64,000 bases of DNA. It comes from an uncultured Lachnospiraceae bacterium. Lineage in GTDB: Bacteria; Bacillota; Clostridia; Lachnospirales; Lachnospiraceae. Below are positions 1 to 64,000 of the stretch, piece by piece. The notes beneath the pieces were generated by a model. That model did not search any database and was not told the DNA's origin. It saw only the letters and a program-made list of their open reading frames with translations. The DNA lies in NCBI GenBank assembly GCA_905234595.1, contig CAJOID010000002.1:1-64000 (forward strand), given 5' to 3'. Position numbers and translations under genes: made by a program. Numbering within the stretch: the first letter of the stretch is position 1; each line of letters begins with the position of its first letter.

Positions 1-474
1 GACGCCCGTTTTCTCGGCCCAGATATAATACCAGCTGTCTTTCACTTCAAATACCGTCGCATCCAGCGAAAAGGCCCTGAAGGAAAACTCGTCATCGGCA
101 GCGCAGGTCATTTTCCCCTTTTCAACCCATGCATCCTTGATCGGATCGGACCCGGTGCATTCCAGTACATATGGGCGGATCGCCCATATATCATCCTTAT
201 CTCCGCCGGCATAGTATATGTACCATTTCCCGAAAAGGAAATGCAGCTCCGGCGCCCATATATGTATGCTCTGCGGTCCGGATTCGTGCTTATGCCATAT
301 TTCGATCTCCGAAGCTGTCTGCAGCCCTTCGAGAGTTTTGGCCCTGCGCAGGATGATCCGGTCATACTCCGGCACGGATGCAGTGAAATAATAGCTGCCG
401 TCATCAGCTTTGAGAATATACGGATCCGCTCTCTGCAGAATCCACGGCTCGTTGTATCTAAGATCCTCACTCAT
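1..474 (-). CDS. Glycoside hydrolase family 43-like (arabinofuranosidase/xylosidase type), 3' part cut by window edge
   Basis: Minus-strand reading from CAT at 472-474 gives MSEDLRYNEPWILQRADPYILKADDGSYYFTASVPEYDRIILRRAKTLEGLQTASEIEIWHKHESGPQSIHIWAPELHFLFGKWYIYYAGGD..., a GH43 blade pattern (DPY, WAPE, YIYY). SD GGAAGGAG lies upstream. Absent from the ORF track because it is open at the window edge. Confidence 0.85.
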   Translation of the reverse strand, partial: MSEDLRYNEPWILQRADPYILKADDGSYYFTASVPEYDRIILRRAKTLEGLQTASEIEIWHKHESGPQSIHIWAPELHFLFGKWYIYYAGGDKDDIWAIRPYVLECTGSDPIKDAWVEKGKMTCAADDEFSFRAFSLDATVFEVKDSWYYIWAEKTGV

Positions 475-503
475 TTCCCGTACTCCTTCCAATACAAACT
501 GTT

Positions 504-2087
504 TCAATCGGCTGCATATTTCACACCCCAGACCGTGGTATTGGCTCCCACAGCCGAGAAAGTCATCACATCAGTTCCCGCTTCGTCTTTCATCTGACAA
601 AAGATTCCCTTATATTCCGTTCCATCTATCGTGACTGACATATATGGCTTGCCGTCTGTGACGGACCACTCGCCCGATGATTCCCTGCCGGAGACCGATC
701 CGTCATCATTCAGATACAGGATCACCGGATTGGCTATCTCATTATTTATTTCCGTACCCTGATTCGTCACAAAATACCGTCCCGTAAGCCCGGACCGGTC
801 ATAACCCGTATCTGATACCGTCTCACCGCCTGTCTGATAGGGAAGCTCACACGGCCAGCCGTCCTCATTTATATAGATCTGATGTACACGCGGCGAATGA
901 TCCTCTCCTTTGTCATTAAAGCGGGTATGATATACCACATACATTTTGCCGTCATCATCGATGAATGCGGAGTTGTGTCCTGTGGCCATATATGCCTTTT
1001 CCAGGCTGGGCAGCTTGTAATTACCGGAGAGTTTCAGACCGAAGTTCTGATGCAGAGCGCTTTTCTCCGGATATGCTCCGTTCATGTCCACATATGTACC
1101 GTCGACCTTATCCGATCTGAACACACGTATCTGATATCCTCCGTTCGAGGTAAGTGCCCCGTATGATACATAGAGGTAATAGTAGCCGGAGGCCTCGTCA
1201 TACAGAATGTACGGTCCCTCTATGGAAATGTGACCGCCTCCGAGCAGACGTTTGCCGAAATATGCGTCAACACCGGCCGCCTCATCTGTCTCCGGATGTA
1301 TCACTTCACCGGTAGCCGGATCCAGCTCCAGCAGAAAGATCCCGCCGCTCCAGGATCCGTATACCATCCAGAGCCTGTCATCGGCATCATAGAAAACGGT
1401 CGGGTCTATGGCATTCGGATAGTCCTCGTAATTGTAGCCGCCGCCTTTGATATAGTGCTTGCGGGCATAGTCTTCGTCCACGTAATCCAGTACATCCGTG
1501 GCTTCCAGCTGTTTGGAGCCGAAACCGGAGTAAATGAGGGCTTTCTGCCATTCATACGGACCCTCCGGAGAATCGGATGTGCCGAAACACAGATTGGATG
1601 CATTCCAGGTCGAGGAAGTGCAATAATACATGCAATACTTGCCCATGGTCCTGTTGTATATCACATCAGGTGCCCATACATGAGTCGCCTTGTCATCGGT
1701 CGGTATCAGGCTGCTCTTGTCTCCGGCATATGCAAATGCTTCGTCCGCAACCTCATATATCTGACCGTATACCGGATTGGTCTTCATATAGTTATCCGCG
1801 ATCATCTCCCAGTTGGTCAGATCCATGCTCTTTGCGGCGGTCATATGAGAGCCGAATATGTAATATGTCCCGTCAGCCTTAAGTATTGAGGGATCGTGCA
1901 CGGCTACCCCGGGGGATGATACGTCTCCCTTGGCTATTCCGTCATATGAAACCGTATAGTTGTACTCCGTTTTCACAGATACCTCCCCGTCTCCCGTGCC
2001 GGTATTCACCTGTGATCCGTTCTGCGCACATCCCGCAGACATGATCATCACTCCGGCCAAAACTCCTGCCATGATCTTTTTGTTCAT
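504..2087 (-). CDS. GH43-family arabinanase-like lipoprotein
   Basis: ORF 504-2132; start MNKKIMAGVLAGVMIMSAGC at 2087 preferred (SD GGAGGCGG, lipobox SAGC). VHDPSILKADGTYYIFGS and WAPDVIYN GH43 motifs. Confidence 0.88.
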   Translation of the reverse strand: MNKKIMAGVLAGVMIMSAGCAQNGSQVNTGTGDGEVSVKTEYNYTVSYDGIAKGDVSSPGVAVHDPSILKADGTYYIFGSHMTAAKSMDLTNWEMIADNYMKTNPVYGQIYEVADEAFAYAGDKSSLIPTDDKATHVWAPDVIYNRTMGKYCMYYCTSSTWNASNLCFGTSDSPEGPYEWQKALIYSGFGSKQLEATDVLDYVDEDYARKHYIKGGGYNYEDYPNAIDPTVFYDADDRLWMVYGSWSGGIFLLELDPATGEVIHPETDEAAGVDAYFGKRLLGGGHISIEGPYILYDEASGYYYLYVSYGALTSNGGYQIRVFRSDKVDGTYVDMNGAYPEKSALHQNFGLKLSGNYKLPSLEKAYMATGHNSAFIDDDGKMYVVYHTRFNDKGEDHSPRVHQIYINEDGWPCELPYQTGGETVSDTGYDRSGLTGRYFVTNQGTEINNEIANPVILYLNDDGSVSGRESSGEWSVTDGKPYMSVTIDGTEYKGIFCQMKDEAGTDVMTFSAVGANTTVWGVKYAAD

Positions 2088-2105
2088 AACCGCCTCCGTA
2101 TTTCC

Positions 2106-2149
2106 GAAAAAAACAAAAGCTCTCAGGGACATTGAATGTCCCTGAGAGC
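2106..2149 (-). terminator. Intrinsic terminator / candidate attenuator in the leader of the GH43 lipoprotein
   Basis: 14-bp perfect stem GCTCTCAGGGACAT / ATGTCCCTGAGAGC (2119-2149) followed on the minus strand by TTTTGTTTTTTT. Confidence 0.88.
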
Positions 2150-2198
2150 CTCATCTTTGTTTTAATATCATCTAAACTATTTTAGTTCTTCTTGAATT

Positions 2199-2227
2199 AA
2201 GATAACATGCCCTCAAAATATATGCAA
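2199..2227 (-). promoter_or_regulatory. Putative sigma70 promoter upstream of the GH43 terminator
   Basis: Minus strand TTGCAT (2222-2227), 17-bp spacer, TATCTT (2199-2204) with extended-10 TG. Confidence 0.5.
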
Positions 2228-2265
2228 GTACTTTTGAGCGCATTTTGAAAAAATGTTTCGGCAGG

Positions 2266-3424
2266 TCAGATCCTGGCTACTCCGCTGTCGCGCGCTGCCT
2301 GTGCTGCGGCTGCAGCTACGGCATCCTTGACTCTGGGGTCGAATGCCTTGGGCAGGATGTTATCTGCCGAGAGTTCCTCATCCGGGATCAGACCGGCGAG
2401 TGCCTTGGCTGCGGCGATCTTCATTTCGTCATTTATATCGGATGCGCGTACATCGAGAGCTCCGCGGAAAATACCGGGGAAGCAGAGTACGTTGTTGACC
2501 TGGTTCGGGTAGTCGCTGCGACCGGTCGATACCACTGCGGCGCCTGCTGCCTTCGCCTCATCCGGGAATATCTCGGGAGTGGGATTTGCACAAGCAAATA
2601 CGATCGGATCCTTCGCCATGCTTCTTACCATATCCTGAGTGAGTGTACCCGGTGCGGACGTCAGCGCCTTTTATCACTTCGGCAAGAGTTCCTTTTTCCT
2701 TATTAAAGTTAGTGATCTTCGCCATCTCCTCCTTCACGGGATTTAAGCCCTCGCGTCCCTCGTAGATGGCTCCCTGACGGTCGGTCATGATGACATTCTT
2801 AAGTCCCATGGCCATGAGCAGTTTAATGATGGCGATGCCTGCTGCCCCCGCACCGGAAGTAACGATCTTGATATCCTCGATATTCTTGCCTACGACTTTC
2901 AGCGCATTCATCAGTCCGGCCAAAGTGATCACGGCCGTTCCGTGCTGATCGTCATGGAAGATCGGTATATCACAGCATTCCTTAAGCTTCTTCTCGATCT
3001 CGAAACATCTCGGAGCGGCTATATCCTCCAGATTGACTCCTCCGAAGCTACCTGCGAGCAGGCGGACCGTGTTTACTATCTCATCAACATCCTTGGATCT
3101 GATGCACAGCGGTATCGCATCCACATCACCGAAAGCCTTGAAGAGCACGCATTTACCCTCCATGACCGGCATTCCGGCTTCAGGACCTATATCCCCCAGT
3201 CCCAAGACCGCGGTTCCGTCAGTCACTACAGCAACCGTGTTCCATCTGCGGGTAAGGTCATAACTCTTATCTATGTCCTTCTGTATCTCGAGACACGGCT
3301 GTGCGACACCGGGCGTATATGCGATACTCAGCGCTTCCGAGCTGTCTACCGCAGCACGGCACTTAATCTCGATCTTACCTTTCCATTCCTCATGCTTCTC
3401 CAGCGATACTTTTGCATAATCCAT
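2266..3424 (-). pseudogene. NAD(P)-dependent malic enzyme, frameshifted
   Basis: ORF 2558-3424 matches malic enzyme up to EVIKGAD; the remainder ([30 protein letters not shown]...) continues in another frame in ORF 2266-2631. The residues expected between GAD and SAPG are missing. Confidence 0.85.
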
Positions 3425-3452
3425 TTATATACAGGCTCCTTTCAAAATGGTC

Positions 3453-5267
3453 TCAGTCTCTGATCAGCTTCTCGAGTCTGAGTATCTCAAACCCTTCCGC
3501 CTTACCTTTGAGCCGTATGGAATCACCCAGCGACGTGCACACAGCCCTGTCCCCAAGTATATCCGCAACGACTCTTGATATCAATACCTGACCTCCAGGA
3601 GCATTGGCCTCAAGTCTGGCGGCTGTGTTGATCGTATCGCCTATCGCAGTATAGTCCATACGCTTCGGCGCACCCACGTTACCTATGACCGCAGGTCCCC
3701 AGTGGACTCCTATGCCGAAATCGACCGTACGACCGAACCTTTCCTGAAGTTCCTTACCCAGAGCCACAGACCCCTCCACCATGTCCATAGCTGCACAACA
3801 GGCCAGATATACCGGATCCTCCTGCTCAACCGGGGCATTCCACAGAGCCATCGTACAGTCGCCGACGAACTTATCCAGAGTACCGTGGTTACGCATGATG
3901 CAGTCGGTAGTCAGAGTCAGATAGCGGTTGATGATCTCGATGACAGTCTCGGGATCGAGCGCCTCGCTCATCGTCGTGAAGCCTCTGACATCAACAAAAA
4001 GCGCCGCCACATCCTTGAGCTGCCCGCCCAGCTTAAGCGCCGAGCTGCCCTGATCAAGGAGCTGCTTCATGATCGCGGGATCTATATAATGACCAAAGGT
4101 GTTGGTTACTTTCTTTTTTTCACGCTGGGCGCGTACATAGTTGAGCGCCACGCTGCCGACGAACACGCACAGCACGAACAGCGGTATCCACAGCACGTGC
4201 AGGATATGTCCCGCGCGGTATGCGAGCATACAGATGAGGATCCAGCCTCCGATGAGCGCGATAGTGTAGATCACCGACCAGCGGACCTTTCTGTTTCTAT
4301 AGAAAAGACATGAAGCGAAGACAGCCGCGAACAGTATGATCAGCTGCAGCTCTTCTGACACGCTCTGCGGGAAGAATCCCCTCTCGAAAGCATCGATCAG
4401 ATTAGCCTGGAATTCAACGCCGTACATGGGCGCGGCGTGATCGATCGAGGTCGGGTATGAGTCCTGCATACCCACCGCATACGGACCGATCAGCACGACC
4501 TTACCAGCAAAGAACGCAGGATCGATAGTGCCGTCCAGCAGATCCGCCACCGAGATATTGTCATAGTAGCCACCGCCTGCTGCCGTATAGGGGATATAGT
4601 AGAAGCCTCCGTCGGTCGCGGGATTTTCTTTTGTGGCCTGTCCGGTGTTCTCACAGTACATCTCGTATATAACTCTCGCAAAAGAATATACATCTCCGGA
4701 TCCGGGCACGCTCTCGTACAAAAGAGCATGGCGCAGTATCGCGTCCTGATCCTCCATGGCATTGATATGGCCTATACGCGTCACGGCATAGAGTTCATCG
4801 AACGGCTCATCCCAGCCCACGATGTTATCGGACATATAGAAGTCATCACCCTCGACTACGAGTTCCCTGTCGTAGGTGGCGACTGCGGCTACGACGACAT
4901 TGCCTTTTGATGCAGCGGCACTCACCAGATGAGCGTCGGCATCGGGATCCGCACTCTCACCTACATAGAGCGTATCGACACCGATAGCTGCAGGGATACG
5001 GCCATCAGGATCGCTGTTTAGGTACTCGATCGCCTCCGCCATGATATGTCTCGACCACGGCATCGGGCCGATCTCGTCCAGCGCACGCTGATCCATGCCC
5101 ACGACAACGATGTCGGTGTTCACGATCCCGCCACGCTGATAGAGCGCGTCGGATACTACACCGTCAGGGACATAGAGCAGTCCCGTACCCGCGATCACAC
5201 ATGCTACAACGCTCACGGCCAGAGCGACCGCGAGCGTTACAAAAGATTTACGTAGTTTTCCGTTCAT
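3453..5267 (-). CDS. CHASE2-domain adenylate/guanylate cyclase (class III)
   Basis: Periplasmic CHASE2-like region (DIVVVGMDQRALDEIGPMPWSR), TM segments, then class III cyclase domain (FVDVRGFTTMSE, KFVGDCTMALWNAP, DYTAIGDTINTAARLEA). Start MNGKLRK at 5267 chosen to avoid overlap with the upstream gene. Confidence 0.9.
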   Translation of the reverse strand: MNGKLRKSFVTLAVALAVSVVACVIAGTGLLYVPDGVVSDALYQRGGIVNTDIVVVGMDQRALDEIGPMPWSRHIMAEAIEYLNSDPDGRIPAAIGVDTLYVGESADPDADAHLVSAAASKGNVVVAAVATYDRELVVEGDDFYMSDNIVGWDEPFDELYAVTRIGHINAMEDQDAILRHALLYESVPGSGDVYSFARVIYEMYCENTGQATKENPATDGGFYYIPYTAAGGGYYDNISVADLLDGTIDPAFFAGKVVLIGPYAVGMQDSYPTSIDHAAPMYGVEFQANLIDAFERGFFPQSVSEELQLIILFAAVFASCLFYRNRKVRWSVIYTIALIGGWILICMLAYRAGHILHVLWIPLFVLCVFVGSVALNYVRAQREKKKVTNTFGHYIDPAIMKQLLDQGSSALKLGGQLKDVAALFVDVRGFTTMSEALDPETVIEIINRYLTLTTDCIMRNHGTLDKFVGDCTMALWNAPVEQEDPVYLACCAAMDMVEGSVALGKELQERFGRTVDFGIGVHWGPAVIGNVGAPKRMDYTAIGDTINTAARLEANAPGGQVLISRVVADILGDRAVCTSLGDSIRLKGKAEGFEILRLEKLIRD

Positions 5268-5289
5268 ATCTTTACCATATCCTATATGA

Positions 5290-6369
5290 TCAGTATACAT
5301 CCTCCAGCTTAAGCACGTACACCCGTCGTGCAAAAGGATCACATACATAGAGACTGCCGTTATCTATAAACAGACCTCTCGGAGATACCGGATACATCTC
5401 GATATCCAGCTCATCGCCTTCTCGCTGGAGGATCGTGGTGACCTTATTATTCCGGATCATGCGCACTGTGGATGATACGGTATCTGCCACGAATACGGTA
5501 CCGTCGTCAGCGACTGCCACACCCTGCGGATAGCGGAATGTAGCTTTTTTGATGGAGCCATCGCCCAAGCCTCCCTCAGGAGTCTCTTCACCGGTACCGG
5601 CTATGACCTCGATCTGACCATCCTTAACTCGCACGATGCGGTTAGCGGCAGTCTCGGCTACATAGATGTAATCGCCGGCTGCGTACAGACCCATGGGACC
5701 ATTCAGCCCCTCGGCCACTGTTGTGACCTCACCGTCCGGAGTAACCCGGCGGATAGCACCCTTGCCGGTCTCGGATATATAGAGGTTACCGGCTTCATCC
5801 GTAGTCAGGCCTGTAGGCGTATCAAACTTCACTCCGAGATCGCCGATCTCGAGCTCCTCAGAATATCCGTTGACTGTCTGTGTAGTAGTGGAACTGATCA
5901 AACGGATCGCATTATTCTGGGTATCGGATACGGCATATCCGTTCAGAAAAGGACTGATCGCCCAAGGCTCCTTGAAGAGGCTGTCCTTAAGCTCCGAGTC
6001 ATTGTATCCGCCGAGGGGCTGGCCGTACATATCTTCGACACTTCCTTTTCCGGCATAGATGGATCCGCTGATGCTGTTGATGAGCCAGATCTGCTTGCCA
6101 TACACATCGGTCACCAGGAATCCCTGATCGGCTATGAGCGCGATGGAACTCGGCTCGCACAGCACATCCAGACCACCCATGGTCTGAGTCGCCACGTTCT
6201 CGACTGTACCGGCCTTCTTGCCATTATTCACGACCGCTACGATCACACTGATCACAATCGCCAGCACAACCACCGCTGCTGCAATGATGATGAGCAGACG
6301 GGGATTGTTCTTAATCGCATTTAGTTTTTCTTTTTTTTCAGTTTTAGATTTGTTTGTGTTGGTTTCCAT
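5290..6369 (-). CDS. NHL-repeat beta-propeller protein, membrane-anchored
   Basis: N-terminal TM (LLIIIAAAVVVLAIVISVIVAVV) and NHL-like repeats (FDTPTGLTTDEAGNLYISETGKGAIRRV, FRYPQGVAVADDGTVFVADTVSSTVRMI). ATG at 6369, or an in-frame TTG at 6381 overlapping the upstream stop. Confidence 0.88.
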   Translation of the reverse strand: METNTNKSKTEKKEKLNAIKNNPRLLIIIAAAVVVLAIVISVIVAVVNNGKKAGTVENVATQTMGGLDVLCEPSSIALIADQGFLVTDVYGKQIWLINSISGSIYAGKGSVEDMYGQPLGGYNDSELKDSLFKEPWAISPFLNGYAVSDTQNNAIRLISSTTTQTVNGYSEELEIGDLGVKFDTPTGLTTDEAGNLYISETGKGAIRRVTPDGEVTTVAEGLNGPMGLYAAGDYIYVAETAANRIVRVKDGQIEVIAGTGEETPEGGLGDGSIKKATFRYPQGVAVADDGTVFVADTVSSTVRMIRNNKVTTILQREGDELDIEMYPVSPRGLFIDNGSLYVCDPFARRVYVLKLEDVY

Positions 6370-6377
6370 GTTTATAA

Positions 6378-9300
6378 TCAATCGTCACCCTGAGTGTCGC
6401 CACTGCCGGAATCTCCGCCATCATTACCCTGCGTTCCGTCGGTGTTGTCACCGGAGTTACCGGGCTGGGTGTCTCCGGACTGGGAATCGCCCTTTGCAGG
6501 AATCATTGGATCTGTCGTGGTTGTGTCATTATCATCTCCGGAAGTCAGATCATCACCACTTTGCGGATAATCATTATTTCCACCCTTGTCAAAAATCGGG
6601 AATCCTAATCCTTCTCCTTTACTGGTGTCATCCGAGATTCCGCCATTATCATCATCGTAGTCTCCGCCTTTACCTGTTTCCATATCTCCCAGATCTCCGA
6701 TGTCACCCTTGTCATCCGAGCCGGGTATACTCTTGCCGCCCGGGAATGGTATCAGCTCATCATCCTTGCCGCCGGGAGTCTTTCCTCCGCCGGAGCTAAA
6801 GCTGCCTTCACCTTTAAGCTCACCTTCTCCGGTCGGTGCAGAGCCACTATACTGGCCGTTGTTATTAATCTCTGCGCCTTCATTATTAACTATAGAAGCG
6901 TTATTAGTAATCAGACCATACTCTTCTATGTTTATCTCACTACCGGAATTATTCTCAATCTGACCATTATTGGTAAGCACACCATAATACTTGACATTTA
7001 ACCTTCCGGGATGTCCATCTGTATCTCCGTTAACCAGCATGTTATAGTTGGTCAGAGTTCCGGTGACATTAATGGTGTTTTTACTCAGGTTAGCAAGGAG
7101 TCCGTTGTTTTCAAACTCTCCATCTGAAGCAATATTAATGGTTCCGTTATTCTCAAATATCGCATAATTCCCAAAGTATGCATTAGCTTCTACATCAATA
7201 GTTCCATTATTCTCCATCGATCCGCTGCCATCCATACCTCCGTTATAGAAGCTTCCTCCTTGGATCTCCAGACTGCCGTAATTTACAAAGCTTCCGGCAT
7301 TATATACAAAAGCATCCTCTCCTAAGGTCACTGTTCCATTATTCACCATGCTTCCATAGTTCTCTATGTATGCATCCTCATCAACAACCAAAGTAACACC
7401 AGATGCGATAGTCAAGCTATACTGAGAACCTACAACAAGCATTTTTCCTTCGGGAATCGTAAGATCCGATCCAATCGTGATATCACCCTGCAGGCTGATG
7501 GTTGAAGTGTTTTCATCAGCCAGAGCAGCTGCCAGCCCTTCCGCACTAGTAACCAACTGACTGAATACAGCAGAAACAGTTACATTATTCTCCGGCATGG
7601 TAAATGTGAATACGTTCGCTGTAGCAGTTTCATCGTAATCAATATAGTTTGAGTTACCCGATATAATGTTAAGGTACTGCATCTCATATCCTTCAGCCGG
7701 TGTAACTGTCAGAGTGACGGTGGTGCCGGCTTCCAGATTGGTTATATCATTATTGCCGGAAGTAGCAACTACTGTGCCATCTGTCATTCCATCAGCAATT
7801 GTTACGCAGTAGCCATCTCCGCCTTCGCAATGGATTGTCGCATTAAAGAGACAGTCATTTCCACTTAAACTACGTGACTTCAAGTTGTTCCATTGTCCTC
7901 TGCTGCCGGGATAGTAAACATCTGTAATAGAACTGCAGTTATAGAACATTCTGTAAGGAACAGATGTCAACGACAATGGAATATGTACTTCTTCTATATC
8001 ATCATCACCATCGAATACATTATCTCCATACGAGCAGGAACTCTCTGCCAGATCAACTCTCCGCATGTCACCGCTGGAGCAATATGCAAATGCATAATCT
8101 CCTACTTCTTCACATCCCGCAGGTATAGATACACTGCCCAGATAGTAGCAACCCCTGAAGGCGGACTCTTCTATATGTGTGATATTATCGCTAAGTTCTA
8201 TTCCGGTAAACGCTTCATTAGTGCAGTATGCAAAAGCATACTCTCCGATAGTTGTCACCGTTGAAGCAATACTGATATTCGAAGAGGAAAGTGAATACGC
8301 ACCATAGAATGCGTTGGAACCAATCCGTGTAATGCCATCCTCTATATTTATGGATGTGATTCCCGAATAACTGTAGGGCCTGCCATTTACGCCATAGTCT
8401 GCCATCGGACCATCGCCAAATACTGTGAATAGACCTTCTTCATCGAGCACGAAGAACGCATTCTGGTCATCTTCTGCTGCACAACTTCCGCTATAATTTA
8501 TATTGGGAGTTCCGCTTGTATCTACAGTTCCGGTACCTGTGATCGCATTTCCGGCAAACAGACCGCTGTCTGTTACTCTGCTACCTGCATTGTTAACAAA
8601 CGATCCAAGATTACCTACCCGGCCTGTTGTACCATTTACAAACCGTCCGGCATCATCACCAACACCGTTATTGAATACCGAGTTGCGCTTGATGTAGAAT
8701 CTGCCGTTATTAATGACAGTATTGATGCTCTTATTATTAATGGTACCGCAGCATACGAGTTCGCCATTATTCGTCAGGGTACCTGAGTTATTGATCACAC
8801 CTCCGGCTGCGATGGTAAGCGTCTTTCCGGCTGATACGATCAAACTCGTTCCACTGTCAACTACCAGGATCTTATTAGCTCCTATGGTAAGATCCGAATC
8901 AAGTGTCAGATCGGAAGTGATCCTTACCGCAGAATTAGCATTCAACAGAGTCTGCAGCTCGGCTGCTGTGGAACCGTTAAACGTTGTCGCATTCTCCCAT
9001 GAAACAAATTCAACATTTATGCTAACTGCCTGTGTCGGCATAATGAACATACCTGTTTCAACAGGGATCTCTGTGCCATTTGTCCCCGTTACGGTAATCT
9101 TACCTGTTTCATATCCCTCATTCGGTGTAGCAACGATGGTGATCTGCTCACCACCCATTACTGTTTGAGTGGCACCGATCTCGTTTTCTCCTATGAATGC
9201 TTTGACATTACCACCGGCTTCCGTATACTGTACAGATACGGTGTTCAGATGATTGAAATAGTAGAGTTTCGCATCAAGGAAATATGAATTTTCCTCCGGA

Positions 9301-12300
9301 TCTATGTTGATAGCATTCCATGTGGCTTCTGTTCCGCCATAATAGATTGATTCCAATGCATAACAATATCTGAATGCACTCTTCTCTATGGTCGTAAGAG
9401 TCCCATTAGAATCCAAAATGGTGACAGTAGTCAATTTAGAGTCAAAATCAAACGTTCCATCAAGAATTCGGGTAATACCGGAAGGAATGGTAATACTCTC
9501 AAGTTCTCCCATGTCTTCCAAGGCCCCGTAGGCAATTCTTTCCAAACCGGAAGGCAGATTCAACTCGGATATCTTAGTATTGGCAAATACGCTGGCGCCA
9601 TACCAGGAAGAATAGGAAGTACCTAACTTCTTAAGTGTATCCGGCAGAGTGATCGAATCCAGCTTACTGCAGTTTTTGAATGCACCATCCGGGAGAGTCT
9701 CCAGCGTATTCGGAAGCCGTACACTTGTAAGGTTCGTGCATCCCATAAACATCTTTTCGCCCATTTCGGTTCTTCCATCGGCAAATGTTACTGTCGTAAT
9801 GGCATCACAACCTTCAAATACTCTTTCACTAAATTCCGGTGAGGCCGGTATTGTTACGGATGTAAGCTTCGTTGCATTGAATGCGCTTTCTCCAATATAT
9901 ACATCTGTATCAGGTATCGTTACACTCGTTAACTGTTTACACCAGTTAAAGGCATTTGCTCCAACTCTTTCTATCGAAGCAGGCAAAACAACCTCGGATA
10001 TATATGTGTATTCAAATGCTTCCCTACCTATCCGGGTAACCGTATCCGAGAACGAAACGCTTCTAAGGGCTCTATAATTCGAATCTACGTTGTTGCTTGG
10101 AGAGGAGTAATATCCCTGGGCAAAATAATCTCCGACTTCAGTTACACCATCCTCAAATACAATACTCCTAAGCGAAGATCTGAATGAATACCACGCATTT
10201 GAATGACTGTTGGAAGAGGTATAATCGTCTGTGGAACCGATACCCAGTACATGAAGAGTTTTACTTCCTGAATTAACAGTATCATCATCCAGATAATAAT
10301 ATGCCGAATCGCCACAGATTCCGGTATTCTCAGTGATTGCAACAGTACCAGTGATCGTTCCGACTGTAGCGGAAGAGGTTTGTACTATCCTGCCTGTATT
10401 GTTTATAGTTGCACCCATATCGTCAGAAATGGTTCCATTAACAGCAATAGTTCCCGTATTTGTCAGAGTTGCATTCTCACCCAGACTAATAGTTCCTTCA
10501 TTGGTCATCACACCACTGTTGGTTACAGTACTACCGGCACCGATATTTAGTGTGCCTCCCGAAGCAACATTCAGGTATACTCCGGAACCGACTTCAACCT
10601 CTACACCATCAGGAATGGTCACATTTCCGGTGATAGCGATCATATTCCTGGTGGCATCTGTTCCATCAGGAGTAAGTGTGATCTTAGATGCTCCCATATT
10701 CAGATATGTCTGAAGCGCACTGGATCCGACAGGCATAGTCAGCGGTATAGCAGCTCCCGACGTCGCTACGGTAAATGTCGCACCTACAGTAATAGGAGTA
10801 ACCGGGTCAGGCATGGTGAATGTCTTAATGTTATCATTTGTACCCGACTGGATCCTGCTCGACAGATCAACTCCGCCCTCACCGGTAAGAGTCACAGTAT
10901 TAAGTTTTAATCCGGTATTAGGTGCAAATGTCAGAGTAACGGTCTCGCCTGCCTTAACCTTCTGAATACGTGAATTTGCAGGGGTAACGGTTATGGTTCC
11001 TCCCGTAGGAGTCAGGGAGGTAACTGCAGCACCCTTTTCTCTCACATAAATTGATACATTAACCTCTCTATTCTTCATGGTAAAGCTGTAATCAGGGGCG
11101 GAAAGACCTTCGCTTATCGTAGAACCGGTCTTGTCATTCTCCGCTTTATGTCTGGCAACCACTCCGATCAGATCATAAGTATCAGGATAACTAAAGACTA
11201 TATTAACAACATCACCCGTAGTGGCCTGGGTAATACCCTGGTCCGATCCTTTATCCGCACGGGCACTGAATCCCGTGGTATTGCCGGGGATAGCCATTCC
11301 CGAATCAGAATCCATAAATACTACACTGACAGGGTTGGTCGCAATGCCGGGGATACCGGAACCGTTTGTAAACTCCGCAGTAATCATAACGTCCTGATTC
11401 GGCATGGTAAATCTGAGCGTTGAATTGCTTGCGGAATAGTTGTATATGGTGGTCCATCCGTTTCCGTTGTCATACTCAACCTTCAGGGAGTGGAGTTCAT
11501 AACCCGTCGAAGGATATGCTGTCATATTGACAACCGTTCCTGCTGATGCCTGACTAACGCTCGTGTAGATGACACCATTGACCGGTGTCGGCGAAGAAAC
11601 CGTACCGTTGGAATAGTAGATATCAATATCGTGCAGCTGTGCAAAGACAACATCGATCGTGACATTACCTGCGGGCATGGTAAATGAGCCGACACCATTT
11701 GTATTAACGATGATCGGCGTAGCCGTACCGTTTTCAGGGGTATATGTCAGAGTCTTAAGCTCGTATCCGCTATCGGGGGTTGCCGTGATCTGAACCGTAT
11801 CTCCTGCGACTGCGCTGGTCTTATCCAGAGTGAGTGTACCACCGGTTATGTTATTAGGCAGAGTCGCCGTATATGTAGGAATCCACTTCGCATAGAAGGT
11901 CTTATCCCCGGTCTCGTCTGTTCCGATCACTGTCACGGGCTGATCGGTATCCGCAGGGCTGTTCGTCGTGAACCAACCGCCGAATGCATAATTATTCTTA
12001 GTCACATTCACCGGCAGTGTGGAGCCCACGCTATAGGTGTATGTGGTCGGATAACCGGCATCATTGATAACACCGTCATTTTTTTCATATACGATGTTAT
12101 AGGTTGCATTCTGGAATTCGGCATTGACTGTTATCGGGCAGTCGGGCATCCGGAATCTGTATACCGAACCTGCGGTTACTACCTCCAGCGTCACCTGATC
12201 ACCCTGTGAGTAATCCTCGTTGAGCTTATAAACCTCCAGTTTCTTTAATTCCTTGCCTGTTTCGGGAGTGATAGTGATGGTTACCCAGTCTCCGGCCTTA

Positions 12301-15300
12301 GTATTAGCAGAATCAAACGCGACTGTTCCGTTGGGTACTCCCGTGTTTAGATTGGATTTATACTTAGGTGTCCAATGCGCATAATATGTCCTGGCACCCG
12401 TCACATCTGTGCCGATAGCCGTAACCTGTGTACCATCGGTTTCTCCGGTGAACCATCCTGCGAATTCATATGTGCATCTGTCTGTAAATGCTCTGGTAAC
12501 ATCCGTAGGAAGGGTTGCGCCCACGCTATACTCATACTCCGACACATTACCTGTATTGATCACGCCACCCATAGTGTTCAGAGTTACGCCGTAATGCGCA
12601 TTCTTAAATGTAACGCTCACGGATATCGGACATGCAGGCATTGTGAATGTATATGTGATCGGATCGGTTTCGGGAGTCACTTTAGCAACATCATCTACCG
12701 TGTCTCCTGTCGGATTACCGCTTTCATCCAGCTTATTAACAGTGACGGTATCTATCACCTTGCCGGTCGGAGGTGTGATGGTGATGGTCACTGTATCGCC
12801 GGACTTGCTGTCCGCCGGGCTGACAGATGTCGTTCCGCTCTGTACCGTGTTGCCTATCTGTGACTTATACCTGGGTATCCAATGTGCATAGTAGGTCTTA
12901 TTGTCCAGATCTGTGGTAAGGATCTTCTCAACCCTGGTTCCGCCGGATGCAAGCGTATACCAGCCATCAAATACATATGATACGTATGTGCCTGCGGCTC
13001 TGGTCACATTTGCAGGAAGGGTGGTCTCCGTTCCGTATACATAAGATGTTACTGTCGATCCGTTGATCTGCGCAGAGGTGTCACCGTCGGCATTCAGATC
13101 CAGAGCCACAGCGTAGGTCCTGGGTGTGAATATTGCGTTGATGGTCACTGATGCCGTAGGCATGGTGAATGTACCGGTTAACTTACCATTGGACTCGCTG
13201 AAGGTTATGTCCTGAGCCGCAGTGGATCCTGCCTCGGTATAGGTCAGGGTCGTCAACCGGTATCCTGCAGCCGGGGTCGCAGTGACGGTGATCACGGTAT
13301 TCATGATCGCACTGTTTACGCTGACTGCGACAGTACCTCCAGTAAATGTACCTGAGTTATTGATGATCAGGTTATATGTCTCATATTCAAACTCTGCCGT
13401 AACGGTAACCTCACCGGCGGGCATATTAAACTTCTTCGTTGAAGTAATATCAGTTTCCGCGGTGTCTCCGGTGGCTTTGTATGTCAGAATCTTAAGCTTA
13501 TATCCTGCATCAGGCGTAACGGTCAGGTTGATCTCATCGCCCATATTCGCCTGAGTCTTATCCGGAGTAACGGTTCCTCCTACTGTCGATGTCGAAGTAT
13601 TTATAACTACGTTGTATGTCTCTTTTACGAATTCAGCGCTGATTGTTACATCGGCAGCCGGCATTGCAAAGGATGTACCGGTTATAGCCACAGGCGTAGC
13701 AGATCCGGCAGTAGTATATGAGAGACTCTGAAGCTTGTATCCGGTAGCCGGGGTAACGGTTACGTCTACAGTTGCATTTTTAGCTGCGGTTGCCTGGCCC
13801 ACGGAGATGCTTCCGTTGGATGTGTTGGCTACAGTGATGTTATATACGTTCTGATCCCATTTAGCATAGAATTCCTTATTGCCGGTCTCGGTATTACCTA
13901 TCGTTGTCACGGATGTATCGCTGTCCGTAGGGTTGGACATCGTGTACCAGCCCGCGAAGTGATAATCCGTCTTCGTAATATCCGTAGGCAGAGTTGTGGT
14001 CGTGCCATATGTATATGTGCCGGCCGGTGTGGTCGCGAACATTCCGCCGTTCTCATGATAGGTGATGGTGTATGTCACACCTGTAGGTGTCCAGCGGGCG
14101 TAGTACTCCTTGTCTCCGGTATCCGTATTGGATATGGATGTGACCTTATATCCGCCGGTTTCCTCCGTATACCACCCGTCAAAAGCATATGTATACTGCG
14201 CCGTGGCAGCCTTACTCATGTCGGCAGCAGCCGGCAGTGTTGCTCCGGTGCCGTATGTATAAGAAGTTACATTACCGCTGTTGACGGTACCGCCATCGTT
14301 ATGCAATGTTACGTTGTATGTACGCGCCGTGGAAGTCCAGTGTGCATAGAACTCTTTATCACCATTATCCGTTGCAGAGATGGCAGTTACCTGATTGCCG
14401 CCTGTTGCGGCATCGAACCACCCGTCAAAGGTGTAGCTGTACTGAGCATTAGTATCCCTGGTGACATTCACGGGAAGTGTGGTAACCGTGCCATAGGTGT
14501 ATTCGGTGACATTGCCGGCATTGATCGCTGCCGTAGTGTCACCGGCTGCGTTCAGATTGAGAGTGACGTTATATTTCAATGCCTCGAACTGCGCGTTGAC
14601 GGCAACATTGGCCGCAGGCATGGTGAATGAACCATGTCCGACGGTATCAATGGTTATCGGTGTTGCAGTTTTCCCTTCTACTGTATAAGTTGCGGATTTG
14701 AGCTGATATCCGAGTCCGGGTTCTACTGTTACATTGACCGTCTGACCATATTGAGCCGTAGTCGGTGCGGTATTATTTTCTACCGAAAGGTCTAAGGTCC
14801 CTCCGGTAACAGACGCCGGTTTGGTCAATTGATAATTGATCTTGGATGCGGTTACACGTATTTCAACCGGACCACTCGGCATAGTGAACCAGGTACTGCT
14901 TCCCACGGTATAGCTTATGTCCCAGTTGCTGTTTAAATTAGTCGGATTAACAAAAGAAACTGCATCTATCTGATAACCCGTTTTAGGTCTTACTGTCAGC
15001 GGAACATTTACACCTACTTTAACAAATGCCGGTGTACTTATTGTTACAAGATCATATTCAGTAGCAGAAATGACTGCACTTAAAGTCAATGGATGCATTG
15101 TATTAGGGTCGAACAACTCTCCATTGAATTCCGTGCCACCCCATACGGATATGAATCCGTAAGACGTACCTGTGGTCTCATCCAACTTTCCGACATCAGT
15201 TCCGAGCAGATTATCTGTCTTAGCAGTAATATGCATGTCATCAGAAGATGTCATAATATTGTGGAAATCAGTATTTGCGGGAACAGATATGGCTCCTCCG

Positions 15301-17555
15301 TCTCCCGTATTCTTGATCTCACCGGCATTCAGATGCACATTTGCTACGGTATTCAATACTACTGTCTGACCTGTCGTAGCCGAAGTGACCGTACCGGAGT
15401 TCATTGTAAATGAACCGCTCGAAACCTGCAGCGCCGTACCGGATGAAGTCAGGGTGCCACCATCCATGGTAAGTGCCGCACCTGCGATCGTCAGTGTCGT
15501 CCCTGTAGATGTCAGAGTACCGCCGTTTATGTTTACCGATCCGGCAGTTGCATTGATGCCTGAATCTGCACTGACCGTACCTCCGGATATGGTGAAGCTT
15601 CCCGTGGTGGTCATTGCGGAATTCAAATCCAACGTACCGGACGTGCTGAAGGTTCCGCTGTTGGTGACGCCACCGCTAAACTCGGATCTGCCGGATGAAG
15701 TATTATTAAATGTACCGGAATTTGTGAACGCTCCTACTACGGTCAGTGTATGCGAGCTGTTGACACTTAGATTACCGTTGTTTGCAAGCGAGCTTCCCAG
15801 ATTGGCAGTACCGTTTACCGCCGCGGATTTGCCGGAGTTTACATCAACCGGTACTCCTGCGCTGGCTGTCAGATTCTTGCCTGCGGGTACTGTGAAATCG
15901 ATATCTACATCAAGCGTGTTATTCCCGGAGCCGGGATTCAGGACAACCTTATTGACTCCTGACTGATTCAGGTAATCCTGAACCGTGGTCGCAGTCTGAG
16001 GCATGGTCAGTTCGACAGTCGAATTGGGGCTGTTATTGGGAGTATTGGTATTTGATGATCCGGGCTGAGTGGCAGGATCATTGTTCGTGCTGCCGGTTGG
16101 AGCCGGGCTGCCCGTCGAAGGAGTTGAAGCTGTTGGAGCAGCAGCCTGGGCAGACTGGGTGGGAGTAGCATCTGTTTTAGAGGGTGAAGACGGAGTACCC
16201 GGATCTGCGGGAGCTACAGCCTTCGTTACAGGATTATCTATAGGAAGTACACGCTCGGTGGGAGCGGGCTTTTCCTCTGCAGTCTCAGCCGGTGCTTCCG
16301 GTTCCTTTGCCGACTTATCGCCTCTTTCCCATACGGGATCCTTGGAGATATTACTCTCCTGTGCCGCTTCCGCTTCACGAATGGCCTGCATGCGCTCGGC
16401 TGTCTCGGCTTCCTTCTCCGCAAGCTTCTCTTCTGCTTCTTCCTGAGTCAGATTTCTCAGATCTATTCCTGACTGATCATATATCTTCTCTATGAGGGGA
16501 TCATCGCCTACAAGCTCCACGAGAACAAATCCGGGGATATCATCCTCGGTGAATCTGCTCGTGCTTATATCACAGCTTTCTCCATCGGGACTCACCGGAA
16601 TCTCGGGACGCTCATTATATGCGGAGCCCACGGCCTCTGACTCCTGCAATGCCTCACCGGTGCCTGCTGCCCCATCTTCCGGTGATGAAGTGTCGGCAGG
16701 TGTACCGGAAGTCTCGGAAGCCCCGGCTGATACAGCGCCGGTATCGGATGCGACCCCATCGGCTGATCCGTTGTTTTCATTATTACCCGCCCCTGAAGCA
16801 GCATTAGAGGAGCCTGCTGTTGCAGCTGATGCATCTGCTTTTTCACCGGATGCGGTATCAGTACCGACAGGCGTGGTAACCGGTACCTGCCCTCCGTCGG
16901 ATGTGCTGATCAGCTCGGGATTCTTATCGAATACCTCTACGCCGTATACCGTAAAGTCAGCCCACTCGCCGGCATGTATGGTGACTGTCTTGATCTGCCC
17001 GTCCACGGGATTGATGACCTTACAGTGGAGGACACCTTCCAGAAGGTGAACACGGGTATTACATCCGTCGACAATGCTGACCCATCCGCAAGTACCGCGG
17101 ATACCGGTCGCCATCGTAGACGTACGGATATTCATCGATTCATCTGATTTCAGGGGAACTGTTACATTGAAATAGAGATTGCCCGATACGAGCAATGCTT
17201 CGAGATTCTTGCCTTTCTGACGTACCTCGACCTCGCTGACTTCATCGACCTTGATAGCCTTGGAGTCATCCAGACTGATCCAGGCATAGGATGCGGTATC
17301 GGTGTCCACATCATCGCCGGAACCCAGACGCATACCGGCGGTGTAAGTCAGATCACCCTTGGTGATATTCGTTACACCGACATCACCCTCGGTCTGCTCT
17401 AGCCTCATCGACTTCGCCTTGGCGGAATTAGCCGCCTGAACATTCATCGGATGGGAAAGTACACTCGCGGCGCATAACACAAATACCAGCGCTTTGCACA
17501 TCAGGCTCCGGGCAATACTTGGTTTATTCGGTTTTCTCTCATCTAAAGAGCGCAT
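6378..17555 (-). CDS. Giant (3725 aa) FecR-domain surface protein with beta-solenoid cassettes, InlB-type B-repeats and BspA-like leucine-rich repeats
   Basis: Signal peptide (ALVFVLCAASVLSHPMNVQA), FecR-like domain (GDLTYTAGMRLGSGDDVDTDTASYAWISLDD...MATGIRGTCGWV), Pro/Thr/Ala linker, multiple YTYGTxxTLPxxV...FDGWF...ITAIS...KEFYAHW repeats, BspA LRRs (LTSVTIPDTDVYIGESAF), acidic Gly/Ser/Asp tail. Confidence 0.92.
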   Translation of the reverse strand: MRSLDERKPNKPSIARSLMCKALVFVLCAASVLSHPMNVQAANSAKAKSMRLEQTEGDVGVTNITKGDLTYTAGMRLGSGDDVDTDTASYAWISLDDSKAIKVDEVSEVEVRQKGKNLEALLVSGNLYFNVTVPLKSDESMNIRTSTMATGIRGTCGWVSIVDGCNTRVHLLEGVLHCKVINPVDGQIKTVTIHAGEWADFTVYGVEVFDKNPELISTSDGGQVPVTTPVGTDTASGEKADASAATAGSSNAASGAGNNENNGSADGVASDTGAVSAGASETSGTPADTSSPEDGAAGTGEALQESEAVGSAYNERPEIPVSPDGESCDISTSRFTEDDIPGFVLVELVGDDPLIEKIYDQSGIDLRNLTQEEAEEKLAEKEAETAERMQAIREAEAAQESNISKDPVWERGDKSAKEPEAPAETAEEKPAPTERVLPIDNPVTKAVAPADPGTPSSPSKTDATPTQSAQAAAPTASTPSTGSPAPTGSTNNDPATQPGSSNTNTPNNSPNSTVELTMPQTATTVQDYLNQSGVNKVVLNPGSGNNTLDVDIDFTVPAGKNLTASAGVPVDVNSGKSAAVNGTANLGSSLANNGNLSVNSSHTLTVVGAFTNSGTFNNTSSGRSEFSGGVTNSGTFSTSGTLDLNSAMTTTGSFTISGGTVSADSGINATAGSVNINGGTLTSTGTTLTIAGAALTMDGGTLTSSGTALQVSSGSFTMNSGTVTSATTGQTVVLNTVANVHLNAGEIKNTGDGGAISVPANTDFHNIMTSSDDMHITAKTDNLLGTDVGKLDETTGTSYGFISVWGGTEFNGELFDPNTMHPLTLSAVISATEYDLVTISTPAFVKVGVNVPLTVRPKTGYQIDAVSFVNPTNLNSNWDISYTVGSSTWFTMPSGPVEIRVTASKINYQLTKPASVTGGTLDLSVENNTAPTTAQYGQTVNVTVEPGLGYQLKSATYTVEGKTATPITIDTVGHGSFTMPAANVAVNAQFEALKYNVTLNLNAAGDTTAAINAGNVTEYTYGTVTTLPVNVTRDTNAQYSYTFDGWFDAATGGNQVTAISATDNGDKEFYAHWTSTARTYNVTLHNDGGTVNSGNVTSYTYGTGATLPAAADMSKAATAQYTYAFDGWYTEETGGYKVTSISNTDTGDKEYYARWTPTGVTYTITYHENGGMFATTPAGTYTYGTTTTLPTDITKTDYHFAGWYTMSNPTDSDTSVTTIGNTETGNKEFYAKWDQNVYNITVANTSNGSISVGQATAAKNATVDVTVTPATGYKLQSLSYTTAGSATPVAITGTSFAMPAADVTISAEFVKETYNVVINTSTSTVGGTVTPDKTQANMGDEINLTVTPDAGYKLKILTYKATGDTAETDITSTKKFNMPAGEVTVTAEFEYETYNLIINNSGTFTGGTVAVSVNSAIMNTVITVTATPAAGYRLTTLTYTEAGSTAAQDITFSESNGKLTGTFTMPTASVTINAIFTPRTYAVALDLNADGDTSAQINGSTVTSYVYGTETTLPANVTRAAGTYVSYVFDGWYTLASGGTRVEKILTTDLDNKTYYAHWIPRYKSQIGNTVQSGTTSVSPADSKSGDTVTITITPPTGKVIDTVTVNKLDESGNPTGDTVDDVAKVTPETDPITYTFTMPACPISVSVTFKNAHYGVTLNTMGGVINTGNVSEYEYSVGATLPTDVTRAFTDRCTYEFAGWFTGETDGTQVTAIGTDVTGARTYYAHWTPKYKSNLNTGVPNGTVAFDSANTKAGDWVTITITPETGKELKKLEVYKLNEDYSQGDQVTLEVVTAGSVYRFRMPDCPITVNAEFQNATYNIVYEKNDGVINDAGYPTTYTYSVGSTLPVNVTKNNYAFGGWFTTNSPADTDQPVTVIGTDETGDKTFYAKWIPTYTATLPNNITGGTLTLDKTSAVAGDTVQITATPDSGYELKTLTYTPENGTATPIIVNTNGVGSFTMPAGNVTIDVVFAQLHDIDIYYSNGTVSSPTPVNGVIYTSVSQASAGTVVNMTAYPSTGYELHSLKVEYDNGNGWTTIYNYSASNSTLRFTMPNQDVMITAEFTNGSGIPGIATNPVSVVFMDSDSGMAIPGNTTGFSARADKGSDQGITQATTGDVVNIVFSYPDTYDLIGVVARHKAENDKTGSTISEGLSAPDYSFTMKNREVNVSIYVREKGAAVTSLTPTGGTITVTPANSRIQKVKAGETVTLTFAPNTGLKLNTVTLTGEGGVDLSSRIQSGTNDNIKTFTMPDPVTPITVGATFTVATSGAAIPLTMPVGSSALQTYLNMGASKITLTPDGTDATRNMIAITGNVTIPDGVEVEVGSGVYLNVASGGTLNIGAGSTVTNSGVMTNEGTISLGENATLTNTGTIAVNGTISDDMGATINNTGRIVQTSSATVGTITGTVAITENTGICGDSAYYYLDDDTVNSGSKTLHVLGIGSTDDYTSSNSHSNAWYSFRSSLRSIVFEDGVTEVGDYFAQGYYSSPSNNVDSNYRALRSVSFSDTVTRIGREAFEYTYISEVVLPASIERVGANAFNWCKQLTSVTIPDTDVYIGESAFNATKLTSVTIPASPEFSERVFEGCDAITTVTFADGRTEMGEKMFMGCTNLTSVRLPNTLETLPDGAFKNCSKLDSITLPDTLKKLGTSYSSWYGASVFANTKISELNLPSGLERIAYGALEDMGELESITIPSGITRILDGTFDFDSKLTTVTILDSNGTLTTIEKSAFRYCYALESIYYGGTEATWNAINIDPEENSYFLDAKLYYFNHLNTVSVQYTEAGGNVKAFIGENEIGATQTVMGGEQITIVATPNEGYETGKITVTGTNGTEIPVETGMFIMPTQAVSINVEFVSWENATTFNGSTAAELQTLLNANSAVRITSDLTLDSDLTIGANKILVVDSGTSLIVSAGKTLTIAAGGVINNSGTLTNNGELVCCGTINNKSINTVINNGRFYIKRNSVFNNGVGDDAGRFVNGTTGRVGNLGSFVNNAGSRVTDSGLFAGNAITGTGTVDTSGTPNINYSGSCAAEDDQNAFFVLDEEGLFTVFGDGPMADYGVNGRPYSYSGITSINIEDGITRIGSNAFYGAYSLSSSNISIASTVTTIGEYAFAYCTNEAFTGIELSDNITHIEESAFRGCYYLGSVSIPAGCEEVGDYAFAYCSSGDMRRVDLAESSCSYGDNVFDGDDDIEEVHIPLSLTSVPYRMFYNCSSITDVYYPGSRGQWNNLKSRSLSGNDCLFNATIHCEGGDGYCVTIADGMTDGTVVATSGNNDITNLEAGTTVTLTVTPAEGYEMQYLNIISGNSNYIDYDETATANVFTFTMPENNVTVSAVFSQLVTSAEGLAAALADENTSTISLQGDITIGSDLTIPEGKMLVVGSQYSLTIASGVTLVVDEDAYIENYGSMVNNGTVTLGEDAFVYNAGSFVNYGSLEIQGGSFYNGGMDGSGSMENNGTIDVEANAYFGNYAIFENNGTINIASDGEFENNGLLANLSKNTINVTGTLTNYNMLVNGDTDGHPGRLNVKYYGVLTNNGQIENNSGSEINIEEYGLITNNASIVNNEGAEINNNGQYSGSAPTGEGELKGEGSFSSGGGKTPGGKDDELIPFPGGKSIPGSDDKGDIGDLGDMETGKGGDYDDDNGGISDDTSKGEGLGFPIFDKGGNNDYPQSGDDLTSGDDNDTTTTDPMIPAKGDSQSGDTQPGNSGDNTDGTQGNDGGDSGSGDTQGDD

Positions 17556-17603
17556 CTGTCATTCCCTGATTGCTTTAATAACAGCTCATTATGTTTATGT
17601 TTT

Positions 17604-17632
17604 TTGACAAAATCTCAGCATATAAGTATATT
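17604..17632 (+). promoter_or_regulatory. Putative sigma70 promoter for the HD-GYP gene
   Basis: TTGACA (17604-17609), 17-bp spacer, TATATT (17627-17632). Confidence 0.65.
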
Positions 17633-17717
17633 GCGAATAACAGATGACGGAATACCCCCAAAAGTCGGTATTTTGGTAATAACCGATAAAGATATAATGA
17701 GGCAGGAGGTTTGTCAT

Positions 17718-19904
17718 ATGAGCGAAGGATCTGTAAAGACAGCCATACGGACAGGAAAAGTAAGTAAAATCGCGGAAAAACTGTTCTATTTCAGTATCGT
17801 GGCTGCCCTGATAATATCTGCAATCATCATGGGTATAGCAAGATATGATACCGATATAACCGGCGAGGCGGATATGGGTTCCTTCTCCACGCGCAGTTTC
17901 AATGAGGGATGGCGTATGGATAATGACTCCATCACCCTCCCTGCTACCGTAGACAGTCATGTATATGATGAAGTTACGATCATAAACACTCTGCCGGATG
18001 ACATCAGTGACGGTTCGACTCTGATGATCCGGTCATCCATGGAGGATGTATATATCTACGTGGATGGTGATATCCGTACATTCTACTCGACCGATTCGAT
18101 CAGAGGTATGCCGTACTACATCCCCAGCGCTTATGTGGTTGCGGACCTTGATTCCGCCGATTCGGGTAAAACGGTCAGGATCACTTTTAAGTTTAAGTCC
18201 GCCGGTGAACTCAACGAAGTGGTCATCAGTAACGGTAACAATGCCTGGTTTAAGGTGATCAGCGATTCATTGCCAGTGAATCTCATAGCACTGTTCGTTC
18301 TGGCCGTGGGCATCATCATAGTGATCGTGACTCTCCTGCTTAACGGCTCCTATCACGTCACCGCACCCAGGAGTCTGGGATTGCTGATGGTAAACGTGGC
18401 CCTGTGGGTATTCGGTGAATCCACCTTACGTCAGATCATTTTCCGCCGGGCGACTCTTTCACAGTATTTCTCATATATCAATGTCGAGCTCATCGGCATA
18501 TTCGTCTGCATGTTCTATGATGAAGTCCAACGCAGACGGTATCATAAAAGATATCTGGCAGCCGAGATCATCCTGTTCGTTCAGCTGCTGCTCAATATAC
18601 TCCTGGATGTGACCGGAATCTGCGAACTCTACCGTACACTTCTGATAAGTCATTTATGGGCCGGAGCCGGATTCATCATGATAATCGTCACCCTGATCAC
18701 CGACGGCAGGAAGCATCAGATCCGCGGTTACAGGATCACTGCCATAGGTATGATCTGCTTCGTAGCAATGGCACTGGTTGAGCTTCTCGGCTTCTATATC
18801 AACCGATTCCACCTGTTCGGATCCTCCATCTGTATCGGCCTGCTGCTCCTCATGACCGCGACCATATTACAGACCGTGTCAGACGAAGTACGCGTATTCC
18901 ATGAACGCGAGGAGGAACAGCTCAGGACAACCATCACTACCATCGAAACCATCGCAAGTGCGATAGACGCAAGAGACGAATACACCGGCGGACACTCCGA
19001 GCGCGTAGGTCTCTACGCAGTCAGGCTGGCCAGGGAAATGGCGCCCGAATATGGTCTGAGCGAGGAACAGATACTCAGGATCCACTACATCGGCCTGATG
19101 CACGATATCGGTAAGATAGGGGTTGCCGACTCCGTTCTGAACAAGTCGGGCCGTCTGACAAACGAAGAATTCAGTCTGATGAAGAAGCATCCGGAGATAG
19201 GATATGAGATCATGCAGTCTCTGGGCGGAAGCATAGACGGTCTTCTGGACGGTATCAGGTATCACCACGAAAGATATGACGGACACGGCTATCCCGATGG
19301 TCTGGCCGGTACCGGTATTCCTCTGATAGCCCGGATACTGGCGCTTGCTGACAGCTTTGATGCCATGACATCTAACCGTGTATATCGCAAGAGGCTTACC
19401 GATGAAGAGGTCAGATCAGAGCTTCTCAGATGTTCCGGAACTCAGTTCGATCCTGAACTGACGACAATATTTGTCCGGCTTCTGGATCGCGGCGAACTGA
19501 AACTCAACACAGTGGACGGAGTCGCCGCTGATGAATGCGGACGGGTAATGAAATCCGCCCTGCTTGAGTCCCGCCTTCAGCATGATCTGCTGGCAGATAC
19601 GGATATCTCCAACCCGTCGCATGTACGCATGCTCTGCTATGTAATGAAGCTTATGGAGAAAAAGGGAAATGAATACACCGTACTATTTACGGGCTTGACT
19701 CCCGATGAAAAAGACGGATCCGGTGAGACCTGGGCTTCTGCAAAGAAGACCATAAGTGAGCATATAGGCTCTTATGATGTGAATATAGAGTACACCGGAG
19801 AGACTAATATAATTGCTCTGTATGACCGGAACGACTCACAGGTGAATGATTTCATTGCCGGACTTAAGGAAATATCCGGTCGGATCACAACAGATAAGCT
19901 CTAG
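17718..19904 (+). CDS. 7TM (DISM-like) sensor HD-GYP domain protein
   Basis: ATG at 17718 with SD GGCAGGAGG. Extracytoplasmic domain, multiple TMs, HD-GYP motifs (HDIGKIGV, HHERYDGHGYPDGLAG, ADSFDAMTS). Confidence 0.9.
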   Translation: MSEGSVKTAIRTGKVSKIAEKLFYFSIVAALIISAIIMGIARYDTDITGEADMGSFSTRSFNEGWRMDNDSITLPATVDSHVYDEVTIINTLPDDISDGSTLMIRSSMEDVYIYVDGDIRTFYSTDSIRGMPYYIPSAYVVADLDSADSGKTVRITFKFKSAGELNEVVISNGNNAWFKVISDSLPVNLIALFVLAVGIIIVIVTLLLNGSYHVTAPRSLGLLMVNVALWVFGESTLRQIIFRRATLSQYFSYINVELIGIFVCMFYDEVQRRRYHKRYLAAEIILFVQLLLNILLDVTGICELYRTLLISHLWAGAGFIMIIVTLITDGRKHQIRGYRITAIGMICFVAMALVELLGFYINRFHLFGSSICIGLLLLMTATILQTVSDEVRVFHEREEEQLRTTITTIETIASAIDARDEYTGGHSERVGLYAVRLAREMAPEYGLSEEQILRIHYIGLMHDIGKIGVADSVLNKSGRLTNEEFSLMKKHPEIGYEIMQSLGGSIDGLLDGIRYHHERYDGHGYPDGLAGTGIPLIARILALADSFDAMTSNRVYRKRLTDEEVRSELLRCSGTQFDPELTTIFVRLLDRGELKLNTVDGVAADECGRVMKSALLESRLQHDLLADTDISNPSHVRMLCYVMKLMEKKGNEYTVLFTGLTPDEKDGSGETWASAKKTISEHIGSYDVNIEYTGETNIIALYDRNDSQVNDFIAGLKEISGRITTDKL

Positions 19905-19923
19905 TCTGTTTTAACCGGCAGGA

Positions 19924-20547
19924 TCAGTCATTGATGGCGAGTCCTAAGTGTCTCGCTTTCACAGCCAGTTCAAGCCTGCTCTTATATCCGGTCTTCTGCA
20001 GCATATTTGAGATATGCATTTTGACTGTGGACGGTTCTATGCTCAGTTTCTCTGCGATCTCTGCGTTCGAAGCACCCGATACCAGTTCTCTTAGTATCTC
20101 CACCTCTCTGGATGTAAATTCCGTACTTACGGCATTACCTATGGCTACTTCACTCTGCCGGCCGGGATACACTGTCTCCCCGGACATGACCAGATCCATC
20201 ATCTCTTTAATGGACTGTTCCTGTACTTCCTTTTGCCAGAAACCCTCGATGCCTATCTCCCGCGCTCTGCTTTCGTATGACAGCTCAGGCATGGATGTAA
20301 CAACTATGATCTTTATACCGGGTTTGGAACTCTTGATCCTGTCCGCCGCATCAAGTCCGTTCATACTTCCCGGAATGAGCACATCCATCAACACCAGGTC
20401 GGCATCATGTTTCTCCAGATATTCCATTGCCTGTACAGCCGTGGGGAAAGATGCCTCCAGTTCATATTCCGGGGAACGGTTCACGGTCTCCTCAAAAATC
20501 TCTCTGATCATGCGGAAGTCCTCCGCGATCACGACTCTATAAGCCAT
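19924..20547 (-). CDS. NarL/LuxR-family response regulator
   Basis: Receiver domain (VVIAEDF, LVLMDVLIPG) and LuxR HTH (FTSREVEILRELVSGASNAEIAEKLSIEPSTVKMHISNMLQKTG). Confidence 0.92.
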   Translation of the reverse strand: MAYRVVIAEDFRMIREIFEETVNRSPEYELEASFPTAVQAMEYLEKHDADLVLMDVLIPGSMNGLDAADRIKSSKPGIKIIVVTSMPELSYESRAREIGIEGFWQKEVQEQSIKEMMDLVMSGETVYPGRQSEVAIGNAVSTEFTSREVEILRELVSGASNAEIAEKLSIEPSTVKMHISNMLQKTGYKSRLELAVKARHLGLAIND

Positions 20548-21760
20548 ATATCGATTCCTCGCCCTTCCCGGGAAGAATTACAGTCATGATAAACCTTGGT
20601 AAAGATGTGATCTCCATACTGCCGCCTGCCTCTTCAACGATATTGCGAAGATTGGTCAGCCCGCCTCTTTCGGTGATCTCACTTTCCGGCGGTCTCCCAT
20701 CGTTGGTCATCTTCAGGATATACCTGTTATCTTCTTCTGTCACGGTTATGGTTACGACCGTACCGTCAGCATGTTTCAGTGTATTTCCGAGTTGCGTGGA
20801 TATCGCGGCATCCACCACAGGTATAAGATCCGTCTCTTCCGGAAGCACACCGCGGATATCCAGCCTGATACCCAGTCTGTCCGCCTCTTTGGATATCACA
20901 TAATACGGCAGTTCCCATTCCTCCGGCTGGCCGTTGATGAGATGATTGATATTGTCCCTCCAGAAATCCAGCATCTCTTTTTTATCAACACTGTCCGGTA
21001 CGGTCAGATATCTCTTTGCGATCAGTATACTCTGTCCGATATTGTCATGGAGAGTTCTTTTTAACTGGAACAGTTCCCGGTTCATGGTGACGTACTCTAT
21101 TGTCCCCATAAGAGCTTTCAATCTGTTGTTAATAACTCTGGCCCTGCTGCATTGCAGCTCCAGCCTGCGGGACAGTTCATACTCCCTGCTGATATCAGCG
21201 GCAGTCAGTTCATACACTTCACGGCCATCTATATTGAGAGTATTCTGCCGTATACTGTATACTTTTTCCTCATTATGGACCAGTTCCGGTGCTTTAGCTG
21301 CGAAGTCTGTCGCATCAACTATACTCCGGCCGGTCACTTTGCGGCTGATCTGCTGCATCGATTCATTAACCATGATCGGAGTACCGTCGGCCATATAATA
21401 ACACAGACCGGTCGGGATCCTGTCAAAGGCCTCATTTACGGACAGGCGTGATATATTCTTTTGCTTCCATCCCGAGATATATACAAATGCATATATGCTG
21501 AATACGAACAGAAGTACCAGGATCATCACCAGGGCGATCACCGGAAAATCAAAAGAATCTATATCACTTTCCTGATAGTTACACATAAACTGATACAGGA
21601 TAAAACCAAGCAACGCAGCTGCAACAGTGACTGCAAGCATCAGATTTCTCATTCCTATAATGAGCATTCTGATGATCGCTGCCAAATATATGATCAGGAT
21701 GACAGTTGTGAATACGAGAAGGATCCCTCTTATGATTTCCGGAAGTAAAGTATATGTCAT
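20537..21760 (-). CDS. Membrane sensor histidine kinase (HisKA_3-type)
   Basis: N-terminal TMs, H-box RTLHDNIGQSILIAKRYL, ATPase G-box region (ITERGGLTNLRNIVEEAGG). Overlaps the response regulator. Confidence 0.87.
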   Translation of the reverse strand: MTYTLLPEIIRGILLVFTTVILIIYLAAIIRMLIIGMRNLMLAVTVAAALLGFILYQFMCNYQESDIDSFDFPVIALVMILVLLFVFSIYAFVYISGWKQKNISRLSVNEAFDRIPTGLCYYMADGTPIMVNESMQQISRKVTGRSIVDATDFAAKAPELVHNEEKVYSIRQNTLNIDGREVYELTAADISREYELSRRLELQCSRARVINNRLKALMGTIEYVTMNRELFQLKRTLHDNIGQSILIAKRYLTVPDSVDKKEMLDFWRDNINHLINGQPEEWELPYYVISKEADRLGIRLDIRGVLPEETDLIPVVDAAISTQLGNTLKHADGTVVTITVTEEDNRYILKMTNDGRPPESEITERGGLTNLRNIVEEAGGSMEITSLPRFIMTVILPGKGEESIYGL

Positions 21761-23373
21761 ACCTTCACCTCCAGTCTGATATAGTATGTCTCATCTTCGG
21801 ATCTGACGGATATTATTCCGCCGGCCGCAGCTGTCTGCGCCTTCTTCCAGTCGGAGGTTATCCCTTCCGCCGGAGTATCCAGCGCGATATTCATCGTAAA
21901 CATATCCCCCGGACTTAGTTCCACACTGACAGTACCAAGCTTCGTCCGTACATCTTCGATAGTATCTTCAAAAAGCTCATACGCCAGAAGTGCGGCTTTT
22001 GCCGGAAGTTCAGTTTCCTCTTCCGCTTCTATGAGACATACACATCCGTTGAGACGCAGATAATCAAACGATTCAACTATGGCAAGCTTCAGTTCTGCAG
22101 AGGATACGGTTCCCTTCTCATCGCCCAGCAGAATGAGGTTTCCAATCCTTTTGATATATGCACTCAAGAGAGCAGCATAAACGATATCTGACCGGGAATC
22201 AGCTGTTTCCGCGTCTGTATCCGCACGGGTCAGAAGTTCATTTACCGTTACGGCTCTGCTCTGTACCGCTGCAGCTATCCTGTTATACAACCGGTTTTTG
22301 GTCTCGAAGCTGACACGCTCTGCGCGGACTTCATTCTCTTGTATTATCAGATCGTTCTCATCCCTGAGTTCTTCGGCTACTTCTTCAAGCTCACGGTTCA
22401 GCCGGTTGATCGCGGAGATATCTTCGATCCAGGATATACAACCTCCCGATATAGGTTCCTTCGATATACGATGATCCTCATCCTGTCCGGCCTCTGACCA
22501 GCCAAGTGATGTCTGCACGGGATTCCCGTCCTTATCAGAGATACATGCATTTATGCCGGAGTGTTCAAAGAGCTTTCTGTATCCGTTATTTGCCGGGATC
22601 ATACCGATCTGGATAATGCTCTCAAAAGCCATCATATAAGGAATACACAGTGCTTCATGGAGTTGAAACAGTTTGTATCCCCATACTTTCGGTGCTCCGC
22701 CGTTGATCTGGTACCACAGCAATAATATACTGCTGACAGCTATACATATCACCGGTATGTACCACTTACGCCTGGCGGATGACAGGGCACACTTTCTGAA
22801 GAGTATGACCAGAATTCCGACAGTGAGCGCTATACGCCATGCCATCAATATGTAATAAAAGACCTCGTGCGTATATTCTTTATCCGGGTGAACAGTGATC
22901 TTATAGACAAGACTATGCAGATTGTTAGTCATGGCAACAGCCACAAACAACGTACTGATGATGATCAGAATGATCTCGATCCGGCGGACCGTACGCCTGC
23001 TGCCCACAGGTTCAACATAGAGTGTTGCTGCAAACATAAACAGCGGGAAAAAAGTGCGGGGGATCATGTAAGAATACCAGATATACTCCCTGATCATTGC
23101 ATCTTCGGGGAAATAGGTGTATTTGCACATCCTCAGGAAAAAGAGCAGCACCATGAACGCGCAGCTGATGAGGATCCTGACCCGGACCTCCTTATCGACT
23201 ATGCGGATCCTGACCGTAGCTGCCCACAGAATGATCATTGCCAGATAACTGAAAGAAGAAACGTGATGCAGCAGTTTGATCGGATAGGTATTTGTAGTGG
23301 CATACACTCCGATGATAAACAGAACCGCAAATATGCAGATCATACGTTTATTGGTATAGTATAACCTCTTCAT
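21757..23373 (-). CDS. 7TM histidine-kinase-like protein with degenerate transmitter
   Basis: N-terminal 7TM kinase-type region and coiled coil. C-terminal ATPase-like remnant lacks a recognisable H-box and N/G boxes. 4-nt ATGA overlap with the downstream kinase. Confidence 0.72.
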   Translation of the reverse strand: MKRLYYTNKRMICIFAVLFIIGVYATTNTYPIKLLHHVSSFSYLAMIILWAATVRIRIVDKEVRVRILISCAFMVLLFFLRMCKYTYFPEDAMIREYIWYSYMIPRTFFPLFMFAATLYVEPVGSRRTVRRIEIILIIISTLFVAVAMTNNLHSLVYKITVHPDKEYTHEVFYYILMAWRIALTVGILVILFRKCALSSARRKWYIPVICIAVSSILLLWYQINGGAPKVWGYKLFQLHEALCIPYMMAFESIIQIGMIPANNGYRKLFEHSGINACISDKDGNPVQTSLGWSEAGQDEDHRISKEPISGGCISWIEDISAINRLNRELEEVAEELRDENDLIIQENEVRAERVSFETKNRLYNRIAAAVQSRAVTVNELLTRADTDAETADSRSDIVYAALLSAYIKRIGNLILLGDEKGTVSSAELKLAIVESFDYLRLNGCVCLIEAEEETELPAKAALLAYELFEDTIEDVRTKLGTVSVELSPGDMFTMNIALDTPAEGITSDWKKAQTAAAGGIISVRSEDETYYIRLEVKV

Positions 23374-24308
23374 TGCTGTCCTTTATAATACTCCGCCACC
23401 GTCCGTAGCGCGGGCTTGGCATATATGTCATAGTCCTTATACTTATCTATATCAGCGGGATCATAGAGATCTGCCGTCCATGACCAAAGTGCCATGCCGC
23501 GCACGAAGCTGCGGGAAGCACAGGCCTTAAGCATCACTTCATACCATGCCTGCTGCCCGGCCGGGTCGGAAGCGCCCGCGATCGACCAGTCATTCGGAAC
23601 CTTATTCGATCCCTCAGCTGACATACATCCCGTTTCAGCAAAAAAGAACGGTTTACCGAACCGGCGTACGACTGTCTCGATCCTGTCAAGCTGTCTATCC
23701 CAGTCATCTATCGGGTAATATCCGCTCGATGAAATCACATCCACCGCATCCCACCAGGTCACATTATGCTCCTGATATTTATCGCAGTTATAGGAAACCG
23801 GTCCGTGGTAAACTCCGCGGATATCCGAGATCAGCTGTCTCCACTCCGCTTCACGATGGTCACTCATGACCATCTCGCATCCCGCGATGAACATCTCACA
23901 ATGCTTCTCTTCGGCAATGCGCGCGAAATGCAGCTGGAAAGCGGTATATGACTTAAACCAGTTACTCCACTTCGGCTCACACGGCACGTCTTCATCAAAG
24001 AAATGAATATGGGCACGCCATGTCCCGTCCAGACAGTTGACCGTGGGTTTGACAGCAACGCTTAAGCCCAGTGCATGAGCCTCATCGATGATCTCCCTAA
24101 GTTCATCATCCCTCATCGTCGAAGGTGAAGTGAAGTCGATCTCCTCGGAAGTGGCTGTAGCCTGATATGCTGCCGGCACGAAGATCACGAAGTTTGCATG
24201 AGTCTGCTCCTTCATGATCCGCAGGCTTTGTTTTGCTTTTTCGGTTGAGATGACCCCCGCCGGTACAAACGGGGCGAAGGTCAGTCCGCAGATATGATCA
24301 GGTATCAT
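23370..24308 (-). CDS. GH113-like TIM-barrel glycoside hydrolase
   Basis: GLTFAPFVPAG, TANFVIFVPAAYQ-like N-terminus, IAGCEM, FFAETGC, FVRGMALWSW motifs. No signal peptide. ATGA overlap with the next gene. Confidence 0.75.
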   Translation of the reverse strand: MIPDHICGLTFAPFVPAGVISTEKAKQSLRIMKEQTHANFVIFVPAAYQATATSEEIDFTSPSTMRDDELREIIDEAHALGLSVAVKPTVNCLDGTWRAHIHFFDEDVPCEPKWSNWFKSYTAFQLHFARIAEEKHCEMFIAGCEMVMSDHREAEWRQLISDIRGVYHGPVSYNCDKYQEHNVTWWDAVDVISSSGYYPIDDWDRQLDRIETVVRRFGKPFFFAETGCMSAEGSNKVPNDWSIAGASDPAGQQAWYEVMLKACASRSFVRGMALWSWTADLYDPADIDKYKDYDIYAKPALRTVAEYYKGQQ

Positions 24309-24309
24309 T

Positions 24310-25287
24310 TTACAGATAATGAGCCCTCAGCTCTTCGGCAGATACAGGTGACAGGTAAGCGGGTGCTATATCGAATACGGTTTTTCCTCCGGTCACGCCT
24401 TCGGCATTTAATCTTACGATCGCTCTCGCATAGGCGGTAAGCACGGCTCCGGTAAACTCGGGATTGGAATCAAGCTTCAGTTTATACTCGATCACGTGCT
24501 TATTACCATTTGAACCGGTCTCTCCGCTGTATATCACGGATCCGCCGTGAGGAAGTCCGCTGTGATCACGCTTCATTTCCTCTGCGGTAATGAAATGTAC
24601 GGTAGTATCATAGTCTGCGAAATAATTCGGCATGGTCTTGATCTCTTCTTCGATCCTTGCCTTATCCGCATCATCGGCCGCTACCACGAAGCACTCTCTG
24701 GTGTGCTTTTCTCTGGTGGTAAGTGTGGGGTTTGATCCGCTCCTGACCTTATCAACCGCTGCTTCCACGGGGATCGTATACTGACGGGCATCAAGTACGC
24801 CTTCTATACGGCGGATCGCATCGGAGTGACCCTGGCTTACGCCCTTTCCCCAGAAAGTATAGTCGTGCCCGCCGGGCAGGATAGATGTCGCATACAGACG
24901 GTTCAGTGAAAACATTCCCGGATCCCAGCCGCAGGAGATCAGGCCTATCCGGCCGCCCTTTTTAGCTGCCGCATCCACATTTGCGAAGTGTGTCGGAATG
25001 TTTGCATGAGTGTCAAAAGAGTCCACAACGTTGTACAGCGCTGCATATTTCGGTGTCATCCCGGGCAGATCGGTCGCACTGCCGCCGCAGATGATGAGAA
25101 CATCTATATCTTCCAGCCCGGTGTCGAGCTCAGTCGCACTCTTAACTGCCGCTCCGGGAGTAGCTACGGACAGACCCGCGGGATCACGACGGGTATATAC
25201 CGCCTTGAGCTCTATGTCATCGCATCTTGCGATGGCTGCTTCCACACCTCTGCCCAGATTACCGTAACCTAAGATTCCTGCTTTCAT
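24310..25287 (-). CDS. ddh: meso-diaminopimelate D-dehydrogenase
   Basis: MKAGILGYGNLGRGVEAAI, DSFDTHANIPTHF, GWDPGMFSLNRLY, FWGKGVSQGHSDAIRRI. Confidence 0.93.
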   Translation of the reverse strand: MKAGILGYGNLGRGVEAAIARCDDIELKAVYTRRDPAGLSVATPGAAVKSATELDTGLEDIDVLIICGGSATDLPGMTPKYAALYNVVDSFDTHANIPTHFANVDAAAKKGGRIGLISCGWDPGMFSLNRLYATSILPGGHDYTFWGKGVSQGHSDAIRRIEGVLDARQYTIPVEAAVDKVRSGSNPTLTTREKHTRECFVVAADDADKARIEEEIKTMPNYFADYDTTVHFITAEEMKRDHSGLPHGGSVIYSGETGSNGNKHVIEYKLKLDSNPEFTGAVLTAYARAIVRLNAEGVTGGKTVFDIAPAYLSPVSAEELRAHYL

Positions 25288-25308
25288 TGATCTCCTCCGT
25301 TTGTTTGA

Positions 25309-25476
25309 TCACATCTGATGTCTGACTACCAGATACTCATCACCGTTCTGGAAAAACGGGCACTGCTTAAAACCTTCTCTCATCAGCGCACCGTAATCAT
25401 CCTCGTCCATATCGGCGTCACAGACATACTCCTCCATATCTTCATCATATATATAGAATGCACATTCATCGCACAT
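25309..25476 (-). CDS. DUF6472-like small Cys protein (55 aa)
   Basis: Not in the ORF track. Minus-strand translation MCDECAFYIYDEDMEEYVCDADMDEDDYGALMREGFKQCPFFQNGDEYLVVRHQM; its ATG overlaps the stop of the MATE gene. Confidence 0.85.
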   Translation of the reverse strand: MCDECAFYIYDEDMEEYVCDADMDEDDYGALMREGFKQCPFFQNGDEYLVVRHQM

Positions 25477-26810
25477 TATCTATCTCTCCTTTTCTCTCGC
25501 AGGCTCATGTACATGATCACACATATGACCACCGACACCATCGAACCGATCGGCGCCGCCCATCCCATCGGATAGAGCGTATCAGGATATCTCACGGAAG
25601 TAAAGTATGCGATCGGGATTCTGGCACATACTATCGAGACCAGATTGTGTACGAAAGACAGTTCGGACCGGCTGCGCGCACAGAAGTATCCGCTGAAAAC
25701 GAAATGCATGCCTGCCGGTATGCAATCCCATACATAAGAACGCATATACTGATCTCCGAGCCGGATCACCGCCGGGTCCGAAGAAAAGAGCCCGACCGCT
25801 CCCGCTGCCAGAAACTGAAAAGCAACCGCAAACACAAGTCCGCATCCTGCCGCGATCACCACGGCATCCCACATGGTCCTGCGGGCACGCTCATGTGCCC
25901 CTGCTCCGATATTCTGAGCACAGATCGCCGATACGGAGGCAAGAAGCGTCGACGGAACCAGGAAAAGTATGCCGATAAGCTTCTCTACGATGCCGACAGC
26001 TGCCGAGTCGTTTAATCCCCTGCGATTGGCAAAGATCGTGATCACTATAAAGGATATCTGGATAAAACCGTCCTGTGCCGATACCGGTATGCCAACGCGG
26101 AGTATGTTCGAAACGGTATCCCGGTCAGGCTTAAAGTCCCCTCTCCCGATACCCGCGATCATATCCCTGCGTACTGTGACTGTCAGAGCTATAATCACGC
26201 TGAGAGCCTGCGCCAGTGTAGTGCCCAGTGCCGCTCCGGCAGGACCAAGCCTGCACGCACCTATGAATATATAATCCAGGATAATGTTACATACGCACGC
26301 GATCGCCACATAGTACATCGGACTGCGGGAGTCACCCATACCACGGCAGATCGAACATATGATATTGTACATCACTATGAACGGCACGCCGGCGAAACAT
26401 ATCGACAGATAAGCCCTTGTCCCCCGGACCGCATCATCCGGTGTCGACATGACTCTGACTATCGGTCCGGTCATGATCAGCAATACAGCCGTCAGGACAA
26501 CGGATATGATCAGAAACAAAGTAATTGTGTTGCCGATCGCCCGGTTCCTGAGCGGACGGTCGCCGCTCCCCACCGCTCTTCCGATCAGCACGGTCGCTCC
26601 CATAGCCAGCCCGACGATCATAACAGTCAGCATATGCATGACCTGACTGCCTATCGATACTGCTGTAGTACTGCTGGTTGGATCGAACCGGCCTATGATG
26701 AACAGGTCGGCCAGACCGTACAGGGTCTGCAGGAGATAAGAGAGCAGAAAGGGCAATGAAAACAGGATTATGTTTTTAAATATACTTCCCTCAGTCAGAT
26801 TTTTTTCCAT
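25476..26810 (-). CDS. MATE family efflux transporter
   Basis: 12-TM MATE pattern: LPFLLSYLLQTLYGLADLFIIGRF, VGSGDRPLRNRAIGNTI. Confidence 0.92.
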   Translation of the reverse strand: MEKNLTEGSIFKNIILFSLPFLLSYLLQTLYGLADLFIIGRFDPTSSTTAVSIGSQVMHMLTVMIVGLAMGATVLIGRAVGSGDRPLRNRAIGNTITLFLIISVVLTAVLLIMTGPIVRVMSTPDDAVRGTRAYLSICFAGVPFIVMYNIICSICRGMGDSRSPMYYVAIACVCNIILDYIFIGACRLGPAGAALGTTLAQALSVIIALTVTVRRDMIAGIGRGDFKPDRDTVSNILRVGIPVSAQDGFIQISFIVITIFANRRGLNDSAAVGIVEKLIGILFLVPSTLLASVSAICAQNIGAGAHERARRTMWDAVVIAAGCGLVFAVAFQFLAAGAVGLFSSDPAVIRLGDQYMRSYVWDCIPAGMHFVFSGYFCARSRSELSFVHNLVSIVCARIPIAYFTSVRYPDTLYPMGWAAPIGSMVSVVICVIMYMSLREKRRDR

Positions 26811-27147
26811 ACAGATACCTTCTAATCAGCAGGTGATGACCCAGAACCAGCAGAAGAGTGGGAAATATGGTTCCCCCGAATAAAAGGAGGGTCTTATACA
26901 GCGGATCCGTCGTGGTGAAAACAGCTATGACAAAACATATGAGCATTATTACACCGTAGCTTATCCAAAGCAGTCCGTGTCCGGTATTCCAACCGCGCAC
27001 GCTCTTAAGCTTGGAAGCAAGAGGAGGAGTCTCCCCGGTATAGAAACCCACCGGAGTCTTTTTCCTTATCTGCACTATGCCTATAATGATAAGAACGGCT
27101 GAAACCATCCCGCCTATGATCATTGTAAGGATCGATCCGAAATCCAT
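26791..27147 (-). CDS. Small membrane protein of unknown function (DUF3784-like)
   Basis: 118 aa with three to four TM segments; GFYTGETPPLASKLKSVRGWNTGHGLLWISYG. Overlaps the MATE start. Confidence 0.65.
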   Translation of the reverse strand: MDFGSILTMIIGGMVSAVLIIIGIVQIRKKTPVGFYTGETPPLASKLKSVRGWNTGHGLLWISYGVIMLICFVIAVFTTTDPLYKTLLLFGGTIFPTLLLVLGHHLLIRRYLYGKKSD

Positions 27148-27288
27148 GTTGCCTTCCCTTCTATTATCCCGTTGACGCTTATCCCGTTGACCACTAAATC
27201 CGTTTAACGTTTTCTTTCTAATTATAATTACATTTGATATAATTGTGAATGGAAATGCTGACCTGTTTTATTAAGAAAGGATTCTGTC

Positions 27289-28971
27289 ATGAAACAAAAG
27301 AAAAAACTCAGCCTGCGTATGATGCTCATATTATTCGCAATGGTACCGATGATAACCATCGCTGTTGTACTGGCGATAGTTACTTCCAGGATCATGATCA
27401 ACAACCTTGAACAGAACACTCTGGAAGAGTTAAAGGTAGCTGCTCAGGGACTTCGTGAATACTATGAATACGACATCATCTATGATAACGATCTGGTAGA
27501 CGGATTCGTTGATTATGAACCGGAGCTCTATATTGATAAGATCCATGATATCACAGGGGTTGATCTGACTCTGTTCAGGGACAACGTCAGATTCATGACA
27601 TCCTTAAGAAACGCCGACGGCTCCCGCAATGAAGGAACAACCGCATCCGATGCTGTATGGGCAGCAGTCAGCAAGGGTGAAGACTTCTACTCGGATGATG
27701 TAGTGATCGGTGGAAAAGACTACTATGTGTACTATATGCCTCTTACTGACGGGCAGAAAGTCTACGGTATGGCGTTTTCCGGTATACAGGCCACCTCGAT
27801 CCAGGCGGCTGAGAGACATATAATCCTGCTGGTGGCAGGCATCAGTATCGCCTTCGTGGTATTATTCACCATAATCTCCCTGTTACTCGCAGTCAAAGTT
27901 GCCAATCCCATCAAGGAAGTTGCCGAAGTTATCCGCAAACTCTCCGAGGGAGATGTGAATGTCCGAATCGATGCAAAAACACACATCAGTGAGACATCCA
28001 CACTGATCGAGTCCAGTTCCGACCTGACGGAAATCCTGTCAGATATAGTATCCCGTATACAGGAAGCCATGGATTCTCTGTATGCGATCATAGGTAAAAC
28101 AACAAGCCTCTCCGGTGATGCATCCGAATCCACTGTTCAGATATCCGAAGCAATGGGCGGTCTGGCCAACTCTACAGAGATGATGGCCGAATCGGTACAG
28201 GATATCAATGCAAACATAGTCGATATGGGATCGATAGTGGAAGATGCTCAGTCCACGGTTCGCGGTCTCACCGAGAGCTCAAAGAATATGGAAGCTGCCA
28301 ATTCAGATGCTCTGAAGTGCATCAACGATATCTCCGGCAGTTCCGAGAAATCCGCCATGGCCGTTGAGAACATCACGGAGAGTATTCGCGAGACAAATGA
28401 TGCGGTCAACAAGATCACCGAAATGGTCAACCTGATCTCCGAGATTGCTTCACAGACCAATCTGCTCGCTCTCAATGCTTCGATCGAGGCAGCCCGTGCC
28501 GGCGAAGCAGGTAGAGGATTTGCAGTAGTAGCTGATAACATCAAGAATCTGGCTTCCCAGTCAAACGATTCCGCTGAAGAGATCAATGTAGTCGTAGGAG
28601 AGATCAGTAAACTCTCAAATGCCTGCGTGGAACAGGCCGATTCAGTAAAGAAGCTGATCCTGGATGAGCAGGATATGCTCAATCAGGCAAAGAGCCAGTT
28701 CGATACACTTGACAGCGAGATCGCATCCTCCGTTCAGAATATCGCGACAGTAGAGGAGATCACCGATCAGCTGGGTACCATCAAAGATACTATCGTCAAT
28801 GCCATCTCCGATCTGTCAGCCGTCTCTGAGGAAACCAGTGCGACCAACCAGGAAGTCACTGCTTCCACCACGGTTGTTTCATCCAATGTTAATTCAGTAA
28901 CCTCCAGCATCAGCGATATCAATGTGCTGGCTGACAAACTTAAGGATGCACTGAGTTTCTTTAAGACCTGA
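27289..28971 (+). CDS. Methyl-accepting chemotaxis protein
   Basis: TM, sCache-like sensor, TM, HAMP, and signalling hairpin EIASQTNLLALNASIEAARAGEAGRGFAVVADNIKNLA. Confidence 0.95.
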   Translation: MKQKKKLSLRMMLILFAMVPMITIAVVLAIVTSRIMINNLEQNTLEELKVAAQGLREYYEYDIIYDNDLVDGFVDYEPELYIDKIHDITGVDLTLFRDNVRFMTSLRNADGSRNEGTTASDAVWAAVSKGEDFYSDDVVIGGKDYYVYYMPLTDGQKVYGMAFSGIQATSIQAAERHIILLVAGISIAFVVLFTIISLLLAVKVANPIKEVAEVIRKLSEGDVNVRIDAKTHISETSTLIESSSDLTEILSDIVSRIQEAMDSLYAIIGKTTSLSGDASESTVQISEAMGGLANSTEMMAESVQDINANIVDMGSIVEDAQSTVRGLTESSKNMEAANSDALKCINDISGSSEKSAMAVENITESIRETNDAVNKITEMVNLISEIASQTNLLALNASIEAARAGEAGRGFAVVADNIKNLASQSNDSAEEINVVVGEISKLSNACVEQADSVKKLILDEQDMLNQAKSQFDTLDSEIASSVQNIATVEEITDQLGTIKDTIVNAISDLSAVSEETSATNQEVTASTTVVSSNVNSVTSSISDINVLADKLKDALSFFKT

Positions 28972-29008
28972 TATTCACTTATCAGATCTGATAGATGCGC
29001 AAATGAAG

Positions 29009-29037
29009 AGGCGGTCCGGGTTTTCCGAACCGCCTTT
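29009..29037. terminator. Intrinsic terminator between the convergent MCP and flagellin-like genes
   Basis: AGGCGGTCCGG GTTTT CCGAACCGCCTTT stem-loop. Confidence 0.75.
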
Positions 29038-29081
29038 GATAATGTCTGATAACTGTTATTAACAGAAGATCGCATCACCGG

Positions 29082-29852
29082 TCACTGGAAGAGGCTGATC
29101 TTGCTTCTCTCCTCGTCTTCCTGACGTTTCTTCTGCATAGCCAGCTGTACATCCTCCAGAGTACGCTGTTTCTGGAGTCTCTGGATATAGTCGCCATACT
29201 CGGTATCTCCGGTACGGCTCTGTGCTGCTGTTGTGTTGTAGGTTACGACATCGTTATATCCGATAGCTGCTTCAAAAGCATTGGTCTGTGCACCCAGCTG
29301 TGCGCGACCCTTATTGATCATGCTCATCGCATTGTCAATAGCTTTGAGGTCAAAATCACCGGTCACATCAAAATCGGATATTCCGAGAGCATCCAGGGTG
29401 GCATTTACTGTCTCAAATGAACGCTCGGTACCGTTCGCATCAGAAGCCAGACGGAATACTTTACCTTCTTCATTATCAAGGAGCGGTACACCGTTATAAT
29501 TGGTGCGCTCGGCTATCTCTGCGATACCCTGCTTTAATCCGTCAATCTCGCCCTGAATATACTCTCTATCCTCTGAAGATAAAGTACCATTGCTGGCCTT
29601 AACTGCCAGTTCACGCATTCTCTGCAGATTCTCGGTGATCTCTGCGGTAGCTCCGTCAGCGATATTAAGAGCATTCGTAGCTGCCTTCATGTTCTCGGTG
29701 CCTGCATTGTATCCGCCGATCTGTCTCTGCTGTTCCTGAAGGATCGCCATCTCCGATGCACCCTGAGCAGCAGTCTGGACCTTGCTTCCGCTGGATAATG
29801 CCGAATATACATAACCGGGAGCTCCTATTCCTATTCCGTTTACTCCACTCAT
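29082..29852 (-). CDS. Flagellin-like protein (short, no D2/D3)
   Basis: YSALSSGSKVQTAAQGASEMAILQEQQRQIGGYNAGTENMKAATNALNIADGA resembles the flagellin D0/D1 N-terminus; LGAQTNAFEAAIGYNDVVTYNTTAAQSRTGDTEYGDYI resembles the C-terminus. ATG at 29852 with SD GGAGG. Confidence 0.82.
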   Translation of the reverse strand: MSGVNGIGIGAPGYVYSALSSGSKVQTAAQGASEMAILQEQQRQIGGYNAGTENMKAATNALNIADGATAEITENLQRMRELAVKASNGTLSSEDREYIQGEIDGLKQGIAEIAERTNYNGVPLLDNEEGKVFRLASDANGTERSFETVNATLDALGISDFDVTGDFDLKAIDNAMSMINKGRAQLGAQTNAFEAAIGYNDVVTYNTTAAQSRTGDTEYGDYIQRLQKQRTLEDVQLAMQKKRQEDEERSKISLFQ

Positions 29853-29912
29853 ATCGTTTCCTCCGAATATATACAATACAACTGTTGAGTCAATTCTTCC
29901 TTGGGAATCTTA

Positions 29913-29941
29913 ATTATATTAATTTTCTGACAATTTGTCAA
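29913..29941 (-). promoter_or_regulatory. Perfect-consensus sigma70 promoter of the flagellin-like gene
   Basis: Minus strand TTGACA (29936-29941), 17 bp, TATAAT (29913-29918). Confidence 0.85.
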
Positions 29942-29963
29942 CTTCCCCGCGGTTTGCTACAAT
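29935..29963 (+). promoter_or_regulatory. Sigma70 promoter of capA-like gene, overlapping the divergent promoter
   Basis: TTGTCA (29935-29940), 17 bp, TACAAT (29958-29963). Confidence 0.7.
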
Positions 29964-29970
29964 ATGTGGC

Positions 29971-31143
29971 ATGAAGAACAGTTCAGTACTTACCTTCACC
30001 GGTGATATCGGATTCGATAAATATATGAAGGATAAATGGAAAGATAAAGCTCTTCTTTCGGAGGAAGTCTCTTCATTTATCGGGGACAGCGACCACGTCA
30101 TAACAAACGTGGAAGGTCCGCTCTGTGACTTAAGCTCGTCCGATCCGGGCGGCAGGGATGCTGCGGCAGCGGCACTCATGCACAGCATGGATCCCGGAGT
30201 AAGTCAATTCTTAAGCGGGATCGGTTCGGATATCTGGAACATATGCAATAACCATATAATGGATTCCGGTGCCGTCGGCATGGAAAGCACACTTAAACTT
30301 GCTGCCGGTTGCAAAGCACAGACTCTCGGCGCAGGTATGAATATTGAAGAAGCATCTGCTCCCGTCATTCTGGAAGAGGCCGGCGGAATAGGAATGATAG
30401 GTGTCGGTTATCAGCGTGCCTGCAGAAAAGCAGATGATAAAACACCGGGATGTTTTTCCTGGAGTGATACTGATCTTATAAGAAAACGTATATCTGAGAT
30501 AAGGGAAACCTGCCGCTGGTGCATCGTAGTTGCCCATGCGGGCGAAGAATTTACGGCCCTGCCGTCGCCGTATACAAGGGACCGGTACATCTCATTTCTT
30601 GATATGGGGGCTGACATCGTTGTAGCCCATCATCCGCATGTCGTCAACAATTACGAACTCATCGGCGACAAAGCCATATTCTATTCTCTCGGGAATTTCA
30701 TATTTGACACCGATTATCAACGCAGTCAGATGTATACGGAATACGGTGTGCTGCTTAAGATAAGATTCACAAACGAGGCTTTTTCCTTTGAGCCTCTCTG
30801 CATAAAGATCGACCGGAACTCTGAAACGATCGTTTCAGAGGATATGCTGCCGATATTTACGGATGTGCCGGCAGATGCATACGAAGAACTCAAAGGCCTT
30901 GCCGCCAGAGTTCTCATCGAGAACACCAAACGCCAGCTTCGCTATATGAAGCCCGGCGAATTTGCAAATGCTTCTGAAGATGGTTTTGTCCGTAATTTCT
31001 ATGAACCGCTCAGAAGCGGCCGGGTCCCCGGCGAGACACTCGACATGCAGATCATCTATCCACTGTCTTTGACCTGCACCGGCGATGTGCACGTACCTGC
31101 AGGCATGCAGGGAGTTGTAGACCACATGCTGTCACAGCTGTAG
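29971..31143 (+). CDS. CapA-family (PgsA-like) metallophosphatase-fold protein
   Basis: LTFTGDIGFDKYM, TNVEGPLC, ICNNHIMDSG, VVAHAGEEF, DIVVAHHPHVVNNYEL, IFYSLGNFIFD. Confidence 0.9.
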   Translation: MKNSSVLTFTGDIGFDKYMKDKWKDKALLSEEVSSFIGDSDHVITNVEGPLCDLSSSDPGGRDAAAAALMHSMDPGVSQFLSGIGSDIWNICNNHIMDSGAVGMESTLKLAAGCKAQTLGAGMNIEEASAPVILEEAGGIGMIGVGYQRACRKADDKTPGCFSWSDTDLIRKRISEIRETCRWCIVVAHAGEEFTALPSPYTRDRYISFLDMGADIVVAHHPHVVNNYELIGDKAIFYSLGNFIFDTDYQRSQMYTEYGVLLKIRFTNEAFSFEPLCIKIDRNSETIVSEDMLPIFTDVPADAYEELKGLAARVLIENTKRQLRYMKPGEFANASEDGFVRNFYEPLRSGRVPGETLDMQIIYPLSLTCTGDVHVPAGMQGVVDHMLSQL

Positions 31144-31239
31144 ACCTGTATTAAAAAAAGACCCCTATACCATTTCTGATATAGAGATCTTTGTTTGTCA
31201 TCTTAACTTAATGACATTGCCCTCATAGGCTTCTTATAA

Positions 31240-31311
31240 CGTTCCCTGCGAGAATCGAACTCACAACTGGGGCTTAGGAGGCTCCTGTTATATCCATTTA
31301 ACTAAGGGAAC
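31240..31311 (-). tRNA. tRNA-Arg(CCU)
   Basis: 72-nt cloverleaf: acceptor GTTCCCT/AGGGAAC, D-stem GTTA/TAAC, anticodon loop CTCCTAA (anticodon CCT), T-arm GTGAG-TTCGATT-CTCGC, discriminator G. One A-C mismatch in the anticodon stem. Confidence 0.9.
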
Positions 31312-31398
31312 CGATTGCGTCCCGTCTGTTACCGACGGAGCACAAGCATTATCTTACACAAATAATCGGTATTTGACAACACCGTAAACAGAAGGAAT

Positions 31399-32283
31399 TT
31401 ACAACTCCGGATGCAGCACCGCACCCTGAAGCCATATCGATCCCTTGAAACGCCGGCCTTCCGCGGGTTCACCGACCAGATCCTGCTCATTGATGCAGAC
31501 ATCCATATTCATATCATTGACCAGAAGGACGAGTCTCCAGATCTTCTCTCCGGTCAGGCTGTTCTCGACCAGATTGCATTCCTGGATCTCGCCCAGAATG
31601 GAATACTGGTCGCACTCTACACCGTATGGCATAAAATATGAATCTACCAGTGAAAAAACATCCGTCTCACGGATACGGTCTTTCAGCGTGGCATATCTGT
31701 CCATATCTTCCATAGTGATGGTATCGATCGCTTCTTCGTCACCGTCTTTGGCCTTATTGAGAAGCTGAAGGCGCTCGAGAGATGCCCTGCGGATCTTGCG
31801 CATATCTCTCTCATTCTTGGCGATAGGCAGGATGATCGAACCCTGTACGGATAATCCCGACAGGCTGAGGGATGTACCCAGCAGAGGCAACTTGTCCGAA
31901 TTCAGAATCTTCACATACGGAACCATATTCTGCAGATAGAAGATCAGTGATACTCCTATCTTATAGTCGTCACAGATGCCGGCGAAAGACAGCTGTCCGG
32001 CATGTCTCTCAACCGTGATATCTTCCAGTGAACTGATCTGTGTACCCGTCAGGTACGGATAGTAGTAGTCATAGGAAAAATTTTCCTCACCGTCGAACAT
32101 GCCGCAGACTCCCACACCTATGCCGGGAGCGAAGTCTTTATCGAACTCGGCCAGGAACTCGTCTTCTCCATATGAAGTATAAGCTCTGCGGGTAGGGTTC
32201 AGGATCACATCCGTGATCAGTTTCTGCTGGTCTTTTCTGTCAGACAGCCCTGCGAACCCCACCGCCCGCATGAATTTGTGCAT
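31399..32283 (-). CDS. DUF3881-family protein
   Basis: MHKFMRAVGFAGLSDRK... with the recognised family layout; 294 aa soluble protein. Confidence 0.75.
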   Translation of the reverse strand: MHKFMRAVGFAGLSDRKDQQKLITDVILNPTRRAYTSYGEDEFLAEFDKDFAPGIGVGVCGMFDGEENFSYDYYYPYLTGTQISSLEDITVERHAGQLSFAGICDDYKIGVSLIFYLQNMVPYVKILNSDKLPLLGTSLSLSGLSVQGSIILPIAKNERDMRKIRRASLERLQLLNKAKDGDEEAIDTITMEDMDRYATLKDRIRETDVFSLVDSYFMPYGVECDQYSILGEIQECNLVENSLTGEKIWRLVLLVNDMNMDVCINEQDLVGEPAEGRRFKGSIWLQGAVLHPEL

Positions 32284-32306
32284 ATGTATCCTCTGTGATG
32301 AGTGTA

Positions 32307-33596
32307 TTATTTCTCGGGTATAAGTACTTCTTTGCCACCCATGTACGGTCTGAGAACTTCGGGGATAGCAACCGATCCGTCTTCCTTTAAATTATTCTCA
32401 AGAAAAGCGATCAGCATTCTTGGCGGTGCCACAACAGTATTATTAAGTGTGTGGGCAAAATACTTTTCTCCGTCCTCGCCTTTGATCCTGATGCGAAGTC
32501 TTCTGGCCTGGGCATCTCCCAGATTGGAGCAGCTTCCGACCTCAAAGTATTTCTTCTGTCTGGGCGACCATGCTTCAACATCATAGGACTTAACCTTCAG
32601 ATCGGCAAGGTCACCGGAGCAGCATTCGATCGTTCTGACCGGTATGTCCATGGATCTGAAGAGATCGACAGTATTCTGCCAAAGCTTATCGAACCACATC
32701 GGCGATTCTTCGGGCTTACATACCACGATCATTTCCTGTTTCTCAAACTGATGTATACGATATACGCCTCTTTCCTCGATTCCGTGAGCTCCTTTTTCCT
32801 TGCGGAAGCAGGGCGAATAGCTTGTAAGAGTCTGTGGCAGCTCAGCTTCGGGAATCAACTGGTCAATAAATTTACCTATCATGGAGTGCTCGGAGGTACC
32901 TATAAGATACAGATCCTCACCCTCGATCTTATACATCATGGCATCCATTTCGGCGAAGCTCATAACACCGTCAACCACAGCGCTTCTGATCATAAAAGGA
33001 GGAATACAGTACTTGAATCCTCTATCTATCATGAAATCCCTTGCATATGCAAGTACCGCCGAGTGGAGTCTGGCTATATCACCCATCAGATAATAGAATC
33101 CGTTACCGGCAACTCTGCCTGCAGCGTCCATATCGATACCGTTAAATCTTTCCATGATCTCGGTATGATAAGGTATCTCGAAATCGGGAACCACCGGATC
33201 GCCGTATCTTGTGATCTCCACATTCTCGGAATCATCTTTTCCTATCGGAACCGAAGGATCGATGATATTCGGAATGGTGAGCATGATCTTGCGGATCTTT
33301 TCCGACAGTTCGGTCTCATCTGCCTCCAGTTCGGTAAGTCTCTCGGCATTTGCAGCTACCTTGGCTTTGAGTGCTTCGGCCTCTTCCTTTTTGCCCTGAG
33401 CCATCAGCGCACCGATCTCCTTGGAGATCTTGTTACGGTTGGATCTGATGTCATCGGCTTCCTGCTGGGTGGCACGGCTCTTTGCATCGAGCTCTATTAC
33501 CTCATCTACCAGAGCTAACTTGTCATCCTGGAATTTCTTTTTGATGTTCTCCTTGACTGCGTCAGGATTTTCTCTCAAAAACTTGATGTCTATCAT
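32307..33596 (-). CDS. serS: Seryl-tRNA synthetase
   Basis: MIDIKFLRENPDAVKENIKKK, LIGTSEHSMIGKF, PCFRKEKGAHGIEERGVYRIHQFEKQE, SCSNLGDAQARRLRIRIK. Confidence 0.97.
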   Translation of the reverse strand: MIDIKFLRENPDAVKENIKKKFQDDKLALVDEVIELDAKSRATQQEADDIRSNRNKISKEIGALMAQGKKEEAEALKAKVAANAERLTELEADETELSEKIRKIMLTIPNIIDPSVPIGKDDSENVEITRYGDPVVPDFEIPYHTEIMERFNGIDMDAAGRVAGNGFYYLMGDIARLHSAVLAYARDFMIDRGFKYCIPPFMIRSAVVDGVMSFAEMDAMMYKIEGEDLYLIGTSEHSMIGKFIDQLIPEAELPQTLTSYSPCFRKEKGAHGIEERGVYRIHQFEKQEMIVVCKPEESPMWFDKLWQNTVDLFRSMDIPVRTIECCSGDLADLKVKSYDVEAWSPRQKKYFEVGSCSNLGDAQARRLRIRIKGEDGEKYFAHTLNNTVVAPPRMLIAFLENNLKEDGSVAIPEVLRPYMGGKEVLIPEK

Positions 33597-33614
33597 TTCT
33601 TCTTCTCCTCATCA

Positions 33615-34670
33615 TTAACTGATATCTTCTATGAATAAAGTAGTATACTTCAGCAGATCCTTGATTATGATATTCTTGACCGGATTGCCTTCCTTGTTCT
33701 TAATGATCCGGATAACCGGTCTGTCGGGGAACTCCCGGTTCTGTCTGAGCACCACTGCTACCTCGCCGTCGCTGGTCTGGACATAACTTCCTACCGGATA
33801 TACGGCTATCAGAGCCAGGAAGTCATCAACTATATCTCTCTCGAATTTGGTTCCCTTGTATATCTTCAGGTACTCGAGGGCTTCATAAACCTTAACTCTT
33901 TCGCACCCTATACCGCAGATGAATTCATCAAAAACATCGCAGGTCTGTAATATCTTACAGGCTTCACTGGTATCTACACCGGTAATTCTGAACGGATATC
34001 CGCTTCCGTCGATCCTCTCATGATGATACCGGATCATATCCTTGGCTGCATCGGAGAGCCAGTCCTCATCTTTCACTATATGATATCCGATGAGGGGATG
34101 CTTCTTATACATTTCAGCATCCTTTTCACTCATATCATATATCTCGCGGTTCTCGTATTCGATCTGCAGATCCCTCAGTCCGATCTCATGAAGAAGTGAT
34201 GCAACTCCGATATCATGTACCTTTTCCTCACTCAGCTTACGCTTGAGGGCTATCAGAGTAGATATCGAACACACCGAGATACAATGTTCATATATATCGG
34301 CACTGCGTCGTCTGATATCATAGAGTTTCTCAACCACGTCATCCTCTTCGAGGATATTGCTGATGATCACATCCGCTGTTTCGCTTAATTTGAACAATTC
34401 CGAGTTATCGGTGAAGTTGTGTTTTTCAATAACCGATTGTAGGGTATTGTGTACCTCTTTACGTACGTCCTGCTTAAGGATCTCTACCTCACCCGGTATA
34501 TCCTCGGTTCGGATATAAACCTCGGTAACGTTACTCTGCTTAAGTCTGGCTATGATATCCGTGGTCAGGCTGGTATCTGCCGCCAGCAGTACGGTATAAT
34601 CCGAGTTAAGTACATCTATAGCCAGTATGTCGGATTCTTTGAGATCTTCAATCCGAATTAATCGCATCAT
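33615..34670 (-). CDS. HD-GYP-type phosphohydrolase domain protein
   Basis: LLHEIGLRDL, YHHERIDGSGYPFRITGVD, CDVFDEF. Confidence 0.85.
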   Translation of the reverse strand: MMRLIRIEDLKESDILAIDVLNSDYTVLLAADTSLTTDIIARLKQSNVTEVYIRTEDIPGEVEILKQDVRKEVHNTLQSVIEKHNFTDNSELFKLSETADVIISNILEEDDVVEKLYDIRRRSADIYEHCISVCSISTLIALKRKLSEEKVHDIGVASLLHEIGLRDLQIEYENREIYDMSEKDAEMYKKHPLIGYHIVKDEDWLSDAAKDMIRYHHERIDGSGYPFRITGVDTSEACKILQTCDVFDEFICGIGCERVKVYEALEYLKIYKGTKFERDIVDDFLALIAVYPVGSYVQTSDGEVAVVLRQNREFPDRPVIRIIKNKEGNPVKNIIIKDLLKYTTLFIEDIS

Positions 34671-34701
34671 GATTCTCCCTTATAGTATCGCCGGTCACTG
34701 A

Positions 34702-35220
34702 TCAGTCATTCCCGCCGTTTAATGCGCTGTCCAATGACTTCTGTTCCTCGGCACCCAGATCAATCTCGCATCTTCCGCCCTTGATCTGCTTTAGATAATT
34801 ATAGCATCCTGCGGAACTGTGTACAGAATTAAGTATGAATCCGTCATTGTCTTCATTCAACAGGGTCAGGCAGAAACTGAGCTTACCTCCCATTTCCTGA
34901 AAAGCATCATACCTGTTGATCGAGCACTTCTGATATACGCCCCTCATCTGTTTGTAGAGACTGCGGATGTCGCGTCTGTTATCGTTTATCTGTTCCTTCA
35001 TCGATTTATTGTCCTCGAACAGACCTACTATTTCAGACTCCAGACTCTTCACGTTCTTGCCTGTCATGAATTTCCTGTAATTCTTCTTCAGCTTATTTGA
35101 ACTGATCAGGAGTATGACAGTCAGGACCGTTAATACCAGAACCATAACCGACAGTATGATCAGCAGGATACTAAGGTCCATATTACCCAGACCCATATTT
35201 TCCAAAATCGTGTATTTCAT
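34702..35220 (-). CDS. DUF4446-family protein
   Basis: N-terminal TM; KCSINRYDAFQEMGGKLSFCLTLLNEDNDGFILNSVHS signature. Confidence 0.85.
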   Translation of the reverse strand: MKYTILENMGLGNMDLSILLIILSVMVLVLTVLTVILLISSNKLKKNYRKFMTGKNVKSLESEIVGLFEDNKSMKEQINDNRRDIRSLYKQMRGVYQKCSINRYDAFQEMGGKLSFCLTLLNEDNDGFILNSVHSSAGCYNYLKQIKGGRCEIDLGAEEQKSLDSALNGGND

Positions 35221-35234
35221 AATAGCTCCGTTAC

Positions 35235-36146
35235 TTATTTAGATATGGCAGTCAAAAGTGAAGTGATACGGTCAAGATCATCATGGGAGTAGAAATCGAT
35301 CTCAAGTTTACCGCTTCCGTCACCTTTAGCTGCGATCTCTACCTTGGTTCCTACTGCCTTCTTGAGTTTCTCTTCATACTCACGGTAGATAGTATCTAAA
35401 GCCTCATCCTTTTTATTCTTATTCTTCTTGATCGCTGTCTTACCCAGATCCTTGACCATCTTCTCAACATCACGTACATTGAGTCCCTTATCCAGAATCT
35501 GTTGAGCCAGTTCATATTGAACATCCGGATCATCAACAGGGATCAGTGCTCTGGCTGCTCCTTCACTGATCAGTTCTTCAATGATCATCTGCTGAACATT
35601 GTCACACAGCTTGAGCAGACGGATTGAGTTAGTTACTGCAGAACGGCTCTTTGAAACCTTCTCTGCAACCTCATCCTGTTTCATATTAAACTCTTCGAGC
35701 AGTTTCTTATAAGCCAGTGCTTCCTCGATAGGGTTCAGATCCTTACGCTGGATATTATCTATAAGGGCAATCTCGGCAATTTCCTGTTCAGTGTAATGCC
35801 GGATGATCACAGGTACTTCCTTCAGACCGGCTATCTGTGCAGCACGCCATCTGCGTTCGCCGGCTACTATCTCATAGTGGTCTTTTCTGTCCTGTACAAT
35901 GATCGGGTTCAGGATCCCGTGCTGTTTGATGTTATCAGCCAGCTCCTGGAGTTCATCTTCATTGAAGTGCTTACGTGGCTGATCACGGTTGGGTTCAACT
36001 TTGCTCCACTTTACGATGACGATCGCTTCGCCTTCTTTTGCATCCAGTACCGAAGGTACTGCATCATTCTTACCGCCGGCCTTACTTCCGGTGGGTATCA
36101 GTGCATCCAGTCCTTTGCCTAATCCGCCCTTACCTTTGGCTGCCAT
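35235..36146 (-). CDS. parB: Chromosome partitioning protein ParB/Spo0J
   Basis: GLGKGLDALIP, PNRDQPRKHFNEDELQELADNIKQHGILNPIIV, YEIVAGERRWRAAQIAGL. Confidence 0.96.
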   Translation of the reverse strand: MAAKGKGGLGKGLDALIPTGSKAGGKNDAVPSVLDAKEGEAIVIVKWSKVEPNRDQPRKHFNEDELQELADNIKQHGILNPIIVQDRKDHYEIVAGERRWRAAQIAGLKEVPVIIRHYTEQEIAEIALIDNIQRKDLNPIEEALAYKKLLEEFNMKQDEVAEKVSKSRSAVTNSIRLLKLCDNVQQMIIEELISEGAARALIPVDDPDVQYELAQQILDKGLNVRDVEKMVKDLGKTAIKKNKNKKDEALDTIYREYEEKLKKAVGTKVEIAAKGDGSGKLEIDFYSHDDLDRITSLLTAISK

Positions 36147-36158
36147 AGTGTTCCCTCC

Positions 36159-36917
36159 TTAACCTCTGATCACTTCTTTTGCCAGATTGATATATGCTTC
36201 AGCGCCGGCTGATCTGGGATCATATTCCGTTATCGGCTTTCCATAGCTCGGTGCTTCCGCCAGTCTTATGTTCCTGGGTATTACAGTTTCATATACTCTG
36301 GCCTGTATATTTGACTTAACATTATCAACTACCTGTGCCGAGAGATTAGTCCTGGAGTCATACATGGTGAATACGACTCCCTCCAGATCCAGTTCCGGAT
36401 TAAGTCCGCTCTTCACCAGATTTACTGTATGGATCAGCTGACTCAAACCTTCCAGTGCATAATACTCACACTGTATGGGAACCAGCACAGTATCAGCGGT
36501 GGTCATTGCATTGACCGTAAGCATACTCAGTGAAGGAGGACAGTCAATTATAATATAGTCATATTTATTCTTCACCCACTCTACTTCATTTCTTAATACG
36601 AAATTTCTGTTATCATCATCTATCAGTTCGATCTCAACTGCTGCCAGGTTAACGTTTGAAGCTATCATATCTATATTCTCTTTTACATTTTTAATGATCG
36701 CTTCTTCCGTAGAACAGCTTCCGAGCATCAGTTCATATACTGTATTCTCTACTTCGTTTTTGTTTACTCCGAAACCACTGGTCATATTTCCCTGGGGATC
36801 TGTATCTATCACCAGAATTTTCTTTCCTAATTCTGCCATCGCAGCAGACAGATTTATGGCCGTAGTTGTCTTTCCTACTCCACCCTTCTGATTGGTTATT
36901 GCAATTGTTTTTCCCAT
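36159..36917 (-). CDS. parA: Chromosome partitioning ATPase ParA/Soj
   Basis: MGKTIAITNQKGGVGKTTTAINLSAAMAELGKKILVIDTDPQGN. Confidence 0.96.
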   Translation of the reverse strand: MGKTIAITNQKGGVGKTTTAINLSAAMAELGKKILVIDTDPQGNMTSGFGVNKNEVENTVYELMLGSCSTEEAIIKNVKENIDMIASNVNLAAVEIELIDDDNRNFVLRNEVEWVKNKYDYIIIDCPPSLSMLTVNAMTTADTVLVPIQCEYYALEGLSQLIHTVNLVKSGLNPELDLEGVVFTMYDSRTNLSAQVVDNVKSNIQARVYETVIPRNIRLAEAPSYGKPITEYDPRSAGAEAYINLAKEVIRG

Positions 36918-37073
36918 TTTTCTCCTCGTTTTCTATATATATTGTTGTGAATCCCTGTTCAGTGTTTCACAGACACGCCCTGAATATGTTTCACGTCAAA
37001 AAAATACAAAATCTAGTATTCTGATTTTTCTGAAAAATCATTATATTGTATCTGCCACTCTGTTCATTCAAAA

Positions 37074-37089
37074 TGTTTCACATGAAACA
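37074..37089. promoter_or_regulatory. parS: parS-like site
   Basis: TGTTTCACATGAAACA, one change from TGTTTCACGTGAAACA; part of an AAAATGTTTCA-CA-TGAAACATTTT palindrome. Confidence 0.85.
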
Positions 37090-37145
37090 TTTTTTTGATT
37101 TTTCATTGTCGTTTTTATTGGAATCTTATGTCGCCCACAAGATAT

Positions 37146-37161
37146 TGTTTCACATGAAACA
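37146..37161. promoter_or_regulatory. parS: parS-like site
   Basis: TGTTTCACATGAAACA; extended ATATTGTTTCA-CA-TGAAACAATAT palindrome. Confidence 0.85.
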
Positions 37162-37298
37162 ATATATACCATCTATTGAGACAGTGAAAATATGCTCCGG
37201 ATTCAAGGCACAAATGCTATTGTACACGATTGGACATCAAAATAAAAGTACAAAAAAATATACAAATGGGTTAAAATGATTTAAAGAAAGGAGAGGCC

Positions 37299-38273
37299 AT
37301 GGCTAAAGGTTCCGGACTGATCAGAAACATTACCATACTGACTGGATTATCCGTAGCAGCTATTCATGTGATCAACAGAATAGAGACTACAACTGCGTGC
37401 ATCTCCGGTTCTGACAGAACCAGAGAAGACAAGACATACAACTGGCGATATGGAATGATCGATTACAAAGTCAAAGGATATGGCTCCCCTCTCCTGATGA
37501 TACATGATCTGTCTATCGGCAGCAGTAAATCCGAATATAAATATATATATGATGATCTGAGCAAAAACAAAAAGGTTTATATACCCGACATGCTCGGATA
37601 CGGATTATCAGATAAACCCGTGATGACATATACCGCATCCGTATATGAAGACCTGATCGCGGACTTCATCAAAAATGTTATCCGGACCAAAACAGATATA
37701 GTTGCAACAGGGACCAGTGCACCCATAGTGATCAAGCTTGCACATGATAATCCGAAACTGATCAGAAATATAATAATGATCAACCCGCTGGGACTGTATG
37801 ATCAGAACCTGATCCCATCAACTCAGACCAAGCTGTTACGCATACTGATCAATATACCTGTGATAGGAACGTTCTTCTATAATATGAAATGCAACCGTTC
37901 ATCTATCGAAGAACTGTTTAATACAGATTATCTCTGCGATCCGGATTCTATGGATAAGAGCAGACTGGAGGAAATAATATCAGAGTATTACAGAGCATCT
38001 CACGAGAGAGGCATATTCTCCAAACATGCTTATGGATGTTATCTGTCTCAGTATATGAACTGCTCTATCCTGAGTGAATTGCAGGAGACAGATCACTCCA
38101 TGCTGATAATCGGTGGCGAAGCCGAACCGGATATAAATGATAATATAGAGAACTATAACTACTACAACAGTGCTATAGAATCAGTAATAATACCGGGTAC
38201 ATCTCATTTGCCTCAGATAGAACGTCCGGAAGAATTGATCAACAATGTTGAGGTATTCTTAAGTAATGAATAA
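37299..38273 (+). CDS. Alpha/beta hydrolase
   Basis: GSPLLMIHDLSIGSSKSEYKYIYDDLSKNKKVYIPDMLGYGLSDKP; GTSHLPQIERPEELINNVEVFL. Confidence 0.85.
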   Translation: MAKGSGLIRNITILTGLSVAAIHVINRIETTTACISGSDRTREDKTYNWRYGMIDYKVKGYGSPLLMIHDLSIGSSKSEYKYIYDDLSKNKKVYIPDMLGYGLSDKPVMTYTASVYEDLIADFIKNVIRTKTDIVATGTSAPIVIKLAHDNPKLIRNIIMINPLGLYDQNLIPSTQTKLLRILINIPVIGTFFYNMKCNRSSIEELFNTDYLCDPDSMDKSRLEEIISEYYRASHERGIFSKHAYGCYLSQYMNCSILSELQETDHSMLIIGGEAEPDINDNIENYNYYNSAIESVIIPGTSHLPQIERPEELINNVEVFLSNE

Positions 38274-39675
38274 CGATACCATTGCTTCTATCTCAACTGC
38301 TCTGTCGGAATCCGGAATCGGTATTATCAGAATAAGCGGACCGGATGCCATAAGTATAGCTGACCGGATATATACAGATAAAAAAGGCACACATAATCTT
38401 AAGTCATACAGATCACATACCATTCACTATGGATTCATAGTAAATGTATTCGGAGAGATCATAGATGAAATAATGATCTCCATCATGAAAGCCCCTAACT
38501 CATATACAAAAGAAGATGTCGTAGAGATCAATTGTCACGGCGGAGTAAGAGTGTGCCGTAACATATTGGATACCGTACTGAGCACCGGGGCACGATTGGC
38601 TGATCCCGGTGAGTTTACGAAGAGAGCTTTTCTGAACGGACGACTGGATCTGACAAGAGCCGAAGCTGTTATGGATATAATCAGAGCTAACTCTGATATA
38701 GCTCTGGATCAGTCTGTAAAACAGTTACGCGGTGATCTGTATTCACTCTTAAATAACATATGTTCTGATATTCTCTATGAGATTGCTCATATCGAAGCAG
38801 TACTCGATGACCCTGACAGTTATGACATAAGTGATTACGGAGATGAACTCTCGGCTAAAATTGATAACATCTCTGAAAACCTGACAACGCTCATCAGATC
38901 CTATGATGAAGGACGTATACTCTCGGAAGGGATCCGGACCAGCATACTGGGCAATCCAAACGCAGGCAAATCATCTCTGATGAATCTCCTCTATGGTGAG
39001 AACAGAGCAATAGTTACGGATATCCCAGGTACGACCAGAGATACGCTTACGGAGACGATCCGTCTGGGAGACGTAACGATCATTCTCACAGACACAGCCG
39101 GGATCAGGGAAACAACGGATAAGATAGAACAGATCGGAGTAAATAAAGCAATCGACTCAGCCAGAGAATCCGATCTGATCATATACGTAACGGATGCATC
39201 ATCAGACAGTGAAACGATAGACGGATCACTTACAGAACTCCTTAAAAATACAAAACTCATCCTGCTTTTAAACAAAAGTGACCTCACACTTACCGATAAC
39301 AGGACAGATCACAGCGAAGAGATGATCAGAGCTTTTGAAGAAAAGGGAATAATACCCGACAGGATCCTGTCAACTTCGATGATCACCCGTGCCGGAATTG
39401 AAGAACTCAAATCCGCAATAAAGGAAATGTTCTACAAGGGAGACTTATCCGGAGATCACCGGATAACGATCACGAACTTAAGACATGTTGAATGTCTGAA
39501 AGAAGCACTGGCATCACTTTATAAAGTAAAAGAATCCATAGCATCCGGAGTATCCGAAGATCTGTACTGCATTGACCTGACCGATGCATACAGATCGCTG
39601 GCTCATATAACCGGGGCCGAAGTAAGCGAAGATATAGTAAACGAGATATTCTCCAGATTTTGTATGGGTAAATAA
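38266..39675 (+). CDS. mnmE: tRNA modification GTPase MnmE
   Basis: [50 protein letters not shown]-terminal FCMGK. Confidence 0.96.
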
Positions 39676-39680
39676 CTGAT

Positions 39681-41600
39681 ATGAAAAGCGTATATGCAGA
39701 AAACAGAACCGAATACTATACAGATATATGCGTGATAGGAGCGGGACATGCCGGATGTGAAGCAGCACTTGCATGCGCAAGACTGGGATTCGAGACTGTC
39801 ATATTTACCGTTTCTATCGAATCCATCGCTTTGATGCCATGTAATCCGAACATAGGCGGAACATCCAAAGGACATCTGGTCAGAGAGCTCGATGCACTGG
39901 GTGGTGAGATGGGCCGCAATATAGACAGGACATTCATACAGTCACGCATGCTCAATGCATCCAAGGGTCCTGCCGTTCACTCCCTCAGAGCTCAGGCTGA
40001 TAAATCCGAATATTCCAGATCCATGAGAAAGATCCTGGAGAATACCGACAATCTGTATATCAGACAGGGTGAGATATGTGAGATCCTGACGGAAGAAACA
40101 AAAGATTTAAAGACAAAGTCCGTAACCGGCGTAAAAACATTTAACGGTACAGTGTATCACTGCCGGGCTGTCATACTCGCATCGGGTACTTATCTTAATG
40201 CCAGGTGTCTGTGCGGTGAAGCCATAACCTATACCGGACCGAACGGATTACAGGCTGCCACACATTTAAGTTCATCTCTTACCGATATTGGAGTAAAACT
40301 TCGCAGATTTAAAACGGGAACTCCCGCCAGAATGGATGCCAGAAGTCTCGACTTCTCCAAAATGGAAGAACAGAAAGGTGACGATCCGGTCGTTCCTTTT
40401 TCTTACAGTACAGACCCCGATTCCATACAAAAGGAACAGGTCAGCTGCTATCTGACATACACCAATGAGAAAACTCATGAGATTATACGAGCCAATCTGG
40501 ACAGATCACCGATATATGCCGGCGTTATAGAAGGAACCGGACCCAGATACTGTCCGTCCATAGAAGACAAGGTCGTCAAATTCGCGGATAAAGACAGACA
40601 TCAGATATTCATAGAACCGGAAGGTCTCTATACAAACGAGATGTACTTAAGCGGCATGTCATCATCCCTTCCCGAAGACGTGCAGATACAGATGTACCGT
40701 ACACTTCCGGGTCTGGAGAACTGTCATATGGTAAGAAATGCATATGCGATAGAATACGACTGTCTGTGCCCGGGCCAGCTTAAACTGTCTCTGGAGTTAA
40801 GAGAGGTATCCGGACTTTTCTGCGCGGGCCAGTTCAACGGAAGCTCGGGATATGAAGAAGCGGCTGCTCAGGGACTGATCGCAGGTATCAATGCCTCACT
40901 TAAACTTAAAGGCCGTGAGCCGGTCATCCTCGACAGATCCCAGGCATATATAGGAGTTCTAATCGACGATCTGGTAACCAAGGAAAACAATGAACCATAC
41001 CGTATGATGACTTCCAGAGCAGAGTACCGTCTGATACTCAGGCAGGATAATGCGGATCTGAGACTGCGCGGTATAGGATATGAGGTCGGACTGGTCTCAA
41101 AAGAAGACTATGAAAAGACTCTGAAGAAAGCATCACAGATCCGTGATGAAATAGAAAGACTCTCTTCCCTGAGCATAGGGGGAAAAGCATCTGTACAGGA
41201 ATATCTGGAGAAATACGGATCGGCACCGCTTAAAACCGCTTTCACTCTGGCCGAGCTGATGTGCAGACCCGAACTTGACTATGAAAAACTGGCAGAACTT
41301 GATCCCGACCGTCCTGATCTTCCGAAGGATGTCATTGAACAGGTTGAGACAGAGATAAAATACCGGGGATATATAGACAGACAGAACAGCCAGATCGAAG
41401 ATTTCAGAAAGAATGAAAAGAAAAAGATACCTTACGATATAGATTATGATGATGTAGAGAGTCTCAGGATCGAGGCCAGACAGAAACTCAAAACTTTCCG
41501 TCCGGATAATATAGGACAGGCATCCAGAATATCGGGAGTGTCTCCTTCGGATATCGCTGTTTTACTCGTATATCTTAAGAAACTCAATGATGGCAAATAA
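39681..41600 (+). CDS. mnmG: tRNA uridine-5-carboxymethylaminomethyl synthesis enzyme MnmG
   Basis: [72 protein letters not shown]. Confidence 0.97.
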
Positions 41601-42324
41601 GACTGAACTGCTTACGGATCTGCTGATCCAATTAAATATCAAACTGACTGATGAACAGATATCACGCTTCATGAGGTATTATGAGATGCTCATAGATACC
41701 AATAAAGTCATGAACCTGACTGCCATCACGGATTATACCGAAGTCTGCATAAAGCACTTTGCGGATTCTCTGTCTTTGATCAATTCGTATGATATTCCGC
41801 AGGCAGGTGATATACATATCCTGGATATCGGAACCGGTGCAGGATTTCCGGGAATACCGCTCAAGATCGCATACCCGGAGATCAATATCACTTTACTTGA
41901 CTCTCTCTCCAAAAGGGTCAGATTTCTGGACAAAGTGATAGATGAACTGGGACTGAATGACCGTGGCCTTATCACTACCGCGGATATGCGTGCCGAAGAC
42001 TATGTAAAAGAACCCGGCAAACGTGAATCCTATGATCTTGTGGTATCCAGAGCCGTGGCAAACTTAAGGGTTCTGTCCGAATATGCCCTGCCCTATGTTA
42101 AAACAGACGGATCATTCATATCATATAAAGGTGATAACGCAAAAGAAGAACTGGCTGAATCCGAAAATGCGATAAACATACTCGGGGGAGAGGTCTGTGA
42201 TGTTAATGAATTCACGCTTCCCGGATCTGACATTACCAGAACACTCATAAATATAAAAAAGACCCGCCCCACACCGGATAAATATCCCCGTAAGGCAGGT
42301 CTTCCGAATAAAAAACCTCTTTAA
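41587..42324 (+). CDS. rsmG: 16S rRNA (guanine527-N7)-methyltransferase
   Basis: [74 protein letters not shown]. Confidence 0.95.
42252..42303 (-). terminator. Intrinsic terminator for the jag transcript, inside the 3' end of rsmG
   Basis: Minus strand AAGACCTGCC...(inner GGATA-TT-TATCC)...GGCGGGTCTTTTTT, 10 paired positions followed by a T run. Confidence 0.65.
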
Positions 42325-42338
42325 CAGATCAGTTCAGA

Positions 42339-43025
42339 TCAATATTTACGTCCTCTGGAACCATATCCTCTGCCTGATCTGCTGTCGCTGTAGTATTCAC
42401 CTTTCTTGGGAGTGATCACTACATATCTGTAAGGTTCTTCACCTTCTGAATGAGTCTCAACATACTTATCATCCTGAAGTATGGAGTGGATCACCCTTCT
42501 TTCATAAGGATTCATGGGTTCAAGTGATACGGTACGACGTGATCTCTTAACCTTGAATGCCATATTCTTGGCCAGATTCTCAAGTGTCTGCTTACGACGC
42601 TCACGATAATTCTCGGTATCAACCTTGACTCTAATATAATCGTCTTCACCCTTGTTTACTACAAGTGATACGAGATACTGGAGAGAATCAAGCGTCTGAC
42701 CTCTCTTACCGATCAGCACTCCCATCTCATCGCCGGATAATTCTATGGACAGTTCCTTCTCTACATCATCATATACTGCTTCTGTATCCACAGCCATCTG
42801 CATGGAAGCGAATATATCGTTAAGGAAGCTCTTAGCCTTGCTCACTACATCGGAATCCTTAACTCTGGCGCGGATCACTGCCTGCTTGGCACCTATTCCG
42901 AGAAAACCGGAAGCACCTTCTTCTACTACATGATACTCAACTTTATCACTGGTAGCACAGAACTGCTCACATGCTGCAGTGAGAGCTTCTTCTATGGTTT
43001 TACCTGTAAATTCTGTATATTCCAT
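42339..43025 (-). CDS. jag: RNA-binding protein KhpB/Jag
   Basis: Jag N-domain, KH (GKRGQTLDSLQYLVSLVVNK), R3H (NPYERRVIHSILQDD). ATG at 43025 after SD GGAGG. Confidence 0.93.
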   Translation of the reverse strand: MEYTEFTGKTIEEALTAACEQFCATSDKVEYHVVEEGASGFLGIGAKQAVIRARVKDSDVVSKAKSFLNDIFASMQMAVDTEAVYDDVEKELSIELSGDEMGVLIGKRGQTLDSLQYLVSLVVNKGEDDYIRVKVDTENYRERRKQTLENLAKNMAFKVKRSRRTVSLEPMNPYERRVIHSILQDDKYVETHSEGEEPYRYVVITPKKGEYYSDSRSGRGYGSRGRKY

Positions 43026-43042
43026 TTCGTTAACTCCTCCGA

Positions 43043-44395
43043 TCACTTATTGTTTCTTTCGTTATATTCTTTAACCATATTGGCCTTTGCAGCCAGACTG
43101 CCGGGAGCCGGCTTGAAACCTGAGCCGGCAGATGAACTGTCTGATGAAGTATCAGTTGAAGCATTTGAACCGATATTGGCTCTGTCACTTAAGCTTCTGG
43201 TATTCATAGCTGCATACTGCTGCATCTTCTGAGCCGTCACACCTGCTTTTTCGATCTTCTTCTTGGCCTTGGCTTCGTTCTTCTTGATGATCTCATCAAT
43301 ATCCATCTTATCTATATGCTTATTGATAAAGATCTGCTGAATGGTACGTATGACCGCACCTGCGATCCAGTAGATACCCATACCGGAAGGAAGAGTGAAG
43401 CAGAAGAATGCCGACATAAGAGGCATCATCATGTTCATGGTCTTCATGGACTGCTGCATGGCAGCTCCGGTATCACCTGAAGCGGCGTTGGAATTATTGT
43501 TGTTATCACCGGCCTGTGGCATGAGCTTAACATTCAGCCACTGGGTAAGAGCAGCCAGAAGAGGAATGAGTATGGCACCAAAACAAAGGCCGAATCTGTG
43601 ACCGGTCCATCCCTCGGTAAACAGATACTGAGGTGAATTTGCAATATTAATACCGAGGAAATAGTTATAGGTGTCGATCAGACCCTTGCTGATCATATTA
43701 CCCGCAGAATTGAATGTACTTAAGATATTCTGTGCATTGTACTGAAGATCGGCCAGTCCGTAATGATCTGAAAGGACCAGCATATCTGCAGTTGATACTT
43801 TATTAAGTACATCAATGATACCGTTGGTCAGATTACCTTCCAGTTCAAGATTTTTGGAATACTGAGAAACTGCACTTGCTACACTCTTCAGATCATCGGC
43901 TGAAGCATTCAGTATAAAACTACCCTGATCCTGACTGACTATTTTTTCAGCCAAAACTCTGAATGTATCACCGACCTGTGTAACATATGCGGGAATTGAA
44001 TAGATAACCCTGTAAAGAGCAAACAGGATGGGCATCTGTATTAATAACTGAACACAGCTGCCCGAAGGAGACACACCATACTTAGCATATACAGCCTTGG
44101 TCTCCTGCTGCATAGCCATGGAAGACTCGGTATCCCTTTTATCTTTATACTTTGCCTGGATTGCCTGGATCTCCGGATTCATCTTAGCGGAAAGCTTGGA
44201 GAATTTCTGCTGCTTTACGGTAAGAGGAGTAAGCAGAGCATATATCACTATGGTAAATATAATGATAGCCAGACCGATATTGGGCAGACCGATCTTATCA
44301 AGTAAAATAAAGATCCAATTCATCAAATATCCAAGGATCCTGGCTATAGGTCCGAGGATAGTTCCTGAATATGGAGTAAGTAAGATTCCTGACAA
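43043..44395 (-). CDS. yidC: Membrane protein insertase YidC/OxaA
   Basis: MNWIFILLDKIGLPNIGLAIIIFTIVIYALLTPLTVKQQKFSKLSAKMNPEIQAIQAKYKDKRD. ORF runs to 44413; a TTG at 44395 sits correctly after SD GGAGGT. Confidence 0.93.
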   Translation of the reverse strand: MSGILLTPYSGTILGPIARILGYLMNWIFILLDKIGLPNIGLAIIIFTIVIYALLTPLTVKQQKFSKLSAKMNPEIQAIQAKYKDKRDTESSMAMQQETKAVYAKYGVSPSGSCVQLLIQMPILFALYRVIYSIPAYVTQVGDTFRVLAEKIVSQDQGSFILNASADDLKSVASAVSQYSKNLELEGNLTNGIIDVLNKVSTADMLVLSDHYGLADLQYNAQNILSTFNSAGNMISKGLIDTYNYFLGINIANSPQYLFTEGWTGHRFGLCFGAILIPLLAALTQWLNVKLMPQAGDNNNNSNAASGDTGAAMQQSMKTMNMMMPLMSAFFCFTLPSGMGIYWIAGAVIRTIQQIFINKHIDKMDIDEIIKKNEAKAKKKIEKAGVTAQKMQQYAAMNTRSLSDRANIGSNASTDTSSDSSSAGSGFKPAPGSLAAKANMVKEYNERNNK

Positions 44396-44424
44396 ATCAA
44401 TACCTCCGATCAATCATGGATAGA

Positions 44425-44637
44425 TCACGGAACCGGATCATATCCTCCTTTTGAAAAAGGATTACATCTCAAAATCCTCCACATTGCGAGGGCACTGCCT
44501 TTGACTGCTCCATATTTTTCAACAGCTTCAAGTCCGTATTCCGAACATGTGGGATAATACGGACATTTGGTCCTCTTAAGCGGAGAAAGATATTTTCTGT
44601 AAAACTTTATCATCTGAATAATAAATCTTTTCATCAT
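44425..44637 (-). CDS. yidD: Membrane protein insertion efficiency factor YidD
   Basis: IKFYRKYLSPLKRTKCPYYPTCSEYGLEAVEKYGAVKG...RCNPFSKGGYDPVP. Confidence 0.96.
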   Translation of the reverse strand: MMKRFIIQMIKFYRKYLSPLKRTKCPYYPTCSEYGLEAVEKYGAVKGSALAMWRILRCNPFSKGGYDPVP

Positions 44638-44641
44638 TTAA

Positions 44642-44977
44642 TCACCCGGATACATGATGAATCTTAGCCAGATGCATCAGGGAGTCCTCTATGGTGTGAT
44701 AATCACAATCCGATGCTCCCCTGCGCACAACCACTGCTATGTCCAAACCACTATTGAACATATCCTCATGCAGCCTGTAAGCCTCTCTGATCAACCGGCA
44801 TAAACGGTGGCGCACTACGCTGTTACCGACTTTTTTGCTGACAGAGATTCCCAATCTGTTTGATTCCGTATGGTTATCCAGGACATACATTACTAAATAC
44901 TTGTCGGCATGGGACCTGCCATTTTTGTATACGGATCCGAACTGGTATGAGTTTTTAAGAGATTCTGTTTTCTTCAA
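44642..44977 (-). CDS. rnpA: Ribonuclease P protein component
   Basis: MKKTESLKNSYQFGSVYKNGRSHADKYLVMYV, GISVSKKVGNSVVRHRLCRLIREAYR. Confidence 0.96.
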   Translation of the reverse strand: MKKTESLKNSYQFGSVYKNGRSHADKYLVMYVLDNHTESNRLGISVSKKVGNSVVRHRLCRLIREAYRLHEDMFNSGLDIAVVVRRGASDCDYHTIEDSLMHLAKIHHVSG

Positions 44978-45034
44978 TATATTTAGCGATAAAAAAAGGC
45001 CACATACATATGCGGCCTAAAAGCTTCGCTGATG

Positions 45035-45169
45035 TTAGACTGTTAATTTATGTCTTCCCTTAGCTCTTCTTGAAGCCAGGACCTTACGTCCGCCTGCAGA
45101 ACTCATTCTGGATCTGAATCCATGAACTTTGCTGCGCTGACGCTTCTTGGGCTGAAATGTCATCTTCAT
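45035..45169 (-). CDS. rpmH: 50S ribosomal protein L34
   Basis: Not in ORF track. Minus-strand translation [44 protein letters not shown] (44 aa). Confidence 0.97.
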
Positions 45170-45473
45170 AAGTAATCCACCTCCTTTACATATTGTCCAA
45201 AGGATAACAAACCGATTATATATAAAGGATTTCGCTAAGTCAACTGATAAATCCCAATAAATATATCCCCATTATGTGGATAACATGGTGGATAAGTTGT
45301 AGATATATTGTTAATTCTTTGTCTATATTTATAAAAAAAGCTGATTTCATGGGATTTTTACATGGTGAACATCTTTATCCACAAAAGTTATCCACATATT
45401 GTGAGTATCACTTCATTGAAAAATAAACATCATTAAGGTAAGATAGGTTTCAAAGCGTTTTGAGGTAACGGAT
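45170..45473. other. oriC: Putative oriC (rpmH-dnaA intergenic)
   Basis: DnaA boxes: TTATCCACA on minus at 45275-45283; TTATCCACC on minus at 45287-45295; TTATCCACA on plus at 45375-45383 and 45388-45396. AT-rich core lies between them. Confidence 0.9.
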
Positions 45474-46829
45474 ATGGATAATATTAAAAACAGCTGGGAT
45501 CAGATCAAGGAAAAAATAGCAGATGAATACGGACTTTCAGACGTTTCATACTCTACATGGATAGAGCCTCTTAAGATAGGTCCGGTGACCGAGGACAGTG
45601 TGACCATACTGATCCCTTCCGACCAGTCTCATGCTCTAAACTATATTTCCAGTAAATATAAGGATTTCTTTCAGGTTACCATCTCAGAGATGTTTGAAAG
45701 AAAATATGAGATAAGTTTCCGTCTTGAAAAAGATTCCGATATCACTAATGTGATGAGAACAAGCCAGGAATCCGTCTATAACCTGAATTACGAAACCGCT
45801 AATCTGAATCCTAAGTATAAATTCAATTCATTCGTCGTGGGTGGTAGCAATAAACTGGCACATTCAGCATGTCTGGCAGTAGCTGAATCACCCGGACAGA
45901 TATATAATCCTCTGTTTCTATACGGAGGTGCCGGACTTGGAAAGACCCATCTGATGCATTCGATCGGACATTTCATACTTGAGAACAATCCCAATGCAAA
46001 GATCCTCTATGTTACTTCAGAGCAGTTTACGAATGAAGTCATAGATTCAATAAGGAGCGGTAATCCCGCTTCTACCAAGAAATTAAGGGATAAATACAGA
46101 TATGTGGATGTTCTTATCATAGATGATATCCAGTTTATAATAGGAAAAGAGCAGACTCAGGAAGAGTTTTTCAATACATTTAATACACTTCATCAAAACG
46201 GAAAACAGATAATCCTGTCATCGGATAAACCGCCAAAAGAGATGGAAACTCTGGATGAAAGGTTCAGATCAAGATTCGGAATGGGTCTGATCGCCGATAT
46301 CCAGCCGCCCGACTATGAGACCAGAATGGCTATCCTGGCTGAAAAAGCCAAATCCATAGGCAAAGATATAGATGAAGAAGTATTCAATTATATAGCCACT
46401 AATATCAAATCAAACATAAGAGAGCTTGAAGGAGCATTTAATAAGATAGTCGCTTATTCAAAGCTTAATAATGTGGATATAAATATGAATAACGCCGAAG
46501 AAGCGTTAAAGGATATCATCTATCCCGATAAACCCAAAGAGATCACTCCTTCCTATATATTAAAGGAAGTATGTGATGAATATAACGTTCTGATAGAAGA
46601 TGTAGCCGGTAAGAAGAGAGATGCAAAGTTCGTTGAACCGAGATTCATAGTAATGTATCTGTGCAGGGAACTGACCGATGCTTCTTTTAAAGAGATCGCC
46701 AAGATCCTGGGTAAAAAAGATCATACAACCGTAATGCACGGAGTAAAGGATATAGAAGAAAGGATAAAATCCGAAGAAGAATTATCAACAAGGGTAAAAG
46801 CCATAAAATCAAGAATAACCGAAAGTTAA
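45474..46829 (+). CDS. dnaA: Chromosomal replication initiator DnaA
   Basis: NPLFLYGGAGLGKTHLMHSIGHFI, VLIIDDIQFIIGKEQTQEEFFNTFN, C-terminal KILGKKDHTTVMHGVKDIE. Confidence 0.98.
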   Translation: MDNIKNSWDQIKEKIADEYGLSDVSYSTWIEPLKIGPVTEDSVTILIPSDQSHALNYISSKYKDFFQVTISEMFERKYEISFRLEKDSDITNVMRTSQESVYNLNYETANLNPKYKFNSFVVGGSNKLAHSACLAVAESPGQIYNPLFLYGGAGLGKTHLMHSIGHFILENNPNAKILYVTSEQFTNEVIDSIRSGNPASTKKLRDKYRYVDVLIIDDIQFIIGKEQTQEEFFNTFNTLHQNGKQIILSSDKPPKEMETLDERFRSRFGMGLIADIQPPDYETRMAILAEKAKSIGKDIDEEVFNYIATNIKSNIRELEGAFNKIVAYSKLNNVDINMNNAEEALKDIIYPDKPKEITPSYILKEVCDEYNVLIEDVAGKKRDAKFVEPRFIVMYLCRELTDASFKEIAKILGKKDHTTVMHGVKDIEERIKSEEELSTRVKAIKSRITES

Positions 46830-47006
46830 GTGAATATAATCGGATAATCACATACTTATACTACACATTATCAACAACTAAAAGTTTTATTTTTCGTTGA
46901 TATTTAGTATAATATTAAAGGTTATACACATTTAAACATGCTCTAATAATACTATTACTTTTATTAATCTAAACAAAAAAAGAAAAAGAATCAGAAAGGC
47001 TCATTC

Positions 47007-48116
47007 ATGAAGATCATTTGTAATAAGTCAGAACTCTTAAACGGTGTATCGATCGTAAAAAATGCTGTTCCTTCCAAAACAACAATGTCAATACTTCAGT
47101 GTATACTGATCGATGCTGATGCTGATCAGATCAAGCTTGTCGCCAATGATATGGAGCTTGGCATAGAAACCGTTATACAGGGAAGTATAGCTGAAAAAGG
47201 AAAGATAGCTCTGGATGCGAGAATGCTCTTCGATATCATCCGTAAACTTCCTGACAGTGATATAACGATCACAACTGATGCTTCATTAAAAGCCAATATC
47301 AGCTGTGAAAAATCACAATTCAATATCATAGGAAAACCTGCCGATGAATTTCCGGTTTTAGCGCAACTTGATCATTCCGACAGCATCACATTATCACAGT
47401 ACACACTTAAGGAAGTTATCAGACAGACGATATTCTCGATATCCGATAATGATAACAGTCCGTTAATGACGGGTGAACTCTTTGATATCAATGAAGATAA
47501 CTTAAGGGTTGCTTCTCTTGACGGACATAGAATATCCATCAGGAATGTAAAGCTTAAGAATGTATATTCACCCAAAAAGGTGGTCGTACCCGGTAAGAGT
47601 CTGGGAGAGATCAGTAAGATAATAGGTGATGATACGGATAAGAATGTAAGTATATTCTTTACTCCCAATCACATCCTGTTTGAATTTGACAATACGGTAG
47701 TATTGTCAAGGCTGATTGAAGGTGAGTATTTCAATGTTGATCAGATGATAACCAAGGATTATGAGACCAAGGTTACGGTTTCCAAGAAAGATCTGTTTGA
47801 CTGTATAGACAGATCCACTCTCCTGGTAAAAGAAGGCGATAAGAGACCCATCATCGTAGATATCAGAGAAGGAAGCCTTGAATTAAAGATAAATTCCACA
47901 TTCGGAAGCATGGATGAAGAAATAGATATATCCAAAGAAGGTAAAGACATCATGATAGGTTTCAATCCCAAATTCGTGATGGATGTACTCAAAGTCATAG
48001 ATAGTGATGAGATAAATATGTATATGGTCAATCCAAAATCTCCCTGCTTTATAAGAGATGATGATGACAGTTATATATATCTTGTTCTGCCTATAAACTT
48101 TACGACTGTATCATAA
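47007..48116 (+). CDS. dnaN: DNA polymerase III beta clamp
   Basis: MKIICNKSELLNGVSIVKNAVPSKTTMSILQCILIDA; C-terminal YLVLPINFTT. Confidence 0.96.
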   Translation: MKIICNKSELLNGVSIVKNAVPSKTTMSILQCILIDADADQIKLVANDMELGIETVIQGSIAEKGKIALDARMLFDIIRKLPDSDITITTDASLKANISCEKSQFNIIGKPADEFPVLAQLDHSDSITLSQYTLKEVIRQTIFSISDNDNSPLMTGELFDINEDNLRVASLDGHRISIRNVKLKNVYSPKKVVVPGKSLGEISKIIGDDTDKNVSIFFTPNHILFEFDNTVVLSRLIEGEYFNVDQMITKDYETKVTVSKKDLFDCIDRSTLLVKEGDKRPIIVDIREGSLELKINSTFGSMDEEIDISKEGKDIMIGFNPKFVMDVLKVIDSDEINMYMVNPKSPCFIRDDDDSYIYLVLPINFTTVS

Positions 48117-48124
48117 GTCTTTTT

Positions 48125-48345
48125 ATGACAGATATAACTATAAAAGACGAATATATAAAACTTGGACAGGCACTTAAAAAATCCGGTATATCATCAAACG
48201 GTGCAGATGCCAAAATGGATATACAGGAAGGTCTGATCACGGTTAATGGTGAAATAGAACTCCGTCGGGGACGAAAGTTATACGACGGAGATGTCTTTGC
48301 TTATGACGGGGATGAATTCAGGGTTATAGCTATGAAAGGTCAGTT

Positions 48346-48349
<4 letters not shown>
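48125..48349 (+). CDS. yaaA: S4-domain RNA-binding protein (YaaA type)
   Basis: IKLGQALKKSGISSNGADAKMDIQEGLITVNGEIELRRGRKLYDGDVF, between dnaN and recF. Confidence 0.88.
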
Positions 48350-51374
<3,025 letters not shown>

Positions 51375-51402
51375 TCCCTAATCAGGCTAAGAGGATCACA
51401 CA

Positions 51403-53976
51403 ATGGATGACAGGATCTTTGATAAGATCGAAGAAGTAGACTTAAAGAAAAAAATGGAAGACTCGTACATAGATTACGCGATGAGCGTTATCGCCGCACG
51501 TGCGCTTCCTGATGTCAGAGACGGACTCAAGCCCGTGCAGCGCAGGGTTCTGTATTCGATGGTCGAGCTGAACAACGGACCCGATAAGCCGCACCGTAAA
51601 AGTGCCCGTATCGTCGGTGATACGATGGGTAAGTATCATCCCCACGGTGACAGCTCCATATACGGATCTCTGGTAAATATGGCTCAGGAATGGTCCATGA
51701 GGTATCCGCTCGTGGACGGTCACGGTAACTTCGGTTCGGTCGACGGTGACGGCGCTGCCGCCATGCGATATACGGAAGCCAGACTCAGCAAGATATCCAT
51801 GGAGATGGTTGCCGATATCAAGAAAGATACGGTCGATTTCGTGGATAACTTCGACGGTACGGAGTCGGAACCGACAGTTCTTCCGTCCAGATATCCCAAT
51901 CTGCTCGTAAACGGTACCACCGGTATAGCCGTAGGTATGGCTACCAATATTCCTCCTCATAATCTGCGAGAGGTTACTTCCGCTGTGGTCAGGATCATAG
52001 ACAACAGGGTTGAAGAGGACAGGGATACCGATATTGAGGAACTCATAGACCTGGTCAAAGCACCCGATTTTCCTACCGGCGGTATAATCCTCGGAACCAG
52101 AGGATCGGAGGAGGCATACAGAACCGGACGCGGCAAGGTCAGAGTACGTGCGGTGACAGATGTCGAGACCATGGAAAACGGCAAGACTCGTATAATCGTG
52201 ACCGAGCTTCCCTATCTGGTAAATAAGGCTAATCTGATAACGAAGATAGCGGATCTGGTCAAGATCAAAAAGATAGACGGCATCACGGATCTGCGTGATG
52301 AGTCCAGCCGTGAGGGTATGCGTATCGTCATTGAGCTCAGACGTGACGCCAATGCCAATATCATACTCAATCAGCTCTATAAACATACACAGCTGCAGGA
52401 TTCATTCGGTGTGATCATGCTGGCTCTGGTCAATAATGAGCCTAAGGTCATGAATCTGCTGGATATGCTCACATATTACCTGAAGCATCAGGAAGATGTG
52501 GTAACCCGCAGGACCAAATATGACTTAAACAAGGCTGAAGAGCGTGATCATATACTGCAGGGATTACTTATCGCTCTCGATAATATCGATGAAGTGATCC
52601 AGATCATCAGAGGAAGTGCCAATACTCAGGAAGCCAAGGATAACCTGATGGCCAGATTCGGGCTGACCGATCCGCAGGCGCAGGCAATCGTGGATATGAG
52701 GCTGCGTGCTCTGACAGGACTGGAACGGGAGAAGATAGAGACCGAGCATCAGGAACTGATCAAGCTGATCGCCGAACTCAAGGCTATATTGGGAGATGAG
52801 AAGCTGCTGCTTGGCGTGATCAAGAAGGAACTCATGGAAGTAGCCGATAAATTCGGTGACGACCGCCGTTCACAGATAGGATATGATGTCTATGACATCA
52901 ATATGGAAGATCTCATACCCAATGAGAATACCGTCATAGCGATGACCAATGTCGGATATATCAAGCGAATGACCGTGGATAACTTCAAATCACAGCATCG
53001 CGGCGGCAAGGGGATCAAGGGTATGTCGATCATAGAAGATGACTATATCGAAGACCTGCTGATGACGACTACACACCATGATGTGATATTCTTTACGAAT
53101 TTCGGCAGATGTTACAGATTACGGGCATATCAGATACCCGAATCCGGACGTACATCCAGAGGTACTGCGATAGTTAACCTGCTTCAGCTGTCTCCGGATG
53201 AGAAGATCACGGCCATGATCCCGATCCCGATGCCGGTCACAGAGGATGATTTCAATAAATCTCTCTTCATGGTTACCAAGACAGGTATCATCAAGAAGAC
53301 CAGTATCGAAGAATTTGCACATATCAGAAAAGGCGGTATCATCGCCATGAACTTAAAAGACGATGATGAACTGATAGAAGTTAAGCTCACCGTACCCGAT
53401 AATGAGATCTTCATGGTCACTAAGAACGGTATGTGCATACATTTCAAGGAATCGGATGTCAGAAATACCGGAAGAAACACCATGGGTGTCAAGGGTATGA
53501 ATCTTGACTATGATGATGAGATAGTCGGTATGCAGTTAAATACCCAGGGTGGCAGCCTGCTGATCGCTTCCGAGAACGGTATGGGTAAACGTACCAATAT
53601 CAACGAGTTCACCCTGCAGAAACGTGGCGGCAAAGGTCTTAAATGCTACAAGATCACAGAAAAGACCGGCTATGTGGTAGGTGTTAAGGCCGTCAATGAC
53701 GATCATGAGCTGATGCTCATTACCAGTGCGGGTACCATTATCCAGATACGTATGGAAGATATCAATACTCTCGGACGTATCACTTCAGGTGTTAAACTGA
53801 TCAATCTGGATGATGATATCAAGGTGGTCAAGATCGCCAAGGTCAGAGAGAAAGTCAGCGACGGTTCCAAGGAATATGATGAAGTCGAGGATGCCATGGA
53901 GGATATCCCCGAAAACGACGGTCAGTATGATGACGAAGAAGAAGTGACACTGCCTGTTGAGGAGTCTGAAGACTGA
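51403..53976 (+). CDS. gyrA: DNA gyrase subunit A
   Basis: [47 protein letters not shown]; acidic C-terminal tail. Confidence 0.98.
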
Positions 53977-54081
53977 TATTTAAGTCTGTGTCAGTGTATA
54001 TTAACGGTTGCCCTGTCGATATATTTTCGGCAGGGTTTACTATGAGCAAATTATTTCTCTTAAAAGAAAGAAGGTGAGATC

Positions 54082-55296
54082 ATGGAAGCATATTCCATAC
54101 TCAGAGATCTTGCGATAATCATCATAGCGGCGAAATTCTTCGGAATTGTGGCCAGAAAACTCAAGGCACCGCAGGTCGTTGGAGAAATAGTAGCCGGTCT
54201 TCTGATAGGCCCCGGCGTACTCGGCATCGTATCACAGACGGATTTTCTGGCACAGATGGCGGAGATAGGTGTTATCCTGCTCATGTTCTCAGCCGGTCTG
54301 GAGACTGACTTAAAGCAGCTTATCAAGATCGGACCCAAGGCAGCACTTATCGCGACAGCCGGAGTATTTGTTCCTCTCGTGGGCGGAACTCTGTTATATA
54401 TGGGCTTCTACGGAATGGCCCCCTGGGGTTCCGATGAGTTCTATAAAGCAGTGTTCATCGGAACGATCATGACGGCAACCAGTGTGAGCATCACCGTACA
54501 GGCCCTTAAGGAGATGGGCAAGCTTTCGGATGAGGTGGGTACTACGATAGTAAGCGCCGCCATCATAGATGACGTCATAGGCATAGTGGTACTGACCATA
54601 GTCATCGGTTTTAAGAATCCGGAAACAGGTATCGGCACGGTCTTGCTCTCTACAGTCGCATTTTTTGCTCTCGCAGTGGGAGTCGGATTTATCTGCTATA
54701 AGGTATTTGCCTGGGTGGACAGGAAATACCCCCATACGAGACGTATTCCGATAGCTGCACTGGCCCTGTGCTTTACTTTGGCTTATGTGGCTGAAGAAGT
54801 GTTCGGAATAGCTGATATCACGGGTGCATATGTTGCCGGTATCATCCTGTGTTCCATCCAGGATTCGCATTATGTGGATGAAAAAGTGGATATCAACTCA
54901 TATATGATGTTCGGTCCGATATTTTTTGCCAGCATCGGTATCAAGACCAATCTGGATAATATGAACATGCAGATCCTGTGGTTTTCTCTGGGGTTCGTCG
55001 CAGTGGCCATATTGTGTAAGATCATCGGCTGTGGGCTGATGGGATTAGGATGCGGCTTCTCCGGACATGATTCACTGAAGATAGGCGTAGGTATGATGAC
55101 AAGAGGTGAGGTGGCTCTGATCGTCGCTCAGAAGGGTCTTGCCGAAGGATTCATAACTTCGGTCTATTTCACATCCGTAATATTGCTTATAATAGTATCA
55201 TCGATATGTACCCCGATAATACTTAAATTCCTGTATTCCAAAGACCCCGCACCTGAGGTGAATTACAGCGTAGTGCGCAGAAAGGGCGATAAATAA
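54082..55296 (+). CDS. CPA2-type cation:proton antiporter
   Basis: FFGIVARKLKAPQVVGEIVAGLLIGPGVLG; AGLETDLKQL; multi-TM. Confidence 0.9.
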   Translation: MEAYSILRDLAIIIIAAKFFGIVARKLKAPQVVGEIVAGLLIGPGVLGIVSQTDFLAQMAEIGVILLMFSAGLETDLKQLIKIGPKAALIATAGVFVPLVGGTLLYMGFYGMAPWGSDEFYKAVFIGTIMTATSVSITVQALKEMGKLSDEVGTTIVSAAIIDDVIGIVVLTIVIGFKNPETGIGTVLLSTVAFFALAVGVGFICYKVFAWVDRKYPHTRRIPIAALALCFTLAYVAEEVFGIADITGAYVAGIILCSIQDSHYVDEKVDINSYMMFGPIFFASIGIKTNLDNMNMQILWFSLGFVAVAILCKIIGCGLMGLGCGFSGHDSLKIGVGMMTRGEVALIVAQKGLAEGFITSVYFTSVILLIIVSSICTPIILKFLYSKDPAPEVNYSVVRRKGDK

Positions 55297-56366
55297 TGGA
55301 TCATAAGATAGTCCTTACCGGCGGTGGTACGGCCGGTCATGTAACACCTAACCTGGCGCTGCTGCCTTCTCTTAGAGCTGCCGGATTCGAAGCTACCTAT
55401 ATAGGATCTGTGGACGGTATAGAGAAGGGACTGGCCGAAGATGCCGGTCTCACATATTACGGTATAGCAGTAGGCAAGCTCAGACGGTATTTTGATCCGA
55501 AGAATTTCTCGGATCCGTTCAGGGTCATCAAGGGATTTTTCCAGGCCAGAAAGATCTTAAAGGATATACGTCCGGATGTCGTTTTTTCCAAGGGAGGATT
55601 CGTGGCAGTGCCTGTAGTCAGGGCCGCTGCATCTCTTAAGATTCCCTGCATAATCCATGAATCCGATATCACACCCGGTCTGGCTAACAGGCTTTGTATT
55701 CCGGCTGCGGATATAGTCTGCTGTAATTTCCCGGAGACATTTGACCTGATACCGCCCGAGAAGGCGCATCTGACGGGATCGCCGATCAGGGACGAGCTTT
55801 TCAGGGGAGACCGTGAAGCCGGGCGCAGGTTTGTGGGATTTACCGATGATAAACCGGTGATCATGGTCATAGGAGGAAGTCAGGGATCGGCTGCGATCAA
55901 CGGAGCGATCCGCGATTCACTGACAGAACTGCTGAAGGACTTCAATATCGTGCATCTGACAGGAAAGGACAAGATGGACAATATGCTCCTGACCGTGGAC
56001 GGATATAAGCAATACGAGTATATTACCGATGAGCTTCCGGATATATTTGCGATGGCGGATATAGTCGTATCCCGCTCGGGAGCGAATGCGATAGGTGAAC
56101 TTCTGGCACTGCATAAGCCGAATCTCCTGATTCCGCTGCCTTCGGCATCGAGCCGCGGTGATCAGATCATGAATGCCAAATCCTATGAAGATCAGGGCTT
56201 CAGCATGGTCCTGAGCGAGGAGGACATGACTTCCAAACTGCTGATATCCAAAATCCGCGAACTGTATGAGACTAAAGATAAATACATTCAGGCTATGGAG
56301 AACAGTAAGCAGAGAGATGCCATAGCTGCCATCATGGAACTGATCTTAAGCAAAGTCAAAACCTGA
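55296..56366 (+). CDS. murG: UDP-GlcNAc:lipid I GlcNAc transferase MurG
   Basis: MDHKIVLTGGGTAGHVTPNLALLPSL; IHESDITPGLANRL; GGSQGSAAIN. Confidence 0.95.
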   Translation: MDHKIVLTGGGTAGHVTPNLALLPSLRAAGFEATYIGSVDGIEKGLAEDAGLTYYGIAVGKLRRYFDPKNFSDPFRVIKGFFQARKILKDIRPDVVFSKGGFVAVPVVRAAASLKIPCIIHESDITPGLANRLCIPAADIVCCNFPETFDLIPPEKAHLTGSPIRDELFRGDREAGRRFVGFTDDKPVIMVIGGSQGSAAINGAIRDSLTELLKDFNIVHLTGKDKMDNMLLTVDGYKQYEYITDELPDIFAMADIVVSRSGANAIGELLALHKPNLLIPLPSASSRGDQIMNAKSYEDQGFSMVLSEEDMTSKLLISKIRELYETKDKYIQAMENSKQRDAIAAIMELILSKVKT

Positions 56367-56367
56367 A

Positions 56368-57882
56368 ATGCTGTTTAACTCATATATATTCATATGTATA
56401 CTGCTGCCCGTCGCATTGCTCGGATGGTATGGTTTGAATTATTTTGGACATAACCGTCTTGCAGGCATATTTCTGACGGGCATTTCTTTATGGTTTTATG
56501 CTTATTTCCACGTATCATACCTTTTTGTGATAACAGGCAGCATAGTCCTCAATTATCTCATCAGCCTGATCGTGGAGGCATACCGTAAACACGGTGATGC
56601 CGAAAACGGCGGTGTGATGAGGATCTTACTGATAATCTCGGTCGTCGCCAACCTCGGAATACTCTTTTACTTCAAATATACGGATTTTCTGATAGAGAAT
56701 ATAAACACACTCACAGGGAGGGATATTGCCCTGCGACACATACTGCTGCCGCTGGGTATCAGTTTCTTTACTTTCCAGCAGCTCTCATACGTGATCGACA
56801 GGTGCAGGGACAGGGCCCCGCATTATGATCTGATCACATATATGACGTTTGTAACGTTTTTTCCGCAGCTGATAGCCGGACCTATAGTTACATATGACGA
56901 GATGATGCCGCAGTTTGCAGATATGGGCAGACGCAGGATCGATCCCGATAATATGCGTACCGGGATCAGGTATTTCGTGATAGGCTTCGCCAAAAAGATA
57001 CTGCTCGCGGATGTGCTGGCCGGGCCCGTGAATCAGGCGTTCATAACACCGCGTGAGCTGGATACCGTAACAGTGATCATCGTGATGCTCATGTATATGT
57101 TTGAACTGTACTTTGATTTCAGCGGTTACTGTGATATGGCATCGGGCATTGCAAAGATGTTCAATATCGATCTGCCCATGAACTTCAATTCACCGTATAC
57201 AAGTGCGAATGTTAAAGAACTGTGGCAGAGATGGCATATCACTCTGTCAAGATTCTTTACGACATACGTATATATACCGCTGGGCGGGTCGAGACGCGGA
57301 TACGGACGGATGCTTACAAATGTGTTTATCGTATTCGTACTCAGCGGACTCTGGCACGGTGCGGCCTGGACCTATGTACTCTGGGGCGCGGTAAACGGTC
57401 TGCTAGTAGTATGGGATAATGCATGCCTCATAGGGGTACGGGGCTGTGAATATAAGAGGGAATGTAAACTGTATATTCCGAGGAAAGCCGGTCAGATCCT
57501 TACTTTCTGCTTCTTTTTGCTGTCATTGTGCTTCTTCAGGAGTTCGACCATACCGGATGCGCTGCACCTGATCAGATCGGTATTTGTCTTTAACTGGAAC
57601 GGCAGGCTGTTCGACATCCTGAGTTATCTAAAGACTCCGGAATTCTATGTGATTGAAGAGGCAGCAGGCATGATGTCGGCGAATATGCTCAATTACGTAC
57701 ATCTGGCATGTGCGCTTATAATGCTGGCAGTCAGCTTCATAATAATACTTAAGCCCAACTCACATGAGATCGCACCCCGTAATGACCATCCCGTCAGGGA
57801 CGGCATCCTGATGGGTATCGTGTTTGCATGGTGTTTCATATCGCTCAATCAGGTGAGTACGTTCCTGTATTTTAACTTTTAA
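56368..57882 (+). CDS. MBOAT-family O-acyltransferase
   Basis: LLPLGISFFTFQQLSYVIDRCRD; FFPQLIAGPIVTYDEM; FVLSGLWHGAAWTYVLWGAVNGL. Confidence 0.93.
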   Translation: MLFNSYIFICILLPVALLGWYGLNYFGHNRLAGIFLTGISLWFYAYFHVSYLFVITGSIVLNYLISLIVEAYRKHGDAENGGVMRILLIISVVANLGILFYFKYTDFLIENINTLTGRDIALRHILLPLGISFFTFQQLSYVIDRCRDRAPHYDLITYMTFVTFFPQLIAGPIVTYDEMMPQFADMGRRRIDPDNMRTGIRYFVIGFAKKILLADVLAGPVNQAFITPRELDTVTVIIVMLMYMFELYFDFSGYCDMASGIAKMFNIDLPMNFNSPYTSANVKELWQRWHITLSRFFTTYVYIPLGGSRRGYGRMLTNVFIVFVLSGLWHGAAWTYVLWGAVNGLLVVWDNACLIGVRGCEYKRECKLYIPRKAGQILTFCFFLLSLCFFRSSTIPDALHLIRSVFVFNWNGRLFDILSYLKTPEFYVIEEAAGMMSANMLNYVHLACALIMLAVSFIIILKPNSHEIAPRNDHPVRDGILMGIVFAWCFISLNQVSTFLYFNF

Positions 57883-57888
57883 CAGTAT

Positions 57889-58953
57889 ATGCATGCAGAA
57901 AACTCAAAGAAAAACTTCATACGCGTATTCGTAACAGCTCTCCTGGTGAGCCTGCTGATCATCGCAGGCACAGTCGTACTGTTCGATCCTTTCTATGTAT
58001 ATCACAAGCCGCTTCCCGGGCTCAAAGCAGTGCTGAACGATAAGGAATACCAGTGCACGGGTACGCTTAAGCACTTCGAATATGATGCCGTGATCGCGGG
58101 ATCCAGTGTCTGCGAGAACTTCAATAACGGCTGGTTCGATGAAAACTTTGACTGTACGTCCGTAAAAGCGATCAGATCATACGGAGCTACGGCCGATCTG
58201 ATGTATCTGCTTGATATGGCCTATGAGCACCGGGACCTTAGGTATGTATTCTACAATATCGATCCGTCCAGCCTGTATTCACCTACGGAGACTACTTATG
58301 TATCGACCGGCTGTCCGGTATATCTGTATGACGATAATCCGTTTAATGACTGGAAGTATCTGTTCAACAAGGACGTGCTGATGGAGAAGATCCCCTTCAT
58401 GCTGGCCAAATCAAGATCAGACTATGATGAAGGAGATTCATATAACTGGGCTCAGTGGAAGACTTTTCATCATCTCATGTGCATGACGATGTACGAGCGG
58501 CTGCCTGAAGTTGCTAAAATGCAGGATGATCATATGTATGATGAGCTTGCACGCAGGAATACGGCGCTGATCACCGGGATGGTGGAGGCGCATCCCGAAA
58601 CAGAGTTCATTTTCTTTTTCTCACCGTATTCTATGTGCTGGTGGGACAACGCTTACCGTAACGGAGAGCGGGATGCGGTGCTTTCTGCGGAGAGGATATG
58701 CATAGAGGAACTGACCGGATACGATAACGCGAAGGTGTATTTTTATCAGGACGATGCAGATATCATTACCGATCTGGATAACTATATGGACACGATCCAT
58801 TTCTCCAAGGATATCAATCATTATATCTGCGACAGCCTGAAAGAAGGACGAGACAGGGTCACTGCCGGCAATACAGATTCCGTGCTTGATGGAATGTATG
58901 AGCTGTCCGAGCAGATCGTAAGCGATTATATCAAAGAGTATTATCCCGACTGA
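57889..58953 (+). CDS. SGNH-like (DltD/AlgX-type) partner of the MBOAT protein
   Basis: Single N-terminal TM, AVIAGSSVCENF, C-terminal MDTIHFSKDINHYI (D-x-x-H), directly downstream of the MBOAT gene. Confidence 0.72.
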   Translation: MHAENSKKNFIRVFVTALLVSLLIIAGTVVLFDPFYVYHKPLPGLKAVLNDKEYQCTGTLKHFEYDAVIAGSSVCENFNNGWFDENFDCTSVKAIRSYGATADLMYLLDMAYEHRDLRYVFYNIDPSSLYSPTETTYVSTGCPVYLYDDNPFNDWKYLFNKDVLMEKIPFMLAKSRSDYDEGDSYNWAQWKTFHHLMCMTMYERLPEVAKMQDDHMYDELARRNTALITGMVEAHPETEFIFFFSPYSMCWWDNAYRNGERDAVLSAERICIEELTGYDNAKVYFYQDDADIITDLDNYMDTIHFSKDINHYICDSLKEGRDRVTAGNTDSVLDGMYELSEQIVSDYIKEYYPD

Positions 58954-59028
58954 TAATATTGAAGATTAGGCCTAAATTTGGTAAACTTACTACGATTGTG
59001 TAAGTATCAGTTACGCTAGGAGGACGAT

Positions 59029-60378
59029 ATGAATAAAGTAACATTTGACTACTCAAAAGCAATGAGCTTCGTAACGGAAGCCGAGATCAAAAAAATGGCT
59101 AAGACAGCCGAGAAAGCAAAGGAAACTCTGGTGTCAAAAAGCGGCGCCGGCAATGATTTTCTCGGATGGATCGACCTGCCGGAAGAATACGATAAAGAAG
59201 AGTTTGAACGTATCAAGAAAGCAGCAGAGAAGATCAAATCGGATTCGGAGGTGCTGATCGTTATCGGTATCGGCGGATCATATCTGGGTTCAAGAGCTGC
59301 CATAGAATTCCTGCGTCACAGCTTCTATAACCAGGTGGACAAGTCTATCCGCAAGACTCCCGAGATCTACTTTGCAGGTCACTGCATCGGTTCCACCTAT
59401 ATCAGGCATCTGATCGATGTGATCGGAGACCGTGATTTCTCCGTCAATGTAATATCCAAATCAGGTACAACGACCGAGCCTGCCATAGCTTTCAGGATCT
59501 TCAAGGAACTGCTTGAGAGAAAGTATGGTAAGGAAGGAGCTGCCAAGAGGATATATGCGACTACCGATAAGGCTAAGGGAGCTTTGAAGAGCCTGGCTAC
59601 CGAGGAAGGCTATGAGACATTCGTAGTGCCGGATGATGTAGGAGGACGTTTCTCGGTTCTTACGGCAGTAGGCCTGCTCCCCATCGCAGTCAGCGGAGCC
59701 AATATAGACAAGCTGATGGAAGGTGCCCGCGAAGGCAGACGTATGGCACTGGAGAACGATTTTGACGATAATGACGCAATGCAATATGCGGTTCTTCGTA
59801 ACATCATGCGTGAGAAGGGCAAGGAGATCGAGATCCTGGCAAATTACGGTCCCTGTTTCCACTATGTATGTGAGTGGTGGAAACAGCTTTACGGAGAGTC
59901 GGAAGGCAAGGACGGCAAGGGTATATTCCCTGCAAGTGTCGATCTGACCACCGACCTGCATTCCATGGGACAGTATATTCAGGACGGCAACCGTATCCTG
60001 TTTGAGACAGTTCTGATGATCGATAAGCCCCGCGAGGAGATCATCATCGGCCGTGAGAGCGTAGATCTGGACGGACTTAATTATCTGGCAGGCAAGACCG
60101 TTGATTTCGTCAACAAGTCAGCCATGATGGGAACCGTTCTGGCACATACGGACGGAGATGTACCGAACTTTGTACTTACTCTTCCCGAGGTAAATGAATA
60201 CTATCTGGGCGAGATGTTCTACATGTTTGAGTTTGCATGCGGCGTGAGCGGATATATCCTGGGTGTTAATCCTTTCAACCAGCCCGGTGTCGAGAGCTAT
60301 AAGAAGAACATGTTCGCTCTTCTCGGAAAGCCCGGATATGAGGAGCAGAGAGAGAAGCTTCAGGCCAGACTTAAGTGA
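59029..60378 (+). CDS. pgi: Glucose-6-phosphate isomerase
   Basis: [63 protein letters not shown]. Confidence 0.96.
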
Positions 60379-60396
60379 TCTGAGTAAAGGAATGAT

Positions 60397-62223
60397 ATGT
60401 GCGGAATAATCGGATATAACGGTAAGAAACAGGTAGAGCCTATCATCATAGATGCGCTGACGACTCTGGAATACAGAGGATACGACAGTGCCGGTATGGC
60501 TGTGACCAATTCCAAAATGAACCGGACCGATGTGTATAAATGTGCCGGAAGGGTCAAGGACCTGGAGAAGGTCTGTGAAAGCAAAACCATCGATTCCACC
60601 TGTGGTATCGGCCATACCAGATGGGCGACCCATGGCGGAGTATGTGATGCCAACGCACATCCCCATAATCAGGGTGACGTGACGGTGGTTCATAACGGTA
60701 TCATAGAGAATTACAAGGATCTCGTCGATGAGTTCAATCTGGAAGGAAGCCTCAGATCCGAGACGGATACCGAGGTAGCTGCCGCAGTTCTGAATTATTA
60801 CTACAAAGAGACACATGACCCCAAAAAAGCCATAACCAAAGCGGTTAAGCGCCTGAAGGGAACCTTTGCTTTGGTAATAATGTTCGGTGATATACCCGAT
60901 GTCATCTATTCGATCAGAAACGTGAGCCCCATAGTGGCAACCCTCAGCGAGGAGGGCGCGATGCTGGCGTCCGACCTGACCGCACTGTGCCGGTTCACCG
61001 ATCAGTATTTCGTAGTACCCGAATACACCATAGTTGAACTTCACAAGGACAGCATAGCCATGTGGACTCTGGACGGCAGGGAACTGCAGCCCGAGTACCT
61101 GACCATGAGCTGGGAGAAGAACAGCGCCGAGAAGAATGGTTATCCTTTCTATATGGAAAAGGAGATCATGGAGCAGCCCAAGGCCATCAGAGATACCATA
61201 GCCGGCAGGACCAAATCCGGTATTCCGAACTTCGAGGCAGATCAGATCCCCGATTCACTGTTCACCGATTGTGAGAGGATATGCGTGGTAGCCTGCGGTA
61301 CGGCGATGCATGCCGGCCTGGTCTTCCAGTCGCTCGTCAAGACCCGCCTGAATATGCATATTGAGGTAGAGCTGGCATCGGAATTCATGTATTCGGATCC
61401 GGTAATAGATGAGAAGACTCTCGTGATAGCGGTATCACAGTCAGGTGAGACCATCGATACGCTGGAAGCACTCAAATATGCCAGACGAAAAGGGGCCAGA
61501 AGTCTCGCGATCATCAATGTAAAGGGATCCTCCATAGCCCGTGAGAGTGACTATGTACTGTATACCAATGCCGGTCCCGAGATCGCGGTTGCAAGTACCA
61601 AAGCTTATACGACACAGCTTTCGCTGTTCTATCTGATAGTGTATAAGATGGCTCATATCAGAGGCATAATGAGTGATGATGAGGTACGAGACTGTATCCG
61701 CAGCTTAAAGAGAGTACCCGAGGTCATCGGCAGCGTGCTGGATGAGAAAAATGCTATCCACGTCATAGCCAGGGGTGTGCTCGAAGCAAAAGATCTGTTC
61801 ATGATAGGCAGAGGCCTGGATTATTCGATACTTCAGGAAGGATCGCTGAAACTCAAGGAAGTATCCTATATACATTCCGAAGCATATGCATCCGGGGAGC
61901 TTAAGCACGGTCCTATTGCCCTTATTACCGACAATACACCCGTGGTAGCCGTAGTTACGCAGACCAGACTGATGAGCAAGGAACTTTCAAACATCAGGGA
62001 GGTTAAGTCCAGGGGGGCGCAGATCGCATTGTTCATCAAGGCCGATCTGATGCAGCAGAGTACCAGGGAGTTTGATACATTCGTACTGCCGAATCTGCCG
62101 GACGAGCTGATGGTATTCCCTGCTTCGGTGGCATTGCAGCTGCTGGCGTATTACGTATCCAGCGATAAGGGATTCGATGTAGATAAGCCGAGAAATCTGG
62201 CAAAGGTCGTTACTGTTGAATAA
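60397..62223 (+). CDS. glmS: Glutamine--fructose-6-phosphate aminotransferase (isomerizing)
   Basis: MCGIIGYNGKKQVEPIIIDALTTLEYRGYDSAG; AVSQSGETIDTLEAL; C-terminal DKPRNLAKVVTVE. Confidence 0.97.
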   Translation: MCGIIGYNGKKQVEPIIIDALTTLEYRGYDSAGMAVTNSKMNRTDVYKCAGRVKDLEKVCESKTIDSTCGIGHTRWATHGGVCDANAHPHNQGDVTVVHNGIIENYKDLVDEFNLEGSLRSETDTEVAAAVLNYYYKETHDPKKAITKAVKRLKGTFALVIMFGDIPDVIYSIRNVSPIVATLSEEGAMLASDLTALCRFTDQYFVVPEYTIVELHKDSIAMWTLDGRELQPEYLTMSWEKNSAEKNGYPFYMEKEIMEQPKAIRDTIAGRTKSGIPNFEADQIPDSLFTDCERICVVACGTAMHAGLVFQSLVKTRLNMHIEVELASEFMYSDPVIDEKTLVIAVSQSGETIDTLEALKYARRKGARSLAIINVKGSSIARESDYVLYTNAGPEIAVASTKAYTTQLSLFYLIVYKMAHIRGIMSDDEVRDCIRSLKRVPEVIGSVLDEKNAIHVIARGVLEAKDLFMIGRGLDYSILQEGSLKLKEVSYIHSEAYASGELKHGPIALITDNTPVVAVVTQTRLMSKELSNIREVKSRGAQIALFIKADLMQQSTREFDTFVLPNLPDELMVFPASVALQLLAYYVSSDKGFDVDKPRNLAKVVTVE

Positions 62224-63154
62224 AAGAAAAAGAGTATTTGATATCATACAGATAGGTCAGAGCAGGGACATTGCAAGCAAGGCGTTTGATTATGTCCTTG
62301 TTCTTGTTATTGTCACAAATATCCTGGTGATGATCCTTGAGACATTTGAACCTCTTACGGAGTACGGATATGTCTTTGAGATCGTGGAGATCGCCTGTAT
62401 CCTGTTTTTTGCCATGGAATACGTGCTCAGGATATGGACAGCGGATTATCTGTATCCGGATGTGTCGAGGGGACGTGCGGCAGCGAACTTTATTTTCAGT
62501 TTTGACGGAATAGTTGAGCTTTTCACCATATTGCCGTTTTTCTTCCTTTCGGGATTCGTGGTATTCAGGATGCTCAGGGTGGTCAGGATATTCCATCTGT
62601 TCAGGCTGAATGCGAACTATGACTCGTTTAATGTCATTACCACTGTTCTGAAAGAAAAGAAAAACCAGATACTTTCATCGCTCTTCATACTGTTCGTGCT
62701 CGTACTCGGTGCTTCCATATGCATGTATTCCGCAGAACATGAGGTTCAGCCGGAAGTATTTGACAATGCTTTCTCCGGGATATGGTGGAGCGTATCCACG
62801 ATACTGACCATAGGCTACGGGGATATGTATCCGGTGACGGCGGCAGGCAGGATCATGGCTGTGATAATATCCGTACTTGGTGTGGGGGTCGTGGCAATCC
62901 CTACCGGTATCATATCCGCAGGATTTGTAGAGTACTACAGCCGTATGCAGCGCGATGAACTTCACAGCAGAGGTACGATAGCACTTAATGCCACGCCTGA
63001 GTCCGGTCTGACGGGACTGAACATGGAAGAGTTGATGAATGATTTCGGGATATCACCGCTTGTGATCATCAGAGACGGTGCGGTTGTGATTCCGACTGAC
63101 GATATCAGGATAATTAACGGAGATACATTGGTTTATTATGACGACCCGATCTGA
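62216..63154 (+). CDS. Voltage-gated-like K+ channel (6TM) with C-terminal RCK_C-like module
   Basis: S4-like RMLRVVRIFHLFR, pore helix and selectivity filter STILTIGYGDMYP. TTG start overlaps the glmS stop. Confidence 0.88.
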   Translation: MNKRKRVFDIIQIGQSRDIASKAFDYVLVLVIVTNILVMILETFEPLTEYGYVFEIVEIACILFFAMEYVLRIWTADYLYPDVSRGRAAANFIFSFDGIVELFTILPFFFLSGFVVFRMLRVVRIFHLFRLNANYDSFNVITTVLKEKKNQILSSLFILFVLVLGASICMYSAEHEVQPEVFDNAFSGIWWSVSTILTIGYGDMYPVTAAGRIMAVIISVLGVGVVAIPTGIISAGFVEYYSRMQRDELHSRGTIALNATPESGLTGLNMEELMNDFGISPLVIIRDGAVVIPTDDIRIINGDTLVYYDDPI

Positions 63155-63680
63155 AATACCTGCAGAAAAACCCAAAAGAAAAAATCTGGAAGAGAGATTC
63201 GCCGACTGGCTCGGACACTGGCCCAGGATCCAGGAACTCTATTTAAAGTATGAGGAGATCATAACATACCTGTTCGTGGGAGGAATGACCACGGTAGTTG
63301 CATGGACCTGTAAGTTTCTGGGCAACCTGATCCTGTACAGGGGTGCGGCTACGCATACATCCGTACAGACGGCGATATTGACCGTTATAGACTGGACAGC
63401 GGGTGTCATTTTTTCATTCTTTACCAACAGGACTTATGTGTTCAAGAGTGATGCACCGATGCTGCCGGAAGCATGCAAATTCGTTGCATCCAGGATATCA
63501 ACACTGTTTCTGGAGTATTTGTGCATGCTGGTCCTGGACACGATCCTGGGAATCAACTTTTATGTATCGACTGTAGTAACTGCGGTCATCGTGGTCATAG
63601 CCAACTATATCTTCAGCAAGTTCCTGGTCTTCAGGAATAAGAAGAAAACTCCGGAGGAAACCGCATCGGATGGACAATAA
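63138..63680 (+). CDS. GtrA-family membrane protein
   Basis: ITYLFVGGMTTVVAWTCKFLGNLIL; WTAGVIFSFFTNRTYVFKS; ANYIFSKFLVFRNKK. Confidence 0.9.
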   Translation: MTTRSEIPAEKPKRKNLEERFADWLGHWPRIQELYLKYEEIITYLFVGGMTTVVAWTCKFLGNLILYRGAATHTSVQTAILTVIDWTAGVIFSFFTNRTYVFKSDAPMLPEACKFVASRISTLFLEYLCMLVLDTILGINFYVSTVVTAVIVVIANYIFSKFLVFRNKKKTPEETASDGQ

Positions 63681-64000
63681 GCAGGAGAATACTTACAAAA
63701 ACATATACCGGATAATGCTTGTTGTGATGGCAGCGGTGATATTGCCGATATGGTATCTTGGTCGTTTTCAGGTCCTGAACCTGGACGATTTTTATTTTGG
63801 TGCGATGACTCACCATGCCTGGATCAGGACGCATTCCCCGGCGGAAGTCATAAAAGCTGCCTGTGAACAGGTCCGGTTTTATTTCTTTGCCAAGCAGGCC
63901 ACATATTCATCGGTGTTTCTGATGTCCGTATTTCCCGGAGTCTGGGCCCGGAATATGTATTTTCCAGTTCCGGTCATCCTGTCATCCATGATCATAGCGT
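63670..64000 (+). CDS. Membrane protein of unknown function (glycosyltransferase/DUF6056-like), 5' part only
   Basis: ATG at 63670 overlaps the gtrA-like stop; MDNKQENTYKNIYRIMLVVMAAVILPIWYLGRFQVLNLDDFYFGAMTHHAW..., open to the window end. Confidence 0.6.
   Translation, partial: MDNKQENTYKNIYRIMLVVMAAVILPIWYLGRFQVLNLDDFYFGAMTHHAWIRTHSPAEVIKAACEQVRFYFFAKQATYSSVFLMSVFPGVWARNMYFPVPVILSSMIIA

Follow-up and report, generated by a model that had tools for sequence, protein, structure and literature searches.

The FecR/NHL/CHASE2-cyclase gene set found in the window (the entire 64,000-nucleotide stretch of Lachnospiraceae DNA analyzed here) is genuine and widely conserved, and we consider it reasonably probable that it constitutes a trans-envelope cAMP-signaling locus, in which the FecR domain docks on CHASE2 and gates the cyclase with the NHL propeller as an accessory. 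Three minus-strand genes code for a secreted FecR-domain protein of 3725 aa, an NHL propeller anchored in the membrane and a CHASE2-class III cyclase, with a multi-TM HD-GYP gene lying divergent to them on the plus strand. The first-pass annotation had observed this arrangement correctly, and its interpretation of the locus was supported in part.

Gene content and start sites

All four open reading frames reported previously (3453-5348, 5290-6381 and 6378-17555 on the minus strand; 17604-19904 on the plus strand) were present with domains backed by Pfam, and several of their annotated starts need correction. The features are as follows:

3453..5267, minus strand: predicted CHASE2 class III adenylate cyclase; probable ATG at 5267, 604 aa (longer ORF from 5348)
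4323..5201, minus strand: CHASE2 extracytoplasmic sensor domain (Pfam; AlphaFold)
3498..4016, minus strand: class III cyclase catalytic domain (Pfam; residue alignment)
5290..6369, minus strand: NHL-repeat propeller protein; probable ATG at 6369, versus the earlier TTG at 6381
6378..17555, minus strand: 3725-aa secreted FecR-domain protein (ORF, Pfam, signal peptide)
17031..17315, minus strand: FecR domain (PF04773), aa 81-175 of the giant protein (Pfam on the N-terminus)
17604..17632, plus strand: promoter-like TTGACA-17-TATATT, 11/12, 5' of the HD-GYP gene; consensus match only
17718..19904, plus strand: multi-TM (DISM-like) HD-GYP protein, accessory candidate; 728 aa from ATG 17718

The adjacency of the three minus-strand genes was confirmed. 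The 59-nt overlap between the annotated NHL and cyclase ORFs is probably not real, as ATG 5267, ~22 nt past the NHL stop, is the probable start of the cyclase; the NHL gene itself probably starts at ATG 6369. A frame-shifted malic enzyme gene follows 28 nt after the cyclase on the same strand. On the plus strand, ATG 17718, preceded by AGGAGG, is the most likely start of the HD-GYP gene, and the annotated TTG at 17604 is formed by the first bases of the promoter match. Its product carries the HD-GYP motifs HDIGK and HHERYDGHGYP, and hydropathy showed a single TM and an extracytoplasmic stretch, plus five or more additional TMs. The HD-GYP part of its earlier description as a DISM-like 7TM HD-GYP protein is therefore borne out by the motifs, whereas no 7TMR-DISM Pfam model matched the protein at E values up to 10. 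A close homologue was located in one other CHASE2 neighborhood, using a genome set that contained this already known homologue, and a single case is too few for a claim.

The CHASE2 cyclase

Pfam analysis of the first gene (3453-5348) identified CHASE2 (126.6 bits) and Guanylate_cyc (79.2 bits) domains, with CHASE2 positioned between TM1 and TM2-4 and the class III catalytic domain in the cytoplasm. Alignment to CyaB2/CyaC-type structures placed the metal-binding residues at D453 and D497, the transition-state residues at N574 and R578, and a predicted adenine pair at K493/T567 (631-aa numbering). The catalytic residues are all intact, as originally noted for the metal-binding and transition-state ones, and all six positions were invariant across 15 sequences. 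Judged from its sequence, the enzyme is predicted to make cAMP. AlphaFold modeled the CHASE2 domain together with its TMs at a pLDDT of 95; a PDB fold search with this model returned nothing below an E value of 0.6, no sequence match for CHASE2 was present in the PDB, and no published CHASE2 ligand was found in the literature searched.

Architecture of the FecR-domain protein

The giant protein consists of a signal peptide, the FecR domain, helical and P/S/T-rich linkers, repeats of the InlB-B type (Flg_new, Flg_new_2) and BspA-type LRR (LRR_5) by Pfam, and an acidic tail; neither an LPXTG motif nor a C-terminal TM was found in it. A Pfam scan of the full-length protein misses the FecR domain, which is revealed when the N-terminus is scanned alone (aa 81-175, 36.6 bits, cut-off 24). 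The AlphaFold model of this domain (about aa 44-196, pLDDT 91.5) had as its best PDB fold match the cell-surface signaling domain of PupR, a member of the FecR family (6ovk, E 1.7e-5). FecR/PupR anti-sigma regulators thus share the FecR fold with the giant protein; in contrast, the giant has neither the cytoplasmic anti-sigma domain found at their N-terminus nor their single internal TM, and opens with a signal peptide. Since it is secreted and the bacterium is Gram-positive, an outer-membrane transducer is not expected for it.

The giant adhesin had been proposed as the core receptor, which its conservation does not support: only the FecR domain and a short helical segment are conserved, and FecR proteins at FecR/CHASE2 loci have a median length of 543 aa. 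The tail, with few or no matches over most of its length, was rejected as a conserved component.

Conserved association of FecR and NHL genes with CHASE2

The synteny survey suggested by the first-pass annotation was carried out on 397 genomes from the window's own family, about 15% of which carry CHASE2 receptors. The association was present, highly significant and extended beyond the family. FecR occurred together with CHASE2 in 47 of the 54 genomes encoding FecR (Fisher p=1e-40), and every FecR gene on a CHASE2 contig (47/47) lay within 12 kb of CHASE2. GAF-HD-GYP (42/46) and cNMP-SpoIIE (10/11) proteins also co-occurred with CHASE2. Exactly two class III cyclases are present in the window's genome; both carry CHASE2, and each adjoins one of the genome's FecR genes, of which there are also exactly two. 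Two genus-mates lack CHASE2, FecR and NHL, which counts against the trans-envelope reading. The trio was additionally found in reordered form in Paenibacillus, Cohnella, Clostridium aestuarii and Defluviitaleaceae. Natural FecR-CHASE2 or NHL-CHASE2 fusions were not found, which likewise counts against that reading; TIM-GAF-HD and MBL-GAF were the only fusions seen.

FecR genes also adjoin CHASE2-HD-GYP genes, and FecR and NHL genes together adjoin CHASE2-SpoIIE genes, indicating that FecR goes with the sensor rather than with cyclase output. Mirror-tree analysis gave partial correlations of 0.545 for FecR-CHASE2, 0.27 for FecR-catalytic domain and 0.08 for FecR-GAF-HD, bearing in mind that distance correlations leave some shared ancestry and that the domains are unequal in length. 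Because FecR is kept across outputs and co-diverges with CHASE2, FecR-CHASE2 is likely the sensing core with NHL accessory to it. These observations also bear on whether the giant FecR protein and NHL could be outputs, i.e., surface proteins under the control of a neighboring cAMP system. The adhesin-like tail would suit such a role, and Clr/cAMP targets in S. meliloti include the FecR-domain gene smc02177 (PMC5498481). However, FecR is kept beside CHASE2 receptors whose output is HD-GYP or SpoIIE instead of cAMP, it neighbors CHASE2 kinases in Burkholderia (PMC5192318), and in divergence it follows CHASE2 more closely than the catalytic domain, making an output role unlikely.

The NHL protein (PF01436, 62 bits) has one N-terminal TM. 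Its subfamily was detected in 11 of the 397 genomes, all 11 of which were CHASE2-positive and had the gene on the CHASE2 contig (11/11). This exclusivity, the TM anchor and the gene order in the window would all fit the serial relay proposed initially, in which the giant adhesin binds a surface and signals through the NHL propeller to activate CHASE2. Nevertheless, most FecR/CHASE2 loci and the entire TIM-type clade lack an NHL gene, such that FecR-CHASE2 pairs must work without it, and gene order is shuffled among loci. With FecR divergence also tracking CHASE2 directly, the relay lost its support and appears decidedly improbable; NHL was rejected as an obligate relay and is likely an accessory to FecR-CHASE2. 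Chance neighborhood was ruled out by the co-occurrence and adjacency statistics, and despite the frameshift in the neighboring malic enzyme, these statistics, the recurrence across classes and the invariant catalytic residues leave very little room for a locus without functional coupling or with an inactive cyclase.

Proposed signaling mechanism and candidate effectors

In the favored reading, in which FecR gates CHASE2, the FecR-domain protein would be secreted and its PupR-like domain would dock on the extracytoplasmic CHASE2 of the membrane cyclase, with the NHL propeller as a dedicated accessory within the same extracytoplasmic complex. An encounter outside the cell by the FecR protein or its repeat tail would alter CHASE2, and a signaling helix would relay this change to the class III catalytic domain to produce cAMP, which could then be read by cNMP-binding proteins.

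Related clusters add a metallo-β-lactamase (MBL)-fold protein, a GAF-HD-GYP (or MBL-GAF-GGDEF) protein and a cNMP-binding SpoIIE phosphatase. In our judgement, GAF-HD-GYP or GAF-GGDEF proteins in these clusters may read cAMP and couple it to cyclic dinucleotides, and the MBL-fold protein may be a cAMP phosphodiesterase that removes it. The cyclic-dinucleotide link raised earlier is also plausible, with GAF-HD-GYP or MBL-GAF-GGDEF as its recurrent partners more than the DISM-like gene. In the window's genome, an MBL/GAF-HD-GYP pair is located on another contig, linked to neither cyclase in the assembly, a point against the favored reading. A CRP-like protein (contig C14) was rejected as a cAMP receptor as it lacks the phosphate-binding-cassette motif. 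More tentatively, and somewhat short of an even chance, Gram-positive Clostridia and Bacilli may possess a complete, so far undescribed cAMP system, with CHASE2 cyclases gated by a FecR(/NHL) ectoprotein complex, MBL-fold enzymes removing cAMP, and two kinds of readers: GAF-HD-GYP or GAF-GGDEF proteins (c-di-GMP coupling), and SpoIIE phosphatases that are gated by cNMP and act on STAS/anti-sigma partner switches.

Relation to known systems

The first-pass annotation was not aware of a description of such a system in Gram-positive anaerobes; FecR beside CHASE2 as such has been published (PMC9239204, PMC5192318). A CHASE2 adenylate cyclase-PDE-FecR-TPR cluster is known from Campylobacterota (PMC9239204), where the FecR gene likewise adjoins a CHASE2 class III cyclase. 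Unlike that cluster, the window locus is Gram-positive, with a secreted FecR protein bearing giant repeats and an NHL propeller; its relatives have GAF-HD-GYP/GAF-GGDEF and cNMP-SpoIIE partners, the candidate counterpart of the phosphodiesterase is an MBL-fold protein (in related clusters, and on another contig in the window's genome), and no TPR match was found among the neighbors scanned. The Burkholderia BiofilmReg operon similarly pairs a secreted LysM-FecR protein with a CHASE2 receptor (PMC5192318), but this is a histidine kinase with two-component output, NHL is absent, and the window FecR protein lacks LysM.

In Sinorhizobium meliloti (CyaD1/CyaD2/CyaK-NsrA-Clr), an extracellular protein signal acting through the envelope protein NsrA leads CHASE2 cyclases to raise cAMP (PMC13001267), a precedent that counts for the trans-envelope reading. 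There, however, the envelope partner is an outer-membrane beta-barrel, the effector is Clr, and cAMP signaling has a FecR gene among its targets, hence as an output (PMC5498481), which counts against it. No papers on a Gram-positive FecR-CHASE2 system or an NHL partner were found in the open-licence literature, and both appear to be undescribed.

cAMP signaling in gut Clostridia is little studied. CHASE2 occurs in about 15% of the sampled family genomes, consistently with the same extracytoplasmic partner and with candidates for cAMP removal and for effectors, and this conserved gene content makes whether FecR gates CHASE2 a concretely testable question. Since neither a published ligand nor a PDB match was found for CHASE2, a natural binding partner would open up this receptor class. 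Relatives of this gut-type bacterium probably rely on cAMP to signal what happens at their surface.

Gene models at the locus

The first-pass annotation had recognized four ORFs here, namely those for a giant FecR protein, an NHL-repeat protein, a CHASE2 cyclase and a divergent DISM-like HD-GYP protein, and the existence of all four was borne out. The cyclase ORF contains CHASE2 (126.6 bits) and Guanylate_cyc (79.2 bits) domains, the middle ORF carries NHL repeats (62 bits), and LRR_5, Flg_new_2 and Flg_new repeats are present in the giant. The corrected gene models are:

17718, plus strand: ATG, likely start of the HD-GYP gene, with AGGAGG upstream
17604 (TTG) included, plus strand: promoter consensus match TTGACA-17-TATATT; the count of such matches in the region is not above chance
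6369, minus strand: ATG, likely start of the NHL gene
5267, minus strand: ATG, likely start of the cyclase
2266-3424, minus strand: malic enzyme, downstream of the cyclase, split by a frameshift near 2600

TTG 17604 is probably not the HD-GYP start and belongs to the promoter match. Under the corrected starts, the gaps between the three minus-strand genes measure about 8 nt and about 22 nt, with no terminator-like site listed by the scan at either junction. The two malic enzyme fragments match successive parts of Malic_M. One other genome has a homologue (54% identical) of the DISM-like HD-GYP protein in its cluster; with the window genome, this makes two of the 11 genomes searched (a non-random set) with such a close match, and the protein is a candidate accessory.

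FecR domain and tail of the giant protein

The FecR domain of the giant (aa 81-175; 36.6 bits, cut-off 24) was detectable only when the N-terminus was scanned separately. Below E 0.001, the only fold matches of its AlphaFold2 model (pLDDT 91.5) were 6ovk, which is the cell-surface signalling domain of PupR, and a further putative anti-sigma factor (4m0n, 4m0h). A role as a FecR anti-sigma regulator is ruled out, since the anti-sigma part is missing. The giant has a signal peptide; neither LPXTG nor a C-terminal TM was found in it, so its surface attachment is putative.

FecR proteins at related loci have a median length of 543 aa (some are cut by contig ends), and the window protein far exceeds the rest in length. 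Matches to its FecR segment occur in 69 other FecR proteins, and the majority of its tail segments have one to four matches each; none of the related-locus FecR proteins matches the linker (aa 235-330) or the acidic tail. By these sequence comparisons the tail is a lineage-specific addition, and it is probably a contact or adhesin module.

Conservation of the locus

Co-occurrence was assessed in 397 same-family genomes with a profile search in which few candidates are scored for each genome, which makes an absence less secure than a presence. CHASE2 was present in 61 genomes and FecR in 54, with both in 47 (Fisher p about 1e-40). Among 75 FecR genes, 47 lie on a CHASE2-bearing contig, none of them farther than 12 kb from CHASE2 and 39 no more than 5 kb away. 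Genes of the NHL subfamily were found (profile A1, E up to 1e-20) in 11 genomes, each of which is CHASE2-positive and carries NHL on its CHASE2 contig, in one case ~10 kb away. Of the genomes with full-length GAF-HD-GYP and cNMP-SpoIIE proteins, 42/46 and 10/11, respectively, are CHASE2-positive. The window genome encodes exactly two class III cyclases, both CHASE2, and exactly two FecR genes, each adjoining one of them.

Two layouts recur in the 66 family neighbourhoods fetched: MBL (metallo-β-lactamase fold), GAF-HD-GYP, FecR, (NHL), cyclase; and cyclase, TIM barrel, GAF-HD-GYP, FecR. A scan across the collection yielded 80 named loci, in which the cyclase/FecR/NHL trio appears, in several gene orders, in many Paenibacillus and also in Cohnella, Clostridium aestuarii, Defluviitaleaceae and other Clostridia. 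In 31 of the 37 loci with flanks of 4 kb or more on each side, FecR is found no farther than 8 kb away. A quick cyclase tree, which has weak deep branches and some long branches meeting and carries no order of gain, gave MBL-type, TIM-type and Paenibacillaceae-containing groups. The window cyclase falls in the MBL-type group and the genome's second cyclase in the TIM-type group; NHL is present in the MBL-type and Paenibacillaceae-containing groups and never in the TIM-type group. The FecR/NHL/CHASE2-cyclase synteny by which the earlier reading was to be checked is thus upheld by both co-occurrence and recurrent neighbourhoods, and the locus is real and conserved.

FecR follows the sensor

FecR also adjoins CHASE2-HD-GYP fusions (neighbourhood loci L043, L053 and L064), a CHASE2-SpoIIE fusion, there together with NHL (L038), and CHASE2 kinases in Burkholderia operons (PMC5192318); FecR therefore follows the sensor, not cAMP output. 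Mirror-tree tests agree, although they are suggestive only, because distances share ancestry and domain lengths differ: over 77 pairs, FecR-CHASE2 r was 0.78 (0.47 as a partial correlation given the catalytic domain), and at 36 loci also containing GAF-HD-GYP the partial r was 0.545 for FecR-CHASE2, 0.27 for FecR-catalytic and 0.08 for FecR-GAF-HD. GAF-HD leaned to the catalytic domain at these loci (0.29 versus 0.17 with CHASE2).

Cyclase output and candidate partners

Residues D453, D497, K493, T567, N574 and R578 (631-aa numbering) are invariant across 15 cyclase sequences, and the top PDB matches of the cyclase are adenylate cyclase catalytic domains. Its Lys-Thr pair is of the class IIIb adenylate cyclase type, so cAMP is the expected product. 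CHASE2 (4323-5201) with its TMs gave a confident predicted model (pLDDT 95) comprising TM1, an extracytoplasmic alpha/beta domain, three more TMs and a signalling helix. The PDB yielded neither a fold match (E below 0.6) nor a sequence match for it; the predicted fold is one that lacks a solved relative.

Several proteins of related clusters may remove or respond to cAMP. The MBL-fold protein is weakly similar to a family of cyclic-nucleotide phosphodiesterases (39 bits versus a cut-off of 400) and also to RNase Z. In the GAF-HD-GYP protein, the structures matched by GAF are GAF domains of PDE5, PDE10 and cyanobacterial adenylate cyclase; those matched by the HD part are a solved HD-GYP phosphohydrolase (4mcw) and a phosphodiesterase of 3'3'-cGAMP (5z7c). 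An insertion of ~100 aa lies inside the HD-GYP domain of these proteins (L025 1145-2611 and relatives), and occurs in CHASE2-HD-GYP fusions too. In some loci the CHASE2 cyclase is followed immediately by an MBL-GAF-GGDEF protein (L104 11769-13517; also L106, L108, L109, L117, L122 and L125) that replaces the separate MBL and GAF-HD-GYP genes, and a xylose-isomerase-like TIM barrel is fused to GAF-HD-GYP beside the cyclase at L065 (16788-19085) and L157 (3730-6003).

The cNMP-binding-SpoIIE phosphatases retain an intact GE..L..R.AT motif and are accompanied in some loci by STAS and HATPase_c_2 genes. All three adjoin CHASE2 cyclases at L010, L028, L119 and L120, with a PilT-like T2SSE ATPase nearby in L010, L119 and L120; the set is possibly a cAMP-gated partner switch linked to pili. 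The window genome itself has adjacent MBL and GAF-HD-GYP genes on contig C101 and, on contig C67 (L069 260-1890), a 161-aa cNMP-binding protein (motif FGEMALIDSDVRSATV) adjoining an RCK/TrkA-type channel protein and representing a candidate cAMP receptor.

Relation to known systems

In Campylobacterota, as at the window locus, FecR lies beside a CHASE2 cyclase, there with a phosphodiesterase and a TPR protein (PMC9239204), whereas the Burkholderia partner is a CHASE2 kinase. CHASE2 cyclases of S. meliloti raise cAMP upon an extracellular protein, via an envelope protein (PMC13001267). The suggestion that such a system was undescribed therefore fails for FecR-CHASE2 itself, which is published, and appears to hold for the NHL partner and the Gram-positive version, neither of which was found in the open-licence literature. 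Overall, the locus is an under-described Gram-positive variant of the known FecR-CHASE2 theme, of which we judge the NHL protein to be a dedicated accessory, with predicted FecR-CHASE2 contact, cAMP production and downstream links.
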